From Bacteroidales bacterium (GTDB lineage: Bacteria > Bacteroidota > Bacteroidia > Bacteroidales > JAFGUD01): a DNA stretch of 64,000 bases. Made by a program: the position numbers and the translations under genes. The DNA lies in contig JAFGUD010000262.1 of NCBI GenBank assembly GCA_016938685.1, positions 1 through 64,000 on the forward strand, given 5' to 3'. Of the stretch, positions 1 through 64,000 are shown one piece after another (the stretch's first letter is position 1; each line of letters opens with the position of its first letter). The notes below the pieces were generated by a model. It did no database searches. It worked only from the letters and a program-made list of their open reading frames with translations, and was not told the DNA's origin.

Positions 1-22
1 CCAATAATATGTGGGTTAACCC

Positions 23-86
23 CGATTTAGAATAACTCAAATTTGGGTGTTTGAAAAGCTCCAAATTTGCTAGTTATTCTTAATCG
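23..86. repeat. Long imperfect inverted repeat (arms 23-46 and 61-86, 14-nt loop)
   Basis: Left arm CGATTTAGAATAACTCAAATTTGG; reverse complement of right arm CGATTAAGAATAACTAGCAAATTTGG; one substitution and a 2-nt bulge. A second short hairpin GAATTATT-tgtg-AATAATTC follows directly. Confidence 0.7.
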
Positions 87-200
87 TAAGAATTATTTGT
101 GAATAATTCGGGTTAAAGGATTTGCTTCTGTGTGTTGCAAAATATTTTTATTAAAAATTTAATTTTTTAGATTTGTAGGAAATTATTAAAAAATTTCACT

Positions 201-1601
201 ATGGATTTCAGAATTGAGCATGACACTATTGGCGAAGTAAAAGTACCTGCCGATAAATATTGGGCTGCACAAACCCAACGTTCGTTAGAAAATTTTAAAA
301 TTGGTGAGCCGGCTTCTATGCCGCTTGAAATAATTAAGGCATTTGGGTATCTTAAAAAAGCTGCCGCATTAACAAATCTTCAACTTGGAGTATTAACTAA
401 AGAAAAATGTGATCTTATTTCACAAGTTTGCGAAGAAATAATTGAAGGCAAACTGAATGATCAATTTCCATTGGTTGTATGGCAAACAGGTTCGGGTACT
501 CAATCAAACATGAATGTAAATGAGGTTGTTGCGAACAGAGCGCATGTTTTAGCCGGAAATAAATTGGGCGAAGGCAAAACTTTTATTCATCCAAATGATG
601 ATGTGAACAAATCTCAATCCTCAAATGATACTTTTCCTACGGCAATGCACATTGCAGCATACAAAATGTTAATTGATGTAACAATTCCCGGGATTGAAAA
701 GTTGAAAAATACAATAAAATCAAAATCTGATGAGTTTATGGAGATTGTTAAAATCGGTCGTACTCACTGGATGGACGCAACTCCATTAACTCTTGGACAA
801 GAATTTTCAGGATATGTTTCTCAACTTGACCATGGTTTAAGAGCAATAAAAAATACTTTGGCGCATCTTTCAGAACTTGCACTTGGTGGAACCGCAGTAG
901 GAACCGGATTAAATACTCCAAAAGGATATTCAAAACTGGTTGCAGAAAAAATTGCAGAACTTACCGGTTTACCATTTATCACAGGAGAAAATAAATTTGA
1001 AGGGTTAGCGGCACACGATGCAATTGTTGAGTCACACGGTGCTTTGAAAACTATAGCTGCAAGCATTATGAAAATTGCAAATGATATAAGAGTTATTGCA
1101 TCAGGTCCACGTTGCGGTATTGGCGAAATAATTATTCCGGCTAACGAACCGGGTTCTTCAATTATGCCAGGAAAAGTAAATCCAACTCAGGTTGAAGCAA
1201 TAACAATGGTTGCAGCTCAGGTTTTTGGTAATGATGTTGCGATAAATATTGGTGGTATGAATGGTCATTTTGAATTGAATGTTTTTAAACCAATGATGAT
1301 TTATAATTTCTTAAATTCTGCTCGTTTATTAGGTGATGCGTGTGTTTCTTTCAATGATAATTTGGCAATAGGAATAGAACCAAACAAAGAAAGAATTACT
1401 CACTTTTTGAACGATTCTTTGATGCTTGTAACAGCTTTGAACACCCATATTGGTTACGAAAATGCTGCAAAAATTGCAAAAAAAGCCTACAAAGAAAATA
1501 CAACATTGAAAAAAGCTGCTATTGAGCTAGGATTTCTTACCTCTGAACAATTTGACGAATGGGTAAGACCTGAAAAAATGATTGGAAGTTTAGAAAAATA
1601 G
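201..1601 (+). CDS. fumC: Class II fumarate hydratase
   Basis: 466 aa; N-terminus [29 protein letters not shown] and signature [13 protein letters not shown] typical of FumC. Confidence 0.96.
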
Positions 1602-1622
1602 TTTCATTTTTTATTAAAATTT

Positions 1623-1656
1623 AAACACCTTAAATACAATTAAGGTGTTTTTTTAT
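1623..1656 (+). terminator. Rho-independent terminator of fumC
   Basis: AAACACCTTAA-atacaa-TTAAGGTGTTT followed by a T tract. Confidence 0.85.
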
Positions 1657-1792
1657 TTTGCTGATAATCAGAATTTTAGCGTTTGAGGAGAATAAAATAT
1701 TTTAAAAAAAAATTATTTTTGATTAGTTTTTTTTACATTTGAACCGATATTTGTTTTTTTTTAATGAATTGTAACAATTAAAATCATTTTTA

Positions 1793-3826
1793 GTGAAGTT
1801 ATTTAAAGAAATAAAGTTAAAGAATTTATTTATTTACACATTCTTGATCTTTTCTTTGTTTTTTGCTGTAATTATTGTTTTTTCAATGATTTACGAAGTG
1901 AAAAACAGGCAGATTTTTGACACTCAAACTGAATTTTTTAAAATTAATAAAAACTTAAATAGCATAAAAAATAATCAGAATGATTTATTCCTACATAAAA
2001 GAAATCAATATGTTATAGAATCCGAAGAATTATTTAAATTAAACTCTGAAATTAACAGACTTGATGGTTTAATAGATAGTATTATTACTTTGAAAATAAT
2101 TAAAAAGAATAATTTCACTTCTTCTCTTGCCGAATTCAAATCTGATTTAGAAAAATATCAGTCACAATGTGATAATATACTGAAAATTAACGAACAACTT
2201 TACTCTCCAAATGTAGGAGTAGTTTCTCAACTGGAAATTATTTCTACAAAATTAAAAAAGGAAAATAAATATCAAGAGTTAGATTTGATTAAATACCTGA
2301 GTGATATTGAATTATATCGAAAACAGCTAATTGAAGGGAGAATTACAAAAAGAGAATTTGAGAAAAAAGCAACTTTATTGTTCGAGAAAATTGCTTCTAC
2401 GCAAACTTCTGATTATGAAAAATATTATGTCCTTCTCTTTGAAGATAATATAACAAATTATTATAATAATACACAACTAGAATATTCTAAAAGAAAAGAA
2501 GTTGGAGATTCATATAATGAAGGTCTATTATTGTTTTTGGATAAACAATATAATTTATTGCTAGATAGAATAACAATTATTGAAAATCAAGTAATTGAAA
2601 TTAGAGGCGATTATTTTAGGAGAAGTTTTATACAGTACATTGTTGTTATACTCTTAATAATTGTATTGAACGTTGTGTTGTTTAATTTTCTGTATAGAAT
2701 ATTGTATAAGCCATGGTTCAATTTACAACCGGTATTTGAAGATTTATCAATTGGTAAAATTCCTGAAATTGATATTTTAACTACCTTATCAGAATTTAAG
2801 ATTATTACAACTTCTCTCGATAAATTTGTTGATAATATAAAATCTAAAAATAGTTTTATTTTAGAATTATCAAAAAGAAACTATACCGCTGATTTTGTAT
2901 CAAAAACAGATGATGAATTAGGTGTTTCTTTGTCTAAATTACAAAGCGAACTAATTAAAGCAGAAAAAGAATCGGTTCAATACCAAGAAACCGAACAAAA
3001 TCAAAAATGGACAGCTACTGGAATTGCTAAAATCGGTGCTGTTATGCGTCAGAACACAGAAGATATTGACGGTTTATCTAAAAATGTTTTGAAGGAAATT
3101 ATTCAATATGTTGATGCTGTGCAGGGAGCTCTTTATTTATACAATGAAAAATTAAAACAGCTTGAGCTTAATTCTTCGTTTTCTTATGGTAAACAAAGGA
3201 CAAAAAACCATACAATACAGCCGTATGAAGGACTATTAGGTACGATTATTGTAGAAAAAAGAGATTATTATTATAAAGAAATACCTGAAAATTATTTATT
3301 TCTAGAAACCGGACTTGGTTATTCAAAACCCAAAAGTTTATTTGCCTTTCCTTTATTATTTGAAAATAAAATATATGGTGTTATTGAACTTGCATCAATG
3401 AGTGAGTTTAAAGAGTATGAAAGAAATTTTTTGAAAAATCTTGGAGTTGAAATAGCAATTACAATTTCGTATACTGAAATAAATGTTCAAACAAAAACCC
3501 TTCTAGAGCAATCTAAAAAACAAGCAATCGAATTACAATCAAATGAAAAACTCTTTAAGAAAAATCAGGATAATTTAAAAAGTTTGCTCAGAATGACAGA
3601 GCAAAGATTGAGAGATAGAGAAGAAACCCTAAAGATTAAAGAACAAATAGTTATGCAGAAAGTTCAGGAATTGCTTGAATTACAGAAAGAATTATCTGAA
3701 AAAGAAGAATATATTGAGAATGTCACAAACGAATATGAAAATATAAAATCTGAACTAGAAAACAAAAACACAGAATTGCGTGAACGTATAGCAGAATTGG
3801 ATAAACGATTACGAGATAAAAATTAG
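1793..3826 (+). CDS. Membrane-anchored GAF-domain sensor with C-terminal coiled coil, no recognisable output domain
   Basis: 677 aa, GTG start; two TM segments flanking a ~240-aa extracytoplasmic region, GAF-like region (GALYLYNEKLKQLEL...FAFPLLFENKIYGVIELAS), then charged coiled coil to the C-terminus. Confidence 0.7.
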   Translation: MKLFKEIKLKNLFIYTFLIFSLFFAVIIVFSMIYEVKNRQIFDTQTEFFKINKNLNSIKNNQNDLFLHKRNQYVIESEELFKLNSEINRLDGLIDSIITLKIIKKNNFTSSLAEFKSDLEKYQSQCDNILKINEQLYSPNVGVVSQLEIISTKLKKENKYQELDLIKYLSDIELYRKQLIEGRITKREFEKKATLLFEKIASTQTSDYEKYYVLLFEDNITNYYNNTQLEYSKRKEVGDSYNEGLLLFLDKQYNLLLDRITIIENQVIEIRGDYFRRSFIQYIVVILLIIVLNVVLFNFLYRILYKPWFNLQPVFEDLSIGKIPEIDILTTLSEFKIITTSLDKFVDNIKSKNSFILELSKRNYTADFVSKTDDELGVSLSKLQSELIKAEKESVQYQETEQNQKWTATGIAKIGAVMRQNTEDIDGLSKNVLKEIIQYVDAVQGALYLYNEKLKQLELNSSFSYGKQRTKNHTIQPYEGLLGTIIVEKRDYYYKEIPENYLFLETGLGYSKPKSLFAFPLLFENKIYGVIELASMSEFKEYERNFLKNLGVEIAITISYTEINVQTKTLLEQSKKQAIELQSNEKLFKKNQDNLKSLLRMTEQRLRDREETLKIKEQIVMQKVQELLELQKELSEKEEYIENVTNEYENIKSELENKNTELRERIAELDKRLRDKN

Positions 3827-3859
3827 AAAATAAAGCAATTATTTTTTATACGGGAATTG

Positions 3860-4858
3860 TCAGTGAAGTATTTTAAAAACCATTTCCTTTAGTAATTCTC
3901 CCTCAGTCATAGAAACATTATCAACTCCCTTTGATTTTAAATCATATTCTCGAAGTATAGAAATGATAAATACCAATTTGTTGAGATTATAAGCTTTTGA
4001 TGCATTTAAGTAATTATCAGCAAAATACGGGTTTACTTTTAATGCTTTAGCAACGTTCATTTTGCTTTTATCTCGTAATGAATGAACCATTAAAACTTTT
4101 GAAAAAAAGCCAAACAAAGAGCTGATAGTCAGCACAAAAGGATTATTTTTAGGATTTGCAGAAAAATGCTTCACTATTCGGTTTGCTTTAAGTGCATCTC
4201 TGCTTATTAGTGCGTTTTGAAGTTCAAAAACATTATAATCTTTGCTTATTCCGATGTTTTGTTCAATGTCAATAGGTAGTATTTTTGTTCCTGCTTTTAG
4301 ACTTATTATTAGTTTGTCTAATTCATTTGCGACTTTTCCTATATCAGTTCCAAGATAGGCAACAAGCATTTTTGTAGCCACAGGATCAATTGTGAAATTT
4401 TTTTCGGCAATATATTTTGTAATCCAGTCAGGAATTTGATTCTCGTATAACTTCTTGGATTCAAAGACAATGCCGGTTTTTTCTGCTTCTTTGTAGAATT
4501 TTTTTCTCTTGTCTAAAGTTTTGTATTTATAGTTTATTACCAGAATTGTTGATTCTAATGGTCTTTGAGCATAATGAACTAAATTGTCAAATGACTTAAT
4601 GTTTTGGGCTTCTTTGATGATAACAACCATTCTGTCAGACATCATAGGAAAACGTCTTGCCGTATTGTCAATTTGAGCAACATTTATGTCTTTGCCATAC
4701 ATAACAATCTGGTTAAAAGCATGTTGCTCGGGAGGCAAAGCATTATGGGAGATGTAGTCAGTAATTTTGTCGATAAAATAAGATTCATCTCCCATTAAGA
4801 AGTAAATTGGTCTGTATTTGCCGGTTTTCAACTCCGACATTATTTGATTAAAAGTCAT
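3860..4858 (-). CDS. holA: DNA polymerase III subunit delta
   Basis: 332 aa; YFLMGDESYFIDKITDYI N-terminus and HolA-like architecture. Confidence 0.88.
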   Translation of the reverse strand: MTFNQIMSELKTGKYRPIYFLMGDESYFIDKITDYISHNALPPEQHAFNQIVMYGKDINVAQIDNTARRFPMMSDRMVVIIKEAQNIKSFDNLVHYAQRPLESTILVINYKYKTLDKRKKFYKEAEKTGIVFESKKLYENQIPDWITKYIAEKNFTIDPVATKMLVAYLGTDIGKVANELDKLIISLKAGTKILPIDIEQNIGISKDYNVFELQNALISRDALKANRIVKHFSANPKNNPFVLTISSLFGFFSKVLMVHSLRDKSKMNVAKALKVNPYFADNYLNASKAYNLNKLVFIISILREYDLKSKGVDNVSMTEGELLKEMVFKILH

Positions 4859-4865
4859 TTTAATA

Positions 4866-4991
4866 AATTAAGAACTAAGAATTAAGAACTAACAATGCAC
4901 AAATAACAATTAACAATTAACAATTAACAGCGTGCAAATAACAATGCACAAATAACAATGCACTTAACTATTAACTATTAATCATTAACTA
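4866..4991. repeat. Degenerate heptameric tandem array, 18 units in one phase
   Basis: AATTAAG AACTAAG AATTAAG AACTAAC AATGCAC AAATAAC AATTAAC AATTAAC AATTAAC AGCGTGC AAATAAC AATGCAC AAATAAC AATGCAC TTAACTA TTAACTA TTAATCA TTAACTA with no indel; runs into the last codons of the HD gene. Confidence 0.9.
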
Positions 4992-5538
4992 TAAGTCTTT
5001 CCTTGAATGGTAAAAAAGTCATGAAATCAGCATGATGAACAACATACGCTTCGGTTGAGCGTTTTACCATATTTCCTTCGCCTGCATGGGCGGCAATAAT
5101 ATGACAAACCTCTGCCGGAACTCCACATTGTTCTGCCAATGAAACACCTGAAAAAGGATGTCTTACGTATTTGCCGTAATTTCCTTGATAAGATTTACCA
5201 TTTTCATTTTTTTCATATTCCAATAATTTGCCAACATCAGCTAAAATTGCTCCTGCTATAAGAACGTCCATATCGACAGGAAGTTCATCTTTGAAAAAAT
5301 CTTTCATTTTTTCTCCACTTGCTTTTGCAATATGAACAACCGATTGTTTGTGATCCATAAAACTCACTTTCAAATCGGGTCCTGCTAACAATGTAAAAGG
5401 AATAACGAATAAATCGTCAGCGTTTAATTTGCTTTTTGCTAGTGCCAATTCCCATGTGTCTGCAACTTGTTGGCGCAACTCAGTGTTTTCAATCCACATA
5501 AGTTCTGTGCCCCATATTTTTTTTACTCTTTCAGTCAT
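4978..5538 (-). CDS. HD-domain phosphohydrolase-like protein
   Basis: 186 aa; HKQSVVHIAKASGEKM...AGAILADVGKLLEYEK...HPFSGVSLAE...HIIAAHAGEG pattern of HD-type proteins. Confidence 0.75.
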   Translation of the reverse strand: MTERVKKIWGTELMWIENTELRQQVADTWELALAKSKLNADDLFVIPFTLLAGPDLKVSFMDHKQSVVHIAKASGEKMKDFFKDELPVDMDVLIAGAILADVGKLLEYEKNENGKSYQGNYGKYVRHPFSGVSLAEQCGVPAEVCHIIAAHAGEGNMVKRSTEAYVVHHADFMTFLPFKERLIVND

Positions 5539-5683
5539 AATCTTTTTTTTTACAAAAAAAACAATAATCTACAAATGTAAAAATTTTAGTTTAACATATT
5601 TCATCATTTTTTAATATTTTTGCGGTCTTTGGTTAAATGTCAATTCTTTTATATTTATTTGCACTTTTTAAAGCTTTGGGTTA

Positions 5684-6760
5684 ATGAATTTTTTAGGTTT
5701 CAGAAATTGGTTTGATTCTTTATCAAATTGTTCGCATTTGGTAATTGCCGGTCCTTGTTCTGCTGAATCAGAAGAGCAGGTTTTGGACACAGCCAGACAA
5801 ATTTCTAAAATAGAACAAGTAAAAGTTTTTCGTGCAGGAGTTTGGAAACCAAGAACAAGTCCTAATGATTTTGAGGGAGTTGGAGAAATAGCATTAAAAT
5901 GGTTGAAAAAGGTAAAATCTGAAACAGGTTTACTTACATGCGTTGAAGTTGCTACCAGCAAACATGTTGAAAAATGTCTTGAAAATGATGTGGATATTTT
6001 TTGGGTTGGAGCCAGAACTGTTGCAAATCCATTTTCTGTTCAGTCAATTGCAGATGTTTTAAAGGGTGTTGACAAGCCTGTTTTAATAAAAAACCCCATA
6101 AATCCTGATTTAAAACTTTGGGTTGGGGCAATTGAAAGAATTTATAAAGCCGGAATAAATAAAATTGCTGCAATTCACAGGGGTTTTTATCCTTTTGAAG
6201 ACACCAGATTTAGAAATATTCCAAAATGGGAAATTCCAATTGAACTCAAAACTTTATTCCCAAATTTGCAAATTATTACTGATCCAAGTCATATTGCAGG
6301 GAAAATTGAACTTATAAAAGAAGTTGCTTCGCAGGCATTGTGTATGAATGTAGACGGCTTAATGATTGAAACTCATAATAATCCAAAAGTTGCTTTGAGT
6401 GATGCGTCTCAACAATTAACACCTTTGCAGTTAGATGTTTTATTAAAAGAATTAAAATTTAGAAAAGAACAAATTATAAATAAAGAATTACTTTCGGATC
6501 TTCAAAATTGGAGATTTCAAATAGATTCTCTTGATTTTCAAATGCTTGAATTACTTTCAAAACGAATGGAAATTGTTGAAAAAATGGGCAAATACAAAGA
6601 AGAGAGAAATATGAGTGTTTTTCAGCTGGAAAGATGGAAAGAAATTCGAGCAACAAGAATAAAAGCAGGAGAAGAATTAGGTCTTGATTCCGATTTTGTG
6701 AAAAAAATATTGCAAATAATACATAATCAATCAATAATAGCACAATCTAAAAACAAATAA
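5684..6760 (+). CDS. Bifunctional 3-deoxy-7-phosphoheptulonate synthase / chorismate mutase type II
   Basis: 358 aa; DAHP synthase core (VIAGPCSAES...FRAGVWKPRTSP...IKNPINPDLKLW) fused to C-terminal chorismate mutase (WRFQIDSLDFQMLELLSKRMEIVEKMGKYKEERN). Confidence 0.93.
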   Translation: MNFLGFRNWFDSLSNCSHLVIAGPCSAESEEQVLDTARQISKIEQVKVFRAGVWKPRTSPNDFEGVGEIALKWLKKVKSETGLLTCVEVATSKHVEKCLENDVDIFWVGARTVANPFSVQSIADVLKGVDKPVLIKNPINPDLKLWVGAIERIYKAGINKIAAIHRGFYPFEDTRFRNIPKWEIPIELKTLFPNLQIITDPSHIAGKIELIKEVASQALCMNVDGLMIETHNNPKVALSDASQQLTPLQLDVLLKELKFRKEQIINKELLSDLQNWRFQIDSLDFQMLELLSKRMEIVEKMGKYKEERNMSVFQLERWKEIRATRIKAGEELGLDSDFVKKILQIIHNQSIIAQSKNK

Positions 6761-6761
6761 A

Positions 6762-7799
6762 ATGAGACGTTTTTTACTTTTTTTACTACCAGCTACAATA
6801 TTATTTTTAGCATTTATTGACAAAGATAAGTCTGATGAAAAGAAATCACAGATATTGGTGCTTTCTTATAATGTTGAAAATTTATTTGATACAATTGATA
6901 GTCCGTATTCGCTTGATGAAGAATTTACGTCAATGAGCTACAAAGACTGGAATACAGAACGTTATTTTAAAAAAATTAATGATTTAGCAACCGTTTTTAC
7001 ATTGGTAGATGATCAAAAATTGCCTGATATTATTTCACTATGTGAAGTTGAAAATCTTTCTGTTATTGAAGATTTAAAAAATAATCCACAATTAGCTGCA
7101 ATGAATTATCAAATAGTACATGAAGAAACAACTGACCCACGTGGAATTGATGTTGCTTTAATGTACAATCCTGAGGTTTTTAAGTATATATCACATGAGC
7201 AGTTACAAATATTTGAAGATGACGGTAAACTTTATAATTCACGCGAAATCTTATTTGTAAAAGGTATTGTAGGAAAAGACACTTTGTATGTATTTGTTAA
7301 TCATTGGAAATCCAGATCAGGTGGAGCAGAAAAAACTGAATACAAAAGAATTTGGTATGCAAAAGTTTTACGTGAAAAAATAGATTATATATTTAGCTAT
7401 TTGCCGGATGCAAACATTATTTGTATGGGTGATTTTAACGATACACCTTTTGATAAAAGCATTAACGAATATCTTAATGCTTCATTAGATTCTGTTTTCG
7501 AAAATAAGAATGAATTGTTTAATTTGACTGCTTTTTTAGCAAAAAAAGGCAAAGGCACATATAGTTATGATACAGAATGGTTTATGTTGGATAATATAAT
7601 TGTATCACAAAGCATAATGAACAAAAAAAATGGAATTTATGCAGAAAGTTGTGCAAAAGTTTTAAAGAATGATTTTTTGCAGAAATATAATTCAAAAGCA
7701 AATGACACAATACCTTTTAAAACATACGGTGGAAATACCTATTTTGGAGGAGTAAGTGATCATTTTGCTGTTTATGCTTATTTTACTGTTCGAAAGTAA
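6762..7799 (+). CDS. Endonuclease/exonuclease/phosphatase family protein
   Basis: 345 aa; SYNVENLFDTID, PDIISLCEVENL, ICMGDFNDTPFD, VSDHFAVYA motifs. Confidence 0.88.
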   Translation: MRRFLLFLLPATILFLAFIDKDKSDEKKSQILVLSYNVENLFDTIDSPYSLDEEFTSMSYKDWNTERYFKKINDLATVFTLVDDQKLPDIISLCEVENLSVIEDLKNNPQLAAMNYQIVHEETTDPRGIDVALMYNPEVFKYISHEQLQIFEDDGKLYNSREILFVKGIVGKDTLYVFVNHWKSRSGGAEKTEYKRIWYAKVLREKIDYIFSYLPDANIICMGDFNDTPFDKSINEYLNASLDSVFENKNELFNLTAFLAKKGKGTYSYDTEWFMLDNIIVSQSIMNKKNGIYAESCAKVLKNDFLQKYNSKANDTIPFKTYGGNTYFGGVSDHFAVYAYFTVRK

Positions 7800-7846
7800 C
7801 AATTTGCTTGTTTTATTTTTTTTTTAATTTAGTCCAAAATTTTTGA

Positions 7847-9613
7847 ATGCACGCATACGATGTAATATTAGTATACGGAGTGATAATTTTTATAATTGTT
7901 TCGTTATATTTTGACCTTATGGGAGCAGGATTCACTTTTCTTTTAGGTGTGACTGTTCTAGGTGTTTTTGGGATTCTTACACCCAAAGAAATGCTTATAG
8001 GTGCTTCAAACGAGCAAATTGCAGTAATTCTTCTCTTGTTGCTTTTAGGTAATATTTACCGAAAAACAGCTCTTTTAGATTCTTTGTTTGATCGGATTTT
8101 TGTTAAAATTTCCTCTCATAAAGCCTTTACAAGTAGGGTTATGTTATTGATAGCTCCAATGTCTGCTTTTTTGAATAATACTCCGCTGGTCGCATTGATG
8201 ATGCCTTATGCTTATGATTGGTCTAAAAAGCATAATCAACCTATTTCTAAAATATTATTACCTCTTTCTTATGCCGCCATTCTGGGAGGTTGCGCAACCT
8301 TGATCGGGACTTCTACTAACTTGATTGTTAATGGAATGGTTATTGAGTCAGGAAGAGAATCTCTTGGACTGTTTGATTATACTTTGATTGGTGGAACAAT
8401 GGTAGTGATTGGGTATTTGTATATGAGGTTTATTGGACATCGTTTACTGCCTTCTAATTACATTACAAGTCAGAATATTACAAAAAACACAAGAAAATAT
8501 GTTGTAGAAGCTCAGATTTCAATTAATTCACCATTAGTTGGAAAAACAATAGAAGAAGCTAAATTACGTAATCTTGATGGTTTGTTTTTATTTCAAATAA
8601 TTAGAAATGATCAGGAAATAACTGCTGTGCCAAATGATACTATTTTATTGCAAAATGATATATTGTTATTTGCCGGAGAAACTAGTTCCATTGCTGACCT
8701 TTTTGAACAAAAGAAAGGTCTAACTATGCCTTCGGTAGGAATGTTTTCAAGAAAAAAAGAATTAGATATTGTGGAAATTGTTGTTGCTGATGGTTCATTA
8801 CTCGTTAATAAAACTTTAAAAAGTTATAATTTTAGGTCTAAATTTGATGCAACGGTTATTGCAGTTCATCGAAATGGGGAGCAAATTCAAGGTAAATTAG
8901 GAGCTGCAAAATTAAAACCCGGGGATACTTTATTATTGTTAACTGGCGTTAGATTTGGCGAATTAGCTTCAAATTCAAAAGATTTTTATCTCATATCAAA
9001 AGTAAAGGAAATTAGAAAACTGACTCCTTTACAGTCCTGGACACTCGTAATAGGAACGGTTTCAGCTATTTTTCTTTCTTCAATTAACGTTCTTTCTTTG
9101 TTTCTTGCCTTGATTATCCTTATTAGTATCCTTTTAATATTAAATGTCACAAATCCTAAAGAACTAGCCAAAAGTATAGATTACGATTTAGCTTTTATAA
9201 TTGCTATGGCACTTGCTTTGGGTGTTGCTATGCAGAAAACAGGTGTTGCTGAAATTTTGGGGAATGTTATGATTGAAATTTTCCGACCTTGGGGGAATGT
9301 TGGTTTGCTCTCAGGATTGTATATTATTACGGCAATTTTAGCTGCCTTTGTTACAAATAAGGCGGCTGTAGCATTAATTTTTCCAATTGCAATTAGCATT
9401 GCAGGTGATTTAGGGTATAATGCAATACCATTTATATTAACCGTTTCATTTGCTGCGGCTGCAAATTTTATGACGCCTATTGGTTATCAAACAAACACAA
9501 TGGTTTATGGTCCGGGAGGTTATAAATTTAGAGATTTTATACGTGTCGGTACACCTTTGACTATTATCTACGGAATTGTAACTATTTTCTTTTTATTAAA
9601 AATTTACTTTTAG
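7847..9613 (+). CDS. SLC13 family permease with two internal TrkA-C (RCK_C) domains
   Basis: 588 aa; multiple TM segments, TPLVALMMPYAYDWSKKH, and two cytosolic repeats (LVGKTIEEAKLRNLDG... and LLVNKTLKSYNFRSKFDATVIAVHRNGEQI). Confidence 0.85.
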   Translation: MHAYDVILVYGVIIFIIVSLYFDLMGAGFTFLLGVTVLGVFGILTPKEMLIGASNEQIAVILLLLLLGNIYRKTALLDSLFDRIFVKISSHKAFTSRVMLLIAPMSAFLNNTPLVALMMPYAYDWSKKHNQPISKILLPLSYAAILGGCATLIGTSTNLIVNGMVIESGRESLGLFDYTLIGGTMVVIGYLYMRFIGHRLLPSNYITSQNITKNTRKYVVEAQISINSPLVGKTIEEAKLRNLDGLFLFQIIRNDQEITAVPNDTILLQNDILLFAGETSSIADLFEQKKGLTMPSVGMFSRKKELDIVEIVVADGSLLVNKTLKSYNFRSKFDATVIAVHRNGEQIQGKLGAAKLKPGDTLLLLTGVRFGELASNSKDFYLISKVKEIRKLTPLQSWTLVIGTVSAIFLSSINVLSLFLALIILISILLILNVTNPKELAKSIDYDLAFIIAMALALGVAMQKTGVAEILGNVMIEIFRPWGNVGLLSGLYIITAILAAFVTNKAAVALIFPIAISIAGDLGYNAIPFILTVSFAAAANFMTPIGYQTNTMVYGPGGYKFRDFIRVGTPLTIIYGIVTIFFLLKIYF

Positions 9614-9746
9614 AATAAATGGATTGTAAGTTTAACGATTTTTTGTTTTTAAAAAATGGTGAATTTTGTTTTTTGATGTGAATTTTAATAAGTTTTGTTA
9701 GCTTTGCCGACTCAATAATTTAAATACTCTTGAAAAGTAAAGATAA

Positions 9747-10502
9747 GTGCCTAAGAAAAGTTTTTATACATCGTTGAATATTAGATTAGTTATTCATTTA
9801 CTAGGATTGATATTTGCAATTGAGGGGCTATTTTTATTATTGCCTTTTATTGTCAGTGTAATTTACAAAGAATCAATCAAGACTGAATTTTTTTTATCTT
9901 TTCTTATTACTTTTTTATTTGGAGGATTAGTTTATCTCATAACCAAAAAAAAAGTGAGAAAGGATTTTTCAAGAAGGGAAAGATTTTTGCTTGTTAGTTT
10001 TGCTTGGTTGCTTATTTCGTTGTTTGGAGTACTTCCATTTGTATTAACAAAACAGATGAATTTTACTGATGCGTTTTTTGAAACTGTTTCTGGTTTTACT
10101 ACTACAGGAGCATCAATTTTAACAGATATTGAGAGTGTGCCAAAAAGTTTGCTTTTTTGGCGTAGCGAAACTCACTGGATAGGAGGAATGGGAATAATCG
10201 TATTGTTTGTTGCTCTTTTCCCTTTTTTGAAAACGAGCAGAATGCAACTTTTTAATGCCGAAGCATCGGTAGTTGTTGAAAGTAAGGTATTTCCAAAGTT
10301 GCTGGATATTTCCAGAAGTATTTGGTTGATTTATGTTGGTCTTACAATAATTGAAACAGTAATGTTAATGTTTGGAGGAATGAATTTGTATGATTCCCTC
10401 TGTCATACTTTTAGTACTGTTGCAACTGGTGGGTTTTCGACAAAAAATGATAGTATTGCAAGTTTTTCTCCTTATATACAGTATGTTATTGTTTTTTTAT
10501 GA
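9747..10502 (+). CDS. trkH: TrkH family K+ uptake protein, N-terminal half (frameshifted or programmed frameshift)
   Basis: 251 aa ending ...PYIQYVIVFL*; P-loop-like TVSGFTTTGAS and THWIGGMGIIVL. Continues in the -1 frame at 10499. Confidence 0.85.
   Translation: MPKKSFYTSLNIRLVIHLLGLIFAIEGLFLLLPFIVSVIYKESIKTEFFLSFLITFLFGGLVYLITKKKVRKDFSRRERFLLVSFAWLLISLFGVLPFVLTKQMNFTDAFFETVSGFTTTGASILTDIESVPKSLLFWRSETHWIGGMGIIVLFVALFPFLKTSRMQLFNAEASVVVESKVFPKLLDISRSIWLIYVGLTIIETVMLMFGGMNLYDSLCHTFSTVATGGFSTKNDSIASFSPYIQYVIVFL
10493..10499 (+). promoter_or_regulatory. Candidate -1 ribosomal frameshift slippery site (T TTT TTA) immediately before TGA
   Basis: Frame-0 codons GTT TTT TTA TGA (10491-10502); the -1 frame gives GTT TTT TTT ATG ATA CTT GCC, rejoining the TrkH reading frame. 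Confidence 0.5.
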
Positions 10503-11218
10503 TACTTGCCGGAGTGAATTTTACTTTGTATGTACTATTGTTGAAAAGAAATTTCTCTAAATTATTCGCAAATGAAGAATTGAAGTATTATCTAGCAATT
10601 ACATTTGTGGCTACGCTGTTAGTTTTTGCGGTATTATTGATTTCAAAACAATATGTGGATGTAGAGTTAGCTTTTAGAGATTCATTATTTCAAACTGTTT
10701 CTATTTTGACTACAACCGGTTATGCAACTACAGATTACTTAACGTGGCATCATGCGGGATTAGCAATAATTATTTTAACTATGTTTATAGGAGCTTCTTC
10801 TGGTTCCACAACCGGAAATATTAAAATAATCAGACATGTTCTGGTTGTTAAAAATCTTAGAGTATTTATTAAAAGAATGATTCACCCGGATGCAGTGTCT
10901 GTTGTTAGATATAATAAAATTATAATACCTCTGGAAACTGCAAATAACGCTCTTGTTTTTATTCTTGCATATATAGTTATAACTGTTCTGTCGGTTATAA
11001 TTATTTCATTTACTGGAATTGATTTAGATACAAGTATTGGTGCTGTTGTTGCGACTATTGGATGTATTGGGCCAGGCATTGGAGATGTAGGACCAACAGG
11101 AAATTATGCCGAATTTCATACTTTTGGAAAATATTATCTTACTTTCTTAATGTTTTTAGGCCGACTTGAAATTTTTACTGTAATAATACTTTTTACAAGA
11201 AGTTTTTGGAAAGGGTAA
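10499..11218 (+). CDS. trkH: TrkH family K+ uptake protein, C-terminal half
   Basis: 239 aa starting MILAGVNFTLYVLLLKRNF; TVSILTTTGYATTDY and GASSGSTTGNIKIIRH are TrkH motifs. ATGA overlap with upstream ORF. Confidence 0.85.
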   Translation: MILAGVNFTLYVLLLKRNFSKLFANEELKYYLAITFVATLLVFAVLLISKQYVDVELAFRDSLFQTVSILTTTGYATTDYLTWHHAGLAIIILTMFIGASSGSTTGNIKIIRHVLVVKNLRVFIKRMIHPDAVSVVRYNKIIIPLETANNALVFILAYIVITVLSVIIISFTGIDLDTSIGAVVATIGCIGPGIGDVGPTGNYAEFHTFGKYYLTFLMFLGRLEIFTVIILFTRSFWKG

Positions 11219-11243
11219 TTTTATCTTATAAAAATTTATATTA

Positions 11244-12239
11244 ATGATTCAGGATTTTGAAAATAGAATTTTTACCATTTCTTCTAACCAAGAATTTGAT
11301 CAAATTGCGCTTGAAATATTTGACTTTCAGTATAATAATAATTTGGTTTATAAAGAGTATATTGATTATCTAAAAGTAAAACCAACCAAAATTACAAGTA
11401 TTTTTGATATTCCTTTTCTTCCTATCGAATTTTTTAAAAGCCGAAAAATTGTTTCTGCTATTGATTTATTACAAGAAAAAACACCTGTTGTTTTTAAAAG
11501 TAGTGGAACAACTGGGGCTGATCGTAGCAAGCATTATGTCTATAAATCAGATATTTATGAAAAATCATTCTTAAAAGAATTTAAAGATATTTTCGGCTCA
11601 CCTGAAAATTACACAATTTTGGCTTTATTGCCATCATATGTTCAAACCGGAGACTCTTCTTTAGTCTATATGGTTAATAAATTGATTCAATTGTCTAATA
11701 ACGTAGATTCAGGATTTTATCTTGAAAAATCAGAAATAATACTTGATATTATTTTAAAAAACAAAGAATTAAATAAGCAAATTATCTTGTTTGGAGTTTC
11801 TTACGCTCTTTTAGATTTAGCAGAAAGTAATAAAATTTTATTACCTGAATTAATAATAATTGAAACAGGAGGAATGAAGGGAAGGAAAAAAGAAATAATT
11901 AGAAATGAATTACATCATATTTTGGGACAAAAATTTGGCACTAAAAATATATACTCAGAATATGGTATGACAGAACTTTTGTCACAAGCTTATATGTTGG
12001 AAAATGAATTTTTCAAACCTTCCTCCACAATGAAAGTTTTAATTCGAGACATAAATGATCCTTTTACTTATCTTTCCGACGAAAAAACCGGAGGAATAAA
12101 TATTATCGACATTGCAAATCTCTATTCTTGCTCGTTTATTGAGACAAAAGACCTCGGATTGTTAAAAAATAATAAATTTAAGGTCTTAGGACGATTTGAT
12201 AACGCAGATATTAGAGGTTGTAATTTACTGACTGTTTAG
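11244..12239 (+). CDS. LuxE-like acyl-protein synthetase family protein
   Basis: 331 aa; FLPIEFFKSRKIVS, VFKSSGTTGADRSKHYV (adenylation-type motif), SEYGMTELLSQAY. Confidence 0.75.
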   Translation: MIQDFENRIFTISSNQEFDQIALEIFDFQYNNNLVYKEYIDYLKVKPTKITSIFDIPFLPIEFFKSRKIVSAIDLLQEKTPVVFKSSGTTGADRSKHYVYKSDIYEKSFLKEFKDIFGSPENYTILALLPSYVQTGDSSLVYMVNKLIQLSNNVDSGFYLEKSEIILDIILKNKELNKQIILFGVSYALLDLAESNKILLPELIIIETGGMKGRKKEIIRNELHHILGQKFGTKNIYSEYGMTELLSQAYMLENEFFKPSSTMKVLIRDINDPFTYLSDEKTGGINIIDIANLYSCSFIETKDLGLLKNNKFKVLGRFDNADIRGCNLLTV

Positions 12240-12362
12240 TAGTTAATATAATATGTTGAAAAATATTTATTAAAAAATTTGGTTCTCTCCTTATTCATAT
12301 TTAATTTTGAAGTTGTTTTGGAGTGAAAACTCTATATTTATTAACATTTAAAATTCAGTTTT

Positions 12363-15300
12363 ATGAGAAAGATTATGTTGTTTTTTGCATTCTTTGGAAT
12401 ATTAGGAATGCAACTTTTTGCTCAGAAAACTATTACAGGTACCGTAGTTGGTGCAGACGATGGCGTTGGCATCTCTGGCGTTACTGTATTAGTTGATGGG
12501 ACAAACATTGGAACTGTTACAGATCTTGACGGAAAGTACGTTTTGAATAATGTGCCTGACGATGCAACTTCTTTAAAGTTCTCTCTTTTTGGAATGTTAC
12601 CTAAAGAATTACCAATCACAGGTAGTGTTATTGACTGTGCAATGGAAATTGACGCTGTAGCGTTGGGTGATGTTGTGATTACTGCTCTTGGAGTATCTAA
12701 AGAGAAAAAAGCTCTAGGTTATTCTGTCCAGGATTTGAACAGTGACGAATTTAGCGCAGTAAGAGATCCTAACATTGTTAATTCATTGTCAGGTAAAATT
12801 GCCGGTGTTCAAATTACAAGTTCATCAGGTGGTGTTGGTTCTTCTTCAAGAATTGTACTTCGCGGTGCTGCTTCAATTACCGGTAATAACGAACCTCTTT
12901 TTATTGTTGATGGTGTACCTATCAATAATACAAATTATGGTGATGCAACTTATGGTGGAGGTACTGACCAGCCTTCGGGTTCTGCTGATATTAACCCTGA
13001 TGATATTGAATCAATTTCAGTATTGAAAGGTGCAAATGCAGCGGCTCTTTATGGCTCTCGTGCAGCTAACGGTGTTATCATTATTAAAACTAAAACAGGA
13101 AAAAAAGCTCAAGGCTTAGGTGTTTCTGTAAACTCTAGTACTACTTTTGAAACTCCACTTATTCTTCCTACTTTCCAAAATTCTTATGGTCAAGGTGCAA
13201 GTCATACTTTCTTTGAGTGGATTGATGGACAAAATGGTTCCGGTGGTGTTGATGAAAGTTGGGGTATGCCTCTAAACATTGGTTTAGAAGCTGTTCAATT
13301 TTCTTCAAACGGTGAATACCCGGAAGAATGGGTTGCTTATCCTAATAATATCAAAGATTTTTATGATCTAGGTATTACTACTAATAACAATATTTCTTTT
13401 GCAAATGGTGGTGAAAAATCTTCTTTTAGATTATCATATACCAATATGCAACAAAAAGGTATGGTTCCGAATACTTCTCTTCAAAGAAACACTTTTAATG
13501 GAACTGCATCTGTTGATTTAACTTCTAAATTGTATGCAAACTTCTCTGCTAACTATATTATTACTAATAGTGATAATTTACCAACAGGTGGTTACAACAA
13601 TGAAAACCCTGTTCAACAAATGATTTGGTCAGGTAGACAAGTTGATTTCGAAAAATTAAGAGATTATGAAAATCTTCCTCTTTGTGCTGAAGGAACAGCT
13701 GCTGCTGGTACTCCATTGAACTGGAATACTGTTTTCCAAAACAATCCTTACTGGGTACAACATACCAATTTTAACAAATTGTCAAAAAACAGAGTTATTG
13801 GAAATATAAATGTTGGATACAAATTTACTGATTGGTTAACTTTACAATTATCTTCAGGTACTGATTATTGGACATCTATTACTACTAATCAAAAAGCTCA
13901 TGGTTCTAACGAATATCCTTTCGGACTATTCAGAGAAGTATCTAGAACTTGGTACGAAAATAATTCAAGCTTTTTGGTAATGATTAATAGAGACATCAAT
14001 ACTGACTTGAATGTTTCTTTATCTCTTGGAGGAAACACAATGTATCAGTCTTATAGCAGAATGTTTGCTGAAGCTAGTCAACTAGAATTAGAAGGTGTTT
14101 ATAATCTTTCTAATGTTAAATCAGGTGTGAGCCCTACTCTTACTAACTACTTTGAAAAAAGAAAAATTAACAGTTTGTATTTCAGTGGTCAGGTAGCTTT
14201 CAAAAAATATGTTTATTTTGAATTCAGTGGTAGAAATGACTGGTCAAGTGTTCTTCCAATAGAAAACAATTCTTTCTTCTATCCGGCAGCATCTCTTAGT
14301 CTTGTTGTTACAGAAATGTTAGGAATGGAATCAGATGTGCTTACTTTTGCCAAAGTAAGAGGTAGTTGGGCACAAGTAGGGGGCGATGGAGCTTTGAATC
14401 CTTACTCTCTTACACAAACTTTTGCTTTTAGAGATGACTCATGGGGTAATGTTCTACTTCCATACAATGGAAACACATTAAATAATCCTAATTTAGTTTC
14501 TGAAACTACTAATTCTCTTGAGTTTGGTCTTGACATGAGAATGTTTAAAGGACGTGTTACTCTTGATTTAACTTATTATAACTCTAAATCAAAAGACTTA
14601 TTGGTACCTGTTGAAGTTTCTGCTTCTACCGGTTATTTATTCGCTTGGGATAATATTGGCGAAATGGCTAATAGTGGTGTTGAAGTATTATTAGGTTTAG
14701 ACATTATTAAAAATGACAACTTTGTATGGAATACAACAGTAAACTTTGCAAAAGCTAAAAATGAAGTTGTTTCTTTAGGTGGATTAGAATCATTAGACCT
14801 AGGTGGACAATGGAATATGACACTTCAAGCACGTGAAGGTTATCCTTACGGAGTAATCTTTGGCCCTGCTTTCCTTAGAAGTCCTGACGGAGATGTAATT
14901 TACAAAAATGGAATACCTGTAATTGATGAAACATATCAGATATTAGGTGATATTCAACCTGATTGGACTGGTGGTATCAATAATAGAATTTCTTTTAAAG
15001 GTTTAACTTTAAGTTTCTTAGTTGATGCTAAAATGGGTGGTGAAATTCACTCAATGACTACTACCTGGGGACGTTATGCAGGTGTTTTAAACGAAACATT
15101 AGAAGGTCGTGAAACTGGTGTTATTGGTATTGGTGTTATAGACAACGGTGACGGAACATACAGAACAAATGACGTTATTACATCAACTGAAGAATATAAC
15201 AAAACTGCATATTCAAATAATGTTGTTGAAAGTTCAGTATTTGATGCTTCTTATATCAAATTCAGACAATTAACTTTTGGTTATACTTTTGCTAAAATTG

Positions 15301-15485
15301 GAAATCTTCCTATTAAAGATCTTTCTTTTAGTGTTGTAGGTAGAAATTTAGCTATGATATACTCTAAAATACCTCATATTGATCCTGAAACTGCTTTTAG
15401 TAGTCTTAACGGACAACAAGGTCAAGAATTTGGTCAATTGCCATCTACCAGAAGTATTGGTTTTAATATTAATTTTAAATTTTAA
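12363..15485 (+). CDS. SusC/RagA family TonB-linked outer membrane protein
   Basis: 1040 aa; signal peptide, N-terminal CarboxypepD_reg-like domain, plug region GKIAGVQITSSSGGVGSSSRIVLRGAASITGNNEPLFIVDGVPINN, SISVLKGANAAALYGSRAANGVIIIKTK. Confidence 0.96.
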   Translation: MRKIMLFFAFFGILGMQLFAQKTITGTVVGADDGVGISGVTVLVDGTNIGTVTDLDGKYVLNNVPDDATSLKFSLFGMLPKELPITGSVIDCAMEIDAVALGDVVITALGVSKEKKALGYSVQDLNSDEFSAVRDPNIVNSLSGKIAGVQITSSSGGVGSSSRIVLRGAASITGNNEPLFIVDGVPINNTNYGDATYGGGTDQPSGSADINPDDIESISVLKGANAAALYGSRAANGVIIIKTKTGKKAQGLGVSVNSSTTFETPLILPTFQNSYGQGASHTFFEWIDGQNGSGGVDESWGMPLNIGLEAVQFSSNGEYPEEWVAYPNNIKDFYDLGITTNNNISFANGGEKSSFRLSYTNMQQKGMVPNTSLQRNTFNGTASVDLTSKLYANFSANYIITNSDNLPTGGYNNENPVQQMIWSGRQVDFEKLRDYENLPLCAEGTAAAGTPLNWNTVFQNNPYWVQHTNFNKLSKNRVIGNINVGYKFTDWLTLQLSSGTDYWTSITTNQKAHGSNEYPFGLFREVSRTWYENNSSFLVMINRDINTDLNVSLSLGGNTMYQSYSRMFAEASQLELEGVYNLSNVKSGVSPTLTNYFEKRKINSLYFSGQVAFKKYVYFEFSGRNDWSSVLPIENNSFFYPAASLSLVVTEMLGMESDVLTFAKVRGSWAQVGGDGALNPYSLTQTFAFRDDSWGNVLLPYNGNTLNNPNLVSETTNSLEFGLDMRMFKGRVTLDLTYYNSKSKDLLVPVEVSASTGYLFAWDNIGEMANSGVEVLLGLDIIKNDNFVWNTTVNFAKAKNEVVSLGGLESLDLGGQWNMTLQAREGYPYGVIFGPAFLRSPDGDVIYKNGIPVIDETYQILGDIQPDWTGGINNRISFKGLTLSFLVDAKMGGEIHSMTTTWGRYAGVLNETLEGRETGVIGIGVIDNGDGTYRTNDVITSTEEYNKTAYSNNVVESSVFDASYIKFRQLTFGYTFAKIGNLPIKDLSFSVVGRNLAMIYSKIPHIDPETAFSSLNGQQGQEFGQLPSTRSIGFNINFKF

Positions 15486-15491
15486 TTAATT

Positions 15492-16916
15492 ATGAAAAGA
15501 ATAAAAATTTTAACAATTATAGCTTCATTCTTAATGCTGTTTGTTGTAAGTTGCGACAAAGGCTTTGAAGATATAAATAAAGACCCGAATAACCCTACTG
15601 AAATAGAGTCCGGTTTACTTTTGGCAGATATGATTCGAAACTCTCAAAATACGCTTTATAGTACTTTTGTTGGAGGTGATTATGGTTCATGCTGGTCTCA
15701 ACAATGGGGCAAAGTAAATTATAATGATGAAGAAAAATACAAACCAAGAGGTAGTATTATTTCAATGATATGGGATAACATGTATGAAGATGTAGCTTCT
15801 GATGCTAGTGTAATGTACAAACTTGCTGTAGTTGAAGAAAACAAAAATATGCAAGGAGTTGCTCTTGTGATGAAAGCATTTGCAATATTAGTTCTTACTG
15901 ATATTTATGGTGATATTCCTTATACCGAGGCATTAAATACTGATGAAGGTATTTTAGCTCCTGCTTATGATGAACAATCAGTAGTTTATGATAGTGTTTT
16001 AGTATTATTAGACAGAGCAAATGATTTGTTTTCAGAGGATGGTGGTGTAATTAATGCTGGTTCTGACTTAATTTATCAAGGAGATTGGACTGCTTGGCAG
16101 AAATTTGCAAATAGTTTAAAATTCCGTGCTTTGATGAGAATGTCCGGACAGGTTGATGTTTCTACACAATTGCAAGACATTGTTGATAACAGAGCCGTTT
16201 TTACTTCTAATAGTGATGAAGCAAAACTTATTTTCCTTTCTTCTGATCCTAATGCAAATCCAATTTACGAATCTATCGTTTTTGGAACAAGAGAAGAGTA
16301 TAAAGTTACAGACATTTTAGTTGCTACTCTTGCAGATAATGATGATCCTCGTTTAGAAGTTTATGTTCAACCAAACGCTGATGGTGAATACAGAGGAAAA
16401 CCTGCTGGAATGAACAATTTACCTAACGAAGAGTATAACTATGAGAATGTTTCGGCAATTGGTGAATTATATTTATTACCTGAAGCTCCCGGATATATGA
16501 TGTCTTATTCTGAATTACAATTTTTAATGGCAGAAGCTGTTGTTAAGGGATACATTACAGGTACAGCACAAGATTATTATGCAGAAGGAATAGCTGCATC
16601 TATGAGTGCTAATGGAGTAACTGATTATTCTATGATGTCTGGTTTGTTATTATCTGCTAATACAAATAATGCTTTAGAGCAAATTGGAGTTCAAAATTGG
16701 TTAGGTTTATATTGTCAAGGAATGGAAGCTTGGGCAGAACAAAGAAGAACCGGATATCCTGTTCTTACTCCTGCTATTGACGGTGCTGTTGATGAAATAC
16801 CTTCTAGACTTATTTATCCGGCGTCTGAACAATCACTTAATGCAGCTAATTACCAAGAGGCAGTAAGTAGACAAGGTGCAGACTTATTAACAACTAAAAT
16901 TTGGTGGAACAAATAA
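15492..16916 (+). CDS. SusD/RagB family nutrient-binding lipoprotein
   Basis: 474 aa; lipobox FVVSCDKGFEDINKDPNNPTE; position right after SusC. Confidence 0.93.
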   Translation: MKRIKILTIIASFLMLFVVSCDKGFEDINKDPNNPTEIESGLLLADMIRNSQNTLYSTFVGGDYGSCWSQQWGKVNYNDEEKYKPRGSIISMIWDNMYEDVASDASVMYKLAVVEENKNMQGVALVMKAFAILVLTDIYGDIPYTEALNTDEGILAPAYDEQSVVYDSVLVLLDRANDLFSEDGGVINAGSDLIYQGDWTAWQKFANSLKFRALMRMSGQVDVSTQLQDIVDNRAVFTSNSDEAKLIFLSSDPNANPIYESIVFGTREEYKVTDILVATLADNDDPRLEVYVQPNADGEYRGKPAGMNNLPNEEYNYENVSAIGELYLLPEAPGYMMSYSELQFLMAEAVVKGYITGTAQDYYAEGIAASMSANGVTDYSMMSGLLLSANTNNALEQIGVQNWLGLYCQGMEAWAEQRRTGYPVLTPAIDGAVDEIPSRLIYPASEQSLNAANYQEAVSRQGADLLTTKIWWNK

Positions 16917-16927
16917 AAAAGAAAATT

Positions 16928-17857
16928 ATGAAACTAAATAAAATAAGTTTTTTTGTAATCTCCCTTATATTAATTTTTGGAGCTTGCACAAAACCGGATA
17001 ATCATATGCCAATTCAAGATACTGGTGTATTAATATCTGTTGATGAAAGTAGTGGTAAATTTTTAGGATTACCACAAGATGGAGGATTTGTACCTCTGGA
17101 TGTTGCACTTGATTATATGGTGTATGTTCCTAATGGTATTGAAAACGACATAGCTAGTTATACTATTATTAAACGTTATGTGACTTATGAAGTAACTGAT
17201 AGTGCTACTATTCCTGTATACTCAGATTGGGCAGACATTACTACAGTAACTGAGCTTCCTTATGAGTTTTCATATACAACTGAAGCTAATTTTTATGAAG
17301 GTTTAACTGTAACTTCTGCAGATTTACAAGTTGGAGATTATTTTGAATTTAGTGTTAGAGTTACAAAAACTGACGGTTCTGAATATTACCCTAATGCAGA
17401 CGGAGTTATTAAAATTACTGTAAATTGTTTGTCTGATTTGGCTGGTGTATATGTATTAGATGGTTTATATACTCGTACAAGTAGCGGTATTACTAATCAA
17501 CCATACCATAATGATGCTGAAGTTATTTATGAACTTGCTCCAGGTGAATATATGACATCTACAAGTGGTCATTGGGCACCTGGTGATTTAGCTCCAGGTA
17601 ATGACGGATTTGTTTTCTTGGATGTTTGTGGAGTAATAACTATCGAGGAACAATATTTAGGAGATTATTGGGCAAATGTTCTTGCTGGTTCTGGTACTGT
17701 TGATGCAGCTACAGGTGATCTTCATTTTGAATACACTGTCTGTTTTGGTGGTGACTGTAGAGAATATGTTGCTGATTACGTAAAAACTGATGCTGGTGCT
17801 TTTGCAAAAAGCAAAGTTGAAGCAACTGAAAATATTGATCCAAACAATTTTAAATAA
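16928..17857 (+). CDS. Surface lipoprotein of the Sus-like locus, unknown function
   Basis: ORF track start 16901; likely start is the internal Met at 16928 (MKLNKISFFVISLILIFGACTKPDN) giving a lipoprotein signal. Confidence 0.75.
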   Translation: MKLNKISFFVISLILIFGACTKPDNHMPIQDTGVLISVDESSGKFLGLPQDGGFVPLDVALDYMVYVPNGIENDIASYTIIKRYVTYEVTDSATIPVYSDWADITTVTELPYEFSYTTEANFYEGLTVTSADLQVGDYFEFSVRVTKTDGSEYYPNADGVIKITVNCLSDLAGVYVLDGLYTRTSSGITNQPYHNDAEVIYELAPGEYMTSTSGHWAPGDLAPGNDGFVFLDVCGVITIEEQYLGDYWANVLAGSGTVDAATGDLHFEYTVCFGGDCREYVADYVKTDAGAFAKSKVEATENIDPNNFK

Positions 17858-17873
17858 AGAAAAATAAAATAAT

Positions 17874-19211
17874 ATGAAAATAAATAAAATATTATCGGTA
17901 TTTTTTATACTCTTGGTTGTTTTGGCTGGGTGTAAAAAAGATGATTATACCGGACATTCGCAGTTAGTACCTACTAATCCAACTATTACTGTTGATTTGG
18001 GTACTATTGCACCTATGATTGATGGTGTAGATCAGACTCATACTATTACTTTGAATATGGACGTTGCGCAAGTTGTTGATGTTGCTGTTCATGTATTAGT
18101 TTTAGAAGGTACAGCAACTGAAGGTGAAGATTTTTCTGTTCCTTCAGTTATAACTATCCCAGCAGGGAAAACAACAGCTTCATTTAATGTTACTGTTTTG
18201 GCAGATGAAATAAATGAAGAAACTGAAACTTTTAAAATTCAGATTGGTGATGAAAGAACAGCTAATGCTACTTTAACTCCTGTTGAAGCTAATTTTACTA
18301 TTCAAAACTTTTCTGATGCTGATTTAAAAGTAGGATTAAGCTGGGAACCTGCATTTGATGTATATAGCCCTACTGGCGATATCTATGATGCTACTGATTT
18401 AGCTGATCTAATTCTTACTATTTATGATGTTGCCGGCGACTCAATCTATGATCAAGTTGATGGTGGATCATTTGAAGAAGTTGTATTATCTGATACTATG
18501 CCTGATGGAACTTACCAAGTAATGGTATCATTCTGGAGCGCAATGGATCCTGGAACTGATGTTGACTTAAATCTTTTTGTTGATTTCTACCAAATTGGTG
18601 TTTTCTCAGAAACAGATGAATTTCCAGCATTTTTCTCACTTTACACTTCACAAGTTTGTTCAGAAGCTTATGTAATGATTGAAATTGAAAAAGCAGGTTC
18701 AACTTGGACTTCTGTTGATTATGTTGATCCAAATGCTGAGTTTTTAGGCGCTTATGGAGGTACTGATGGTGCTGATCCTGATTACTTATATGATTCAGAA
18801 ATAGTTACTTCGGTATGTGGAACTAGTTTATTGATTACCGGTATTAATTTTGGTTGGATGCAAGATTTCTGGGGTGAAGAGATTATAGCTTCTACTCCTG
18901 TTATTATTACCTTAAATGGTGATAATACTATCACAATAGACGACCAATATTATATCACAACTGAATATAGTGGAGCTCCTTACGATTATGACATTAGAGA
19001 TGTTGTTGGTACTTGGGCTGATGGTGGCGTTTTACATATTGAATATGACATGTATAATACAACTGATGATTATAGTGTTGGTACTTGGTGTTTTGATAAT
19101 GGTTATAGTGATTATACTTATTTTATTGCTGAAGTTACTTTGGGAGCCAAAGCTAGTAATAAAAACGTTGTTAGTCCTAAATCAGAGATTAGAAGATTAA
19201 AAAATAAATAG
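17874..19211 (+). CDS. Lipoprotein with Calx-beta-like domain
   Basis: 445 aa; lipobox VVLAGCKKDD; TATEGEDFSVPSVITIPAGKTTASFNVTVLADEINEETETFKIQI is Calx-beta-like. Confidence 0.78.
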   Translation: MKINKILSVFFILLVVLAGCKKDDYTGHSQLVPTNPTITVDLGTIAPMIDGVDQTHTITLNMDVAQVVDVAVHVLVLEGTATEGEDFSVPSVITIPAGKTTASFNVTVLADEINEETETFKIQIGDERTANATLTPVEANFTIQNFSDADLKVGLSWEPAFDVYSPTGDIYDATDLADLILTIYDVAGDSIYDQVDGGSFEEVVLSDTMPDGTYQVMVSFWSAMDPGTDVDLNLFVDFYQIGVFSETDEFPAFFSLYTSQVCSEAYVMIEIEKAGSTWTSVDYVDPNAEFLGAYGGTDGADPDYLYDSEIVTSVCGTSLLITGINFGWMQDFWGEEIIASTPVIITLNGDNTITIDDQYYITTEYSGAPYDYDIRDVVGTWADGGVLHIEYDMYNTTDDYSVGTWCFDNGYSDYTYFIAEVTLGAKASNKNVVSPKSEIRRLKNK

Positions 19212-19231
19212 TATTTATAATAAAATTAAGA

Positions 19232-19262
19232 AAGGTTGTCAAATTTGACAACCTTTTTTTTT
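19232..19262 (+). terminator. Rho-independent terminator of the first Sus-like operon
   Basis: AAAGGTTGTC-aaattt-GACAACCTTT followed by T tract. Confidence 0.9.
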
Positions 19263-19385
19263 GATTAAAAATGTTAAATACAATTTGTAAAATGCAACTT
19301 TACTCAAAAAACTTTATCTAAATATTTAGTATTAGTATTTATAGTGAAAATACAATATTTTAGATAAAACAAAAATGTTAAATTT

Positions 19386-19418
19386 TTTGTTTTATTAGTT
19401 TAAATATCCTTAAATTTG
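19386..19418 (+). promoter_or_regulatory. Bacteroidetes-type promoter for the second Sus-like operon
   Basis: TTTG (19386-19389), 21-nt spacer, TAAATTTG (19411-19418): matches TTTG-N19-21-TAnnTTTG; ~54 nt upstream of the SusC ATG. Confidence 0.6.
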
Positions 19419-19471
19419 TAGGAAATTTTGAGTTACTAAAAATATCTTATATTAATCAAAACTAATTATTT

Positions 19472-22400
19472 ATGAAAAAATTAACTTTTTTACTTTTCTT
19501 AATTGGCTTTTTTAGTTTCAGTATGTTTTCACAAACTACTGTGATTGGAAAAGTCATGGATGAAAATGGAGAGGGAATTCCAGGTGCAATTGTAAAGGTG
19601 AAAAGTGTGAATGTAGCTACAATGACAGATTTTGGCGGTTCATACTCAATTACAGTTCCAGAAGGAGGAAAAACCCTTGTTTATTCCTTTACTGGAAGAG
19701 AAACTGTAGAGAAAGAAATATCAGGGACAGAGATGGATATTAATTTATTCTCTGCTGATAAACAGATTACAGAGGTTAAAATTATTGGTATGGGTATCAA
19801 AAGAGATGAAAAAAAGATTGGATATGCCGTATCGACAGTTGATGGTGATGATGTTGTAAAAAGCAGAACAAGTAGTGCAATGAATGCTTTACAAGGTAAG
19901 ATACCCGGAGTTAATATCACTACTGCGTCAGGTGCTCCTGGTGCTTCAACAAGAGTAATTTTTAGAGGTTTTTCAACTTTATATGGTAGTAATCAACCGT
20001 TATATATAATTGATGGAATACCTGTAAATAATGGAGCTTCTGGGAGTATTTCTCTTAATGGAGGTACAGATTTTGGTAATCAAGCTAATGATGTTAATCC
20101 AAATGATATCGAAAGTATCTCATTCTTAAAAGGTTCTGCAGCAACTGCTATTTATGGAAATAGAGCGGCAAATGGTGTTGTAATTATTACAACAAAAAGT
20201 GGAGATGGAGCAATAAAAGGTATGGAAATTACTATAAATTCTTCTGCTCAATTTTCTACTCCTCTTAGATTGCCTCAATTCCAAAATTTATACGGACAAG
20301 GAATTTTTGGAAACTGGGATTTATTCGAGAATACTAGTTATGGACCAAAATATGACAATAAACTACATTACTGGGGGCATGTGGTTGATGGAGAACGTTT
20401 AATTAAACCATATAGTGCATTACCAAACAATGTTGCTGATTTCTTTGAAGTTGGAAAATTTTTCCAAAATTCGGTTTCAATTTCTGGAGGAAGTAAATCA
20501 ACTAGTTATAGATTTTCCTTTTCTAATGTATTGAGTGATGGAATTATGCCATATAATCAAGATTGGTATAATAGAAATACAGCTTCATTTCACGGTGCTA
20601 CAAAATTGTCAAATAAAATATCAAGTGAGGCATCGGTTACTTATGTAAATAAAAAGAACCGCTTTGTTCCAACGGGTCAGGGAGGACAATCAGTTTGGAA
20701 TAATGTTTTGCAACAACCAAGAGATATTCCTATTATAGAGCTTGCCAATATTGAAGATAAATTTTTTAATAATGATAATTATTATAGCCCTTATACCACA
20801 AATCCTTATTGGCCTCTTTTAGAAAATGGAAACAATAATAACGAGGATCGTGTTTATGGAATGGTTTCTTTAACTTACGATGTTTCTCCAAATTTAAAAA
20901 TCATGTGTAGACTTGGAGAGGACGTATCTAATAGACAACTTAAAGAGTGGCGTGCTTACAAAATAAATTCAATTGATGGTAGAAATTTTGATGTAGATAA
21001 TGAGGAAGGTTTTGTGTCAACATACACACAAATGAGAAATCAGTTAAATTCGGATCTACTTGCTACTTATTCAAACAATTTTGGTCATTTTAGTTTAAAT
21101 GCTCTTGTAGGACACAATCTAAATCAACAATTATATCAGAGTGTTTATCAAGGTGCTGTTGGTATCAGTGTTCCTAATTTCTATCATATTTCAAATACTT
21201 ATGGAACTCCTTCTGTTTCAGAATATTCTTCTATTTATAGATTAGTTGGTGTATATGGAAACGTTGAACTTAGTTACATGTCTTGGTTAACCCTTGCCGT
21301 TAGTGCTCGTAATGACTGGTCTTCGACATTACCTCATGAAAATAATAGTTTCTTTTATCCTGGTGTAAGTTTAGGTTGGGTATTTACTGATGCCTTTAAT
21401 AAATTTGAGGATTGGAAGAAAGTATTTAGTTATGGAAAAATTAGAGTTAGCTATGGCCAAACTGGAAATGATGCCGGCGTATATAGTGTGTATCCTTATC
21501 TATATCAGCCTGGTCGCTTCCCTTTGCCTAGTAATGTTAATGCATTTTCCGAAGGAAACAGTAAAGGTAATGACGATTTGAGACCGGAATTAACATCCGA
21601 GTTTGAAGTTGGTACTGATCTGCGTTTTATTAATGGAAAATATAGAATAGATTTTACTTATTATGATAAAACAATTAAAGATTTAATTTTTAATGTTGAA
21701 AAAGCTTCTTCAACTGGTTATACATACCAAACAACTAATTTAGGATCTATTAGAAATCATGGAGTAGAACTTTTGGTTAGTAGTAATTTTGTAGAAAGAG
21801 AAAACCTAAACATAACTTTTACTGTAAACTTTTCAATTAATCGTTCTGAGGTGGTTGAATTAGGTGCTGGCATGGAAAGTTATGATATATTTGGATTACT
21901 AGGAGGTACAGAACATTATTTCAGGGTTTATCCAAGATCTATCGACGCTACTACAGGAGAAACTATTAGTGGAAGCCCTATTGGGGTTTTTGAAATATCT
22001 GCACCAGAAATTTATACTGATGATAATGGAGAAGAACATGTTGTTGTTAATCCACAGGGTGTTCCTAAATTAGCTACTTCTGGTTATGATACTTGGGGTA
22101 AATCAGAGTACGATTTTATGTCAGGATTTATTTTAGATATGAGAATATTCAAAATAATAAATGTAAGTGCAACAGTTGATTGGAGACAAGGTGGTTGGAT
22201 GCATTCTAGAACCGCTGGTATGGTATATTTTACAGGAACAACTCCTGCTACGCTATATAATGATAGACAACCATTTGTAGTTCCGAATTCTGTAATTCAA
22301 GTTGATACTGACGATGATGGAAATCCTGTATATGTTGAAAATACGGTTCCTGTTCTATATGATGTATTGGGCGGTTCCGCTAATTCTTATTGGGATTTAG

Positions 22401-22687
22401 GAGGCACTCTTCTTGGTGGACATGAATTAGTTTCTAAAACATTTGTGAAACTTAGAGATGTTTCTATTTCTGTTAATGTTCCAAATAAATGGTTACAAAA
22501 ATCTCCGTTTGGTATGGTAAGCGTAGGATTTGTAGGTAATAATTTATTGTTATGGACTCCTGCTACAAATAATTTTATTGATCCTGAGTTAACAACATAC
22601 GGTAACGATTTGTATGCTGAATTCGGAGAGTTTGGTGCTACTCCTTCTGTTAGAACTCTCGGGTTTAGTTTAACAGTTAAATTTTAA
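19472..22687 (+). CDS. SusC/RagA family TonB-linked outer membrane protein (second copy)
   Basis: 1071 aa; GKIPGVNITTASGAPGASTRVIFRGFSTLYGSNQPLYIIDGIPVNN and AATAIYGNRAANGVVIITTK. Confidence 0.96.
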   Translation: MKKLTFLLFLIGFFSFSMFSQTTVIGKVMDENGEGIPGAIVKVKSVNVATMTDFGGSYSITVPEGGKTLVYSFTGRETVEKEISGTEMDINLFSADKQITEVKIIGMGIKRDEKKIGYAVSTVDGDDVVKSRTSSAMNALQGKIPGVNITTASGAPGASTRVIFRGFSTLYGSNQPLYIIDGIPVNNGASGSISLNGGTDFGNQANDVNPNDIESISFLKGSAATAIYGNRAANGVVIITTKSGDGAIKGMEITINSSAQFSTPLRLPQFQNLYGQGIFGNWDLFENTSYGPKYDNKLHYWGHVVDGERLIKPYSALPNNVADFFEVGKFFQNSVSISGGSKSTSYRFSFSNVLSDGIMPYNQDWYNRNTASFHGATKLSNKISSEASVTYVNKKNRFVPTGQGGQSVWNNVLQQPRDIPIIELANIEDKFFNNDNYYSPYTTNPYWPLLENGNNNNEDRVYGMVSLTYDVSPNLKIMCRLGEDVSNRQLKEWRAYKINSIDGRNFDVDNEEGFVSTYTQMRNQLNSDLLATYSNNFGHFSLNALVGHNLNQQLYQSVYQGAVGISVPNFYHISNTYGTPSVSEYSSIYRLVGVYGNVELSYMSWLTLAVSARNDWSSTLPHENNSFFYPGVSLGWVFTDAFNKFEDWKKVFSYGKIRVSYGQTGNDAGVYSVYPYLYQPGRFPLPSNVNAFSEGNSKGNDDLRPELTSEFEVGTDLRFINGKYRIDFTYYDKTIKDLIFNVEKASSTGYTYQTTNLGSIRNHGVELLVSSNFVERENLNITFTVNFSINRSEVVELGAGMESYDIFGLLGGTEHYFRVYPRSIDATTGETISGSPIGVFEISAPEIYTDDNGEEHVVVNPQGVPKLATSGYDTWGKSEYDFMSGFILDMRIFKIINVSATVDWRQGGWMHSRTAGMVYFTGTTPATLYNDRQPFVVPNSVIQVDTDDDGNPVYVENTVPVLYDVLGGSANSYWDLGGTLLGGHELVSKTFVKLRDVSISVNVPNKWLQKSPFGMVSVGFVGNNLLLWTPATNNFIDPELTTYGNDLYAEFGEFGATPSVRTLGFSLTVKF

Positions 22688-22759
22688 TCATTAAATGAAA
22701 ATTATTTCAAATTCTGTAAGTAATTATTTGTTTACACAGTATTTTATAAAATAATAAAT

Positions 22760-24307
22760 ATGAAAAAATTAATAATTTTAATATTTGTAACAGCTGTCAT
22801 CTTTTCAGTTAGTTGCAAAAAGTTTTTAGATGTAAATCATGATCCTAATAATCTGGAACCAGAATATGTTTCTGTAGACTTGGTATTTCCAGCTGCTGTG
22901 GAAAATTCTGCCAGTATTATAGGTAGTTATGGATTGATGGTTGGTGAAATATGGTCGCAACACTGGACGTCTGATGCTAACGCTCCTCAGTACCAATCTG
23001 AGGATAGTTATCAGGTTACTGCTGGTGATTACAATTATGATATTGGTTTATGGTCCAGTTTATATGCAGGTGCATTGAAAGACTATGAATTTATCAGAGA
23101 AAAATGTTTAGTTGATAGCAATTGGACTTATTATCTTATGGCTACTACAATGCAGTGTTATACTTTTCAGTTGTTAGCTGATTTCTTTGATCAAATACCT
23201 GTTACAGAAGCTTTAAAAGGTGTAGATAATCCTATTTATAACTCTGGACAAGAGGTTTATGATATATTGAATGAAAGATTAAACTTTGCATTAGCTCAAA
23301 ATCTTGACGCAGCTACTTGCTTAGTTCCTGGTAAAGATGATTTAGTTTTTCAGGGAGAAATGGGTAATTGGATTGCTTTTGCTAATACTCTAAAATTAAA
23401 AATGTTTTTGAGACAGGTTTATGTTTCTGGAAATCATGCTGTTGATAGTATTTCTGCTTTAGTTAATAGTGGCGTTGATTTTATTACAATTGATGCTACT
23501 TTTACTGATTTTGTTGATGAATCAGGTAGGGACAACTATATGTACGCAATGGAATTTAGAGGTGGAAATATGAATATGAGAGCTAGTAAAACATTGCTAG
23601 ATTTCTTAGTTGAAAAAGGTGATAATAGATATGAATATATCTTCAAGCCGGCTAACAGTGCTGGCGATTATAACGGTATGTATCAAGGAGATTACAGAAA
23701 CGAATATTCTTATGTAGGTGACGATAGCCCTGATTTATCAAGTCCAAGAATTATTTCTTCAATGCCTATGTATTTTATGTCGGCATCTGAAAGTTATTTC
23801 TTACAAGCAGAAGCTGCTTTGAGAATAGGCAGTGGAATGGATTCAATGTATTATACATTAGGTATTTTAGCTGATATTAACAGATTGGAAAGTACATTTA
23901 TGCCGACAGATGCTAACCTAGATAATATTGATGTTGATACAATATTAAATTTTTATGCACAATATGATATTTCAGCTAGTTTTGAAAGTAAACTGGAGAA
24001 AATTATTGTTCAAAAATGGGTTGCTTTAGCTAATATAGGTGGTTTTGAAACATTTTTTGAGCATAATAGAACAGGATATCCAAGAGAAAGTTCTTTAAGT
24101 CCTTCGGAAAGTAATTTTGCTACTGACTATGTAAAAGGAAGCTGGATTGTTTCACTTACTGGGGTACTTTCTCCTCCTGTTCGATATCCAAAAAGACTTA
24201 TTTATACTAGTAATGAGCAGAGTAAAAATATTAACACACCAGCAGTAGAACCACTTAATAGTCCTATTTGGTGGGATCAAAAGGAGTATCCTTATGTTTA
24301 TGAATAG
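22760..24307 (+). CDS. SusD/RagB family nutrient-binding lipoprotein (second copy)
   Basis: 515 aa; lipobox VIFSVSCKKFLDVNHDPNNLEP; follows SusC. Confidence 0.93.
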   Translation: MKKLIILIFVTAVIFSVSCKKFLDVNHDPNNLEPEYVSVDLVFPAAVENSASIIGSYGLMVGEIWSQHWTSDANAPQYQSEDSYQVTAGDYNYDIGLWSSLYAGALKDYEFIREKCLVDSNWTYYLMATTMQCYTFQLLADFFDQIPVTEALKGVDNPIYNSGQEVYDILNERLNFALAQNLDAATCLVPGKDDLVFQGEMGNWIAFANTLKLKMFLRQVYVSGNHAVDSISALVNSGVDFITIDATFTDFVDESGRDNYMYAMEFRGGNMNMRASKTLLDFLVEKGDNRYEYIFKPANSAGDYNGMYQGDYRNEYSYVGDDSPDLSSPRIISSMPMYFMSASESYFLQAEAALRIGSGMDSMYYTLGILADINRLESTFMPTDANLDNIDVDTILNFYAQYDISASFESKLEKIIVQKWVALANIGGFETFFEHNRTGYPRESSLSPSESNFATDYVKGSWIVSLTGVLSPPVRYPKRLIYTSNEQSKNINTPAVEPLNSPIWWDQKEYPYVYE

Positions 24308-24329
24308 TAAAATTTTAAAAAATAAAAAT

Positions 24330-25004
24330 ATGAGTAAAATTACATATATAATATTAGTCTTTATATTAGTTGGTTTAAATAGTTGTAATTTGTTTTATGA
24401 TATTGATACAACTAATGTTTCTGTTGTCTCAACAAAACCTGTTATTCAAGTATTAGGAGATGAAATACAAAGTATTAAAGTTGGGGGGACTTATCAAGAG
24501 GAAGGATGTATTGTTTCTGTGACAGCTGACTCTACAGATTATCCGTATGAATATATTGGTGCCCCTGATGTTAATACAGCTGGTTTTTATATTGTAACCT
24601 ATACTGCTGTTAATGGTTTTGGTTGGAAATCAAGAGCATTTAGATCTATTTTAGTTCATGAAGGTAATAGTGGATATTCAGATGATATTGCTGGTAATTA
24701 CGAGTCGGGTATAATCGAAGATTTAAAAAAACGTTCTTCAATATCAAAGTATGACGTTGACGGCTTTTGGTATATTTCTGATGGCTATGGGCAATTAGGT
24801 ACGAAACTCCCCATTATTTTTGCTGATAAGGGAGATGGTATTAATTATGGCATTGTACCAAATGATATTCCTGATTTTGGATTGGTTACAGGAACCGCTG
24901 TTCGAAATAGTCTAATGAATAGTTTTACATTTAGTCTACGGATCGAAATGTTGGATGGTAGTGTCTTAAATCAAAGTTTTATTTGGAAATTGAAATTAAA
25001 TTAA
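24330..25004 (+). CDS. Lipoprotein with DUF5011/Ig-like domain
   Basis: ORF track start 24294; likely start 24330 (MSKITYIILVFILVGLNSCNLF). PVIQVLGDEIQSIKVGGTYQEEGCIV...PDVNTAGFYIVTYTAVNGFGWKS resembles DUF5011. Confidence 0.75.
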   Translation: MSKITYIILVFILVGLNSCNLFYDIDTTNVSVVSTKPVIQVLGDEIQSIKVGGTYQEEGCIVSVTADSTDYPYEYIGAPDVNTAGFYIVTYTAVNGFGWKSRAFRSILVHEGNSGYSDDIAGNYESGIIEDLKKRSSISKYDVDGFWYISDGYGQLGTKLPIIFADKGDGINYGIVPNDIPDFGLVTGTAVRNSLMNSFTFSLRIEMLDGSVLNQSFIWKLKLN

Positions 25005-25014
25005 AAATAATATT

Positions 25015-25590
25015 ATGAAATTATTTTATAAGCTTTTTGTAGCAACAATAGTTGTATTGACTTTTCAGTCTTGTGATTTTTATAGAGATTGGAATGAGTA
25101 TGTCGACTATTCGGAAGCATATCCCATTTGTGGTGAGTATATGGTAAGAGATTTCGAAAGCAATGATGATTTGCTTGCAGACGATCCTTACAATGATTGG
25201 TATCATATTTATATTTATAATAAATCATATAACCCTACACACGATTCTATATGGATTGATAATAGAACCGGACATCCAGTAACAGGACCGACGTATAACT
25301 TTAAGTATAAAATAAAATGTAAAGCAGATACTATTGCTTTAAGTTTTGATACAGATATGGCTGGTGATATTATTGGATATAATGTTAATCCTTTAGATAC
25401 ATGTGTTCATGTGACTATTGCTAATAGCAAAATATGGGACGTTTCTGATGATATTTCCGACCCTACGCCGGATAGTATTTACTTTGAATTTACATATTAT
25501 AATAAAGCTGGGACTAACCTAGGAACTTTCATTACAACCGGACATAGAAAAACTGGCTGGGAAGAAATTCAAAATGACGATAATATGTAA
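25015..25590 (+). CDS. Small lipoprotein of the Sus-like locus (possibly lipid-binding putative hydrolase family)
   Basis: 191 aa; lipobox VLTFQSCDFY; YPICGEYMVRDFE...DDPYNDWYHIYIYNKSYNP. Confidence 0.6.
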   Translation: MKLFYKLFVATIVVLTFQSCDFYRDWNEYVDYSEAYPICGEYMVRDFESNDDLLADDPYNDWYHIYIYNKSYNPTHDSIWIDNRTGHPVTGPTYNFKYKIKCKADTIALSFDTDMAGDIIGYNVNPLDTCVHVTIANSKIWDVSDDISDPTPDSIYFEFTYYNKAGTNLGTFITTGHRKTGWEEIQNDDNM

Positions 25591-25724
25591 TTAATTCTTA
25601 GACTATGATCTAAATTGTTCTAATTTTAGGTGCTTTTTAAATCTAAAACCAAGTAGATTATAGTTTATTATTTTTTTTAACAATAATTTTATTGTATTTA
25701 ATTTGTAAATTTAAAATTTTAATT

Positions 25725-27569
25725 ATGAAAAAAATTTTATTATCACTAATTGCATTGTTTTTTGCAATTTCAGTGTTTGGACAAGGTGATGTGATTGAAA
25801 AAAATTACATTTATACTAAAGCTACTCCTAAGGTAGCTCCAACAAAAGTAAAAGTAGAAAAGTTAGTTATGGGTAAAAATTATGATCTTATTGGACAGAC
25901 TAATTATGACCTTCAAACTAATGCATCTTCTGCTCAACGTTTGGTTTGTTATCCAGATGGTAAAATGTCTGCTGTTTGGATTCAATATCAAGGATCTAGC
26001 GTTCTTACTGCTCCTGATAGAGGAACTGGTTATGCGCATTATGATGGTACAGAATGGGTTTTTGATGAAACTAGTGGAAATCAAAGATTAGAAGGTACTC
26101 AAAGAGCAGGTTGGGGTACTCTTATGACAAATGGTACTGAAGAAATGAATATCAGCCATATTTCATCTAGCAATGGTTTATTTTGTATGAGCCAAACTGT
26201 TGGTTCTGCCGGTTCATCTTGGTCTCGTTCTGATATTACCAGCGGTACAGAACCAATGTTGTGGCCTTGTACTGCATCATCAGGCGACAATTATTATGCA
26301 ATTGCTGTTGATGATTATACTGCAAATTCTTCAGACATAGAAGGTTTACATTTTTATCGTTCTCCTGATGCTGGTGCAAATTGGTCTTATGAAGGTATTC
26401 TTCCTGAATTTTCAACTCATTTTGCACATGCCGGTGGGGACAATTATTCTATAGATGCCAGAGATGATATTGTTGCTATTGTTTATATGGGAGCATATAA
26501 TGATGCTATCTTATGGAAGTCAACTGATAATGGTGATAATTGGGATATTACAGTTATTGGCGATATGCCTGATGATGGATATAATAATTTTGGAGCAATA
26601 TATGATCATAATAGTAATTCGGTTGCTGATACTATTATTTCAACTGATGGTTCATGTGATGTTGTTATTGATTCAGATGGTTTAGTACATGTTGTTTTCT
26701 CTAAGGGAGGACATATTGACAATGAAAGTACTGGAGAAGGTGACGCAGGGTTTTATTTTTATTTATTATCAGATTGGGTTGTTTATTGGAATGAAAGTTA
26801 CGGAGAAGCAACTTGGAATGAAAGTTTATTTGATGGTGACAGACTAGAAATGGCGTTTAATAATCTAGATACAATTGGATACAGTTTTGACTTAGATGGT
26901 AATGACACTATTTGGAATTTTGCTGCATTCGCTCCTAATGGAACTTCAATTTCATCATTAAGTAGTATTGCTTCAAGTGACGATGGTTATATATTTGTTG
27001 CTTTTCAAACTGTAATGGATGGAGACAATTATGTTAATCCTAATGCGACTCCTGAACCTGAATCATTTAGGGGAGTTTTTATTTTAACAAGAACTCCTGA
27101 GGGAGAATGGCTTGATCCATTTTTAGTGTCTGATAATTCAGGAGAGTGGGTTTTTCCAAATCTAGCTAAAAATATAGTTGATGGCAAGGTGAGATTAATT
27201 ACTCAGTATGACAATGAGCCTGGAACTTATATGGACACAAGAAATGACCCAGAACCAGATCCTATTACTGATAATTATATTATTTACATTGAAATTCCAG
27301 TTACTACTTTAACAGGTGTTAAAGAAATTTCTGCAAACCAATTAAACATTAATGTTTATCCTAATCCTGCTACTGATTTTGTTACTGTTGAAAATGTAGA
27401 AGGTGCTACAATATCTGTATACAATACTTTAGGTTCTCTTGTTGAAACTATTGTTGCAGATGGTAATACAACTACTATTGATATGGCTAACTACGCAGCT
27501 GGAACTTATATTTTAAAAGTTGCTTCTGAAAGTGGAGTTGGCTCTGCTAAAATTGTTAAAATCAAATAA
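25725..27569 (+). CDS. Secreted BNR/Asp-box repeat protein with T9SS type A C-terminal signal
   Basis: ORF track start 25692; likely start 25725 (MKKILLSLIALFFAISVFGQ). Asp-box-like SPDAGANW and STDNGDNW; C-terminus INVYPNPATDFVTVENVEG...YILKVASESGVGSAKIVKIK. Confidence 0.82.
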   Translation: MKKILLSLIALFFAISVFGQGDVIEKNYIYTKATPKVAPTKVKVEKLVMGKNYDLIGQTNYDLQTNASSAQRLVCYPDGKMSAVWIQYQGSSVLTAPDRGTGYAHYDGTEWVFDETSGNQRLEGTQRAGWGTLMTNGTEEMNISHISSSNGLFCMSQTVGSAGSSWSRSDITSGTEPMLWPCTASSGDNYYAIAVDDYTANSSDIEGLHFYRSPDAGANWSYEGILPEFSTHFAHAGGDNYSIDARDDIVAIVYMGAYNDAILWKSTDNGDNWDITVIGDMPDDGYNNFGAIYDHNSNSVADTIISTDGSCDVVIDSDGLVHVVFSKGGHIDNESTGEGDAGFYFYLLSDWVVYWNESYGEATWNESLFDGDRLEMAFNNLDTIGYSFDLDGNDTIWNFAAFAPNGTSISSLSSIASSDDGYIFVAFQTVMDGDNYVNPNATPEPESFRGVFILTRTPEGEWLDPFLVSDNSGEWVFPNLAKNIVDGKVRLITQYDNEPGTYMDTRNDPEPDPITDNYIIYIEIPVTTLTGVKEISANQLNINVYPNPATDFVTVENVEGATISVYNTLGSLVETIVADGNTTTIDMANYAAGTYILKVASESGVGSAKIVKIK

Positions 27570-27590
27570 TTTTTAACTTATTTATACTTT

Positions 27591-27625
27591 AAAAAGCTTA
27601 TTCTATACTTAGGATAAGCTTTTTT
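27591..27625 (+). terminator. Rho-independent terminator of the second Sus-like operon
   Basis: aaaaagcttat-tctatacttagg-ataagcttttttt. Confidence 0.82.
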
Positions 27626-27652
27626 TTATCTTTGCATAAATTTATTTTAAAG

Positions 27653-28927
27653 ATGATTAATATTGATAGAAGTTTTCCTCCCAATTTTGAGGTTGTGAAA
27701 AATATAAAAATTCCTGAAATTGAAGTAGAAGTTCTCGAAAATGGAGTACCGGTTTATTTTGTGAAAACAAATAATACCGAAATTTCTGAAGTGATTTTTA
27801 ATTTTGATGCAGGTATTTGGAATCAACCCAATTTACTTGTTGCCTCAATGACGCGTAGTTTAATTTCCGAAGGTACTACTTTTCATAGTTCCAAAGAAAT
27901 TGCTGATATTTTTGATTTTTACGGGGCACATTTTAATACTTCTTCCGGAATGCATGCTTCTTCTGCAAAGTTGATGACTTTAAATAAATATTTACCGCAA
28001 CTAATGGAGTTGGTTGCTGAAATTTTTAAACATGCTACTTTCCCTAAAAAAGAATTTAAAATTGCTAAGAAGAAAAATAAACAACAATTAATAATTGACC
28101 TTGAGGAAGAAGATGTAATAGCTAGAAATGAAATTGAAAAAGCTATGTTTGGCGAAAATTACCCTTATGGATGGTCTGCTACTCCTGACGATTACGATTT
28201 GTTGAATAGAGATGTTCTGTTAGATTTTTTTACAAAAAACTACGTTGCCGATAACCTTAAAATAATAGTTGCTTCTAATAAAAAACAACAAATAATTGAG
28301 CTTTTAAATAAATATTTTCTCGATTTTAGAAAAGGGATTATTGAACCTGATTTCTCTCATTATAAACAACAAATAGGAAATAAATATCAATTATTTGAGC
28401 GTGAAGATGCTTTGCAAAGTGCAGTTAGGGTAGGGTGGAAGATGTTTGAACGGAAAAATCCGGATAATTTAGACATGACTATCTTGGAAACACTGCTAGG
28501 AGGCTATTTTGGTTCTCGTCTAATGCAAAATATCAGACAAAAGAAAGGTTATACATATTCTATTTATACTGCTCTTATTTTATACAAATATGATGGGTCT
28601 CTTCAAATTGTTTCAGAAGTGAAAAAAGAAAATAAACATCATGTTGTTGAGGAAATAAAAAATGAAGTTCTAAGACTACAAAATGAGTTAGTTGGCGACG
28701 AAGAGTTGATAAATTTGCAAAATTATATGATGGGAACTTTGTTGCAAGGATTAGATGGAAATTTTACTTTTGCCCGAACTTTACATTCATTTTTAGTATA
28801 TGACCTTGGCTTTGATTATATTCAAAGATATGCTAAAAGGGTGCAGGAAATGACCCCTGAGCGACTACAGGAATTAGCAAAAAAATATCTTAATTTAGAT
28901 GAAATGTATACTGTAATAGTTGGATAA
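27653..28927 (+). CDS. M16 family metallopeptidase-like protein lacking HxxEH
   Basis: ORF track start 27632; start at 27653 (MINIDRSF) follows a TATCTTTG element at 27627-27634. M16 fold: GGYFGSRLMQNIRQKKGYTYSIYTAL (R/Y pair). Confidence 0.82.
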   Translation: MINIDRSFPPNFEVVKNIKIPEIEVEVLENGVPVYFVKTNNTEISEVIFNFDAGIWNQPNLLVASMTRSLISEGTTFHSSKEIADIFDFYGAHFNTSSGMHASSAKLMTLNKYLPQLMELVAEIFKHATFPKKEFKIAKKKNKQQLIIDLEEEDVIARNEIEKAMFGENYPYGWSATPDDYDLLNRDVLLDFFTKNYVADNLKIIVASNKKQQIIELLNKYFLDFRKGIIEPDFSHYKQQIGNKYQLFEREDALQSAVRVGWKMFERKNPDNLDMTILETLLGGYFGSRLMQNIRQKKGYTYSIYTALILYKYDGSLQIVSEVKKENKHHVVEEIKNEVLRLQNELVGDEELINLQNYMMGTLLQGLDGNFTFARTLHSFLVYDLGFDYIQRYAKRVQEMTPERLQELAKKYLNLDEMYTVIVG

Positions 28928-28929
28928 TT

Positions 28930-29352
28930 ATGGCTTTTAAAAGATTTTTATTTTTATTGGATGGATTTCTTCTAGGTATTGGTGGTTTTCATGTTTTTGC
29001 AAAAACTTTACAATGGACTGAAAATTTTAAAGAAACTCAAATTGTGTTTTTAGCTATTATTGGTCTTTTATTGGGTTTTGTTAAATTTAGATTTGTTTTT
29101 TTGAAATTTAATAGAAGAAATATCCTTCGTATTTTAAGTAAAAATAATATTAAAGTCTGGCAATGCTTCACAATAAGAGATTTTATTGTAATAATTCTTA
29201 TGATTTTGCTTGGTATTAGTTTGAGAATGGTTTTCAAATTACCTTATATAGCTCTCATTCCTATTTATTTCGGAATTTCTGTTGGGCTTGGATTGTCATT
29301 TTTTCAATATTTATTTGCAGCTATACAACCTGCAAAGTATAGTAAAACGTAG
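28930..29352 (+). CDS. Small integral membrane protein, unknown function
   Basis: 140 aa, several hydrophobic segments, 2 nt after the M16 gene stop. Confidence 0.6.
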   Translation: MAFKRFLFLLDGFLLGIGGFHVFAKTLQWTENFKETQIVFLAIIGLLLGFVKFRFVFLKFNRRNILRILSKNNIKVWQCFTIRDFIVIILMILLGISLRMVFKLPYIALIPIYFGISVGLGLSFFQYLFAAIQPAKYSKT

Positions 29353-29393
29353 TCAAATTATCTTTTTTATTTAATTTTTTTGTGTATTTTAGC

Positions 29394-29428
29394 AAAGCAA
29401 TACTAAATGTTTTTTTGTGTATTGCTTT
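29394..29428 (+). promoter_or_regulatory. Hairpin in the leader of the nucleoside kinase gene
   Basis: Perfect 10-bp stem AAAGCAATAC (29394-29403) / GTATTGCTTT (29419-29428); no long U tract afterwards. Confidence 0.4.
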
Positions 29429-29459
29429 ATGCTTTAAAATTTGATTTTAATTATAATTT

Positions 29460-31127
29460 ATGGATAATTTTGTGAAAGTAACTTGTTTAAATAATCGTTT
29501 ATCAAAGGATTATAAATTAGGTACTTCTTTGGCTGAAATAGCAAAGGATATGGGGGTAGAAACCAAATACCCAATCTTGGGAGCTCGTATTAATAATAAA
29601 CTTTCGGAGTTGTCTTATTTGGTTTATAACCCAAAATTTATTGAATTTATTGATATTTCAAATATAGATGGTTATAGAATGTATCAACGTTCTTTATCTT
29701 TTGTTCTTATGAAAGCAACAAGGGATACTTTTCCTGATGCTCAACTTAAAATTGAACATTCTATTTCTAAAGGATTTTATTGTGTTCTGGAAAAAGAAAC
29801 AAAATTATTGCCCGAAGATGTTTTGAAAATTGCTGAAAGAATGCGACAAATAGTTAAAAGTGACTTACCTTTTAAACGAAATCAAATTCCTACAGAAGAT
29901 GCAATTGAAAAGTTTCGAGAATTTAATCTGCTCGAAAAAGTTAAACTTTTTGAAACTAGACCAACTTTGTTTACTTCGGTTTATAGCCTTGATAATCAGA
30001 TAGATTATTTTCATGGTTTTCTTGTTCCCTCAACCGGATATTTGAAAATTTTTGATTTAATTCCTTATTATGATGGGATGTTATTGCGCTTTCCGTCACC
30101 AAATAATCCGGAAGAACTTGGAGAGGTTATCGAACAACAAAAACTTTTCGAAATTTTTCAGGAATTTAAAGATTGGAGCGAAATACTTGGAGTTTCTACA
30201 ATTGGAAGCATAAACGAAGCTGTTCAAAATGGCAGAGCAAGTGAACTTATTAAAGTTTCAGAAGCACTGAATGAGAAAAAAGTTGCGCTTATTGCTGACG
30301 AAATTTGCGAAAGGAAAGATGTTAAACTTGTTCTTATTGCCGGTCCTTCGTCGTCAGGTAAAACTACTTTTTCTAAGCGATTAGCTATACAATTAAAGGT
30401 TCTTGGTATTAATTCATTGCCTGTTTCCATTGATAATTTTTTTGTAAATAGAGAAGATACTCCAAAAGACGAAAATGGTGAATATGATTATGAATCTTTA
30501 TATGCGCTAGATTTAGATGTGTTTAACACAACAATGAATAATCTTATTGAAGGCAAACCAACAGTTATTCCGGGTTTTGATTTCCATTCCGGTCAAAGAG
30601 TATTTAAAAACACAGAGTCTGTTATTTTGCCTGAAAAATCAGTACTCATTGTAGAAGGAATTCATGGTTTAAATCCAAAATTATCTGAACATATTGATTC
30701 TAAATTAATATTTAAAGTATACGTTTCAGCTTTAACTCAACTTGGAATTGATTGGCATAATAGAATTCCATCAACTGATAATAGATTAATTCGTAGGTTA
30801 GTTCGAGATTTTCAGTACCGAGGTTATAGTCCTGTAGATACTCTTAAAAGATGGCCAAGTGTTAGAAGTGGCGAGGATAAAAATATTTTCCCTTTCCAGG
30901 AGGAAGCAAATGTTATGTTTAATTCAGCATTGCTGTACGAACTTGGAATTTTGAAAAAATATGCTGAACCTTTGCTTAAAAAAGTACCTGAAAATGTACC
31001 TGAGTTTTCTGAAGCTAAACGTTTACTGAAATTTTTGTCTTATTTTGTTGACATCGAAGAAGATGAAGAAATTCCTCCTACTTCAATTTTACGTGAATTT
31101 TTACATGGAAGTTCGTTTCATTATTAA
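29460..31127 (+). CDS. TGS-domain nucleoside (uridine-like) kinase
   Basis: 555 aa; N-terminal TGS/ThrRS-like region, Walker A LIAGPSSSGKTTFSKRLAIQL, SIDNFFVNREDTP, LIVEGIHGLNPKL. Confidence 0.88.
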   Translation: MDNFVKVTCLNNRLSKDYKLGTSLAEIAKDMGVETKYPILGARINNKLSELSYLVYNPKFIEFIDISNIDGYRMYQRSLSFVLMKATRDTFPDAQLKIEHSISKGFYCVLEKETKLLPEDVLKIAERMRQIVKSDLPFKRNQIPTEDAIEKFREFNLLEKVKLFETRPTLFTSVYSLDNQIDYFHGFLVPSTGYLKIFDLIPYYDGMLLRFPSPNNPEELGEVIEQQKLFEIFQEFKDWSEILGVSTIGSINEAVQNGRASELIKVSEALNEKKVALIADEICERKDVKLVLIAGPSSSGKTTFSKRLAIQLKVLGINSLPVSIDNFFVNREDTPKDENGEYDYESLYALDLDVFNTTMNNLIEGKPTVIPGFDFHSGQRVFKNTESVILPEKSVLIVEGIHGLNPKLSEHIDSKLIFKVYVSALTQLGIDWHNRIPSTDNRLIRRLVRDFQYRGYSPVDTLKRWPSVRSGEDKNIFPFQEEANVMFNSALLYELGILKKYAEPLLKKVPENVPEFSEAKRLLKFLSYFVDIEEDEEIPPTSILREFLHGSSFHY

Positions 31128-31176
31128 TCTGATTTATCTTTTATTCTTCAACTTTTAACTTTATAACCTTAAACTT
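31128..31176. repeat. Weak heptameric periodic stretch after the nucleoside kinase stop
   Basis: TCTGATT TATCTTT TATTCTT CAACTTT TAACTTT ATAACCT TAAACTT; degenerate. Confidence 0.35.
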
Positions 31177-31183
31177 ATACAAA

Positions 31184-32080
31184 ATGACAGTCTTAGAAAT
31201 AAAAAATCTCACAAAACGATACGGTAATATTCTTGCTGTTGATGATTTAAGTTTAAGTATAGAATCCGGTTCTGTTTTTGGAATACTTGGTCCAAATGGA
31301 AGTGGTAAATCTACTACTTTATCTGTGGTTTTGGGAATCGTTAATGCAACATCAGGAACTTTCAGTTGGTTTGGAAAACCAGATGGTGAATTTGTAAATA
31401 GACGTATTGGAGCCATCATAGAACAACCTAATTTTTATCCGTATTTAACTGCTATTCAGAATCTTAGAATAGTTGCCGAGATTAGAGACATGAACGGTGA
31501 TATTGATGAAGAAATGAGAAGGGTGCTTGAAATTGTCGATTTATTGGAACGTAAAGATCATAATTTTTCTACTTTTTCTTATGGAATGAAAACACGTCTT
31601 GCATTAGCTGCTTCATTGCTTGGAAATCCGGATATTTTAGTGCTTGATGAGCCAACAAATGGACTAGATCCCGAAGGTATTGCTTTTGTAAGAAATGTGA
31701 TTCTGGACGAAGCAAAAAAAGGTAAGACTATCATTATTGCAAGTCATATTCTTGATGAAATAGAAAAAGTTTGTACTGATGTTTTAATCTTAAAAAATGG
31801 GAAGTTATTAGCTTGTGGTAAGGTTTCTGAGGTTTTGCAAAGTGATGCGAAAGTCTATATAAAATCGGATGATAATAAAAAATTACACGAAATATTAGTG
31901 CGAAATGAAATTATTGAAAGTGCTGATTTTGAAGAAGAAACTATGATTGTCAGGCTGAAAAAAGATGTAGATGTTCGCAAAATAAGTGAATTAGCAATGG
32001 ACAATAGAATAGTTATTACAAATTTAGAACTCAAAAAGAAATCTTTGGAAGACGAGTTTTTAGAATTAGTAAAAAAATAG
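31184..32080 (+). CDS. ABC transporter ATP-binding protein (ABC-2 type), no adjacent permease
   Basis: 298 aa; Walker A GPNGSGKST, FSYGMKTRLALAASLL, LVLDEPTNGLDPEG. Confidence 0.93.
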   Translation: MTVLEIKNLTKRYGNILAVDDLSLSIESGSVFGILGPNGSGKSTTLSVVLGIVNATSGTFSWFGKPDGEFVNRRIGAIIEQPNFYPYLTAIQNLRIVAEIRDMNGDIDEEMRRVLEIVDLLERKDHNFSTFSYGMKTRLALAASLLGNPDILVLDEPTNGLDPEGIAFVRNVILDEAKKGKTIIIASHILDEIEKVCTDVLILKNGKLLACGKVSEVLQSDAKVYIKSDDNKKLHEILVRNEIIESADFEEETMIVRLKKDVDVRKISELAMDNRIVITNLELKKKSLEDEFLELVKK

Positions 32081-32461
32081 TTATTCTTCAAAATATTTAT
32101 CTAAATCTCTGCGGTCTTTTTTAGTTGGTCTGCCGGGTTTGTCTCTTTGAATCTGTTTTGTTTGAAATTCGTAGTACATTTTCAATTTAAACAAATCTTC
32201 TTCTGTTGTAATTTCTTTAATGTATTCTTCTACAACTTTTGCGCCTACTCTTTTTTCTAAAAGCTGCTCAACTTTATAAACTCTGTATGTAACAGGCGTT
32301 TTAACAGAAATTTCATCGCCGACAACAACACTTCTTGATTGTTTTGCCACAGTTTTGTTGACTAAAACAGAACCTTTAATACATGCAGCAGTAGCATCAG
32401 GACGTTTTTTAAATAGCCTAACTGCCCATAAAAATTTATCCAATCTAACTTTCTCTATCAT
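32081..32461 (-). CDS. RNA-binding S4 domain protein (Hsp15-like)
   Basis: 126 aa; VRLDKFLWAVRLFKKRPDATAACIKGSVLVNKTVAKQSRSVVVGDEI. Confidence 0.88.
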   Translation of the reverse strand: MIEKVRLDKFLWAVRLFKKRPDATAACIKGSVLVNKTVAKQSRSVVVGDEISVKTPVTYRVYKVEQLLEKRVGAKVVEEYIKEITTEEDLFKLKMYYEFQTKQIQRDKPGRPTKKDRRDLDKYFEE

Positions 32462-33021
32462 TTTATATTGTAAAAGTTCATTGTTCTTTCAATTCCGGTT
32501 GTAACAAATGAATTGATTGCATCAAAAATATGTTTTTTCCGGCTTTCTATTTCTTTTCTTTCGTCTGCTGACCATTCTCCTAATACATAATCTATTTGCT
32601 CTCCCGGTCCAAATTCTTTGCCGATACCGAATCTTAACCTATTGAAATTTGAGTGCCCCAAAATTTCGGAAATATTTTTCAGACCATTATGTCCTCCATC
32701 ACTTCCTTTTGTTCTAATTCTGACTTTCCCCAAGGGAATATTAATATCATCAGTTAGAATTAAAACATTTTCTATTGGAATTTTTTCATTCTGCATCCAA
32801 TATCTTAGAGCTTTTCCACTCAAATTCATATAGGTAGAAGGCTTTAAAAAAAAAACTTGTCTTCCTTTTATCTTTTTTTGTGCAATATCTCCGTATCGTT
32901 TGGTCTCAAAAATAATATTGGACGCTTCTACGTAGGCGTCCAATATTGTAAATCCGATATTGTGGCGGGTATTAGTGTACTCTGTTCCAATATTACCCAA
33001 ACCAACTATCAAATATTTCAT
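32458..33021 (-). CDS. pth: Aminoacyl-tRNA hydrolase
   Basis: 187 aa; MKYLIVGLGNIGTEYTNTRHNIGFTILD, FLKPSTYMNLSGKAL, GSDGGHNGLKNI; 4-bp overlap with S4 gene. Confidence 0.96.
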   Translation of the reverse strand: MKYLIVGLGNIGTEYTNTRHNIGFTILDAYVEASNIIFETKRYGDIAQKKIKGRQVFFLKPSTYMNLSGKALRYWMQNEKIPIENVLILTDDINIPLGKVRIRTKGSDGGHNGLKNISEILGHSNFNRLRFGIGKEFGPGEQIDYVLGEWSADERKEIESRKKHIFDAINSFVTTGIERTMNFYNIK

Positions 33022-33119
33022 CTGTTTATTATTTTATTATTTAATATGTACAGATGGAACTCCCATGATAATCATTTCTATGTGAGTAATAAAAAGTATC
33101 ATGGTTGTTTCATAAAATA

Positions 33120-33734
33120 CTATTCTTCTGTTTTTTCTTCTGTTGTTTCGTCTTCTTCGTCAGATTCTGAATCAGCTTTACTCATTGCAGCACGAGTTAA
33201 TTTAACCATAGCTACTACGTCACTTGCAGGCTCTAAGATTTCAATGTTTTCGTGTTTCATTTCTTTAATTTGCAAAGACTTACCAATAGTTAGGTTTGTT
33301 ACATCTATTTCTAGTTGATCAGGAATGTTTTCCAAAGAAGCTTTTATATTGATATAATGTTTCATTTGGTATAGGTGTCCCCCAGCTTGTACTCCTTTTG
33401 CAAAACCAGTAAGAGTAACAGGTATAAACATTTTGACAGGTTTGTCTTCGCTAACTCTTAAAAAATCAACATGAAGGGTGTTATCTTTAACAGGGTGAAA
33501 TTGAGCGTCTTTCTTGATGCAAGTATAAACTTCACCTTCTACATCTAAGTTAATAATATATACTTTGTTTGTGAAAATTACGTTTTTTAATTCTTTAACA
33601 GAAATAGCAAAAAGTACATTTTCTTTTTCGTTGCCGTATAAAACTCCGGGAACTAAGCCTTCTTTGCGAAGTATTTTGTTGTGTTTTTTGCCGGTTTCTA
33701 CTCTTTTAGTTGCTTTTAAAGTAATTGTTTTCAT
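33120..33734 (-). CDS. rplY: 50S ribosomal protein L25 / general stress protein Ctc
   Basis: 204 aa; LRKEGLVPGVLYG, HVDFLRVSEDKPVKMFIPVTLTGFAKGVQAGGHL; acidic C-terminal tail. Confidence 0.94.
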   Translation of the reverse strand: MKTITLKATKRVETGKKHNKILRKEGLVPGVLYGNEKENVLFAISVKELKNVIFTNKVYIINLDVEGEVYTCIKKDAQFHPVKDNTLHVDFLRVSEDKPVKMFIPVTLTGFAKGVQAGGHLYQMKHYINIKASLENIPDQLEIDVTNLTIGKSLQIKEMKHENIEILEPASDVVAMVKLTRAAMSKADSESDEEDETTEEKTEE

Positions 33735-33974
33735 TTTAATAGATTTTTGTGCTACTCAAATCTGAAACATCTGTTTTAGATTCCCATCACACGTTAAACA
33801 AAATTGCGTGCAAAAATAGTAACTTTTATTTTAATTGCAATCATTTTGCTGTTTTTTATTTGTCAAAAAAGAACGTAATATTACTAAAGTTTTTGCACCT
33901 TTGGGAAAACAAATTATTATTGATAATTTTGAACAAGATTTTTGCAGTTAATTGTGTAAATAATTTTATCTGAA

Positions 33975-35219
33975 ATGAAAAAACAAAAATTTCCATTATA
34001 TCTTCAAATACTATTGGCGCTTATTTTAGGCGTATTATTTGGAATTTTTTTACCTGAAAAAGTGGAATATGTAAGTTGGATGGGTGAGATTTTCATGCGT
34101 GCCTTGAAAATGATAATTATACCGCTCATTTTAACTTCTATTATTTCCGGTGTGGCAAATATTGGTGGAACAGACAATCTAGGGAGACTTGGACTTAGAA
34201 CTATCGGATACTATATGCTTACTAGTCTTTTGGCTATTGTTACAGGATTGTTTTTTGTTAATATTTTTAAACCTGGTGTTGGTTTTGATCTGAAATCTAC
34301 CGAACCTATTCAGGATATTGCAGTTTCTGATAATCCGTTTATGGATACACTGATGAATATTGTTCCAACTAATATTTTCCAGGCATTTAATGAAAGTAAT
34401 ATGCTTTCAATTATATTTTTTGCATTGCTTTTCGGTTTTTTTATTACTACTATCAGAAAAGATTACAGCAAACTTTTGGTGGATTTTTTTAACGCTTCGT
34501 TTGAAGCTATGATGAAGCTTACTCAGTTTATTATTAAATTTACTCCTTTTGGTATTTTTGGAATTATTGCAAAAGTTGTTTCAGAGCAGGATAATTTAGG
34601 CGAATTAGCCGGAAGATTAGGAATTTACATGTTAGTTGTACTTGCCGGATTGTTTTTTCATGCTTTTATTACTTTGCCTACACTTGTTCGTACTATTGGA
34701 AGGGTTAATCCTATCAAACATTTTAGATTAATGGTTTCTACGTTGTTAACTGCCTTTTCAACTTCATCTTCAGGTGCAACTCTTTCTTTAACAATGGATA
34801 CTGTTAAAAACAAAGTTGGAGTTTCAAATAAAATTGCAAGTTTTACTTTGCCTCTTGGTGCTACAATAAATATGGATGGAACTGCGCTTTATGAGTTGGT
34901 TGTGGCAATGTTTATTGCTCAGGCTTATGGAATAGAATTAACAATAACTCAGCAATTTATTGCTGTTTTTACAGCATTGCTCGCTTCTATTGGTGCGGCA
35001 GGAATTCCAATGGCTGGACTTGTTATGATTTCTGTTATCCTCTCTACGTTAGGATTACCGTTGGAAGGCTTAGGGTTGGTTATTGCCGTTGATAGAATTT
35101 TAGATATGTTCAGAACCGCTGTAAATGTATGGAGCGACAGTTGTGCTGCTGTTATTATTGCTAAAAAAGAAGGAGAAACTCTTTTGATTGAAAATGAGAA
35201 AACATTGAACAAAGTTTAA
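33975..35219 (+). CDS. Dicarboxylate/amino acid:cation symporter (DAACS family)
   Basis: 414 aa; STSSSGATLSLTMDTVKNKVGVS, PLGATINMDGTALYE, AVDRILDMFRTAVNVWSDSCAAVIIAKKEGE. Confidence 0.93.
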   Translation: MKKQKFPLYLQILLALILGVLFGIFLPEKVEYVSWMGEIFMRALKMIIIPLILTSIISGVANIGGTDNLGRLGLRTIGYYMLTSLLAIVTGLFFVNIFKPGVGFDLKSTEPIQDIAVSDNPFMDTLMNIVPTNIFQAFNESNMLSIIFFALLFGFFITTIRKDYSKLLVDFFNASFEAMMKLTQFIIKFTPFGIFGIIAKVVSEQDNLGELAGRLGIYMLVVLAGLFFHAFITLPTLVRTIGRVNPIKHFRLMVSTLLTAFSTSSSGATLSLTMDTVKNKVGVSNKIASFTLPLGATINMDGTALYELVVAMFIAQAYGIELTITQQFIAVFTALLASIGAAGIPMAGLVMISVILSTLGLPLEGLGLVIAVDRILDMFRTAVNVWSDSCAAVIIAKKEGETLLIENEKTLNKV

Positions 35220-35365
35220 AAATGTACTTGTTAGAACGTTCAGGTTGTGTTGATATCTAAATATTTCATTGATAATACGATTTTCAAACTCCAAGAATAC
35301 TTCAAAAATATGAATTTTAAGTATCAATTACTTATTTTAGAGCTTTAACTTTTTTATATTATCCT

Positions 35366-35451
35366 GTTTGTCACTCCGACGAAAGGAGGAGTCTGAACGG
35401 AGATAGATTTTTACGAGTAAGAGACTCCTCTTTTTTCAGAGTAATACAAAG
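35366..35451. repeat. ~86-bp palindromic element with imperfect terminal inverted repeats (MITE/REP-like)
   Basis: Left arm GTTTGTCACTCCGACGAAAGGAGGAGTCT (35366-35394); reverse complement of right arm (35422-35451) is CTTTGTATTACTCTGAAAAAAGAGGAGTCT; 27-nt centre. Confidence 0.65.
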
Positions 35452-35610
35452 TTTGTTGTTGAAAAATAAGATAAACAAAAATCTGTCAAGTAATTAGTAT
35501 CGTCACATTCTTTAAGTTGCTAACTATTCTCAGACCATATAATTACATTATTGTTCGCAAAAAAGCAATAGTGATTTAAGTTTAAATATTCAAAATTTAA
35601 GAAGGATGTG

Positions 35611-37860
35611 TTACAATTTAAAGCCTAAAATTAAAACATCATCAAGTTGTCTGAATTTTTTCAGAGGTGAGTTTCGCCAGTTTTCAAAAATGTTTTCATA
35701 TAAAAAGCGTTGCTCTTGCATAGGTAGTTGGTGATTTTCCCAAAATAGCTCTCTCAGTTGTTTTGGACTGAATTTTCGTCCATCTGGGCCACCAAATTGA
35801 TCTTGGTATCCGTCTGAAAACATATATATTCTATCACCTTTTTTGTATTCTATTTCTTTGTTTGAAAAGTCGGATTCTTTTTTTATAAAATGATAACCAA
35901 CAGGCATTCTGTCAGCGGCGATTATAGAAAGTTCATTATCTCTGATTAGCAACATCGGATTATAAGCTCCGGCAAAATTAATTTTATTGTTTTCAAAGTC
36001 AATAATTGTTAAAGCCATGTCCATTCCTTCTTGTGGTCCATCTTCCATTCCGTGTCCAAGCGAAGTAACAACCATTTCGCGCATTCTGTTCAAAATATCG
36101 GCGGCTGTTAGTTTTTCCGGTTTGTTTCTATATTCTTGATTTACAATCTGATTTAGAAATGATATCCCCAGCATGCTCATAAATGCTCCCGGAACTCCAT
36201 GTCCTGTGCAGTCTGCGGCTGTAATTACCAGTTTATTACCAATTTTTGATGCCCAAAAATAATCTCCCGAAACAATATCTCGAGGTTTGTATAAAATAAA
36301 ATAATCTTCAAGGTTTTTTTCTAAGAAAGCAAACGGTGTAAGCAAGGCTCGTTGTATCCTCTGAGCATAGTTTATACTTGATGTAATTTCTTTGTTTTGT
36401 TTTTCTACAAATTCTTTTTGTCTTTCAATTTCGTCTCTTTGAGCTTCTATTTCTTCGTTGCTTTGGTTTAGTTGTGTGTTTTTTAAGCTAATTTGAGCGT
36501 TTTTATCTTCAAGTAGTTTGTTCGTCTTTTGTTTTTGTCTATAACTCCTGAATATCAAAAAAGCAACAATTATCATCATAATAAAACCAACCAAAAAGAA
36601 TAACGAAACCAGCTTTTGTCTTTTAATTTGAGCGTCTTGAATAGCATCTTTCTTCTGTTGTTCCAGTTCTTGCATTTTTTGTTTTTTGTCAAATTCATAT
36701 TGCATAGATAGCTGGGTCATTTCTTTTGTTTTGCTGTCGTTATATAGAGAATCTTTTAGTTTGCTGTGTTCGTGATAGAAGTCAAACGCTAATTTATATC
36801 TGCCTGTGTTGTAGTATAAATCTGCTAAATTTGCTAGAATTGTCTCGGTTACCTGTTCTGTGTGTAAGTTGTTAGATAATTCTAGAGCTTCTTTTAAATA
36901 TTTCTCAGCATTTTTGTAATCATTAATTAAAAGATAGTAACTCCCCATTTTTGATAATGAATTAACAATGCCAAAAGAATTGTTATCTTCTATTCTTAGT
37001 TCCATACTTTTGTTAAGATAGAAATATGCACTGTCGTATTTTTCTTCATCTAAAAAACAAGAACCAATAGTTTCGTACGCAGTAGCTTCTAGTCTTATTA
37101 TTCCAATTTCTGAACTGACATTTATACATTTTCTTGAATAAAAAACTGCACTATCTCTAAGAATTATGCTATTTAGAGTGTCTTTTTCTACTGATAGTTT
37201 TTTTGAAGAAAGAAAGTAGTAAACGCTACTTATATATAAATATGTTGATGCTATATTGTATTTGTCATCAACTTCAATAAATATTTCTAATGCTCTATTG
37301 AAATACACAAAAGAAGAATCTTCATTGTTTTGCATAGATGAAAATAAAAGACCTATTGCGCTGTATGTTTTTGCTTTGCCTAACGTGTCTCCAATTTCAA
37401 CTCTAAGTTTTAGGCTTTCAAGATAAAGAGAGAGTGATGTTTCCCAGTTTCCTATTTGGCTATGTACGTTGCCTAAATTTCGATATGCAATTGCTTCGCC
37501 TTTTTTGTTTTTTGCTTTTTGGTAATTTTCAAGACTTTTTTCGTATAAATCTAATGCTTCTTGGTATGCTGCGTTGTAGTAATAATATGCCGCCAAATTC
37601 TTTTGTGCTGTTGCTACTCCTGTCCAGTATTCAAGTTTTGTGGCTAATTCTATACTTTTATCTGCACAAAAAACAGAGTTTGTTGAGTCAAAATAACTTA
37701 TTTGCCAAATTAAATCGTTGTAAGCTATTACTTTATTAGTGTCGTTTGGTAGTTTGTTTATGCTGTCTACCATAAATTTTATTTCTTCGTCAGTTTGCGA
37801 AAAAACACTTGAAGAAAAAAGGCCAAGAAGTATTATTGTGAGGAAAAATATGTGTTTCAA
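35611..37860 (-). CDS. TPR-repeat membrane protein with C-terminal SpoIIE/PP2C-type phosphatase
   Basis: 749 aa; signal peptide, TPRs, TM, coiled coil, then PRDIVSGDYFWASKIGNKLVITAADCTGHGVPGAFMSMLG...MFSDGYQDQFGG. Confidence 0.9.
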   Translation of the reverse strand: MKHIFFLTIILLGLFSSSVFSQTDEEIKFMVDSINKLPNDTNKVIAYNDLIWQISYFDSTNSVFCADKSIELATKLEYWTGVATAQKNLAAYYYYNAAYQEALDLYEKSLENYQKAKNKKGEAIAYRNLGNVHSQIGNWETSLSLYLESLKLRVEIGDTLGKAKTYSAIGLLFSSMQNNEDSSFVYFNRALEIFIEVDDKYNIASTYLYISSVYYFLSSKKLSVEKDTLNSIILRDSAVFYSRKCINVSSEIGIIRLEATAYETIGSCFLDEEKYDSAYFYLNKSMELRIEDNNSFGIVNSLSKMGSYYLLINDYKNAEKYLKEALELSNNLHTEQVTETILANLADLYYNTGRYKLAFDFYHEHSKLKDSLYNDSKTKEMTQLSMQYEFDKKQKMQELEQQKKDAIQDAQIKRQKLVSLFFLVGFIMMIIVAFLIFRSYRQKQKTNKLLEDKNAQISLKNTQLNQSNEEIEAQRDEIERQKEFVEKQNKEITSSINYAQRIQRALLTPFAFLEKNLEDYFILYKPRDIVSGDYFWASKIGNKLVITAADCTGHGVPGAFMSMLGISFLNQIVNQEYRNKPEKLTAADILNRMREMVVTSLGHGMEDGPQEGMDMALTIIDFENNKINFAGAYNPMLLIRDNELSIIAADRMPVGYHFIKKESDFSNKEIEYKKGDRIYMFSDGYQDQFGGPDGRKFSPKQLRELFWENHQLPMQEQRFLYENIFENWRNSPLKKFRQLDDVLILGFKL

Positions 37861-38266
37861 AATCGTTATTTTTAGGTAAGCAAAATAATACTAAAAATTC
37901 TTTTTTTGCAAAAAAAATATAGTTGCTTGGTATTGTGAATTTTGTGTGTCAGATTGATATTGGTATTGTGAATTATTTTTAGGAAATTCAAGAAAAAAAG
38001 TGGTTACTTGGTTTGGTTATGAACTAATATTTTAGTTTTAAGCTCTGTTTAGTTGATGCTTGACTTCTTTTAATATTGTTATATTTGTGTTTGGCTGAAA
38101 ATTTAAGTTTAAAATTTTTAGAATAATTGATTTTAATAGGGCCGCAAAAAATCAATATGTGCATTAAGTGTTTGATATTATGGGTTATAGGAATTGTGAT
38201 AGAAGAAGAAAGAGTTGTGTGAAGTTTTTTGTCCATTGATTCTTTCGTCTTTTTAACAAAAAAAAT

Positions 38267-38274
38267 TATATTTG
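38267..38274 (+). promoter_or_regulatory. Bacteroidetes -7 promoter element (TATATTTG)
   Basis: Matches TAnnTTTG, 40 nt upstream of the RRM gene start. Confidence 0.45.
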
Positions 38275-38313
38275 TGCGAATTTATTTTTATTAACTTTAA
38301 TTTTTATATTAAA

Positions 38314-38559
38314 ATGGTTCTTTACGTTGGTAATATGTTTTTTGGTCTTACAGAAGACCAGTTAAAAGAAGTTTTTGAATCTTATGGACATGTAGATTCA
38401 GTTAAAATAGTAAGAGATCGAGAAACCGGCAGAAGTCGTGGATTTGGTTTTGTTGAAATGAGCAATGATGATGAAGCTCAACTTGCATTGAACGAACTAA
38501 ATGGCAAAGAAGTTGGTGGCCGAAACATAATTGTTAACCATGCTACAAAGCAAGACTAA
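38314..38559 (+). CDS. RRM-domain RNA-binding protein
   Basis: ORF track start 38272; likely start 38314 (MVLYVGNMFF). RNP motifs LYVGNM and RSRGFGFVEM. Confidence 0.93.
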   Translation: MVLYVGNMFFGLTEDQLKEVFESYGHVDSVKIVRDRETGRSRGFGFVEMSNDDEAQLALNELNGKEVGGRNIIVNHATKQD

Positions 38560-38635
38560 TTGATTTTTTTGTTTATTGAGCAAAATAAACTTTGTGTCGG
38601 CTTTTTGTCGGGCAAAGTTTTTTTTTATTTTATTT

Positions 38636-39310
38636 ATGAAAATTTTTGATTTTGAAATAGAAAAAATAATTAAGTCCAAACGAAAAACTATTTCGCTTGC
38701 TGTTTTGCCGAACGGAAAATTGGAGTTAAAAACTCCTAATAAAATTTCCGAAAAACAAATCGAAGAGATTATTTTAAGGCATCAAAGATGGATAGTAAAG
38801 CGTCAGCAAAATTTGTTGGAAAATATGTATACGCCTAAAACATTTTACGAGGGTGAAAAATTACTTCTTCTTGGAAATGAATATTCTTTGAAATTTGTAA
38901 AAGGTTTGAAATTGCCTGAAATCAGAGATAATTTTATTATTATAGATAATGAAAAGCATGATAATTTACATGATTTTTTTACTTTTTGGTATCGTGAATT
39001 TGCTTTCAAAATTTTTAAAGAGCGAATAGATGGATATTCAAAAATCATGAATTTACAATATGATTCGCTTAAAATTTCAAATGCTAAAACTCGTTGGGGT
39101 TCTTGTAGTAGTAAAAAAAATATTAATCTGTCATGGCGTTTAATTATGGCTCCAATGAAAATAGTGGATTACGTTATTATCCATGAGTTGGCACATTTAA
39201 AAGAACTTAATCATTCTCCAAAATTTTGGGCAGTTGTAGAAGGAGCAATGCCAGATTACAAAATTTACCGTAGTTGGCTTAAAAAAAATGGTCATACTCT
39301 TAGTTTTTAA
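38636..39310 (+). CDS. YgjP/SprT-like (DUF45) zinc metallopeptidase
   Basis: ORF track start 38576; likely start 38636 (MKIFDFEIEK). TRWGSCSSKKNINLSWRLIMAP and HELAHLKELNHSPKFW. Confidence 0.88.
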   Translation: MKIFDFEIEKIIKSKRKTISLAVLPNGKLELKTPNKISEKQIEEIILRHQRWIVKRQQNLLENMYTPKTFYEGEKLLLLGNEYSLKFVKGLKLPEIRDNFIIIDNEKHDNLHDFFTFWYREFAFKIFKERIDGYSKIMNLQYDSLKISNAKTRWGSCSSKKNINLSWRLIMAPMKIVDYVIIHELAHLKELNHSPKFWAVVEGAMPDYKIYRSWLKKNGHTLSF

Positions 39311-39409
39311 TTTCAGTTTTCCAGTCTTTCAGTCCTCAGTCTTTCAAGAATCAGGTTTTCATCATTCTATTATTTAATCATTCTATCATTCAATAATTCT
39401 ATTATTCTT
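39311..39409. repeat. Degenerate 7/8-bp periodic array after the YgjP gene stop
   Basis: CAGTTTTC CAGTCTTT CAGTCCT CAGTCTTT CAAGAAT, then octamers TCATTCTA TTATTTAA TCATTCTA TCATTCAA TAATTCTA TTATTCTT (39362-39409). Confidence 0.7.
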
Positions 39410-39516
39410 TATTTTTCCCTGTCTTCCGCTGTCACTTTTTATTTAATTTCTAATCTAATGTATGTTTATTGAAAAAAAACGATTTAATTTACAATTCAAA
39501 ACTAATTTATAAGTGT

Positions 39517-41925
39517 ATGAAAATCAAATTGTTAATTGTTTTTGTGTTGCTTGTTTCTGTTTTAAGGGCACAAAATGTTACCGTTAGTGGTTATATTGCT
39601 GATTCTGAATCCGGCGAAAGGTTAATTGGAGCTAATGTTTTTGATGCTAATAATACTAAGTACGGAACAGCCAGCAATAGTTATGGATTTTACAGTTTAA
39701 CTGTACCTGCAGGAAAATATAAGTTAACTGCAACTTATTTTGGTTATGGAGGCTGGCAAGAGGAATTAAATATTACAAAGGATACTTTGATTAACATTGA
39801 CATTTCAACAGATGTTAAAATTGAAGAAGTTATAATTCAGGCTCAACACAATCAAGTAGAAAGTTCTCAGATGGGACGAATTGACGTTCCAATGGCAACA
39901 ATTAAGGTGCTTCCGGTAATTTTCGGTGAAGTTGATGTGCTTAAAGCTTTACAACTCTTACCTGGTGTTCAGGGCGGAACAGAAGGTACAAGTGGTTTGT
40001 ATATTAGAGGAGGTAGTTCTGATCAGAATTTAATCTTGCTAGATGGTGTTCCGGTTTACAACGCAAATCACCTTTTTGGTTTCTTTTCTGTGTTTAACGC
40101 TGACGCAATTAGTAATGTTACTCTTTATAAAGGTGGTTTCCCTGCAAGATATGGAGGTAGACTATCTTCTGTGATTGACATTAATCTGAAAGAAGGAAAC
40201 ATGAAAGAATTTCACGGGGTAGTTTCTGTTGGAATTATAGCATCAAAATTTATGGTTGAAGGTCCCATAAAAAAAGATAAAACTTCGTTTATGGTTGCCG
40301 GAAGACGTACTTATATAGACGTTTTAGCAGCACCTTTTATCAAAACATATTCTTTGTTTGAAGAGGGCATGAATATGGGTGCAGGATATTATTTTTACGA
40401 TTATAATGCAAAAATAAATCATATTCTTTCTGATAAAGACAGAATATTCTTTAGCTTGTATGGAGGAAAAGATAAGGCTTATGCTAATATTAAACAGGAA
40501 TATGAATCAAATAAATCCGAATCGAACATGAAACTTGGTTGGGGAAATATTATTTCTGCTCTTAGATGGAATCACATGTATAATTCAAAATTATTTGGAA
40601 ATACAACGCTTACATACAGCAGATTTAATTTCTTTACCGATATTTCAATGGCTGACGAATGGTATGATGAAGATAATACAAAACATGAATCTGAGTACGG
40701 AGTTGCTTATGACCAAGGAATTGATGATATATCTCTGAAAGTGGATTTTGATTACGCCTTAAATAATAACAATAAAATAAAATTCGGAGCAGAAGGGACT
40801 TATCATATTTTTACCCCTGGTATAACAAATTTATTTCTCAAAAACGATTATTTTGAGATTGATTCTACTATGAGTTATAATAGGATTTATACCAGAGAAT
40901 TTGCTCTATACTTTGAAGACGATATTAGAATAGGAAATAAACTTAAGGTAAATTTAGGAACAAGATTTTCTGCTTTTCATGTTCGAGATACGTTATTTTA
41001 TTCACCAGAGCCAAGGATTTCTGCACGTTTTATTATCATGGATGGTTGGTCAGTTAAGGCTTCGTTTGTGATGATGAAACAATATCTTCATTTTCTTACA
41101 AGTAATACTCTTGGGATGCCAACAGATATGTGGTATCCGGCAACCGATAAAATTATTCCCGAAAAATCATATCAATATGCAGTAGGAACATCAATTGCTG
41201 TAACTGATAAAGTTTCTTTGGTTATTGAAGGTTTTTACAAAGAAATGACTAATTTACTTGAATTGAAAGAAGGGAAATCTGCTTTTGGAGATTTTGGTTT
41301 TGGTGAGGATAAAGGTGATACATGGGAAGACAAAGTATTACAAGGAAATGGTTGGTCGTATGGAGCTGAATTTTTGCTTAAAAAAGATGTAGGAAAACTT
41401 ACTGGTTGGATTGGTTATACTTATGCAAAAGCTGACAGATTATTTGCAGGAGATGGTAATACAACCGGAGCAGAACAAATTTCAAACGGAGAGGTATTTC
41501 CTTTTGCTTACGACAGACGACATAATTTGAGTATTGTTGCTAATTATAACTTTAATGATAATTGGGGGTTGTCCCTAACCTGGGTATATGGTTCCGGTAA
41601 TCCTACAACTATATCTCAATTGCAATATATTCCTATCAATCAGGTTAATCCTGAATATGGTAGTTATTACGGAAGAATTAATTATTATGGAAGCCGAAAT
41701 AATTATCGTTTGCCTTCGGTTCATCGTTTAGATGCAGGATTAAATTGGACAAAAGAAGTAAGAATTGGAACAAGAACATGGAGCTTGGGTGTTTATAATG
41801 CTTATAATCACATAAATCCGTTTTTCTATCAATTAGAAAGTAATTATGAGACCGGAGACAAATATTTAAGAGTTTATAGTATTTTCCCAATTATGCCTTC
41901 TTTGAGTTATAAAATTGAATTTTAG
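39517..41925 (+). CDS. TonB-dependent receptor with CarboxypepD_reg-like N-terminal domain
   Basis: ORF track start 39469; likely start 39517 (MKIKLLIVFVLLVSVLRAQ). GGTEGTSGLYIRGGSSDQNLILLDGVPVYNANHLFGFFSVFN. Confidence 0.92.
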   Translation: MKIKLLIVFVLLVSVLRAQNVTVSGYIADSESGERLIGANVFDANNTKYGTASNSYGFYSLTVPAGKYKLTATYFGYGGWQEELNITKDTLINIDISTDVKIEEVIIQAQHNQVESSQMGRIDVPMATIKVLPVIFGEVDVLKALQLLPGVQGGTEGTSGLYIRGGSSDQNLILLDGVPVYNANHLFGFFSVFNADAISNVTLYKGGFPARYGGRLSSVIDINLKEGNMKEFHGVVSVGIIASKFMVEGPIKKDKTSFMVAGRRTYIDVLAAPFIKTYSLFEEGMNMGAGYYFYDYNAKINHILSDKDRIFFSLYGGKDKAYANIKQEYESNKSESNMKLGWGNIISALRWNHMYNSKLFGNTTLTYSRFNFFTDISMADEWYDEDNTKHESEYGVAYDQGIDDISLKVDFDYALNNNNKIKFGAEGTYHIFTPGITNLFLKNDYFEIDSTMSYNRIYTREFALYFEDDIRIGNKLKVNLGTRFSAFHVRDTLFYSPEPRISARFIIMDGWSVKASFVMMKQYLHFLTSNTLGMPTDMWYPATDKIIPEKSYQYAVGTSIAVTDKVSLVIEGFYKEMTNLLELKEGKSAFGDFGFGEDKGDTWEDKVLQGNGWSYGAEFLLKKDVGKLTGWIGYTYAKADRLFAGDGNTTGAEQISNGEVFPFAYDRRHNLSIVANYNFNDNWGLSLTWVYGSGNPTTISQLQYIPINQVNPEYGSYYGRINYYGSRNNYRLPSVHRLDAGLNWTKEVRIGTRTWSLGVYNAYNHINPFFYQLESNYETGDKYLRVYSIFPIMPSLSYKIEF

Positions 41926-41946
41926 TAAGATATTAAATTTTAAATT

Positions 41947-42906
41947 ATGAATAAATACATATTTTCAACAGTAATTTTGTTTCTAATTCTAGTTATAACA
42001 AGCTGTTACAGAGATATTACTCTTGATGTTGATGACTCGGAACAAAAAATTGTTTTGCAAGGTATCTTTTTTAGCGATAGTCTTATTATGATACATGTTT
42101 CCAAATCTGTTAATATTAATTATAATGATAATCAGGAAATGCCTGTTATTACTGACGCAAAGGTCTCTTTGTACAAAGATGGCGAATTTGTTGAGGTAAT
42201 GTTACATAAGTCAAAAGGTTTGTATAAATCAACTGTTTTGGCAGAAGCTGGTCATAGTTACGAAGTTATTGTAGAAACGAATAATAAAGTTGTAAAAGGA
42301 ACAGTTGATATGCCTGAAATCGCTCAAATTGATGGTATCAAGTATATCGGGAAAGATCAAAATCAATGGATGGATGTAATTGAACTTTCTTTTTCTGATC
42401 AACTAAATATAGATGATTATTATCTATTTGATGGTTATACTTATTATAAAAGTTATTATTATAATGATACAGGATGGTACGACAGTGTTGATGTGTACAA
42501 GGATGATTGGGTAACTATATATTTGCCGGAAGGAATGACAAATGGAACGATTAATTATTTATATTTTTACCCTTATGTTACAGATGGAATAGGTTTTACT
42601 GATAACCTTATAGGAAATGGCGAAGTTCATCAGCAACTTAATGTAAGTGCATACTCTTGGGATGAATTTTATCCTCAGGATTCATTTACCGTTTACTTCA
42701 ATTTATTGCATGTTAACGAAGATGTCTACCGATTTTTTGTAAGTAATGATAATTATGAAAATAGTTTGTATAATCCTTTTGTTGAACCTGTAAATGTTTA
42801 TTCTAACATAGAAGGTGGGATTGGAATTTTTGCTGCTTTTTCATTGTCTCTGGATTCTGTCAAACTGCCAATAACAGATTATTATTGGGAAGATAAGAAA
42901 CATTAG
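41947..42906 (+). CDS. DUF4249-like lipoprotein
   Basis: 319 aa; lipobox LVITSCYRDI; position directly after a TonB-dependent receptor and DUF4249-like pattern. Confidence 0.72.
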   Translation: MNKYIFSTVILFLILVITSCYRDITLDVDDSEQKIVLQGIFFSDSLIMIHVSKSVNINYNDNQEMPVITDAKVSLYKDGEFVEVMLHKSKGLYKSTVLAEAGHSYEVIVETNNKVVKGTVDMPEIAQIDGIKYIGKDQNQWMDVIELSFSDQLNIDDYYLFDGYTYYKSYYYNDTGWYDSVDVYKDDWVTIYLPEGMTNGTINYLYFYPYVTDGIGFTDNLIGNGEVHQQLNVSAYSWDEFYPQDSFTVYFNLLHVNEDVYRFFVSNDNYENSLYNPFVEPVNVYSNIEGGIGIFAAFSLSLDSVKLPITDYYWEDKKH

Positions 42907-42932
42907 ATTTAGGCTTTTTTGAAAAATAAAAG

Positions 42933-42980
42933 AAAAAATCTAATCAAGAAGGTTGTTATTCCTTATTGATTAGATTTTTT
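42933..42980. terminator. Bidirectional Rho-independent terminator
   Basis: AAAAAATCTAATCAA (42933-42947) ... TTGATTAGATTTTTT (42966-42980) between convergent genes. Confidence 0.85.
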
Positions 42981-43019
42981 TATTTAATATCTATTGGGTT
43001 GTATTGATTTAGGTGTTTT

Positions 43020-43484
43020 TTAGAAAGCGTTTGCCGTATTTGTGAATAATTCTCCTGAAAAGAAAGAAAATAATGTTAAGTAATTTTTCTGATTAACATC
43101 TACAATCAGTTTATCTTTATTAAATACGTATAAGTCAGTACAAATATTACCGTTTACATCATAAGATGAATATTCATAGAGTATTAAACCGCATCTGTAA
43201 GAAATTGCTTTCATAAATACTGTTTCTCCTGTGTATTCGTTGTTTACTATTTCCGGTAATCTTGTGTACACTTGGTCGTCTTTTTTATATTCTAAAACGT
43301 CTGCTTTTTCGTAAGTTGTTTTTTCTCCGTTTCTAATTCCGTTTAAGAAGCAAAATACTCCAAAATTTAGATTTTCATAAAAAACTGTGCCTTCTTTTGT
43401 TGTTACATACTCATTTGCTGTTTTTTGAGCAAATATTACTGATGTTGAAAAAACGATTGCTGCGATAATGATTAGTTGTTTCAT
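43020..43484 (-). CDS. Small secreted protein, unknown function
   Basis: 154 aa with signal peptide MKQLIIIAAIVFSTSVIFAQ. Confidence 0.65.
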   Translation of the reverse strand: MKQLIIIAAIVFSTSVIFAQKTANEYVTTKEGTVFYENLNFGVFCFLNGIRNGEKTTYEKADVLEYKKDDQVYTRLPEIVNNEYTGETVFMKAISYRCGLILYEYSSYDVNGNICTDLYVFNKDKLIVDVNQKNYLTLFSFFSGELFTNTANAF

Positions 43485-43542
43485 GGTATAGCCCTCCTAA
43501 AATTTAAGTTAAAAAATTGATTATTTTAAACAGTTTAATGAC

Positions 43543-43572
43543 GTTATTTAAGTGTGCACACAATTTAATAAC
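43543..43572. promoter_or_regulatory. 30-bp imperfect palindrome around GTGTGCACAC (candidate operator)
   Basis: GTTATTTAAGTGTGCACACAATTTAATAAC, ~60-90 bp upstream of the start of 43484(-). Confidence 0.4.
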
Positions 43573-43733
43573 ACTAGTTGATATCATTTTTATAAATATG
43601 AATTAAAAATGAATTTCTATACTTATGACGGAGAGATACAATAAAGGTTACAAAAAAAATAAAAAAAAGTTGCTTGTATTTGTAAGTTGTTTGTTTTTAA
43701 GAGGTTAGTTGCTTGTGGTTTGAGAAAAAATAT

Positions 43734-46679
43734 TTATTCTTCGATCAAATTCGAAGTTCTTATTAAATGTTTTTCAGTAATTTTAAAGCCAAAAATTAAA
43801 ATATCATCGGTTTGTTTGTTTGTTGTTTGCCATTGATTTAATCTTTCTTCTAAAATTGTTTTCTGTTCTTCTAGCTGGTAATGACTAATTTCTACAAGTA
43901 ATTCTTTAAATCTTTTTGTTGAAAATTTTTGTCGTTTGGAATTGCCTAGTTGAGAATGATAACCATCTGTGTAAAAATAAATTGTATCGTTTTTTTCTAA
44001 TTCAACAAAATGATTCGTAAAAGGAGATTCTATTCTATATATGGCTATTGGCATATTATTTCCTTTTATTTCAATAAGTTTATTTTTCCGTAAAATTACT
44101 AATGGACTGTTTGCGCCTGCAAAATTTAGTGTATTATCTTCCAAATTATACGCTATAAAAGTAATATCCATTCCGTCAAGCTGATCATATTTTCCGCCGG
44201 TTTGTTGTAAAGTGGATTTTACATTATTTCTTAAGTCTTCAAGCACTTCGGCAGCGTTATTAATATCTGCTTTTCTAATAATTTCATTCAAAATTGAAAT
44301 ACCCAACATACTCATCATTGCTCCCGGAACCCCATGTCCTGTACAATCTCCTACTGCAAGTAAAATTTTATTTTTTATTTTTTTTGCAAAATAGAAATCC
44401 CCGCTTACAATATCTTTGGGTCTGAATAGTAAAAAATTATCAGGGAAAAGCTGATTAAGCATTTCATTTGTTGGCATCAAAGCGGTTTGGATTTTTTTAG
44501 CGTAATTTATACTCGCTGTAATTTTTTTATTTGCAAGTTTTGTTTCTAGCTCGCTTTGTTTTAGTTTATCTATGTCTGTAAAAACTCCAACAATTTGTTC
44601 AACTTTACCTTTTGCATTTCTAATTCCTTTGACAGATAGTTTTCCCCAAATTTTAGTTCCATCTTTTTTAATGTATTGATTTTCAGAAGAAATAATATTT
44701 ACTTCACCAGCTATAAAACTTCGGAAGTCTAATTGTCTAATATCGTTCTTGTTTGCCAAAAAACTCAGGTAATGTAATTTTAACATTTCATCTGCTGTAA
44801 ATCCTAGAATTTCGCACAATGAATTATTTACATAAGTAAAATACCCCCTCTTATCAAGCATTCCGATTCCTTCATTTGCTGTTTCCAGGATAGCAGAAAG
44901 TTCTTGTTCTTTGCTGTTTATTTTTTTGTAAATGTTTGCATTATCAAAAGCTATTGAAGCAAATAAAGCAATATTTTCAACCGATTTTAAATCGAAATCT
45001 GTAAATGCGTCTTTCTCTTTATTTTGAATGGTTAAAACACCTATTTTTTTCTCTTTTACTTTTAATGGAATGTATATAAGAGACTGATAATATTCGATGT
45101 TTGAATAAAAAACAAATTCAGGTAAATATTTGCTGTATTCAGTAGAATAATCTGAAATGAAAATATTTTCGCTGTTTTTAAAACAAATAACGGAAAGACT
45201 TTTATTTTCAGTTATTAAATCTGAACCTGTTCGTATTACTCCAACAGAGTCTATACCAATAAATTGCAGATTGTTGTTGTCTGAACTGTATAGACCTATT
45301 GCCAAATTATCAATTTGAATAAAACTGTTTATCTTCTGATTTATTACTGTTAAAATTGATTCTATTTGAAGATTTGCTGTAATATCAAGTCCTATTTCAT
45401 TAAGTTGAGTAATTGTCTTCAGGTTACTTTCAAGGTTAATATTTTCTTTTTCTACTTGTAATATATGAGAAACAAGTGCTATTAGTTGAAAAATAATAAA
45501 AATTGCAACAGAATATGAACTAATATAAAAAGAAAAATTAATAAGTCCATTGGCTATTAAAACATCTAATAATGAAGAGATAAGTACAAAAATAAATCCA
45601 ACTAAAATATATTTGGCCGAATGATGGTTTTTATAAATGGCTTTAATAATGAGAAAAAAAGCATAAAAAATACTTAAAACAAATACAATTTGAAATGGAA
45701 CAAGCAATTTAGAGGAAAAATAACATGATGTTACTATTATAATTATAAAATACAATAAAATAAAAGAAATCAAAAAATAGTCGATTGTTTTTACACTTAC
45801 TTTAGGATAAAGGAATTTTATGAAATAAAAAAAGGCAAACATTAGTCCTGTAAGACTTATATATTCAAGTTTTAGAGTTAAGACATAAGGCAAATTTTGA
45901 AAGAAATGTTCAAGAATTAAGGTATTCGTTAATGCTGTTCGGAGTAATATGAAAAAACTGAAAATAGCAAAAAATAAAGATGCGTAGTCATTTTTACGGA
46001 AAATAGATAAAATTAAGCTAAATACTGTAATAAGAAACAAAATTCCTATCAGAAAAATATCTGAAAAAAGCAAAGTCTCAAAATGTTTGTCTATTTGTTT
46101 TTCGTTGCCAATTTGAATTGGGTACCAAAGTCCTCCATCTCTGAAAACATAGTTGGAAACATGGAAAATAAGTTCGTTTACATTTGTGTCTAATTGTAAA
46201 TGAATTATGTTATTTTCTCTTTTTGGGGAAAAATTTTTCGATGTTTCTGTTGGATTACCACATTTTAAAACTGATTTGTCATTTTGAAATAGTTCAAAAG
46301 CTGTTCCTTGATAAGGAATATAAAGCGAAATTTCTTTTAACGAAGTATTAGTTTTTAATTTTAAGCGATATGTTGCATAACCATAAGCCGGAAGATTTTT
46401 ACCTTTTATTTTCAAATTGTTCCAAACATCTGGAATAGAAACTATTGTAACAAGTTTTGCTTCGGAATTATGAAAATCTGTATATGTGTAAAAATTATTC
46501 CAGTAAAATTCAAATTCTCCTGTAATTTCAACAATTCCGTCTTTTTCAATATTCCACGACGACAAATCTAAAACCCCTTTTTTGGCTGTTTTCTCATTTT
46601 CATGACTACAAGAAGCAAATACTGTTAGTAGTATAAGTAAAACTATGAAGTTTATTATTTGCTTACCATTCCAAACCAT
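43734..46679 (-). CDS. 7TMR-DISM-like sensor with GAF, PAS and SpoIIE/PP2C-type phosphatase domains
   Basis: 981 aa; lipobox-like ASCSHE, 7 TM block, GAF, PAS (ILETANEGIGMLDKRGYFTYVNNSLCEILGF), RPKDIVSGDFYFAKKIKNKILLAVGDCTGHGVPGAMMSMLG. Confidence 0.88.
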   Translation of the reverse strand: MVWNGKQIINFIVLLILLTVFASCSHENEKTAKKGVLDLSSWNIEKDGIVEITGEFEFYWNNFYTYTDFHNSEAKLVTIVSIPDVWNNLKIKGKNLPAYGYATYRLKLKTNTSLKEISLYIPYQGTAFELFQNDKSVLKCGNPTETSKNFSPKRENNIIHLQLDTNVNELIFHVSNYVFRDGGLWYPIQIGNEKQIDKHFETLLFSDIFLIGILFLITVFSLILSIFRKNDYASLFFAIFSFFILLRTALTNTLILEHFFQNLPYVLTLKLEYISLTGLMFAFFYFIKFLYPKVSVKTIDYFLISFILLYFIIIIVTSCYFSSKLLVPFQIVFVLSIFYAFFLIIKAIYKNHHSAKYILVGFIFVLISSLLDVLIANGLINFSFYISSYSVAIFIIFQLIALVSHILQVEKENINLESNLKTITQLNEIGLDITANLQIESILTVINQKINSFIQIDNLAIGLYSSDNNNLQFIGIDSVGVIRTGSDLITENKSLSVICFKNSENIFISDYSTEYSKYLPEFVFYSNIEYYQSLIYIPLKVKEKKIGVLTIQNKEKDAFTDFDLKSVENIALFASIAFDNANIYKKINSKEQELSAILETANEGIGMLDKRGYFTYVNNSLCEILGFTADEMLKLHYLSFLANKNDIRQLDFRSFIAGEVNIISSENQYIKKDGTKIWGKLSVKGIRNAKGKVEQIVGVFTDIDKLKQSELETKLANKKITASINYAKKIQTALMPTNEMLNQLFPDNFLLFRPKDIVSGDFYFAKKIKNKILLAVGDCTGHGVPGAMMSMLGISILNEIIRKADINNAAEVLEDLRNNVKSTLQQTGGKYDQLDGMDITFIAYNLEDNTLNFAGANSPLVILRKNKLIEIKGNNMPIAIYRIESPFTNHFVELEKNDTIYFYTDGYHSQLGNSKRQKFSTKRFKELLVEISHYQLEEQKTILEERLNQWQTTNKQTDDILIFGFKITEKHLIRTSNLIEE

Positions 46680-46859
46680 CTTTTTACGCTTAGTTAAAGC
46701 TTAATTTTAGTTTTAAAACAAATTTTATCTCTTTTCAAAGTTATCAAAAAATTGACTAGTGCCAAAGTTAGTTTATTTTGAAAATTTAGGATTCCCGTTT
46801 TGTCAGTAGCAAAAATGGTGCAAATCATTAATGATGTGAGCTTAAATGAATAAAATTTA

Positions 46860-46894
46860 CTTCCAACTTCCGCCTTCCAACTCCCAACTCCAAG
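46860..46894. repeat. Short heptameric array, 5 units
   Basis: CTTCCAA CTTCCGC CTTCCAA CTCCCAA CTCCAAG, ~10 bp past the mazG stop. Confidence 0.75.
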
Positions 46895-46903
46895 CTATAA
46901 AAC

Positions 46904-47677
46904 TCACTCTAATTCTTTTGCTTTATTCCAAAAAACGTCCATTTCTTCAACAGTCATTTTTTTTAAGTCCATACCTTTTTTCATGGTATTGTCTTCAAGG
47001 TAACTAAATCTTTTAATGAATTTTCGGTTAGTTCTTTCCAGTGCATCTTCGGGGTGTACTCCGTGTAATCTGGCGGCATTAATTACAGCAAAAAGTAAAT
47101 CGCCAAATTCTGCTTCAATTTTATCCTGATCATTTTTAGCAATTTCGTGTTTGAGTTCTTTTAGCTCTTCGTCAACTTTATCCCAAACTTGTTCTTTTTC
47201 GTCCCAATCAAATCCTACACCGCGAACTTTGTCCTGAATTCGATAAGCTTTTACACAAGCCGGCAAAGTTTTTGGAATTCCTGAAAGAACAGACTTGTTG
47301 CCATCTTTTTCGGTAAGTTTTAATTGTTCCCAGTTTTCTTCAACTTCTGTTGCGTTTTGAACTTCTACCTTGCCAAAAACATGTGGATGTCTGTAAACAA
47401 GTTTTTGGTTCAATGAATCTATTACGTCTTTGATAGTAAAGGCGTTAGCTTCCTGACCAAGTTTAGCGTAAAACACAATATGTAGTAAAATATCGCCAAG
47501 TTCTTTTTTTATGGCGTTCATATCTTTTTCGTAAATTGCTTCGGTAAGTTCGTAAACTTCTTCAGTTGTTAAGTTCCTTAAACTTTCAAAAGTTTGTTTT
47601 TTATCCCATGGACATTTAATTCGCAATTCGTCCATAATCTGCAATAATTCATCGAATGACTTCAAAGCTTCTTTCAT
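46904..47677 (-). CDS. mazG: Nucleoside triphosphate pyrophosphohydrolase
   Basis: ORF track start 47770; likely start 47677 (MKEALKSFDELLQIMDELRIKCPWDKKQTFESL), downstream of a -7 element. EELGDILLHIVFYA-type and EAEFGDLLFAVINAARL motifs. Confidence 0.93.
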   Translation of the reverse strand: MKEALKSFDELLQIMDELRIKCPWDKKQTFESLRNLTTEEVYELTEAIYEKDMNAIKKELGDILLHIVFYAKLGQEANAFTIKDVIDSLNQKLVYRHPHVFGKVEVQNATEVEENWEQLKLTEKDGNKSVLSGIPKTLPACVKAYRIQDKVRGVGFDWDEKEQVWDKVDEELKELKHEIAKNDQDKIEAEFGDLLFAVINAARLHGVHPEDALERTNRKFIKRFSYLEDNTMKKGMDLKKMTVEEMDVFWNKAKELE

Positions 47678-47734
47678 AATTTGTTTTTTTTCGTGGAATG
47701 TTCTAATTTTGACATTTAATAGGCATATTTTTTG

Positions 47735-47742
47735 CAAAGATA
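47735..47742 (-). promoter_or_regulatory. Bacteroidetes -7 promoter element (TATCTTTG) for mazG
   Basis: caaagata on + strand; ~58 nt upstream of the proposed ATG at 47677. Confidence 0.5.
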
Positions 47743-47772
47743 ATATTACCTTAAAAATAAAAAATTTCAAAT

Positions 47773-48642
47773 ATGTACAAAAAATATATTTTTGCTATTC
47801 TGACTGTAATTGTTGCTATTTTCGGATGTAAAGATGATGCGGAGGATAATTCAAATATTTCCAGCCAATTGGATACAAGTGATGTTTTCGAATCAATAAA
47901 AAAAGTTTATTATTCGCTTCCGTCTCCTATGGAAATTGCTTCGATTGCAAAGAAATACTCAGGTGTTTTTAGTGCAGAAGTTATGAATCCAACTTCTAAT
48001 GTAATAGAATACACCACAACTGATGCACAGGCAATTAATCTGGGTGTTTATGCTGCTGATTTGGCTTTTGTAAGTCTGTACGACCAAAAACAATATTCTG
48101 CTGCTATTTTTAAATGTTTAATTGATTTAGCCGATGAAATTGATATTCTTGAAGGAATAAATGACACTTTAGTTCGGAAAGTTGAAGAAAATATTGAAAA
48201 TCCTAATGAAATCAAAGATATTATTGCAGACGCATTTTTTAAATCTGATGCTTATCTAAAGGAAAGTGGTCGGGAAAAAATAGCAACTCTTATTATGGCT
48301 GGAGCTTGGGTAGAGAGTTTTTATCTTATGTCCGATATGGCTGTTAAGACCGATGATACTACACATATTTATCAATTGATTGTTGACCAACGTTTGGTTT
48401 TGGATAATGTTATTATGACTTTGAATATTCAAAATATTGATTCGGAAATTATCGACCCGTTAAAAGACATTAATGAAAATCTAAATAACTGTGTGACAAT
48501 AGAAAAGACAGAAGTTTTAGACCCATATACAGATGAAATGAGAACTAAAACTATAGTTAAATACAACTATTCTTCAAAGAAAATTGAAGAAATCTACGGA
48601 AAAATTAGTATTATTAGAAAAAATTTTATCTCTTTGCACTAG
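47773..48642 (+). CDS. Lipoprotein, unknown function
   Basis: 289 aa; lipobox VIVAIFGCKDDAED. Confidence 0.65.
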   Translation: MYKKYIFAILTVIVAIFGCKDDAEDNSNISSQLDTSDVFESIKKVYYSLPSPMEIASIAKKYSGVFSAEVMNPTSNVIEYTTTDAQAINLGVYAADLAFVSLYDQKQYSAAIFKCLIDLADEIDILEGINDTLVRKVEENIENPNEIKDIIADAFFKSDAYLKESGREKIATLIMAGAWVESFYLMSDMAVKTDDTTHIYQLIVDQRLVLDNVIMTLNIQNIDSEIIDPLKDINENLNNCVTIEKTEVLDPYTDEMRTKTIVKYNYSSKKIEEIYGKISIIRKNFISLH

Positions 48643-48655
48643 AAGCTGATTAACT

Positions 48656-49141
48656 ATGAGAAATAAAGCATTTTTACCCCTCATATTATTTTTATTTTTA
48701 CCGTTTTTAATAAAAGCGCAATGTAAAGAATACATTAAATCTATTGCAGCTGATGTTTTAGATCCTTATGTGTTAGACGGTAATTTTTTTGCACCTGTTA
48801 TTTATGAAGGTGAAGAAATTAGTCTTACCAGAACTTTTTTAGCTGGTCAAAAATATAAAATTGCTGTTGTGGGAATGGATTTCTTTGAAAAAGAAATTAC
48901 TATTAAAGATCAAGACGGTTTTATTGTTTTTAAAAACTATAGAATTAAAAGAAAAGAATCCGATCAGTATTTTACTGATTACGAGGGTTATCAGGTCGAT
49001 TGTATGTCCTCTACTTATTGGGAATTTCAACTGGAACAAAGTCAGAACCTGACTATTACTGTAAAATTAGATCAGAAAGCTAAAAGAAAAAAAGATAGAC
49101 TTAGAGGTTGTTTGGGCATTGTTGTTGGGTTTTATGAATAA
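48656..49141 (+). CDS. Secreted protein, unknown function
   Basis: 161 aa; signal peptide LPLILFLFLPFLIKAQ. Confidence 0.62.
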   Translation: MRNKAFLPLILFLFLPFLIKAQCKEYIKSIAADVLDPYVLDGNFFAPVIYEGEEISLTRTFLAGQKYKIAVVGMDFFEKEITIKDQDGFIVFKNYRIKRKESDQYFTDYEGYQVDCMSSTYWEFQLEQSQNLTITVKLDQKAKRKKDRLRGCLGIVVGFYE

Positions 49142-49177
49142 TTTTATAAGTATAGTTTCTTCCTAAATTAGTGCATT

Positions 49178-49618
49178 ATGTTGGTTTTTAAAGATGGTAA
49201 AATTGTACACGAGGTGCAAATTCGTGTTACTTATAAAGATACAGATAAAATGGGGTATTCTTATTATGGAAATTACCCCACTTATTTTGAAATTGCAAGA
49301 ACAGAATTTCTTCGTGAGCTTGGTTTAAGTTATAAAAAACTTGAAGATGATGGATTTTTGCTTCCTATTGCTAATATGAGTATTAAGTATTTGAAGCCGG
49401 CAAAATATGATGACTTGCTGACGGTTAGAACTTCATACAAAAAATTACATTCAGTAAAAGTTGAGTTTGAGTACGAAATTTTTAATCAAAATGGAGAAAT
49501 TCTGAATCAGGCTAGTACTTTGTTAGTTTTTGTAGATGTTAATTCCAGAAAACCTATCAGAGCTCCGGAATATTATATGAATGCTATGTCTAGATTTTTT
49601 GAACAAAATAAAAATTAA
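49178..49618 (+). CDS. Acyl-CoA thioesterase (YbgC/4-hydroxybenzoyl-CoA thioesterase family)
   Basis: 146 aa; RVTYKDTDKMGYSYYGNYPTYFEIARTEFLRELG. Confidence 0.9.
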   Translation: MLVFKDGKIVHEVQIRVTYKDTDKMGYSYYGNYPTYFEIARTEFLRELGLSYKKLEDDGFLLPIANMSIKYLKPAKYDDLLTVRTSYKKLHSVKVEFEYEIFNQNGEILNQASTLLVFVDVNSRKPIRAPEYYMNAMSRFFEQNKN

Positions 49619-49623
49619 CTGAA

Positions 49624-51024
49624 GTGAAAGGGGTAGTTGTTAAATTCTTCATTTTTATTGCTTTTAGCAGTTTGTTGTTTTCTTGTGGAGATGATATTCC
49701 AAATACAAATGTCAATAATAATACTCAGAATTTGATTGACAGTTTGCCAAACCACAGACCAATTGACCAATACGCAAAGTTTATTTCAGGCTTTTCTGCT
49801 GAAGATTTTTCCGACTTTCAGCAAAAAGATATTTACAAAAGTTATTCAAATTCTAACGAAACAAATTGGAATTATTTCTCTGTTAATCAGTTACTTGTTA
49901 TCATGAACTGGGCTGAGAAAAATGCTGTTTCTTCTGCTGATGACACATCTACTGTTTTTTATCCTTTTGCCGGTCCTGATTTTACATTTGCTTATGCATT
50001 TTACCCTTATGCTAAAAATTATATTCTTATTGGTCTTGAAAATATTGGTGAAATTCCTGATTTGAAACAATATTCGGATCTTGAAATAGCAGAATTGTTA
50101 AATTCTATGACAGATGCTTTGGTAGAGTTTTATACGCAAGGTTATTTCAGCACGTTAAATATGAAATATAATTTCAGAAAAAATAATGTGAATGGAGTTG
50201 TTCATCCTTTGTTGTATTTTGTGTATCGTACTAATAATCAGATGATTGATTTTGAATATTTTGTTCTTGATGAATTTGGCCAACCCCAAAAAGTTGACAA
50301 ATTAGAGTCTTTGGACAAAAGAATAAAAGGGTTGAAAATTTCAATGACAGGAAAATTTGGTAATAAAGATTTATATTACTTGCAAGTAGATTTGTCCGAC
50401 GAAAATTTTGATGATTATCCGGAACTTATTGCTTTTGTTAGTAGTTTTGGAAATAAAAATACGTTTCTTAAATCTGCTTCATATTTGCTTCAAGATAATA
50501 AACTGTTAAAATTCAGAGATTTGTTAATTTCTCAGTCTTCAAAAATTATTCAAGATGACTCCGGTTTTGGATATAATTTTTTAAAATCCCATAATTTTGA
50601 TGTAAAAGTATTTGGTAATTATTCCCGTACTTTGAATCTTTTTCAGGATTTTTGGCAACCGGATTTAAAAGCTGAATTTGACAATCAAAATGCAAAAAAA
50701 TTACCTTTTCGTTTTGGTTACAATGTTCCTTTTGATGAAACAGCTATAATTTTTGCGCAATCTCAAACCTCAGAACAGCTTCAATATCCAATTTACAAAG
50801 TACAATTCAGAATGTCATGGGAAAAACTTCCGGTTGACAGCTTTCCGAATAATTTCAAAGAAATTGATTACTACTTTGACGAAGGTTATTACAAATACAC
50901 GTTAGGTAGCTTTCAAACAGAAGATGAATGTCGAGAAATGCTTGATTTTGTCAGAAAAAATGGCTACCAAGATGCCTTTATAGTAGAATTTAAAAAAGAA
51001 AGCAGAAGAACTATTAATAATTGA
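49624..51024 (+). CDS. Lipoprotein, unknown function
   Basis: 466 aa, GTG start; lipobox SSLLFSCGDD. C-terminal codons fall in the heptameric array. Confidence 0.62.
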   Translation: MKGVVVKFFIFIAFSSLLFSCGDDIPNTNVNNNTQNLIDSLPNHRPIDQYAKFISGFSAEDFSDFQQKDIYKSYSNSNETNWNYFSVNQLLVIMNWAEKNAVSSADDTSTVFYPFAGPDFTFAYAFYPYAKNYILIGLENIGEIPDLKQYSDLEIAELLNSMTDALVEFYTQGYFSTLNMKYNFRKNNVNGVVHPLLYFVYRTNNQMIDFEYFVLDEFGQPQKVDKLESLDKRIKGLKISMTGKFGNKDLYYLQVDLSDENFDDYPELIAFVSSFGNKNTFLKSASYLLQDNKLLKFRDLLISQSSKIIQDDSGFGYNFLKSHNFDVKVFGNYSRTLNLFQDFWQPDLKAEFDNQNAKKLPFRFGYNVPFDETAIIFAQSQTSEQLQYPIYKVQFRMSWEKLPVDSFPNNFKEIDYYFDEGYYKYTLGSFQTEDECREMLDFVRKNGYQDAFIVEFKKESRRTINN

Positions 51025-51177
51025 TAATTAATAATTGATAGTTAATAATTGATAGTTAATAATTGATAATTAATAGTTCAAGGTTCTTGTTTCTTAGCTT
51101 TTGACTCTTAGTTTTTCACTCTTATTTTTTAACTCTTATTTCTTATTTCTTAATTTTTATTTCTTAGTTCTTAATTT
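51010..51177. repeat. Degenerate heptameric tandem array, 24 units in one phase
   Basis: ACTATTA ATAATTG ATAATTA ATAATTG ATAGTTA ATAATTG ATAGTTA ATAATTG ATAATTA ATAGTTC AAGGTTC TTGTTTC TTAGCTT TTGACTC TTAGTTT TTCACTC TTATTTT TTAACTC TTATTTC TTATTTC TTAATTT TTATTTC TTAGTTC TTAATTT; no indel. Confidence 0.9.
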
Positions 51178-51178
51178 T

Positions 51179-54100
51179 TTAAAGTTCTCTCACAAGTGCG
51201 CCCCATTCTTTGTCTATTTTGAAATTATGTTTCAGGTAATAATTACCGAACAGAAAATGAGCTTTTATCATTTTAAAACCTTTGGCTTTCATTCTGTTGA
51301 AAAAATCTTCAAGCATATTAGAACCTATTCCGCGACTATGAAGAGCAGAAGTAACTGCCATTCCGTCGATTAAGGCAATATTATTTTCAAGCTCTTTGTA
51401 ACACAAACCGGCAATTACTTGCTCGCGTTGATTTACAACCACAAAATGTTTGTCCATTTGAGAAATTTCTTTTGGATAGTTTTCTTTGAAAAATAATTTG
51501 TAAACTTCTCCAACTTCGCTGGCATCAATCGGTTCACGCATTGTGTATTCTGCTCCTTTTTTATCTGAAATTTTCGAATAAACAACAAGATGTTCGCTTT
51601 TCTTTTCACCAACTTTTTTGAAATCAATGAATTTTCTGTCTTTTAAATCAGGAAATACAAGTTTATTAAAAATAACTTTATCTTCTTCGGTTGTCAATTC
51701 TGCCTGCAAATCTGAGAGTTCTGTTAATTGAATTGCCAGAGTTTCAGGTTCTTCGTACATTTTGTTCAAAACATTATCAAACAAGTTTTTTACATTGTCA
51801 TTAGAATTGTTGAAGTAAGTTTCACGATAAAATTTATACCTGACTATCTCTGTGTATTGATTTAGTTTATATAGTTCGAATAATTCATCAATAGTATGAA
51901 TTTTTGCAAAAGTACTTGCTTTCGCATTTCTTTTGTTCCAGTCAAGATAACGGTCAACTGCATTAAATAAAGCTAGCGGTAAATAATGTTGATCTTTAGA
52001 CACATTAATGTATTTAATTGCCTGATCTTTAAGCTCAATACAGCATTGAGTAGGGGACTCGCAACATTCAATTTCTTTGATAAATCCGGATAGAATGGAA
52101 ATTGTTTCTGTTTTTCCAACTGCTTCTACAAGTGCATGAAACATCCAGGTGTTTTTCAAAAAACGTTTAAGGGCAGGGTAGTGGGCAACTGTTTTTTCAT
52201 AAAAATTGACATTTATTGCTGAAATTATGTCTTTTATAGTTCCAACTTTTTTGTGAGCTGAAAGTGATAAAATTCTAACATTATCAGAAAAATCAATTTC
52301 AGGAACAACAACGTTTTCAGGTGCCACAAATCCCGGTAATACTTCCCGATACGAATTATTCCATGCTTTAAAAAATGCACTTATTGAACGAATAAATATT
52401 TTTCGCCAGAAATTTTTGTCTTCTATATAGCCTATTTGTTGAATCTCAGCCATAGAACGAATTTTATCCCATGCCGAAAGTTGACTTATATATCGGGTAG
52501 TGAAAATTTGTTCATCGGGCATTACATAACCAAATTGTGCAACCGAAGGACTATCAAATGGATAACCGGAAAGTGCAATGTGCATGTGAATTGTGTCAAT
52601 TCGGCTTTCGTTTGGTAATTTTGGGTCAATAGAAATGTGTATATCAAAGTGCTTGCCACACAATGTGTTGATACTCATTCTAAAATGTTTAGATGAGCGG
52701 TAATTTTTCAATCTGGAAATTCTAATACAGCCGGGAGATAATGTTTTATAATCAAATTCAAAATCATCATAAGCCATAAAAACTGATAATTTTAGGAAAT
52801 GATTTTTCTTTAATTTTGATTTTAAAGTGGTTTGAAATTTTTCTGAAATTCCTTCATCGAAAATAAAATAGTTATTCCAATTTTTCTCGCTAATGTTTTT
52901 TGTATTTTTGGAAACGTAATTTTCAAATTCATAGTGTAATTTTTTAAAAAATTCTTTCGCTTTTTCTGAAAGATAAGGTTCTTTTTTGAATAGTTTCCAA
53001 CTTGCGAATTCTGCTCGTAAAGCTTTGTAATAGTGAGGATTAGTTTTTCCGAAATTTAAGAGCAATTCAAATATTTTTTCAAATTGATCTCTGGTTAAAT
53101 CATTTGCCGGCCATTGTAAACCCAATCGATATGCGTGCATTCTTCGCCTAAAAGCTTGCAATTGTCTGAAATCAATATTCGATTGTGCTATTTTTTTAAT
53201 AGAAGCTTCATTTAAAAATGTTTTGCCGGAATTAATAAACGAAGGTAAAATTTTTGAATAATCCGGATCGGGAGCCATTGAAATTAGAATTTGATAAGCA
53301 AAAACTCTTATTTTTTCTGATGGATGACAAGCTAAACTCTCTAATCTTCTTTTAATTATGTCAACTTTGTTTTTATCATAAGACGAAAACATGTTTTCTA
53401 ATTGGTTTAGATTCTGAACAGAAGATTTTGTGTCTGAGTGAAGAATGATTGATAGTAAGTTATTTAAAAATATAAGTTCCGGGTCATTAATTCCTTTTAC
53501 CTGATGAAAAGCGGATAATGTATAGAGTTTCCGTTTTTCCGGAATACAAATTTGAGAAGTGAAATTTTTGAGTGGCAAATCGTAGTTGGTTTTAACTGGC
53601 GCAAAACTAGTAAGTTGCGGATTGGCAATCCATAATTTTGGTTGATGAACAATTCTTCCAATGTCTATTTTTTTATCTGAAACACAATAAGATAAATCGC
53701 CAACAACAAAATAATTTTCACGCTGACATTTAGCAACTCTAAGTTTCATATTTGTGACATTGTTAACTAATTCTTTGTTAACTAACTCGATATCAGTTTC
53801 TAAAATTCCCCAATCTCTGATAAGCCATCTTGGAATAATAATTTTGTAATCTTCAACCTCAAAACTTATATGATCAGCTTTATAAAGCGTTTTTATCAGT
53901 TCTGAGAAGTTTTTTTCAATATTTTTTCTTTTGTATGAACCTTTTGCAGTTACTTCTTCTAAGTCTTCCGAAAAATCTCTGTCAATTACGGCAAAATTAA
54001 TTACTCTTTCGTAAGGAGCTAAATCTGCATTTGCTGCAATTACAATCTGTCGGAAATATTCATGTTTATTTTTTTCGTCAGTTATAGCAGAAAAAACGGG

Positions 54101-55750
54101 ATCTGTTTTGTCGGGAACAATCAATAAAACATTATATGGCAAACCATCACCTACAAGAAATGTTCTTTTTATTCCCGGAACGCCGTCAAATTTTGATTCG
54201 GCACTACGTGGAGAAACCGTTTGTCCTTTATTGTTTTTGTAAATGTCTTTTAATCTGTCGATTATCTCATGATGTCCATCTTCTGAAATGGTAAAAATAT
54301 CGCCTGTCGAAAGCCAATACTCTTCGTCTTCAGGATAAGGAATAATATCATTGGGTCCTGAGTCTTCAAGATATTTTGCAAGATAATGGCTACAAATTTC
54401 AAGTTCTTGGTTATCGTTTAATCTAGTACACATTCCGGGCAAAGGCACGCCAACTGAGCCTTCCTGATAATTAAAAGAATCGGTCATTGTTATTCCGCCA
54501 GTTGCTTCTGTCATTCCAAATCCGCTGTTTAGTGAAATGCCGAATTTGTGGAAGAATTTGAACACTTTTGGGTCAAGATAGCCGGCTGCTGACAAGCCCC
54601 AGTGAAGTCTTGTTCCAACAACGCTTTTTATTATTTTTAAAACGTGTTCATCAGATTCGGTTCCGTTTAGACTGTTTGTTACGGTTTCGTAAAATTGTAA
54701 CCATCTGACAGGTACGCTAATAAATCCGGTTGGGTTAACTTCGGGGAAAATTTTAGATAAAGAAGAAATTGAGGGAGTATCAGACATAACATAAGTGCCG
54801 CCCCAGAAAATAGTTCCGGTTAATTCTAAAAATCTTCCAAATGTGTGAAAAAGAGGTAGATAGCATACAAAAACTTCGTCTTTGCCCACTTGAGGTAATG
54901 CAGCAGCTCTACAAAATCTTTTGCTAACTATATTGTAAATTGAAAATGAAACTCCTTTTGGCAAACCTGTACTTCCTGATGTGAACATTGTGGTTGCAAC
55001 TTGGTTTAAAGGTTTTATTTCTCTTTGAGATAATATTTTATCAGATTCTGGTTTAGTAATTTTTTTACATTCTTTGCCTAAAAAATAATCTACTTCCTCA
55101 AAACCTGAAAGCTTTTCATCTGTTGCAATTATTTCAATTTCTTTACCGGATTTTTTCATAGCTTCTATTGCAAGTTTTAACCTGTCATGATTATCAGTTA
55201 TTACAAAATCAAAGTCAATTAAATTGAATATATATGCTAAATTTTCGGCGTTAAAATGAACATTAAGCGGAGTGTCAAAAATATCAAACATTAAACATGC
55301 AAGGTCAACAGAAGCTGCTTCAATACTGTTGTCCATAAAAATAAGCACTTTTGGGTTATTTGGCTTAATTTTATAAATAAAAGACGCTATTTCTCGCGCA
55401 TGAGCATAAACTTGTTCATAAGTCCATTTACGGTAATTATTGTTTGTCTTTTCAAGGAACAAAGTTTTTTGAGGATGTTCAATTAGTCTTTGTTCGTATA
55501 AATTATGGAAATTAAATTCTATTTTTCTTATAACATCAAGAACTATTTTCACCCAATTATTTCTGTTTTCGTCAGTTTCAAGTGCTGTTAAAAATTCACT
55601 TCTGCGACTATAATTTAGAAAATCGTAGAGTAATTTTTTATCAGATTTATTCTCATTCAATAATTTTTCAGCATCAGCTAATATTTGCAGAGTATTTGTA
55701 TTGTCGAAAATATTTTTTTCGAATAATTCTTTTATGTTTTCTATTGTCAT
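51179..55750 (-). CDS. Giant fusion: AMP-forming acyl-CoA ligase-like domain, unassigned middle region, C-terminal GNAT acetyltransferase
   Basis: 1523 aa; MFTSGSTGLPKGVSFS, GFGMTEATGGI, YWLSTGDIF (ANL motifs); C-terminus IDGMAVTSALHSRGIGSNMLEDFFNRMKAKGFKMIKAHF (GNAT). Confidence 0.85.
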   Translation of the reverse strand: MTIENIKELFEKNIFDNTNTLQILADAEKLLNENKSDKKLLYDFLNYSRRSEFLTALETDENRNNWVKIVLDVIRKIEFNFHNLYEQRLIEHPQKTLFLEKTNNNYRKWTYEQVYAHAREIASFIYKIKPNNPKVLIFMDNSIEAASVDLACLMFDIFDTPLNVHFNAENLAYIFNLIDFDFVITDNHDRLKLAIEAMKKSGKEIEIIATDEKLSGFEEVDYFLGKECKKITKPESDKILSQREIKPLNQVATTMFTSGSTGLPKGVSFSIYNIVSKRFCRAAALPQVGKDEVFVCYLPLFHTFGRFLELTGTIFWGGTYVMSDTPSISSLSKIFPEVNPTGFISVPVRWLQFYETVTNSLNGTESDEHVLKIIKSVVGTRLHWGLSAAGYLDPKVFKFFHKFGISLNSGFGMTEATGGITMTDSFNYQEGSVGVPLPGMCTRLNDNQELEICSHYLAKYLEDSGPNDIIPYPEDEEYWLSTGDIFTISEDGHHEIIDRLKDIYKNNKGQTVSPRSAESKFDGVPGIKRTFLVGDGLPYNVLLIVPDKTDPVFSAITDEKNKHEYFRQIVIAANADLAPYERVINFAVIDRDFSEDLEEVTAKGSYKRKNIEKNFSELIKTLYKADHISFEVEDYKIIIPRWLIRDWGILETDIELVNKELVNNVTNMKLRVAKCQRENYFVVGDLSYCVSDKKIDIGRIVHQPKLWIANPQLTSFAPVKTNYDLPLKNFTSQICIPEKRKLYTLSAFHQVKGINDPELIFLNNLLSIILHSDTKSSVQNLNQLENMFSSYDKNKVDIIKRRLESLACHPSEKIRVFAYQILISMAPDPDYSKILPSFINSGKTFLNEASIKKIAQSNIDFRQLQAFRRRMHAYRLGLQWPANDLTRDQFEKIFELLLNFGKTNPHYYKALRAEFASWKLFKKEPYLSEKAKEFFKKLHYEFENYVSKNTKNISEKNWNNYFIFDEGISEKFQTTLKSKLKKNHFLKLSVFMAYDDFEFDYKTLSPGCIRISRLKNYRSSKHFRMSINTLCGKHFDIHISIDPKLPNESRIDTIHMHIALSGYPFDSPSVAQFGYVMPDEQIFTTRYISQLSAWDKIRSMAEIQQIGYIEDKNFWRKIFIRSISAFFKAWNNSYREVLPGFVAPENVVVPEIDFSDNVRILSLSAHKKVGTIKDIISAINVNFYEKTVAHYPALKRFLKNTWMFHALVEAVGKTETISILSGFIKEIECCESPTQCCIELKDQAIKYINVSKDQHYLPLALFNAVDRYLDWNKRNAKASTFAKIHTIDELFELYKLNQYTEIVRYKFYRETYFNNSNDNVKNLFDNVLNKMYEEPETLAIQLTELSDLQAELTTEEDKVIFNKLVFPDLKDRKFIDFKKVGEKKSEHLVVYSKISDKKGAEYTMREPIDASEVGEVYKLFFKENYPKEISQMDKHFVVVNQREQVIAGLCYKELENNIALIDGMAVTSALHSRGIGSNMLEDFFNRMKAKGFKMIKAHFLFGNYYLKHNFKIDKEWGALVREL

Positions 55751-56023
55751 ATTTTACAGTTTAGTAAATAATGAATGCTTTTCGATGTTTTATAATGTAA
55801 TATTTATAATATCAACTGTCCGGATTCTTTTTTTTATTACAAACAAAAATAACTCAATTTTTACATAATTCAAAAAATGAAAATGAGTGTTTGATTTAAT
55901 GAATTGTTGTATAAATTATCAGATTATTAGCAGATGACTGGGCTAATTTATTTATTTACAAGGTATTAAATGTGATTTTTTTCTTTGTATTGAGGAACGT
56001 TTTTTGGCTTTTTAATCGAAAAT

Positions 56024-58291
56024 TTATGATTTGACAGTATTTTGATTGAATTTGTTCTTGATTTCAGCCAGAATTTTGTCAATATATTCTAGACCCCAAT
56101 TCCAGCGTTCGTATCGTATTCTTGCTTTTTCCAGGTAAAATTGAGCTTCTTTATACTTTTGAAATTTATATTTTACGATTCCGGTATGATAACTTGCAAT
56201 TGTTGTCATCAAATGATCGCATTCGTCGTCGAAAAACATGTACGATTTTGTTAGTATTTCTTCTGCTTTATCTAGAAATAAACCGCTACTGTGATTTAGA
56301 GCTGCAATACCGATATTTAAAAAAGTAAATTCGTCATCAATGTTATCCTCGTGAATTTCGGCTAATTGGTAAATTTCATAGGCTTTGTCGTAATCACCAC
56401 TTTGGATATATTTTTCAATCAAATCGTCTTCTTCCTTTGTAAATTCCCTGTCGGTGTGTGGAACATCTTTTTTTGAAAAATATTTTTCTGCATTTTTATA
56501 GTCGTAATGAAGAGTATAACACATTGCAGTTCTCAATTTTAATTTTGGCAACAAATCGGATTTTTCGCTTTCAAAATAGTCGGTTATTTCGGCTAGTTTG
56601 TGAATTATTTTTGATGCTTCCCATCTTGATTGGCTATATGTAGCATGCCAAATATTGTAGTAGGCTTCGTATTTAATTATTTCGGTATCGTGATTTTTTT
56701 GGTCTGTTTTTGAAATAAATGCCAAGGCATTTTCAGCATGTGCAAGTGTTTCGTTATCAGCCCAAAGTTTTGCGCTTTCTTCGGCCATACGAATTTCTTC
56801 TTTTGCCGCAATTATAAGGTTATTGTAAGTTTCTTCGGGGTTTGTTTTATCAATATCAATATTTATTAGTCTGGTTTTTCCGTCGATTAAACCTTGTGCA
56901 ATTTGCATGTGAGTATTGAATTTTTTATAAATCTCAGAATTGTCTTGCAGTTTTTCTTTCCAGATTGATTTAATTGTTGCTGCAATATGTTTGTGTAATC
57001 TGCGCCGTTTTGTGTTGTCGATATTATCATATACATAATGAAAAACCAGTTTTTGCGAAAAGCTGTAAATGTCTAGCATTAAATCATCAAAAAACAAACC
57101 TTCTTCTTCTGTCAAAAGTCCGTGATTTTTGTTCAGGTTTTCCAGATAATCTAACAATTCAAATTCATCGATTTTTAAAATTGATTCAATTTCCTGTATA
57201 ACAAAACTTTTTCCGCTGATTGATGCATAAGATAAAATCTTTTGTAATTGTTCATCAAGTCGTTCAATTTTTTCCTGAATGACAGCATTTACAGATATTG
57301 GCAGATTTGAAATGTCAGTATGATTGAGTTCAAAAACATCATTTTTAATCACAATGTTTTTGTTTTGAATAAGTGTTTCGGAAATTCCGTTTAAAAACAA
57401 AGGATTGCCGTTTGTTATTTCGTAGATTTGTTCGAAAAAAGTTGACTTGAAATTGTTTTTATGGAAAATTGTATTTAAAAATAAAGTTGTTTCATCTTTT
57501 GATAAATCATTGACAGCTATTTCTGTAAGCCAATTGTGTGTATTGTCAATATGACTTTCTGATTTTGTATAATTGCGTAGTTCGTTGAGTTTGTCGGCAA
57601 AAGGATGCCTTATATTTACTATTTCGCCCAATTCATTAGTTTTTTGTCGTCCAATTTTAATTTCATCGGGTCTATAACTTGCAATTAGCAATATTTTGAA
57701 AGGATTTTTACGTATTTGTTTGCTTAGATGAAAAATAAAATTTAGAGTAGCGCTGTCTGCCCATTGAATATCGTCAAAAAAAACGATAACAGTTTTGTTC
57801 TGGGCAACACGTCTTAATTCGTTTTCAAATATTTCGTAAACTTGTTCTAATCCTTCTATTTTTGAAATAGGTTGATCTTTGAATGTTTTTTTATATGACT
57901 GAATAGTTTCAATTCCCACTGAAGCATAACCGCCAACAATAGGTATCAGACTAATCCATTTTGTACCGGATTCGGAGAAAAAACTTTTGAGTTTTTGGCG
58001 TCTCTCTTCTCTGTTTGTTTTTTTGTCTTTTTGTGAAGAGTCAACATTTAGTTGAATGATTATATCTTTAATAGGAGCGTAAGGATTTAGGTTTTCTTTG
58101 TCGTTACATTCTGTGAATGCTGCAATATTTACCTCATTATCAGTGGATTGCAAAAAATTATGCACAAGAGCTGTTTTCCCGTTACCTGAATTTCCGCTTA
58201 TTAAAACAAGGTTGCCGGAGTTGTTATTTGCAGTATCAAGACATTTTCTAAGTATGTCGAGTTCCTTTTGTCTTCCAATAAATTTTGTCAT
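56024..58291 (-). CDS. AAA ATPase (MalT/PknK-like AAA_16) with TPR-like C-terminus
   Basis: 755 aa; FIGRQKELDILRKCL, Walker A ISGNSGNGKTALV, Walker B VIVFFDDIQWAD, helical repeats. Confidence 0.82.
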   Translation of the reverse strand: MTKFIGRQKELDILRKCLDTANNNSGNLVLISGNSGNGKTALVHNFLQSTDNEVNIAAFTECNDKENLNPYAPIKDIIIQLNVDSSQKDKKTNREERRQKLKSFFSESGTKWISLIPIVGGYASVGIETIQSYKKTFKDQPISKIEGLEQVYEIFENELRRVAQNKTVIVFFDDIQWADSATLNFIFHLSKQIRKNPFKILLIASYRPDEIKIGRQKTNELGEIVNIRHPFADKLNELRNYTKSESHIDNTHNWLTEIAVNDLSKDETTLFLNTIFHKNNFKSTFFEQIYEITNGNPLFLNGISETLIQNKNIVIKNDVFELNHTDISNLPISVNAVIQEKIERLDEQLQKILSYASISGKSFVIQEIESILKIDEFELLDYLENLNKNHGLLTEEEGLFFDDLMLDIYSFSQKLVFHYVYDNIDNTKRRRLHKHIAATIKSIWKEKLQDNSEIYKKFNTHMQIAQGLIDGKTRLINIDIDKTNPEETYNNLIIAAKEEIRMAEESAKLWADNETLAHAENALAFISKTDQKNHDTEIIKYEAYYNIWHATYSQSRWEASKIIHKLAEITDYFESEKSDLLPKLKLRTAMCYTLHYDYKNAEKYFSKKDVPHTDREFTKEEDDLIEKYIQSGDYDKAYEIYQLAEIHEDNIDDEFTFLNIGIAALNHSSGLFLDKAEEILTKSYMFFDDECDHLMTTIASYHTGIVKYKFQKYKEAQFYLEKARIRYERWNWGLEYIDKILAEIKNKFNQNTVKS

Positions 58292-59166
58292 ACTTTATCG
58301 ATAATTTTTTCTTGTTCTCTTTTTATATATTCCAAAAGTTTTGTTGGTTCTTTATCTGTTATTTTTCGAACTGTGTCAGAAAAATTATTTTCATTTTTCC
58401 CAAATCTAGGTAAATAATGCAACATAATCATAACAAATATCATCATTGGTTTTATTCCGTATTTTTTCTTTTGAATGAAGAATTTTAAGAGATTTGGGCT
58501 TTCATATTTTATCTTGAAACCTAATGTTCTTGTCAATAAATCAGCTACATAGTTAAAATCTTCAAACTCACTTCCTGTTATTTCATAGGCATTGTTTTTA
58601 TAATTTTCAAAGTCTTGGATTATTTTAGCTCCAACTAATTCTATATCTTTAGTATCTACCCAGTTAAATTTTAATTTTCCGGAAGGTATAAATATTTTCT
58701 TTTCTTCTTTTATTTCTTTTAATAAAGTAGTGGTTAGATTTTGCATAAAATAGCTTGGGCGAAGAAAAACATAATCAAATTTATAATTTAATATTGCTTT
58801 TTCTATTTTATAATGAGGAATATTTTTTTGATTTTCTACACCTTGAATCGACAAAAATATTATTTTAGATACTTGTTTTTTTTGCATCATGTCAAACAAA
58901 GTTAAAAAGTATTTATTCACATTAGCTATGTTTGGTGGACGTAGAACAAAAATAATATCAATATTTTCTAAAGCTTTTTCAAAAGTATTTTTGTTTTCAA
59001 AATCAAAATTTCTGTATGATAATTCGTTGTATTTTGATAATATTTTTTTAGATTTTTCAATATTTCTTACTCCTGCTATTATTTCATGGTTGTTTTTTAT
59101 AGAAAATAAGCTATCAATAGTATCTATTCCAACGTTACCTGTAGCTCCTGTTATTAGTATTTTCAT
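58288..59166 (-). CDS. NmrA-like NAD(P)-binding SDR family protein
   Basis: 292 aa; MKILITGATGNVGIDTIDSL; 4-bp overlap with downstream ATPase gene. Confidence 0.85.
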   Translation of the reverse strand: MKILITGATGNVGIDTIDSLFSIKNNHEIIAGVRNIEKSKKILSKYNELSYRNFDFENKNTFEKALENIDIIFVLRPPNIANVNKYFLTLFDMMQKKQVSKIIFLSIQGVENQKNIPHYKIEKAILNYKFDYVFLRPSYFMQNLTTTLLKEIKEEKKIFIPSGKLKFNWVDTKDIELVGAKIIQDFENYKNNAYEITGSEFEDFNYVADLLTRTLGFKIKYESPNLLKFFIQKKKYGIKPMMIFVMIMLHYLPRFGKNENNFSDTVRKITDKEPTKLLEYIKREQEKIIDKV

Positions 59167-59242
59167 GTGTTGTAGAATAATATTGATTTTTATTTTGTAT
59201 AACTTTGAATCCTTTGAAATGTCTTATTTTTATATTATTTTA

Positions 59243-59290
59243 AAAAGCCATGCTAAAACAATGTTCAGCATGACTTTCTTTTTTTTAAAA
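59243..59290 (-). terminator. Rho-independent terminator of the WG-repeat gene
   Basis: Minus-strand AAAGTCATGCT-gaacattgtttt-AGCATGGCTTTTT. Confidence 0.75.
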
Positions 59291-59294
59291 TATT

Positions 59295-59849
59295 TTACTC
59301 AACTTTTTTGCCTTCTTTGTCAATATAAAACCAGGTTTCGCTGTTCCAGATAGTGTATTCGTCCATTTGTTCATTTGTGCAGTCAAATGTTACTTCTGCA
59401 ACGCCGTCTTCAAAAGGATAAGCACACATAAATTGTGGCTCTATAACTATTTCTCCTGTCGCCGCGCTTGCAAAACCGATTTTGCCGTCTTTTACAATTC
59501 TGAAAAGTCCTTCTGAAACAAAATCAGGTCCATTCTCAATCCAAAAAACATCGTACAAAACATTTTCATCACGGTCAATTGCATAACAATGGGCATCTTC
59601 GTCCATAACTATTGCATAAGTTTCAAATTTATCGGTGTAGCAATAAAAATATTTTCCGGTAGGAATTACAACTTTTCCGTCAGGTGTAGCATAACCACAA
59701 GGATTACTTATATAATCTTCATCTCCGTCAAAAATTTTAACTAGATACTCGACTTTTTTTTCTTTATCTTTTTCTTTGGTTTGACTGTTTCCGCAAGAAA
59801 CCAAAAAGGAAAAAACAATTGCAATTAAAAATGTTAGTTTAAATTTCAT
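59295..59849 (-). CDS. WG-repeat-like lipoprotein
   Basis: 184 aa; lipobox FSFLVSCGNS; GLFRIVKDGKIGFASAATGEIVIEPQFMCAYPFEDGVAEV. Confidence 0.8.
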   Translation of the reverse strand: MKFKLTFLIAIVFSFLVSCGNSQTKEKDKEKKVEYLVKIFDGDEDYISNPCGYATPDGKVVIPTGKYFYCYTDKFETYAIVMDEDAHCYAIDRDENVLYDVFWIENGPDFVSEGLFRIVKDGKIGFASAATGEIVIEPQFMCAYPFEDGVAEVTFDCTNEQMDEYTIWNSETWFYIDKEGKKVE

Positions 59850-59872
59850 GTTTTAAATTTTGAGTTAAGATA

Positions 59873-59880
59873 CAAAGATA
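59873..59880 (-). promoter_or_regulatory. Bacteroidetes -7 promoter element (TATCTTTG)
   Basis: caaagata on + strand, ~24 nt upstream of the WG-repeat gene start. Confidence 0.45.
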
Positions 59881-59881
59881 T

Positions 59882-59912
59882 AAAAAAACGCCATTTTTAA
59901 AATGGCGTTTTT
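59882..59912 (-). terminator. Rho-independent terminator of the T9SS protein gene
   Basis: aaaaaacgccattttt-aa-aatggcgttttt; near-perfect hairpin with A/T tracts. Confidence 0.85.
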
Positions 59913-59930
59913 GCAATTGTTAAGGATTTC

Positions 59931-62861
59931 TTAAATTTTAATTATTTGTTTAATTATTGAATTATTATTTATTTCAATTTTTATTAAATAAATGCCTGAA
60001 TTTAAAGAACTTATGTCTATTTGCGAATTGTTCTGGACGTTTTGTTCAATTAAAACTTTGCCATCTAAACTTAATATCAAAATTTTTGAATTTTCTTGAA
60101 CGTTTTGTAACGTAACAAAATCTTTTGCCGGATTTGGGTAAATTACAACATTAGAATTTGTTTCATCAATTTCTAAATGATTTAAAACAACATTAACAGT
60201 TTGATTATCACTAGCAACAATAACGTCATTTGTGTATGTTTCATAATCCGAGAGAGTTACAGTAAATGAATATGTGTCGTTTGTAAGATTAATAAGCGCG
60301 TTGCCTGCAGCATTTGTTGTTAAATCAACACTATTTATTGAAATGTTTGCTTCTTCAAGTGGGTCTGTTCCATCGGTAACATTAAAAGTAATTAGATATT
60401 CGTTAGCCCAAACATCATTAAGAGTTAATGTTTCATTCGTTAAAATAAACGAGCGATTATCGCCACCGGACCATTCGCCACCTTCCCAGCCTGAATTCAT
60501 AAAATATTTGTATTCGTAGCTGTCTTCATAAAGATTTAAAGCAAGTGAATAAATTCCGTCAGTATCTTCGTCAGTTAAAACAAGAGTTGAATCAAGTCCT
60601 GGCTCTACCCAAGTTTTAAAAGATCCACTAATATAAACAGTGTCATTCATTGGATCAAAATCACCAACAGCTATTTGATTATTCAAATCTACGTTAAAAA
60701 TTGTAGCGTATTTTTTGAAATCAACGGAGAAATTATCAACATCAAAAAAGAAATCACCGGCAGCCCAAGTAGCAAGAATTTTAATCATAATATCTTCATT
60801 TTCGTATTCAGCCAGGTCAATACTGATTTTTGCAAAATCCAAAGAAGTAATATGATTAGATGAATTTATTGTGTAAATAGGTTCTTCCCATGTATTTCCT
60901 CCATCAATAGAAATAATAATTTCAATTTTATCGTCGCCTAATACGGTTGGAGTTGTTGGATATGAAGTGTAATCAACAATTCTGTAATCAAAAGTAAGTT
61001 CTGTTGCTGTTGTGATTCCGGTTAAAGGCATTGTTATAATGTTGCCTGTAGGTGTACTTGACCAAAGATCAATACATAATCCGGTAGATTCATCAACTCC
61101 ATGTTCATCAACTGTTAGGAAGCTGTTTCCTTGCCAATCATCAGGAAGAGAGAAAGATAAGCCTTCAAAATCTTCAAAATAAGGAATAGTAACAGTTGGG
61201 TCAACAATAGTTGTGAAACTCCATTCAGGGCATAAACTTATATCAAGTTCTCCGGTTGCATTTGAAGGTTGAATTTTCCAGAAATAAGTTGTTTCATAGT
61301 CAAAAAGGTCAACAGGAGTGTATGCTGATGTTACAATATCACCATTAACAATATTATAATTTCCGGTTTCGGATCCTAAGTATAATTTGTATGAAGTAGG
61401 TATTCCGCCTGTACTTCCGGCTTGCCATTCTAAATTTGCATCAAGTTCAATATCAGTCGCCATATCAGCAGGAGAAACAACTTCTGCAGCTCCGGGAGCT
61501 TCTACAAAAATAACAGGTCCCATAATATTATCAACGTAAATATTTTTATAAGATAAGCCGCTACCAGAAAAAGCCAAATAATAATTATCAGCAGTAACTG
61601 TGCTTAAATCAACCGAATATAGTGTCCAGTCATAAGGAAGAGTTGCAATTTCAGAACCAGTAACATCATTCCAGGTTATTTTATCGGTAGAATACTGGAT
61701 TTTTAACGAAGGTTCGTCAGAAAAAGCGGAAGTTTTAGCAAAGAAAGTTAAATTTTCAGTTCCTGTTAGTGACACTTTAGGAGTAATAAGTCGCAAATCG
61801 GTATAAGTTGTTCCGGGTCCTGATAAATAAGCAGAATAGGAATCATCAGCTCCGGTAAAAGTAGCTTTGTACCAGTTTCCTTCCATAGACCAACCTTCGG
61901 GTAAAAAATTACCGTCAAAAGTTTCAATAAGCGAGCCTGCTGGGAATGCAACACCAGAAAGAGCTATTTCGTGAGTTTCTTTTGTAATATCATCAATTAT
62001 TTGCAGAGTTGCAGATTTTGAACCGCCTGTTTGAGGGTCAAAAGTTACATTAATAGTATATTCATCGCCCTGATTTAGAGCAATATCTGCAGGTATATCT
62101 GCTAAAATAAAATCAGCAGCATCGGTTCCGGTAATCGTAACTTGTGAACTTAAAATATTTATTGTCCCAATACCTGCATTGCTAATAACAAAATCTTGGT
62201 TTGGAGCAGGATCTCCAATTATTAAAGAACCAAAATCAAAATTACTAAAATCAATTGTAAATACAGGAATAGTTGGTGTGTAAAATACTTGAACATTGTC
62301 AACAAAAATATCATTGTCGGCGTTTGAAGTGGTTGATTCACAGTAAAATCCTATTTTAATATTGCCCGAATAACCTGTGAGTGGAATAGAAATGTGATCT
62401 CCTGTACTAGAAATAACTTCAGTCGATGTCCACAGTTGTAAAATATTATCTGATGACCAGGTTGCTCCGTTATCGGTTGAAATAACAACAGCAAATTTAT
62501 CGTCAACGCCTAATGATGTGGAATTTGTTCCATTCCAGTTAGTTAACGCCAAATCAAAATCCAAAGTGTAGGTTTCAGAGGCACTTAGATTTAAAGAAGG
62601 AGTAAACATCCAATCGTTGACAGATATTCCGTAAATGTTAACTTTTGCGGATTTTCCGTTAGCTACAATGTTTGCGAAATCATCAAGAATCCAAGAGCTG
62701 GAAGTTCCTGTAATTGTAGAACTAACATTTAAAATACCTTTGGCAGCAGTCCAGTTAGTTGGAGGATAAGTGTTAAAAGTTTCATCAACAAGATAAGATT
62801 GCGCAAAAGTTGTTTGCATAATTAGTGCAAATAGTGCAAAAAAAAGTAATTTTTTTCTCAT
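59931..62861 (-). CDS. Large secreted multidomain protein with T9SS type A C-terminal signal
   Basis: 976 aa; signal peptide, choice-of-anchor/cleaved-adhesin-like segments, ASH/HYDIN-like segment, CBM-like YISGSFKTWVEPG...YEYKYFMNSGWEGGEW, C-terminus NVVIYPNPAKDFVTLQNVQ...IYLIKIEINNNSIIKQIIKI. Confidence 0.85.
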   Translation of the reverse strand: MRKKLLFFALFALIMQTTFAQSYLVDETFNTYPPTNWTAAKGILNVSSTITGTSSSWILDDFANIVANGKSAKVNIYGISVNDWMFTPSLNLSASETYTLDFDLALTNWNGTNSTSLGVDDKFAVVISTDNGATWSSDNILQLWTSTEVISSTGDHISIPLTGYSGNIKIGFYCESTTSNADNDIFVDNVQVFYTPTIPVFTIDFSNFDFGSLIIGDPAPNQDFVISNAGIGTINILSSQVTITGTDAADFILADIPADIALNQGDEYTINVTFDPQTGGSKSATLQIIDDITKETHEIALSGVAFPAGSLIETFDGNFLPEGWSMEGNWYKATFTGADDSYSAYLSGPGTTYTDLRLITPKVSLTGTENLTFFAKTSAFSDEPSLKIQYSTDKITWNDVTGSEIATLPYDWTLYSVDLSTVTADNYYLAFSGSGLSYKNIYVDNIMGPVIFVEAPGAAEVVSPADMATDIELDANLEWQAGSTGGIPTSYKLYLGSETGNYNIVNGDIVTSAYTPVDLFDYETTYFWKIQPSNATGELDISLCPEWSFTTIVDPTVTIPYFEDFEGLSFSLPDDWQGNSFLTVDEHGVDESTGLCIDLWSSTPTGNIITMPLTGITTATELTFDYRIVDYTSYPTTPTVLGDDKIEIIISIDGGNTWEEPIYTINSSNHITSLDFAKISIDLAEYENEDIMIKILATWAAGDFFFDVDNFSVDFKKYATIFNVDLNNQIAVGDFDPMNDTVYISGSFKTWVEPGLDSTLVLTDEDTDGIYSLALNLYEDSYEYKYFMNSGWEGGEWSGGDNRSFILTNETLTLNDVWANEYLITFNVTDGTDPLEEANISINSVDLTTNAAGNALINLTNDTYSFTVTLSDYETYTNDVIVASDNQTVNVVLNHLEIDETNSNVVIYPNPAKDFVTLQNVQENSKILILSLDGKVLIEQNVQNNSQIDISSLNSGIYLIKIEINNNSIIKQIIKI

Positions 62862-62988
62862 GAATATTAGTTTTTTTGTTTAAAATAATAAGTGAATTTT
62901 TATTGTACAAAATTCCAATATTTTAAGTTTTAAAACTATCGTGTAAACAATGAAAAAAAAAAATCATGGAATACCATGATGTTGAAAT

Positions 62989-63633
62989 TTATTCAATAAA
63001 GCCTAATTGCATTGATTTTCGGATAAGACCTGCAAGGTTTTTTACTTCAAATTTCTTGAAAAGATTGCTACGATATGTTTCTATGGTTGGAACGCTTATA
63101 AACAATATTTCCGAAATTTCTTTGCTGGTTTTTTCATCCGCTAAAAGCTCTAAAACCTGCTGTTCTCTTTTTGAAAGTTTTATCAACTTATTATCAGAGG
63201 GAATATTTATTAAGTCGTTGAAAATTAGTTCTTTGATTTGGTTTGAATAATATTTTTCATTGTTTAAAACACATTCTAAGGCAAGTATTATTTCATCTGT
63301 TTGTTGTCCTTTTAGAATTATTGCGTTTACATCAATTTTTACGAGAGGCTTGATTATCTGAATGTCTTCAAACTGAGAAAGAATTACAATTTTTATGTTA
63401 GGATATTTTTTTTTGCAAATTTTTGAAAATTCTAATCCGTTCATTTCTGGCATTGAAATATCAGTTATTACAATTTCAATATTTTTGGACATGAGAATAT
63501 TTAATGCTTCAAGAGCAGAAGTGCATGTTGTTATTGAACCAGTTTTGAGGTTACTTTTTGATATTACGCTCTTAATTCCTTCAAGCAAAACCGGATGATC
63601 GTCAATTATTAGTATTTCGTTAATAGTGTTCAA
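62989..63633 (-). CDS. NarL/LuxR-type response regulator
   Basis: 214 aa; receiver domain ILIIDDHPVLLEGIKSVI, VITDISMPEMNGLEF and LSKREQQVLELLADEKTSKEISEILFISVPTIETYRSNLFKKF. Confidence 0.93.
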   Translation of the reverse strand: MNTINEILIIDDHPVLLEGIKSVISKSNLKTGSITTCTSALEALNILMSKNIEIVITDISMPEMNGLEFSKICKKKYPNIKIVILSQFEDIQIIKPLVKIDVNAIILKGQQTDEIILALECVLNNEKYYSNQIKELIFNDLINIPSDNKLIKLSKREQQVLELLADEKTSKEISEILFISVPTIETYRSNLFKKFEVKNLAGLIRKSMQLGFIE

Positions 63634-63635
63634 TT

Positions 63636-64000
63636 TTATATGTTATAATAAGGAAATATTAAAATAATAGTAGTTCCGTGATTTATTTTACTTTCAATTT
63701 TTAATTTTCCATTTAGATATTTAGCCCTTTTAGAAATGTTTTCAAGTCCTATTCCTGTTTTTTTATTTACAACATCAAAACCTACTCCGTCATCGTTGTA
63801 TAATAATCGTATTTCGTTTTCGGTATTTATCAGTTGCAATTCAATTTCCTGACAATTAGCGTGTTTTATTGCGTTAGTAATGAGTTCTTGAGTTATTCTA
63901 TATAAGGTTTTCTGAATTTCTTCGTGATCTTTAATATTGCGCCAAAATAACGAAAAATCATCAAAAAAGTGAATATTAATATTGCTAATTTGGGTTAAAG
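63636..64000 (-). CDS. Sensor histidine kinase, partial (runs off the right edge)
   Basis: Frame open to the window end; upstream of the listed ORF it reads ...TLYRITQELITNAIKHANCQEIELQLINTENEIRLLYNDDGVGFD...GIGLENISKRAKYLNGKL (HATPase_c). Confidence 0.88.
   Translation of the reverse strand, partial: LTQISNINIHFFDDFSLFWRNIKDHEEIQKTLYRITQELITNAIKHANCQEIELQLINTENEIRLLYNDDGVGFDVVNKKTGIGLENISKRAKYLNGKLKIESKINHGTTIILIFPYYNI

Follow-up and report, generated by a model that had tools for sequence, protein, structure and literature searches.

The gap between two convergent genes of a Bacteroidales genome is occupied by an intergenic tandem array of about 24 copies of a 7-bp unit with a variable word (51010–51177), which is probably one copy of a dispersed, heterogeneous, STRR-like heptamer array that was expanded by slippage and is largely neutral. 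Such arrays probably expand through errors in copying, not because they do a specific job, and we do not think that this one has a gene-specific function. The analysed window is a stretch of 64,000 nucleotides (C549:1–64000) from an assembly of 4.75 Mb in 555 contigs (G000, hereafter this genome); judged by sequence, the named relatives nearest to it are Bacteroidales MAGs.

The heptamer periodicity claimed in the first-pass annotation proved to be real. Compared with 1000 dinucleotide-preserving shuffles of 51010–51177, identity reached 0.68 at lag 7 (z 8.7; shuffle maximum 0.50), 0.79 at lag 14 (z 11.8; shuffle maximum 0.48) and 0.68 at lag 21 (z 8.8; shuffle maximum 0.50), and each half of the interval was significant by itself. 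TRF reported 14-bp units at 51013–51075 (95% matches) and 51092–51174 (82%), as well as a 21-bp unit at 51106–51179 (79%). Against shuffles of the unit order, an excess was seen at two-unit spacing only, in each half (z 3.0 and 2.7), so the real duplication step is mostly two heptamers (14 bp). The array is weakest around 51088–51120, where neighbouring 7-mers match poorly and alternate 7-mers match. These two-unit steps and the recurrence of blocks described below agree with the earlier view that simple slippage of one unit does not give such a structure, yet slippage of several units at a time explains it locally. The further claim that every base of the gap can be laid out in one phase with no indel holds for the 7-bp period, but a single phase is only weakly testable: the right part of the array fits the column profile of the left part equally well in rotations 0 and 4, thus one phase throughout is possible and not demanded. 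As for every base, 134 of the 154 bp between the two stop codons (51025–51178) score as array under a strict threshold; a further 12 of the sampled gaps likewise consist almost wholly of array.

Two blocks make up the array. The left block (51010–51079, plus strand; ATAATTG/ATAATTA/ATAGTTA, about 10 copies) has a strong 14-bp higher-order repeat and runs over the final codons of the left gene, which are themselves array-like (ACT ATT AAT AAT TGA). The right block (51080–51179, minus strand), with the units TTATTTC/TTAGTTC/TTAATTT/TTAACTC, starts at the stop codon of the right gene. Read on the minus strand, AAGAACT-type units (AAGAAAT, AAGAACT, AAGAGTT and similar ones, block 1) are followed by AATTATC/AATTATT-type units (AATTATC, AATTATT, AACTATC and AACTATT, block 2). 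The two types, previously described as drifting sequence, are two blocks of one word family, in which AAYT is combined with AAG, ATT, ATC or AAC. Across four whole-genome pattern searches, 10 loci had the blocks in this order and one had them reversed (0.012 by sign test; 0.02 when two loci with a common flanking repeat are counted as one); two of the ten, on C347 and C484, are also alike in the DNA preceding the array. A relaxed word-order scan of 955 kb gave 8 versus 8, and most of its clusters were scattered words outside arrays, thus the stricter patterns were relied upon; the four clear arrays in the relaxed scan (C347, C14, C435 and C69) all had one order. The constant order suggests that composite arrays are copied between loci or that one type regularly grows onto the other.

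Comparable arrays are common across the genome. In the gaps of the 955 kb on which the genome-wide counts rest (20% of this genome), tandem repeats with a period of 7 were found in 44 gaps, of 8 in 48 and of 9 in 7, multiples were also seen at 14 and 16, and periods 2–6 and 10–13 were at or about the shuffled level. Genes are nearly free of period-7 arrays (7 of 752, as opposed to 44 of 565 gaps), and the peak at 7, 8 and 9 bp is almost lacking from shuffled sequence too. The sister species G001, of which about 23% was sampled, had the same peaks at a lower level, with periods 7, 8 and 9 in 7, 10 and 6 of 444 gaps. These figures overestimate array density because many of the sampled contigs had been picked via pattern-search matches, though that choice should have little effect on the shape of the spectrum. 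Duplication steps of two or three units were found in the arrays, and multi-unit repeats occur elsewhere as well (a 16-bp repeat of 97% in C151, an 18-bp repeat of 92% in C230). Several contigs have an end that falls within an 8- or 9-bp array (C69, C77, C151, C161, C197 and C230 of this genome, C86, C123 and C158 of the sister). The arrays therefore probably break assembly, so that their number is underestimated, and in practice they are likely to be a reason why assemblies are fragmented.

Within the window, the same family supplies another heptamer array, at 4861–4994 (plus strand; AATTAAG, AACTAAG, AACTAAC, AATGCAC, AATTAAC, then AACTATT), and a heptamer array of a different word family (AACTTCC) lies at 46859–46896 (plus strand). 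Arrays of the same style with 8- and 9-bp units had escaped the first-pass annotation; one of them, with 8-bp units from the GAATRATW family (AATGATAG/AATAATTG), is at 39357–39408 on the minus strand. Its words are ATCATTCT/ATTATTCT, and its minus strand belongs to the GAATGATA family, which has about 200 pattern matches in the genome. Rfam gave no match anywhere in the 64-kb window.

The arrays consist of a fixed anchor plus 3–5 variable bases. Besides the family of the array under study, there is another 7-mer family (ACTGGTT/ACTGGTC), two 8-mer families (AACTGGTT/AACTCGAT and GAATGATA/GAATAATA/GAATGATT) and a 9-mer family (AACTTTAAG/AACTTTACA). Words are common to many loci: GAATGATA occurs at 20, AACTGGTT at 11 and AATTATT at 48, the last count being partly due to chance as the word is AT-rich. 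The 8-mer AACT pattern matched 252 times in this genome, 68 times in G001, three times in G002 and, in 57 further genomes from the order, no more than seven times each. The GAAT pattern had 198, 11 and 8 matches in the same three genomes; a genome from another family had 91 and draws on another selection of the words (AATCATTG, AATAATTG). Of 295 genomes in the class, 46 contain the 7-mer family of the array under study, and many of them prefer words of their own, although this figure is soft since a reversed-pattern control scores in some of them too, as AT-rich periodic DNA can match in both directions. In G001, a mixed 8-/9-bp array (C235:426–747, L226) combines AGTTATCG, AGTTTATTG and AGTTTTCG, which have the anchor GAGTT in common; the corresponding gap in this genome is array-free.

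A more active origin would be a genus-wide generator which, instead of passive slippage, places anchored 7-, 8- and 9-bp arrays, drawn from a dictionary particular to each species, at intergenic sites not previously occupied, and we consider it extremely unlikely. DRT10- or telomerase-like templated synthesis followed by integration could serve as its mechanism by analogy, as a distant possibility. The cDNA produced by DRT10 is a tandem repeat with a short anchor (A-B-A′), the units being 9 nt long in one case and spanning various lengths in others (PMC12632851), which resembles the fixed anchor, the 3–5 variable bases and the periods of 7, 8 and 9 seen here. Reverse transcriptase domains are also encoded in this genome (three RVT_1 matches, C506:925–1635, C269:32719–33339 and C89:19414–19791) and in its congeners (two each). 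However, RVT_1 domains are common in bacteria, the many words per array are at odds with a single template and there is no known case of DRT10 cDNA integrating, thus the idea that such an enzyme synthesized the anchored 7–9-nt repeats, which were later integrated, is scarcely credible.

The left gene (49624–51024, plus strand, 466 aa), called a lipoprotein in the first-pass annotation, has no Pfam match but has homologues in the order; homologues align up to residue 464. The right gene (51179–55750, minus strand) encodes a 1523-aa protein with an AMP-binding enzyme domain and a C-terminal GNAT acetyltransferase domain, the end of which (...WGALVREL stop) corresponds to the C-terminal ends of its relatives, therefore the array abuts a natural stop codon. 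In G001, where the right gene is 78% identical at the amino-acid level, another, codirectional gene lies downstream and there is no array. The array is absent from the nearest genome with the 1523-aa gene, whose DNA is 74% identical across the gene. Among the other relatives with readable downstream DNA, only the distant L080 (57% identity) carries a heptamer array (6522–6590), directly after the stop codon of the gene, and it is composed of other words (AAAGTTG/AAAGGTA).

The position of the array, filling the space between two stop codons, and the partial ability of its A-rich left and T-rich right halves to pair would suit a transcription terminator or an insulator of the convergent gene pair. 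The relatives of the 1523-aa gene manage without the array, however, and convergent gaps are not enriched in arrays over codirectional ones (12 of 47 versus 73 of 292). Moreover, no terminator-like site (a G+C-rich hairpin followed by a T run) was found in 50900–51300, and the folding energy was no better than that of shuffled sequences (z −0.85 on the plus and +0.82 on the minus strand). The terminator or RNA-structure reading was rejected on the last two grounds, and any such role for the convergent pair is very unlikely.

Comparison with the sister species revealed near-complete gain or loss of arrays between congeners. Among 69 collinear gaps shared with G001 (median amino-acid identity 70%), 10 contained an array in either species: five in this genome only, four in the sister only and one in both, the latter with different words. 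The lengths of array-bearing gaps and their array-free partners (316/92, 116/26, 113/34, 213/87 and 321/113 bp) show that the gap with the array is usually the longer of the pair, which indicates that arrays are mostly additions. Their placement is not even. Considering gaps of at least 60 bp, arrays were found in 4 of 85 divergent gaps (5%) versus 85 of 339 others (25%; p = 1e-5). In the sample they lie closer to the 3′-ends of genes (median distance 17 bp) than to the 5′-ends (60 bp), and 34 of 70 are within 15 bp of a 3′-end.

This preference for 3′-ends, the fixed anchor columns and the sharing of words by many loci could mean that the arrays are bound by a protein that recognizes DNA or RNA, such as a cold-shock-like protein whose OB fold contacts about seven bases, with a role at mRNA 3′-ends or in nucleoid organization; a post-transcriptional role was proposed by MacGregor for TAACTGA arrays (PMC4679880). 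Against this, no array was conserved in sequence at an orthologous gap, the words vary between genomes of the class, and the A-rich strand of the 7-mer arrays is the gene strand only about half the time (18 versus 15). Nor are the anchor columns spared by private mutations: the ratios of private variants in anchor and variable columns (9:13 and 6.5:8.5) are proportional to column width, with low power owing to the small counts (22 and 15 events). As conserved and variable columns are hit alike, there is no sign of a constrained binding site, and we regard this explanation as unlikely.

The different downstream neighbour of the 1523-aa gene in the sister species and the homology offered by dispersed arrays would fit with arrays being scars or hot spots of rearrangement, where breakpoints arise from recombination between arrays or from end joining, an idea raised by MacGregor for Gramella (PMC4679880). 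Yet arrays were present at 7 of 52 synteny breaks and in 6 of 67 collinear gaps, a difference that is not significant, so the sample does not support them as breakpoint markers and this origin is very unlikely. No significant association of arrays with other dispersed repeats was found either (p 0.15). Dispersed hairpin repeats (AAAAAAAGTCCCGGAGGGACGACC..., GTTTCGACG...GTCGGAAC, AAGAAAGTGCCGTTAGGTACGT) adjoin some arrays (L003 1500–1800, and upstream of the array in L150 and L155), and the hairpin repeat together with the adjoining heptamer array is common to L150 and L155. Another dispersed repeat, GTCACTCCGACG.TAGGAGG.GTCTA...CTTCGGAGTA, lies near arrays in L146 (about 1390–1490) and L160 (after 1560).

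Considering these results, we favour expansion of a largely neutral, dispersed array. Slippage or unequal exchange by several units explains the local structure and the turnover, and tolerance behind stop codons explains the placement. Since independent slippage alone leaves the shared multi-word sets and the block order unexplained, we infer that a seeding step is also needed. A short multi-word array would be seeded in a gap via ectopic copying or recombination from another array, would then lengthen or shorten several units at a time through slippage or unequal exchange, and would diverge by ordinary mutation. Such an array may persist wherever it damages no promoter, which mostly means behind a stop codon. 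For the gap studied here, the outcome would be the present pair of neighbouring blocks, which together take up the DNA from one stop codon to the other. The copying route gains no direct support from synteny breaks or other dispersed repeats, as the arrays are linked to neither. Heptamer arrays have so far been reported piecemeal from distant bacteria, and their origin is not agreed. In a genome where 7-, 8- and 9-bp families coexist, draw on common dictionaries, have ordered blocks and turn over almost fully between two congeners, two questions that tend to be treated as one can be told apart: what favours periods of 7–9 bp, and by what means identical words come to lie at many loci. Close strains or long reads make both testable.

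The first-pass annotation knew of no named equivalent in Bacteroidota, but arrays of the heptamer TAACTGA, mixed with other heptamers, were described in five Bacteroidetes by MacGregor (2015), the direct repeats being found in marine Beggiatoaceae and cyanobacteria as well; close strains differ by 7-nt steps, and a sister species may be without the array (PMC4679880). The arrays described here are similar in their 7-bp unit, intergenic location, mixture of heptamers and possible absence in a sister species; TAACTGA itself is absent from 51010–51177. In Beggiatoaceae, one fixed word is repeated, mostly just upstream of start codons and in forward orientation (PMC4679880), whereas here many words occur per array, the arrays lean towards gene 3′-ends and the gap under study is convergent. 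The likeness to cyanobacterial STRRs drawn in the first-pass annotation is sound: like those of Calothrix and Anabaena/Nostoc, the arrays have a 7-bp unit and are intergenic, dispersed, heterogeneous and near gene ends, and divergent gaps are under-used, as by GGGGAYT in Nostoc sp. PCC 7120 (PMC4692102). Unlike STRR/GGGGAYT, they have AT-rich words, no G-quadruplex potential (there is no GGG within the array under study) and parallel 8- and 9-bp families. The GGGANTN repeats of Xanthomonas (Rehm 2015, PMC4692102) are also heterogeneous, dispersed and non-coding, with conserved and variable columns, and are depleted in divergent gaps, but they are G-rich, typically have four units and mostly occupy the same gaps in two species, in contrast to the lack of orthologous conservation here. 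According to Mrazek (2007), as reported in PMC4679880 and PMC4692102, heptamers are the commonest class of long SSRs in prokaryotes, and slippage related to polymerase contacts was proposed; as far as these reports go, statistically long simple repeats were scored there, unlike the drifting units found here, among which period 8 is as common as 7. Octamer arrays in Bacteroidota were not described in the open-access literature searched. What looks new is that 7-, 8- and 9-bp families run in parallel and that the block order is fixed; the array itself belongs to a known kind, the STRR-type dispersed heptamer arrays, of which it is a richer case.
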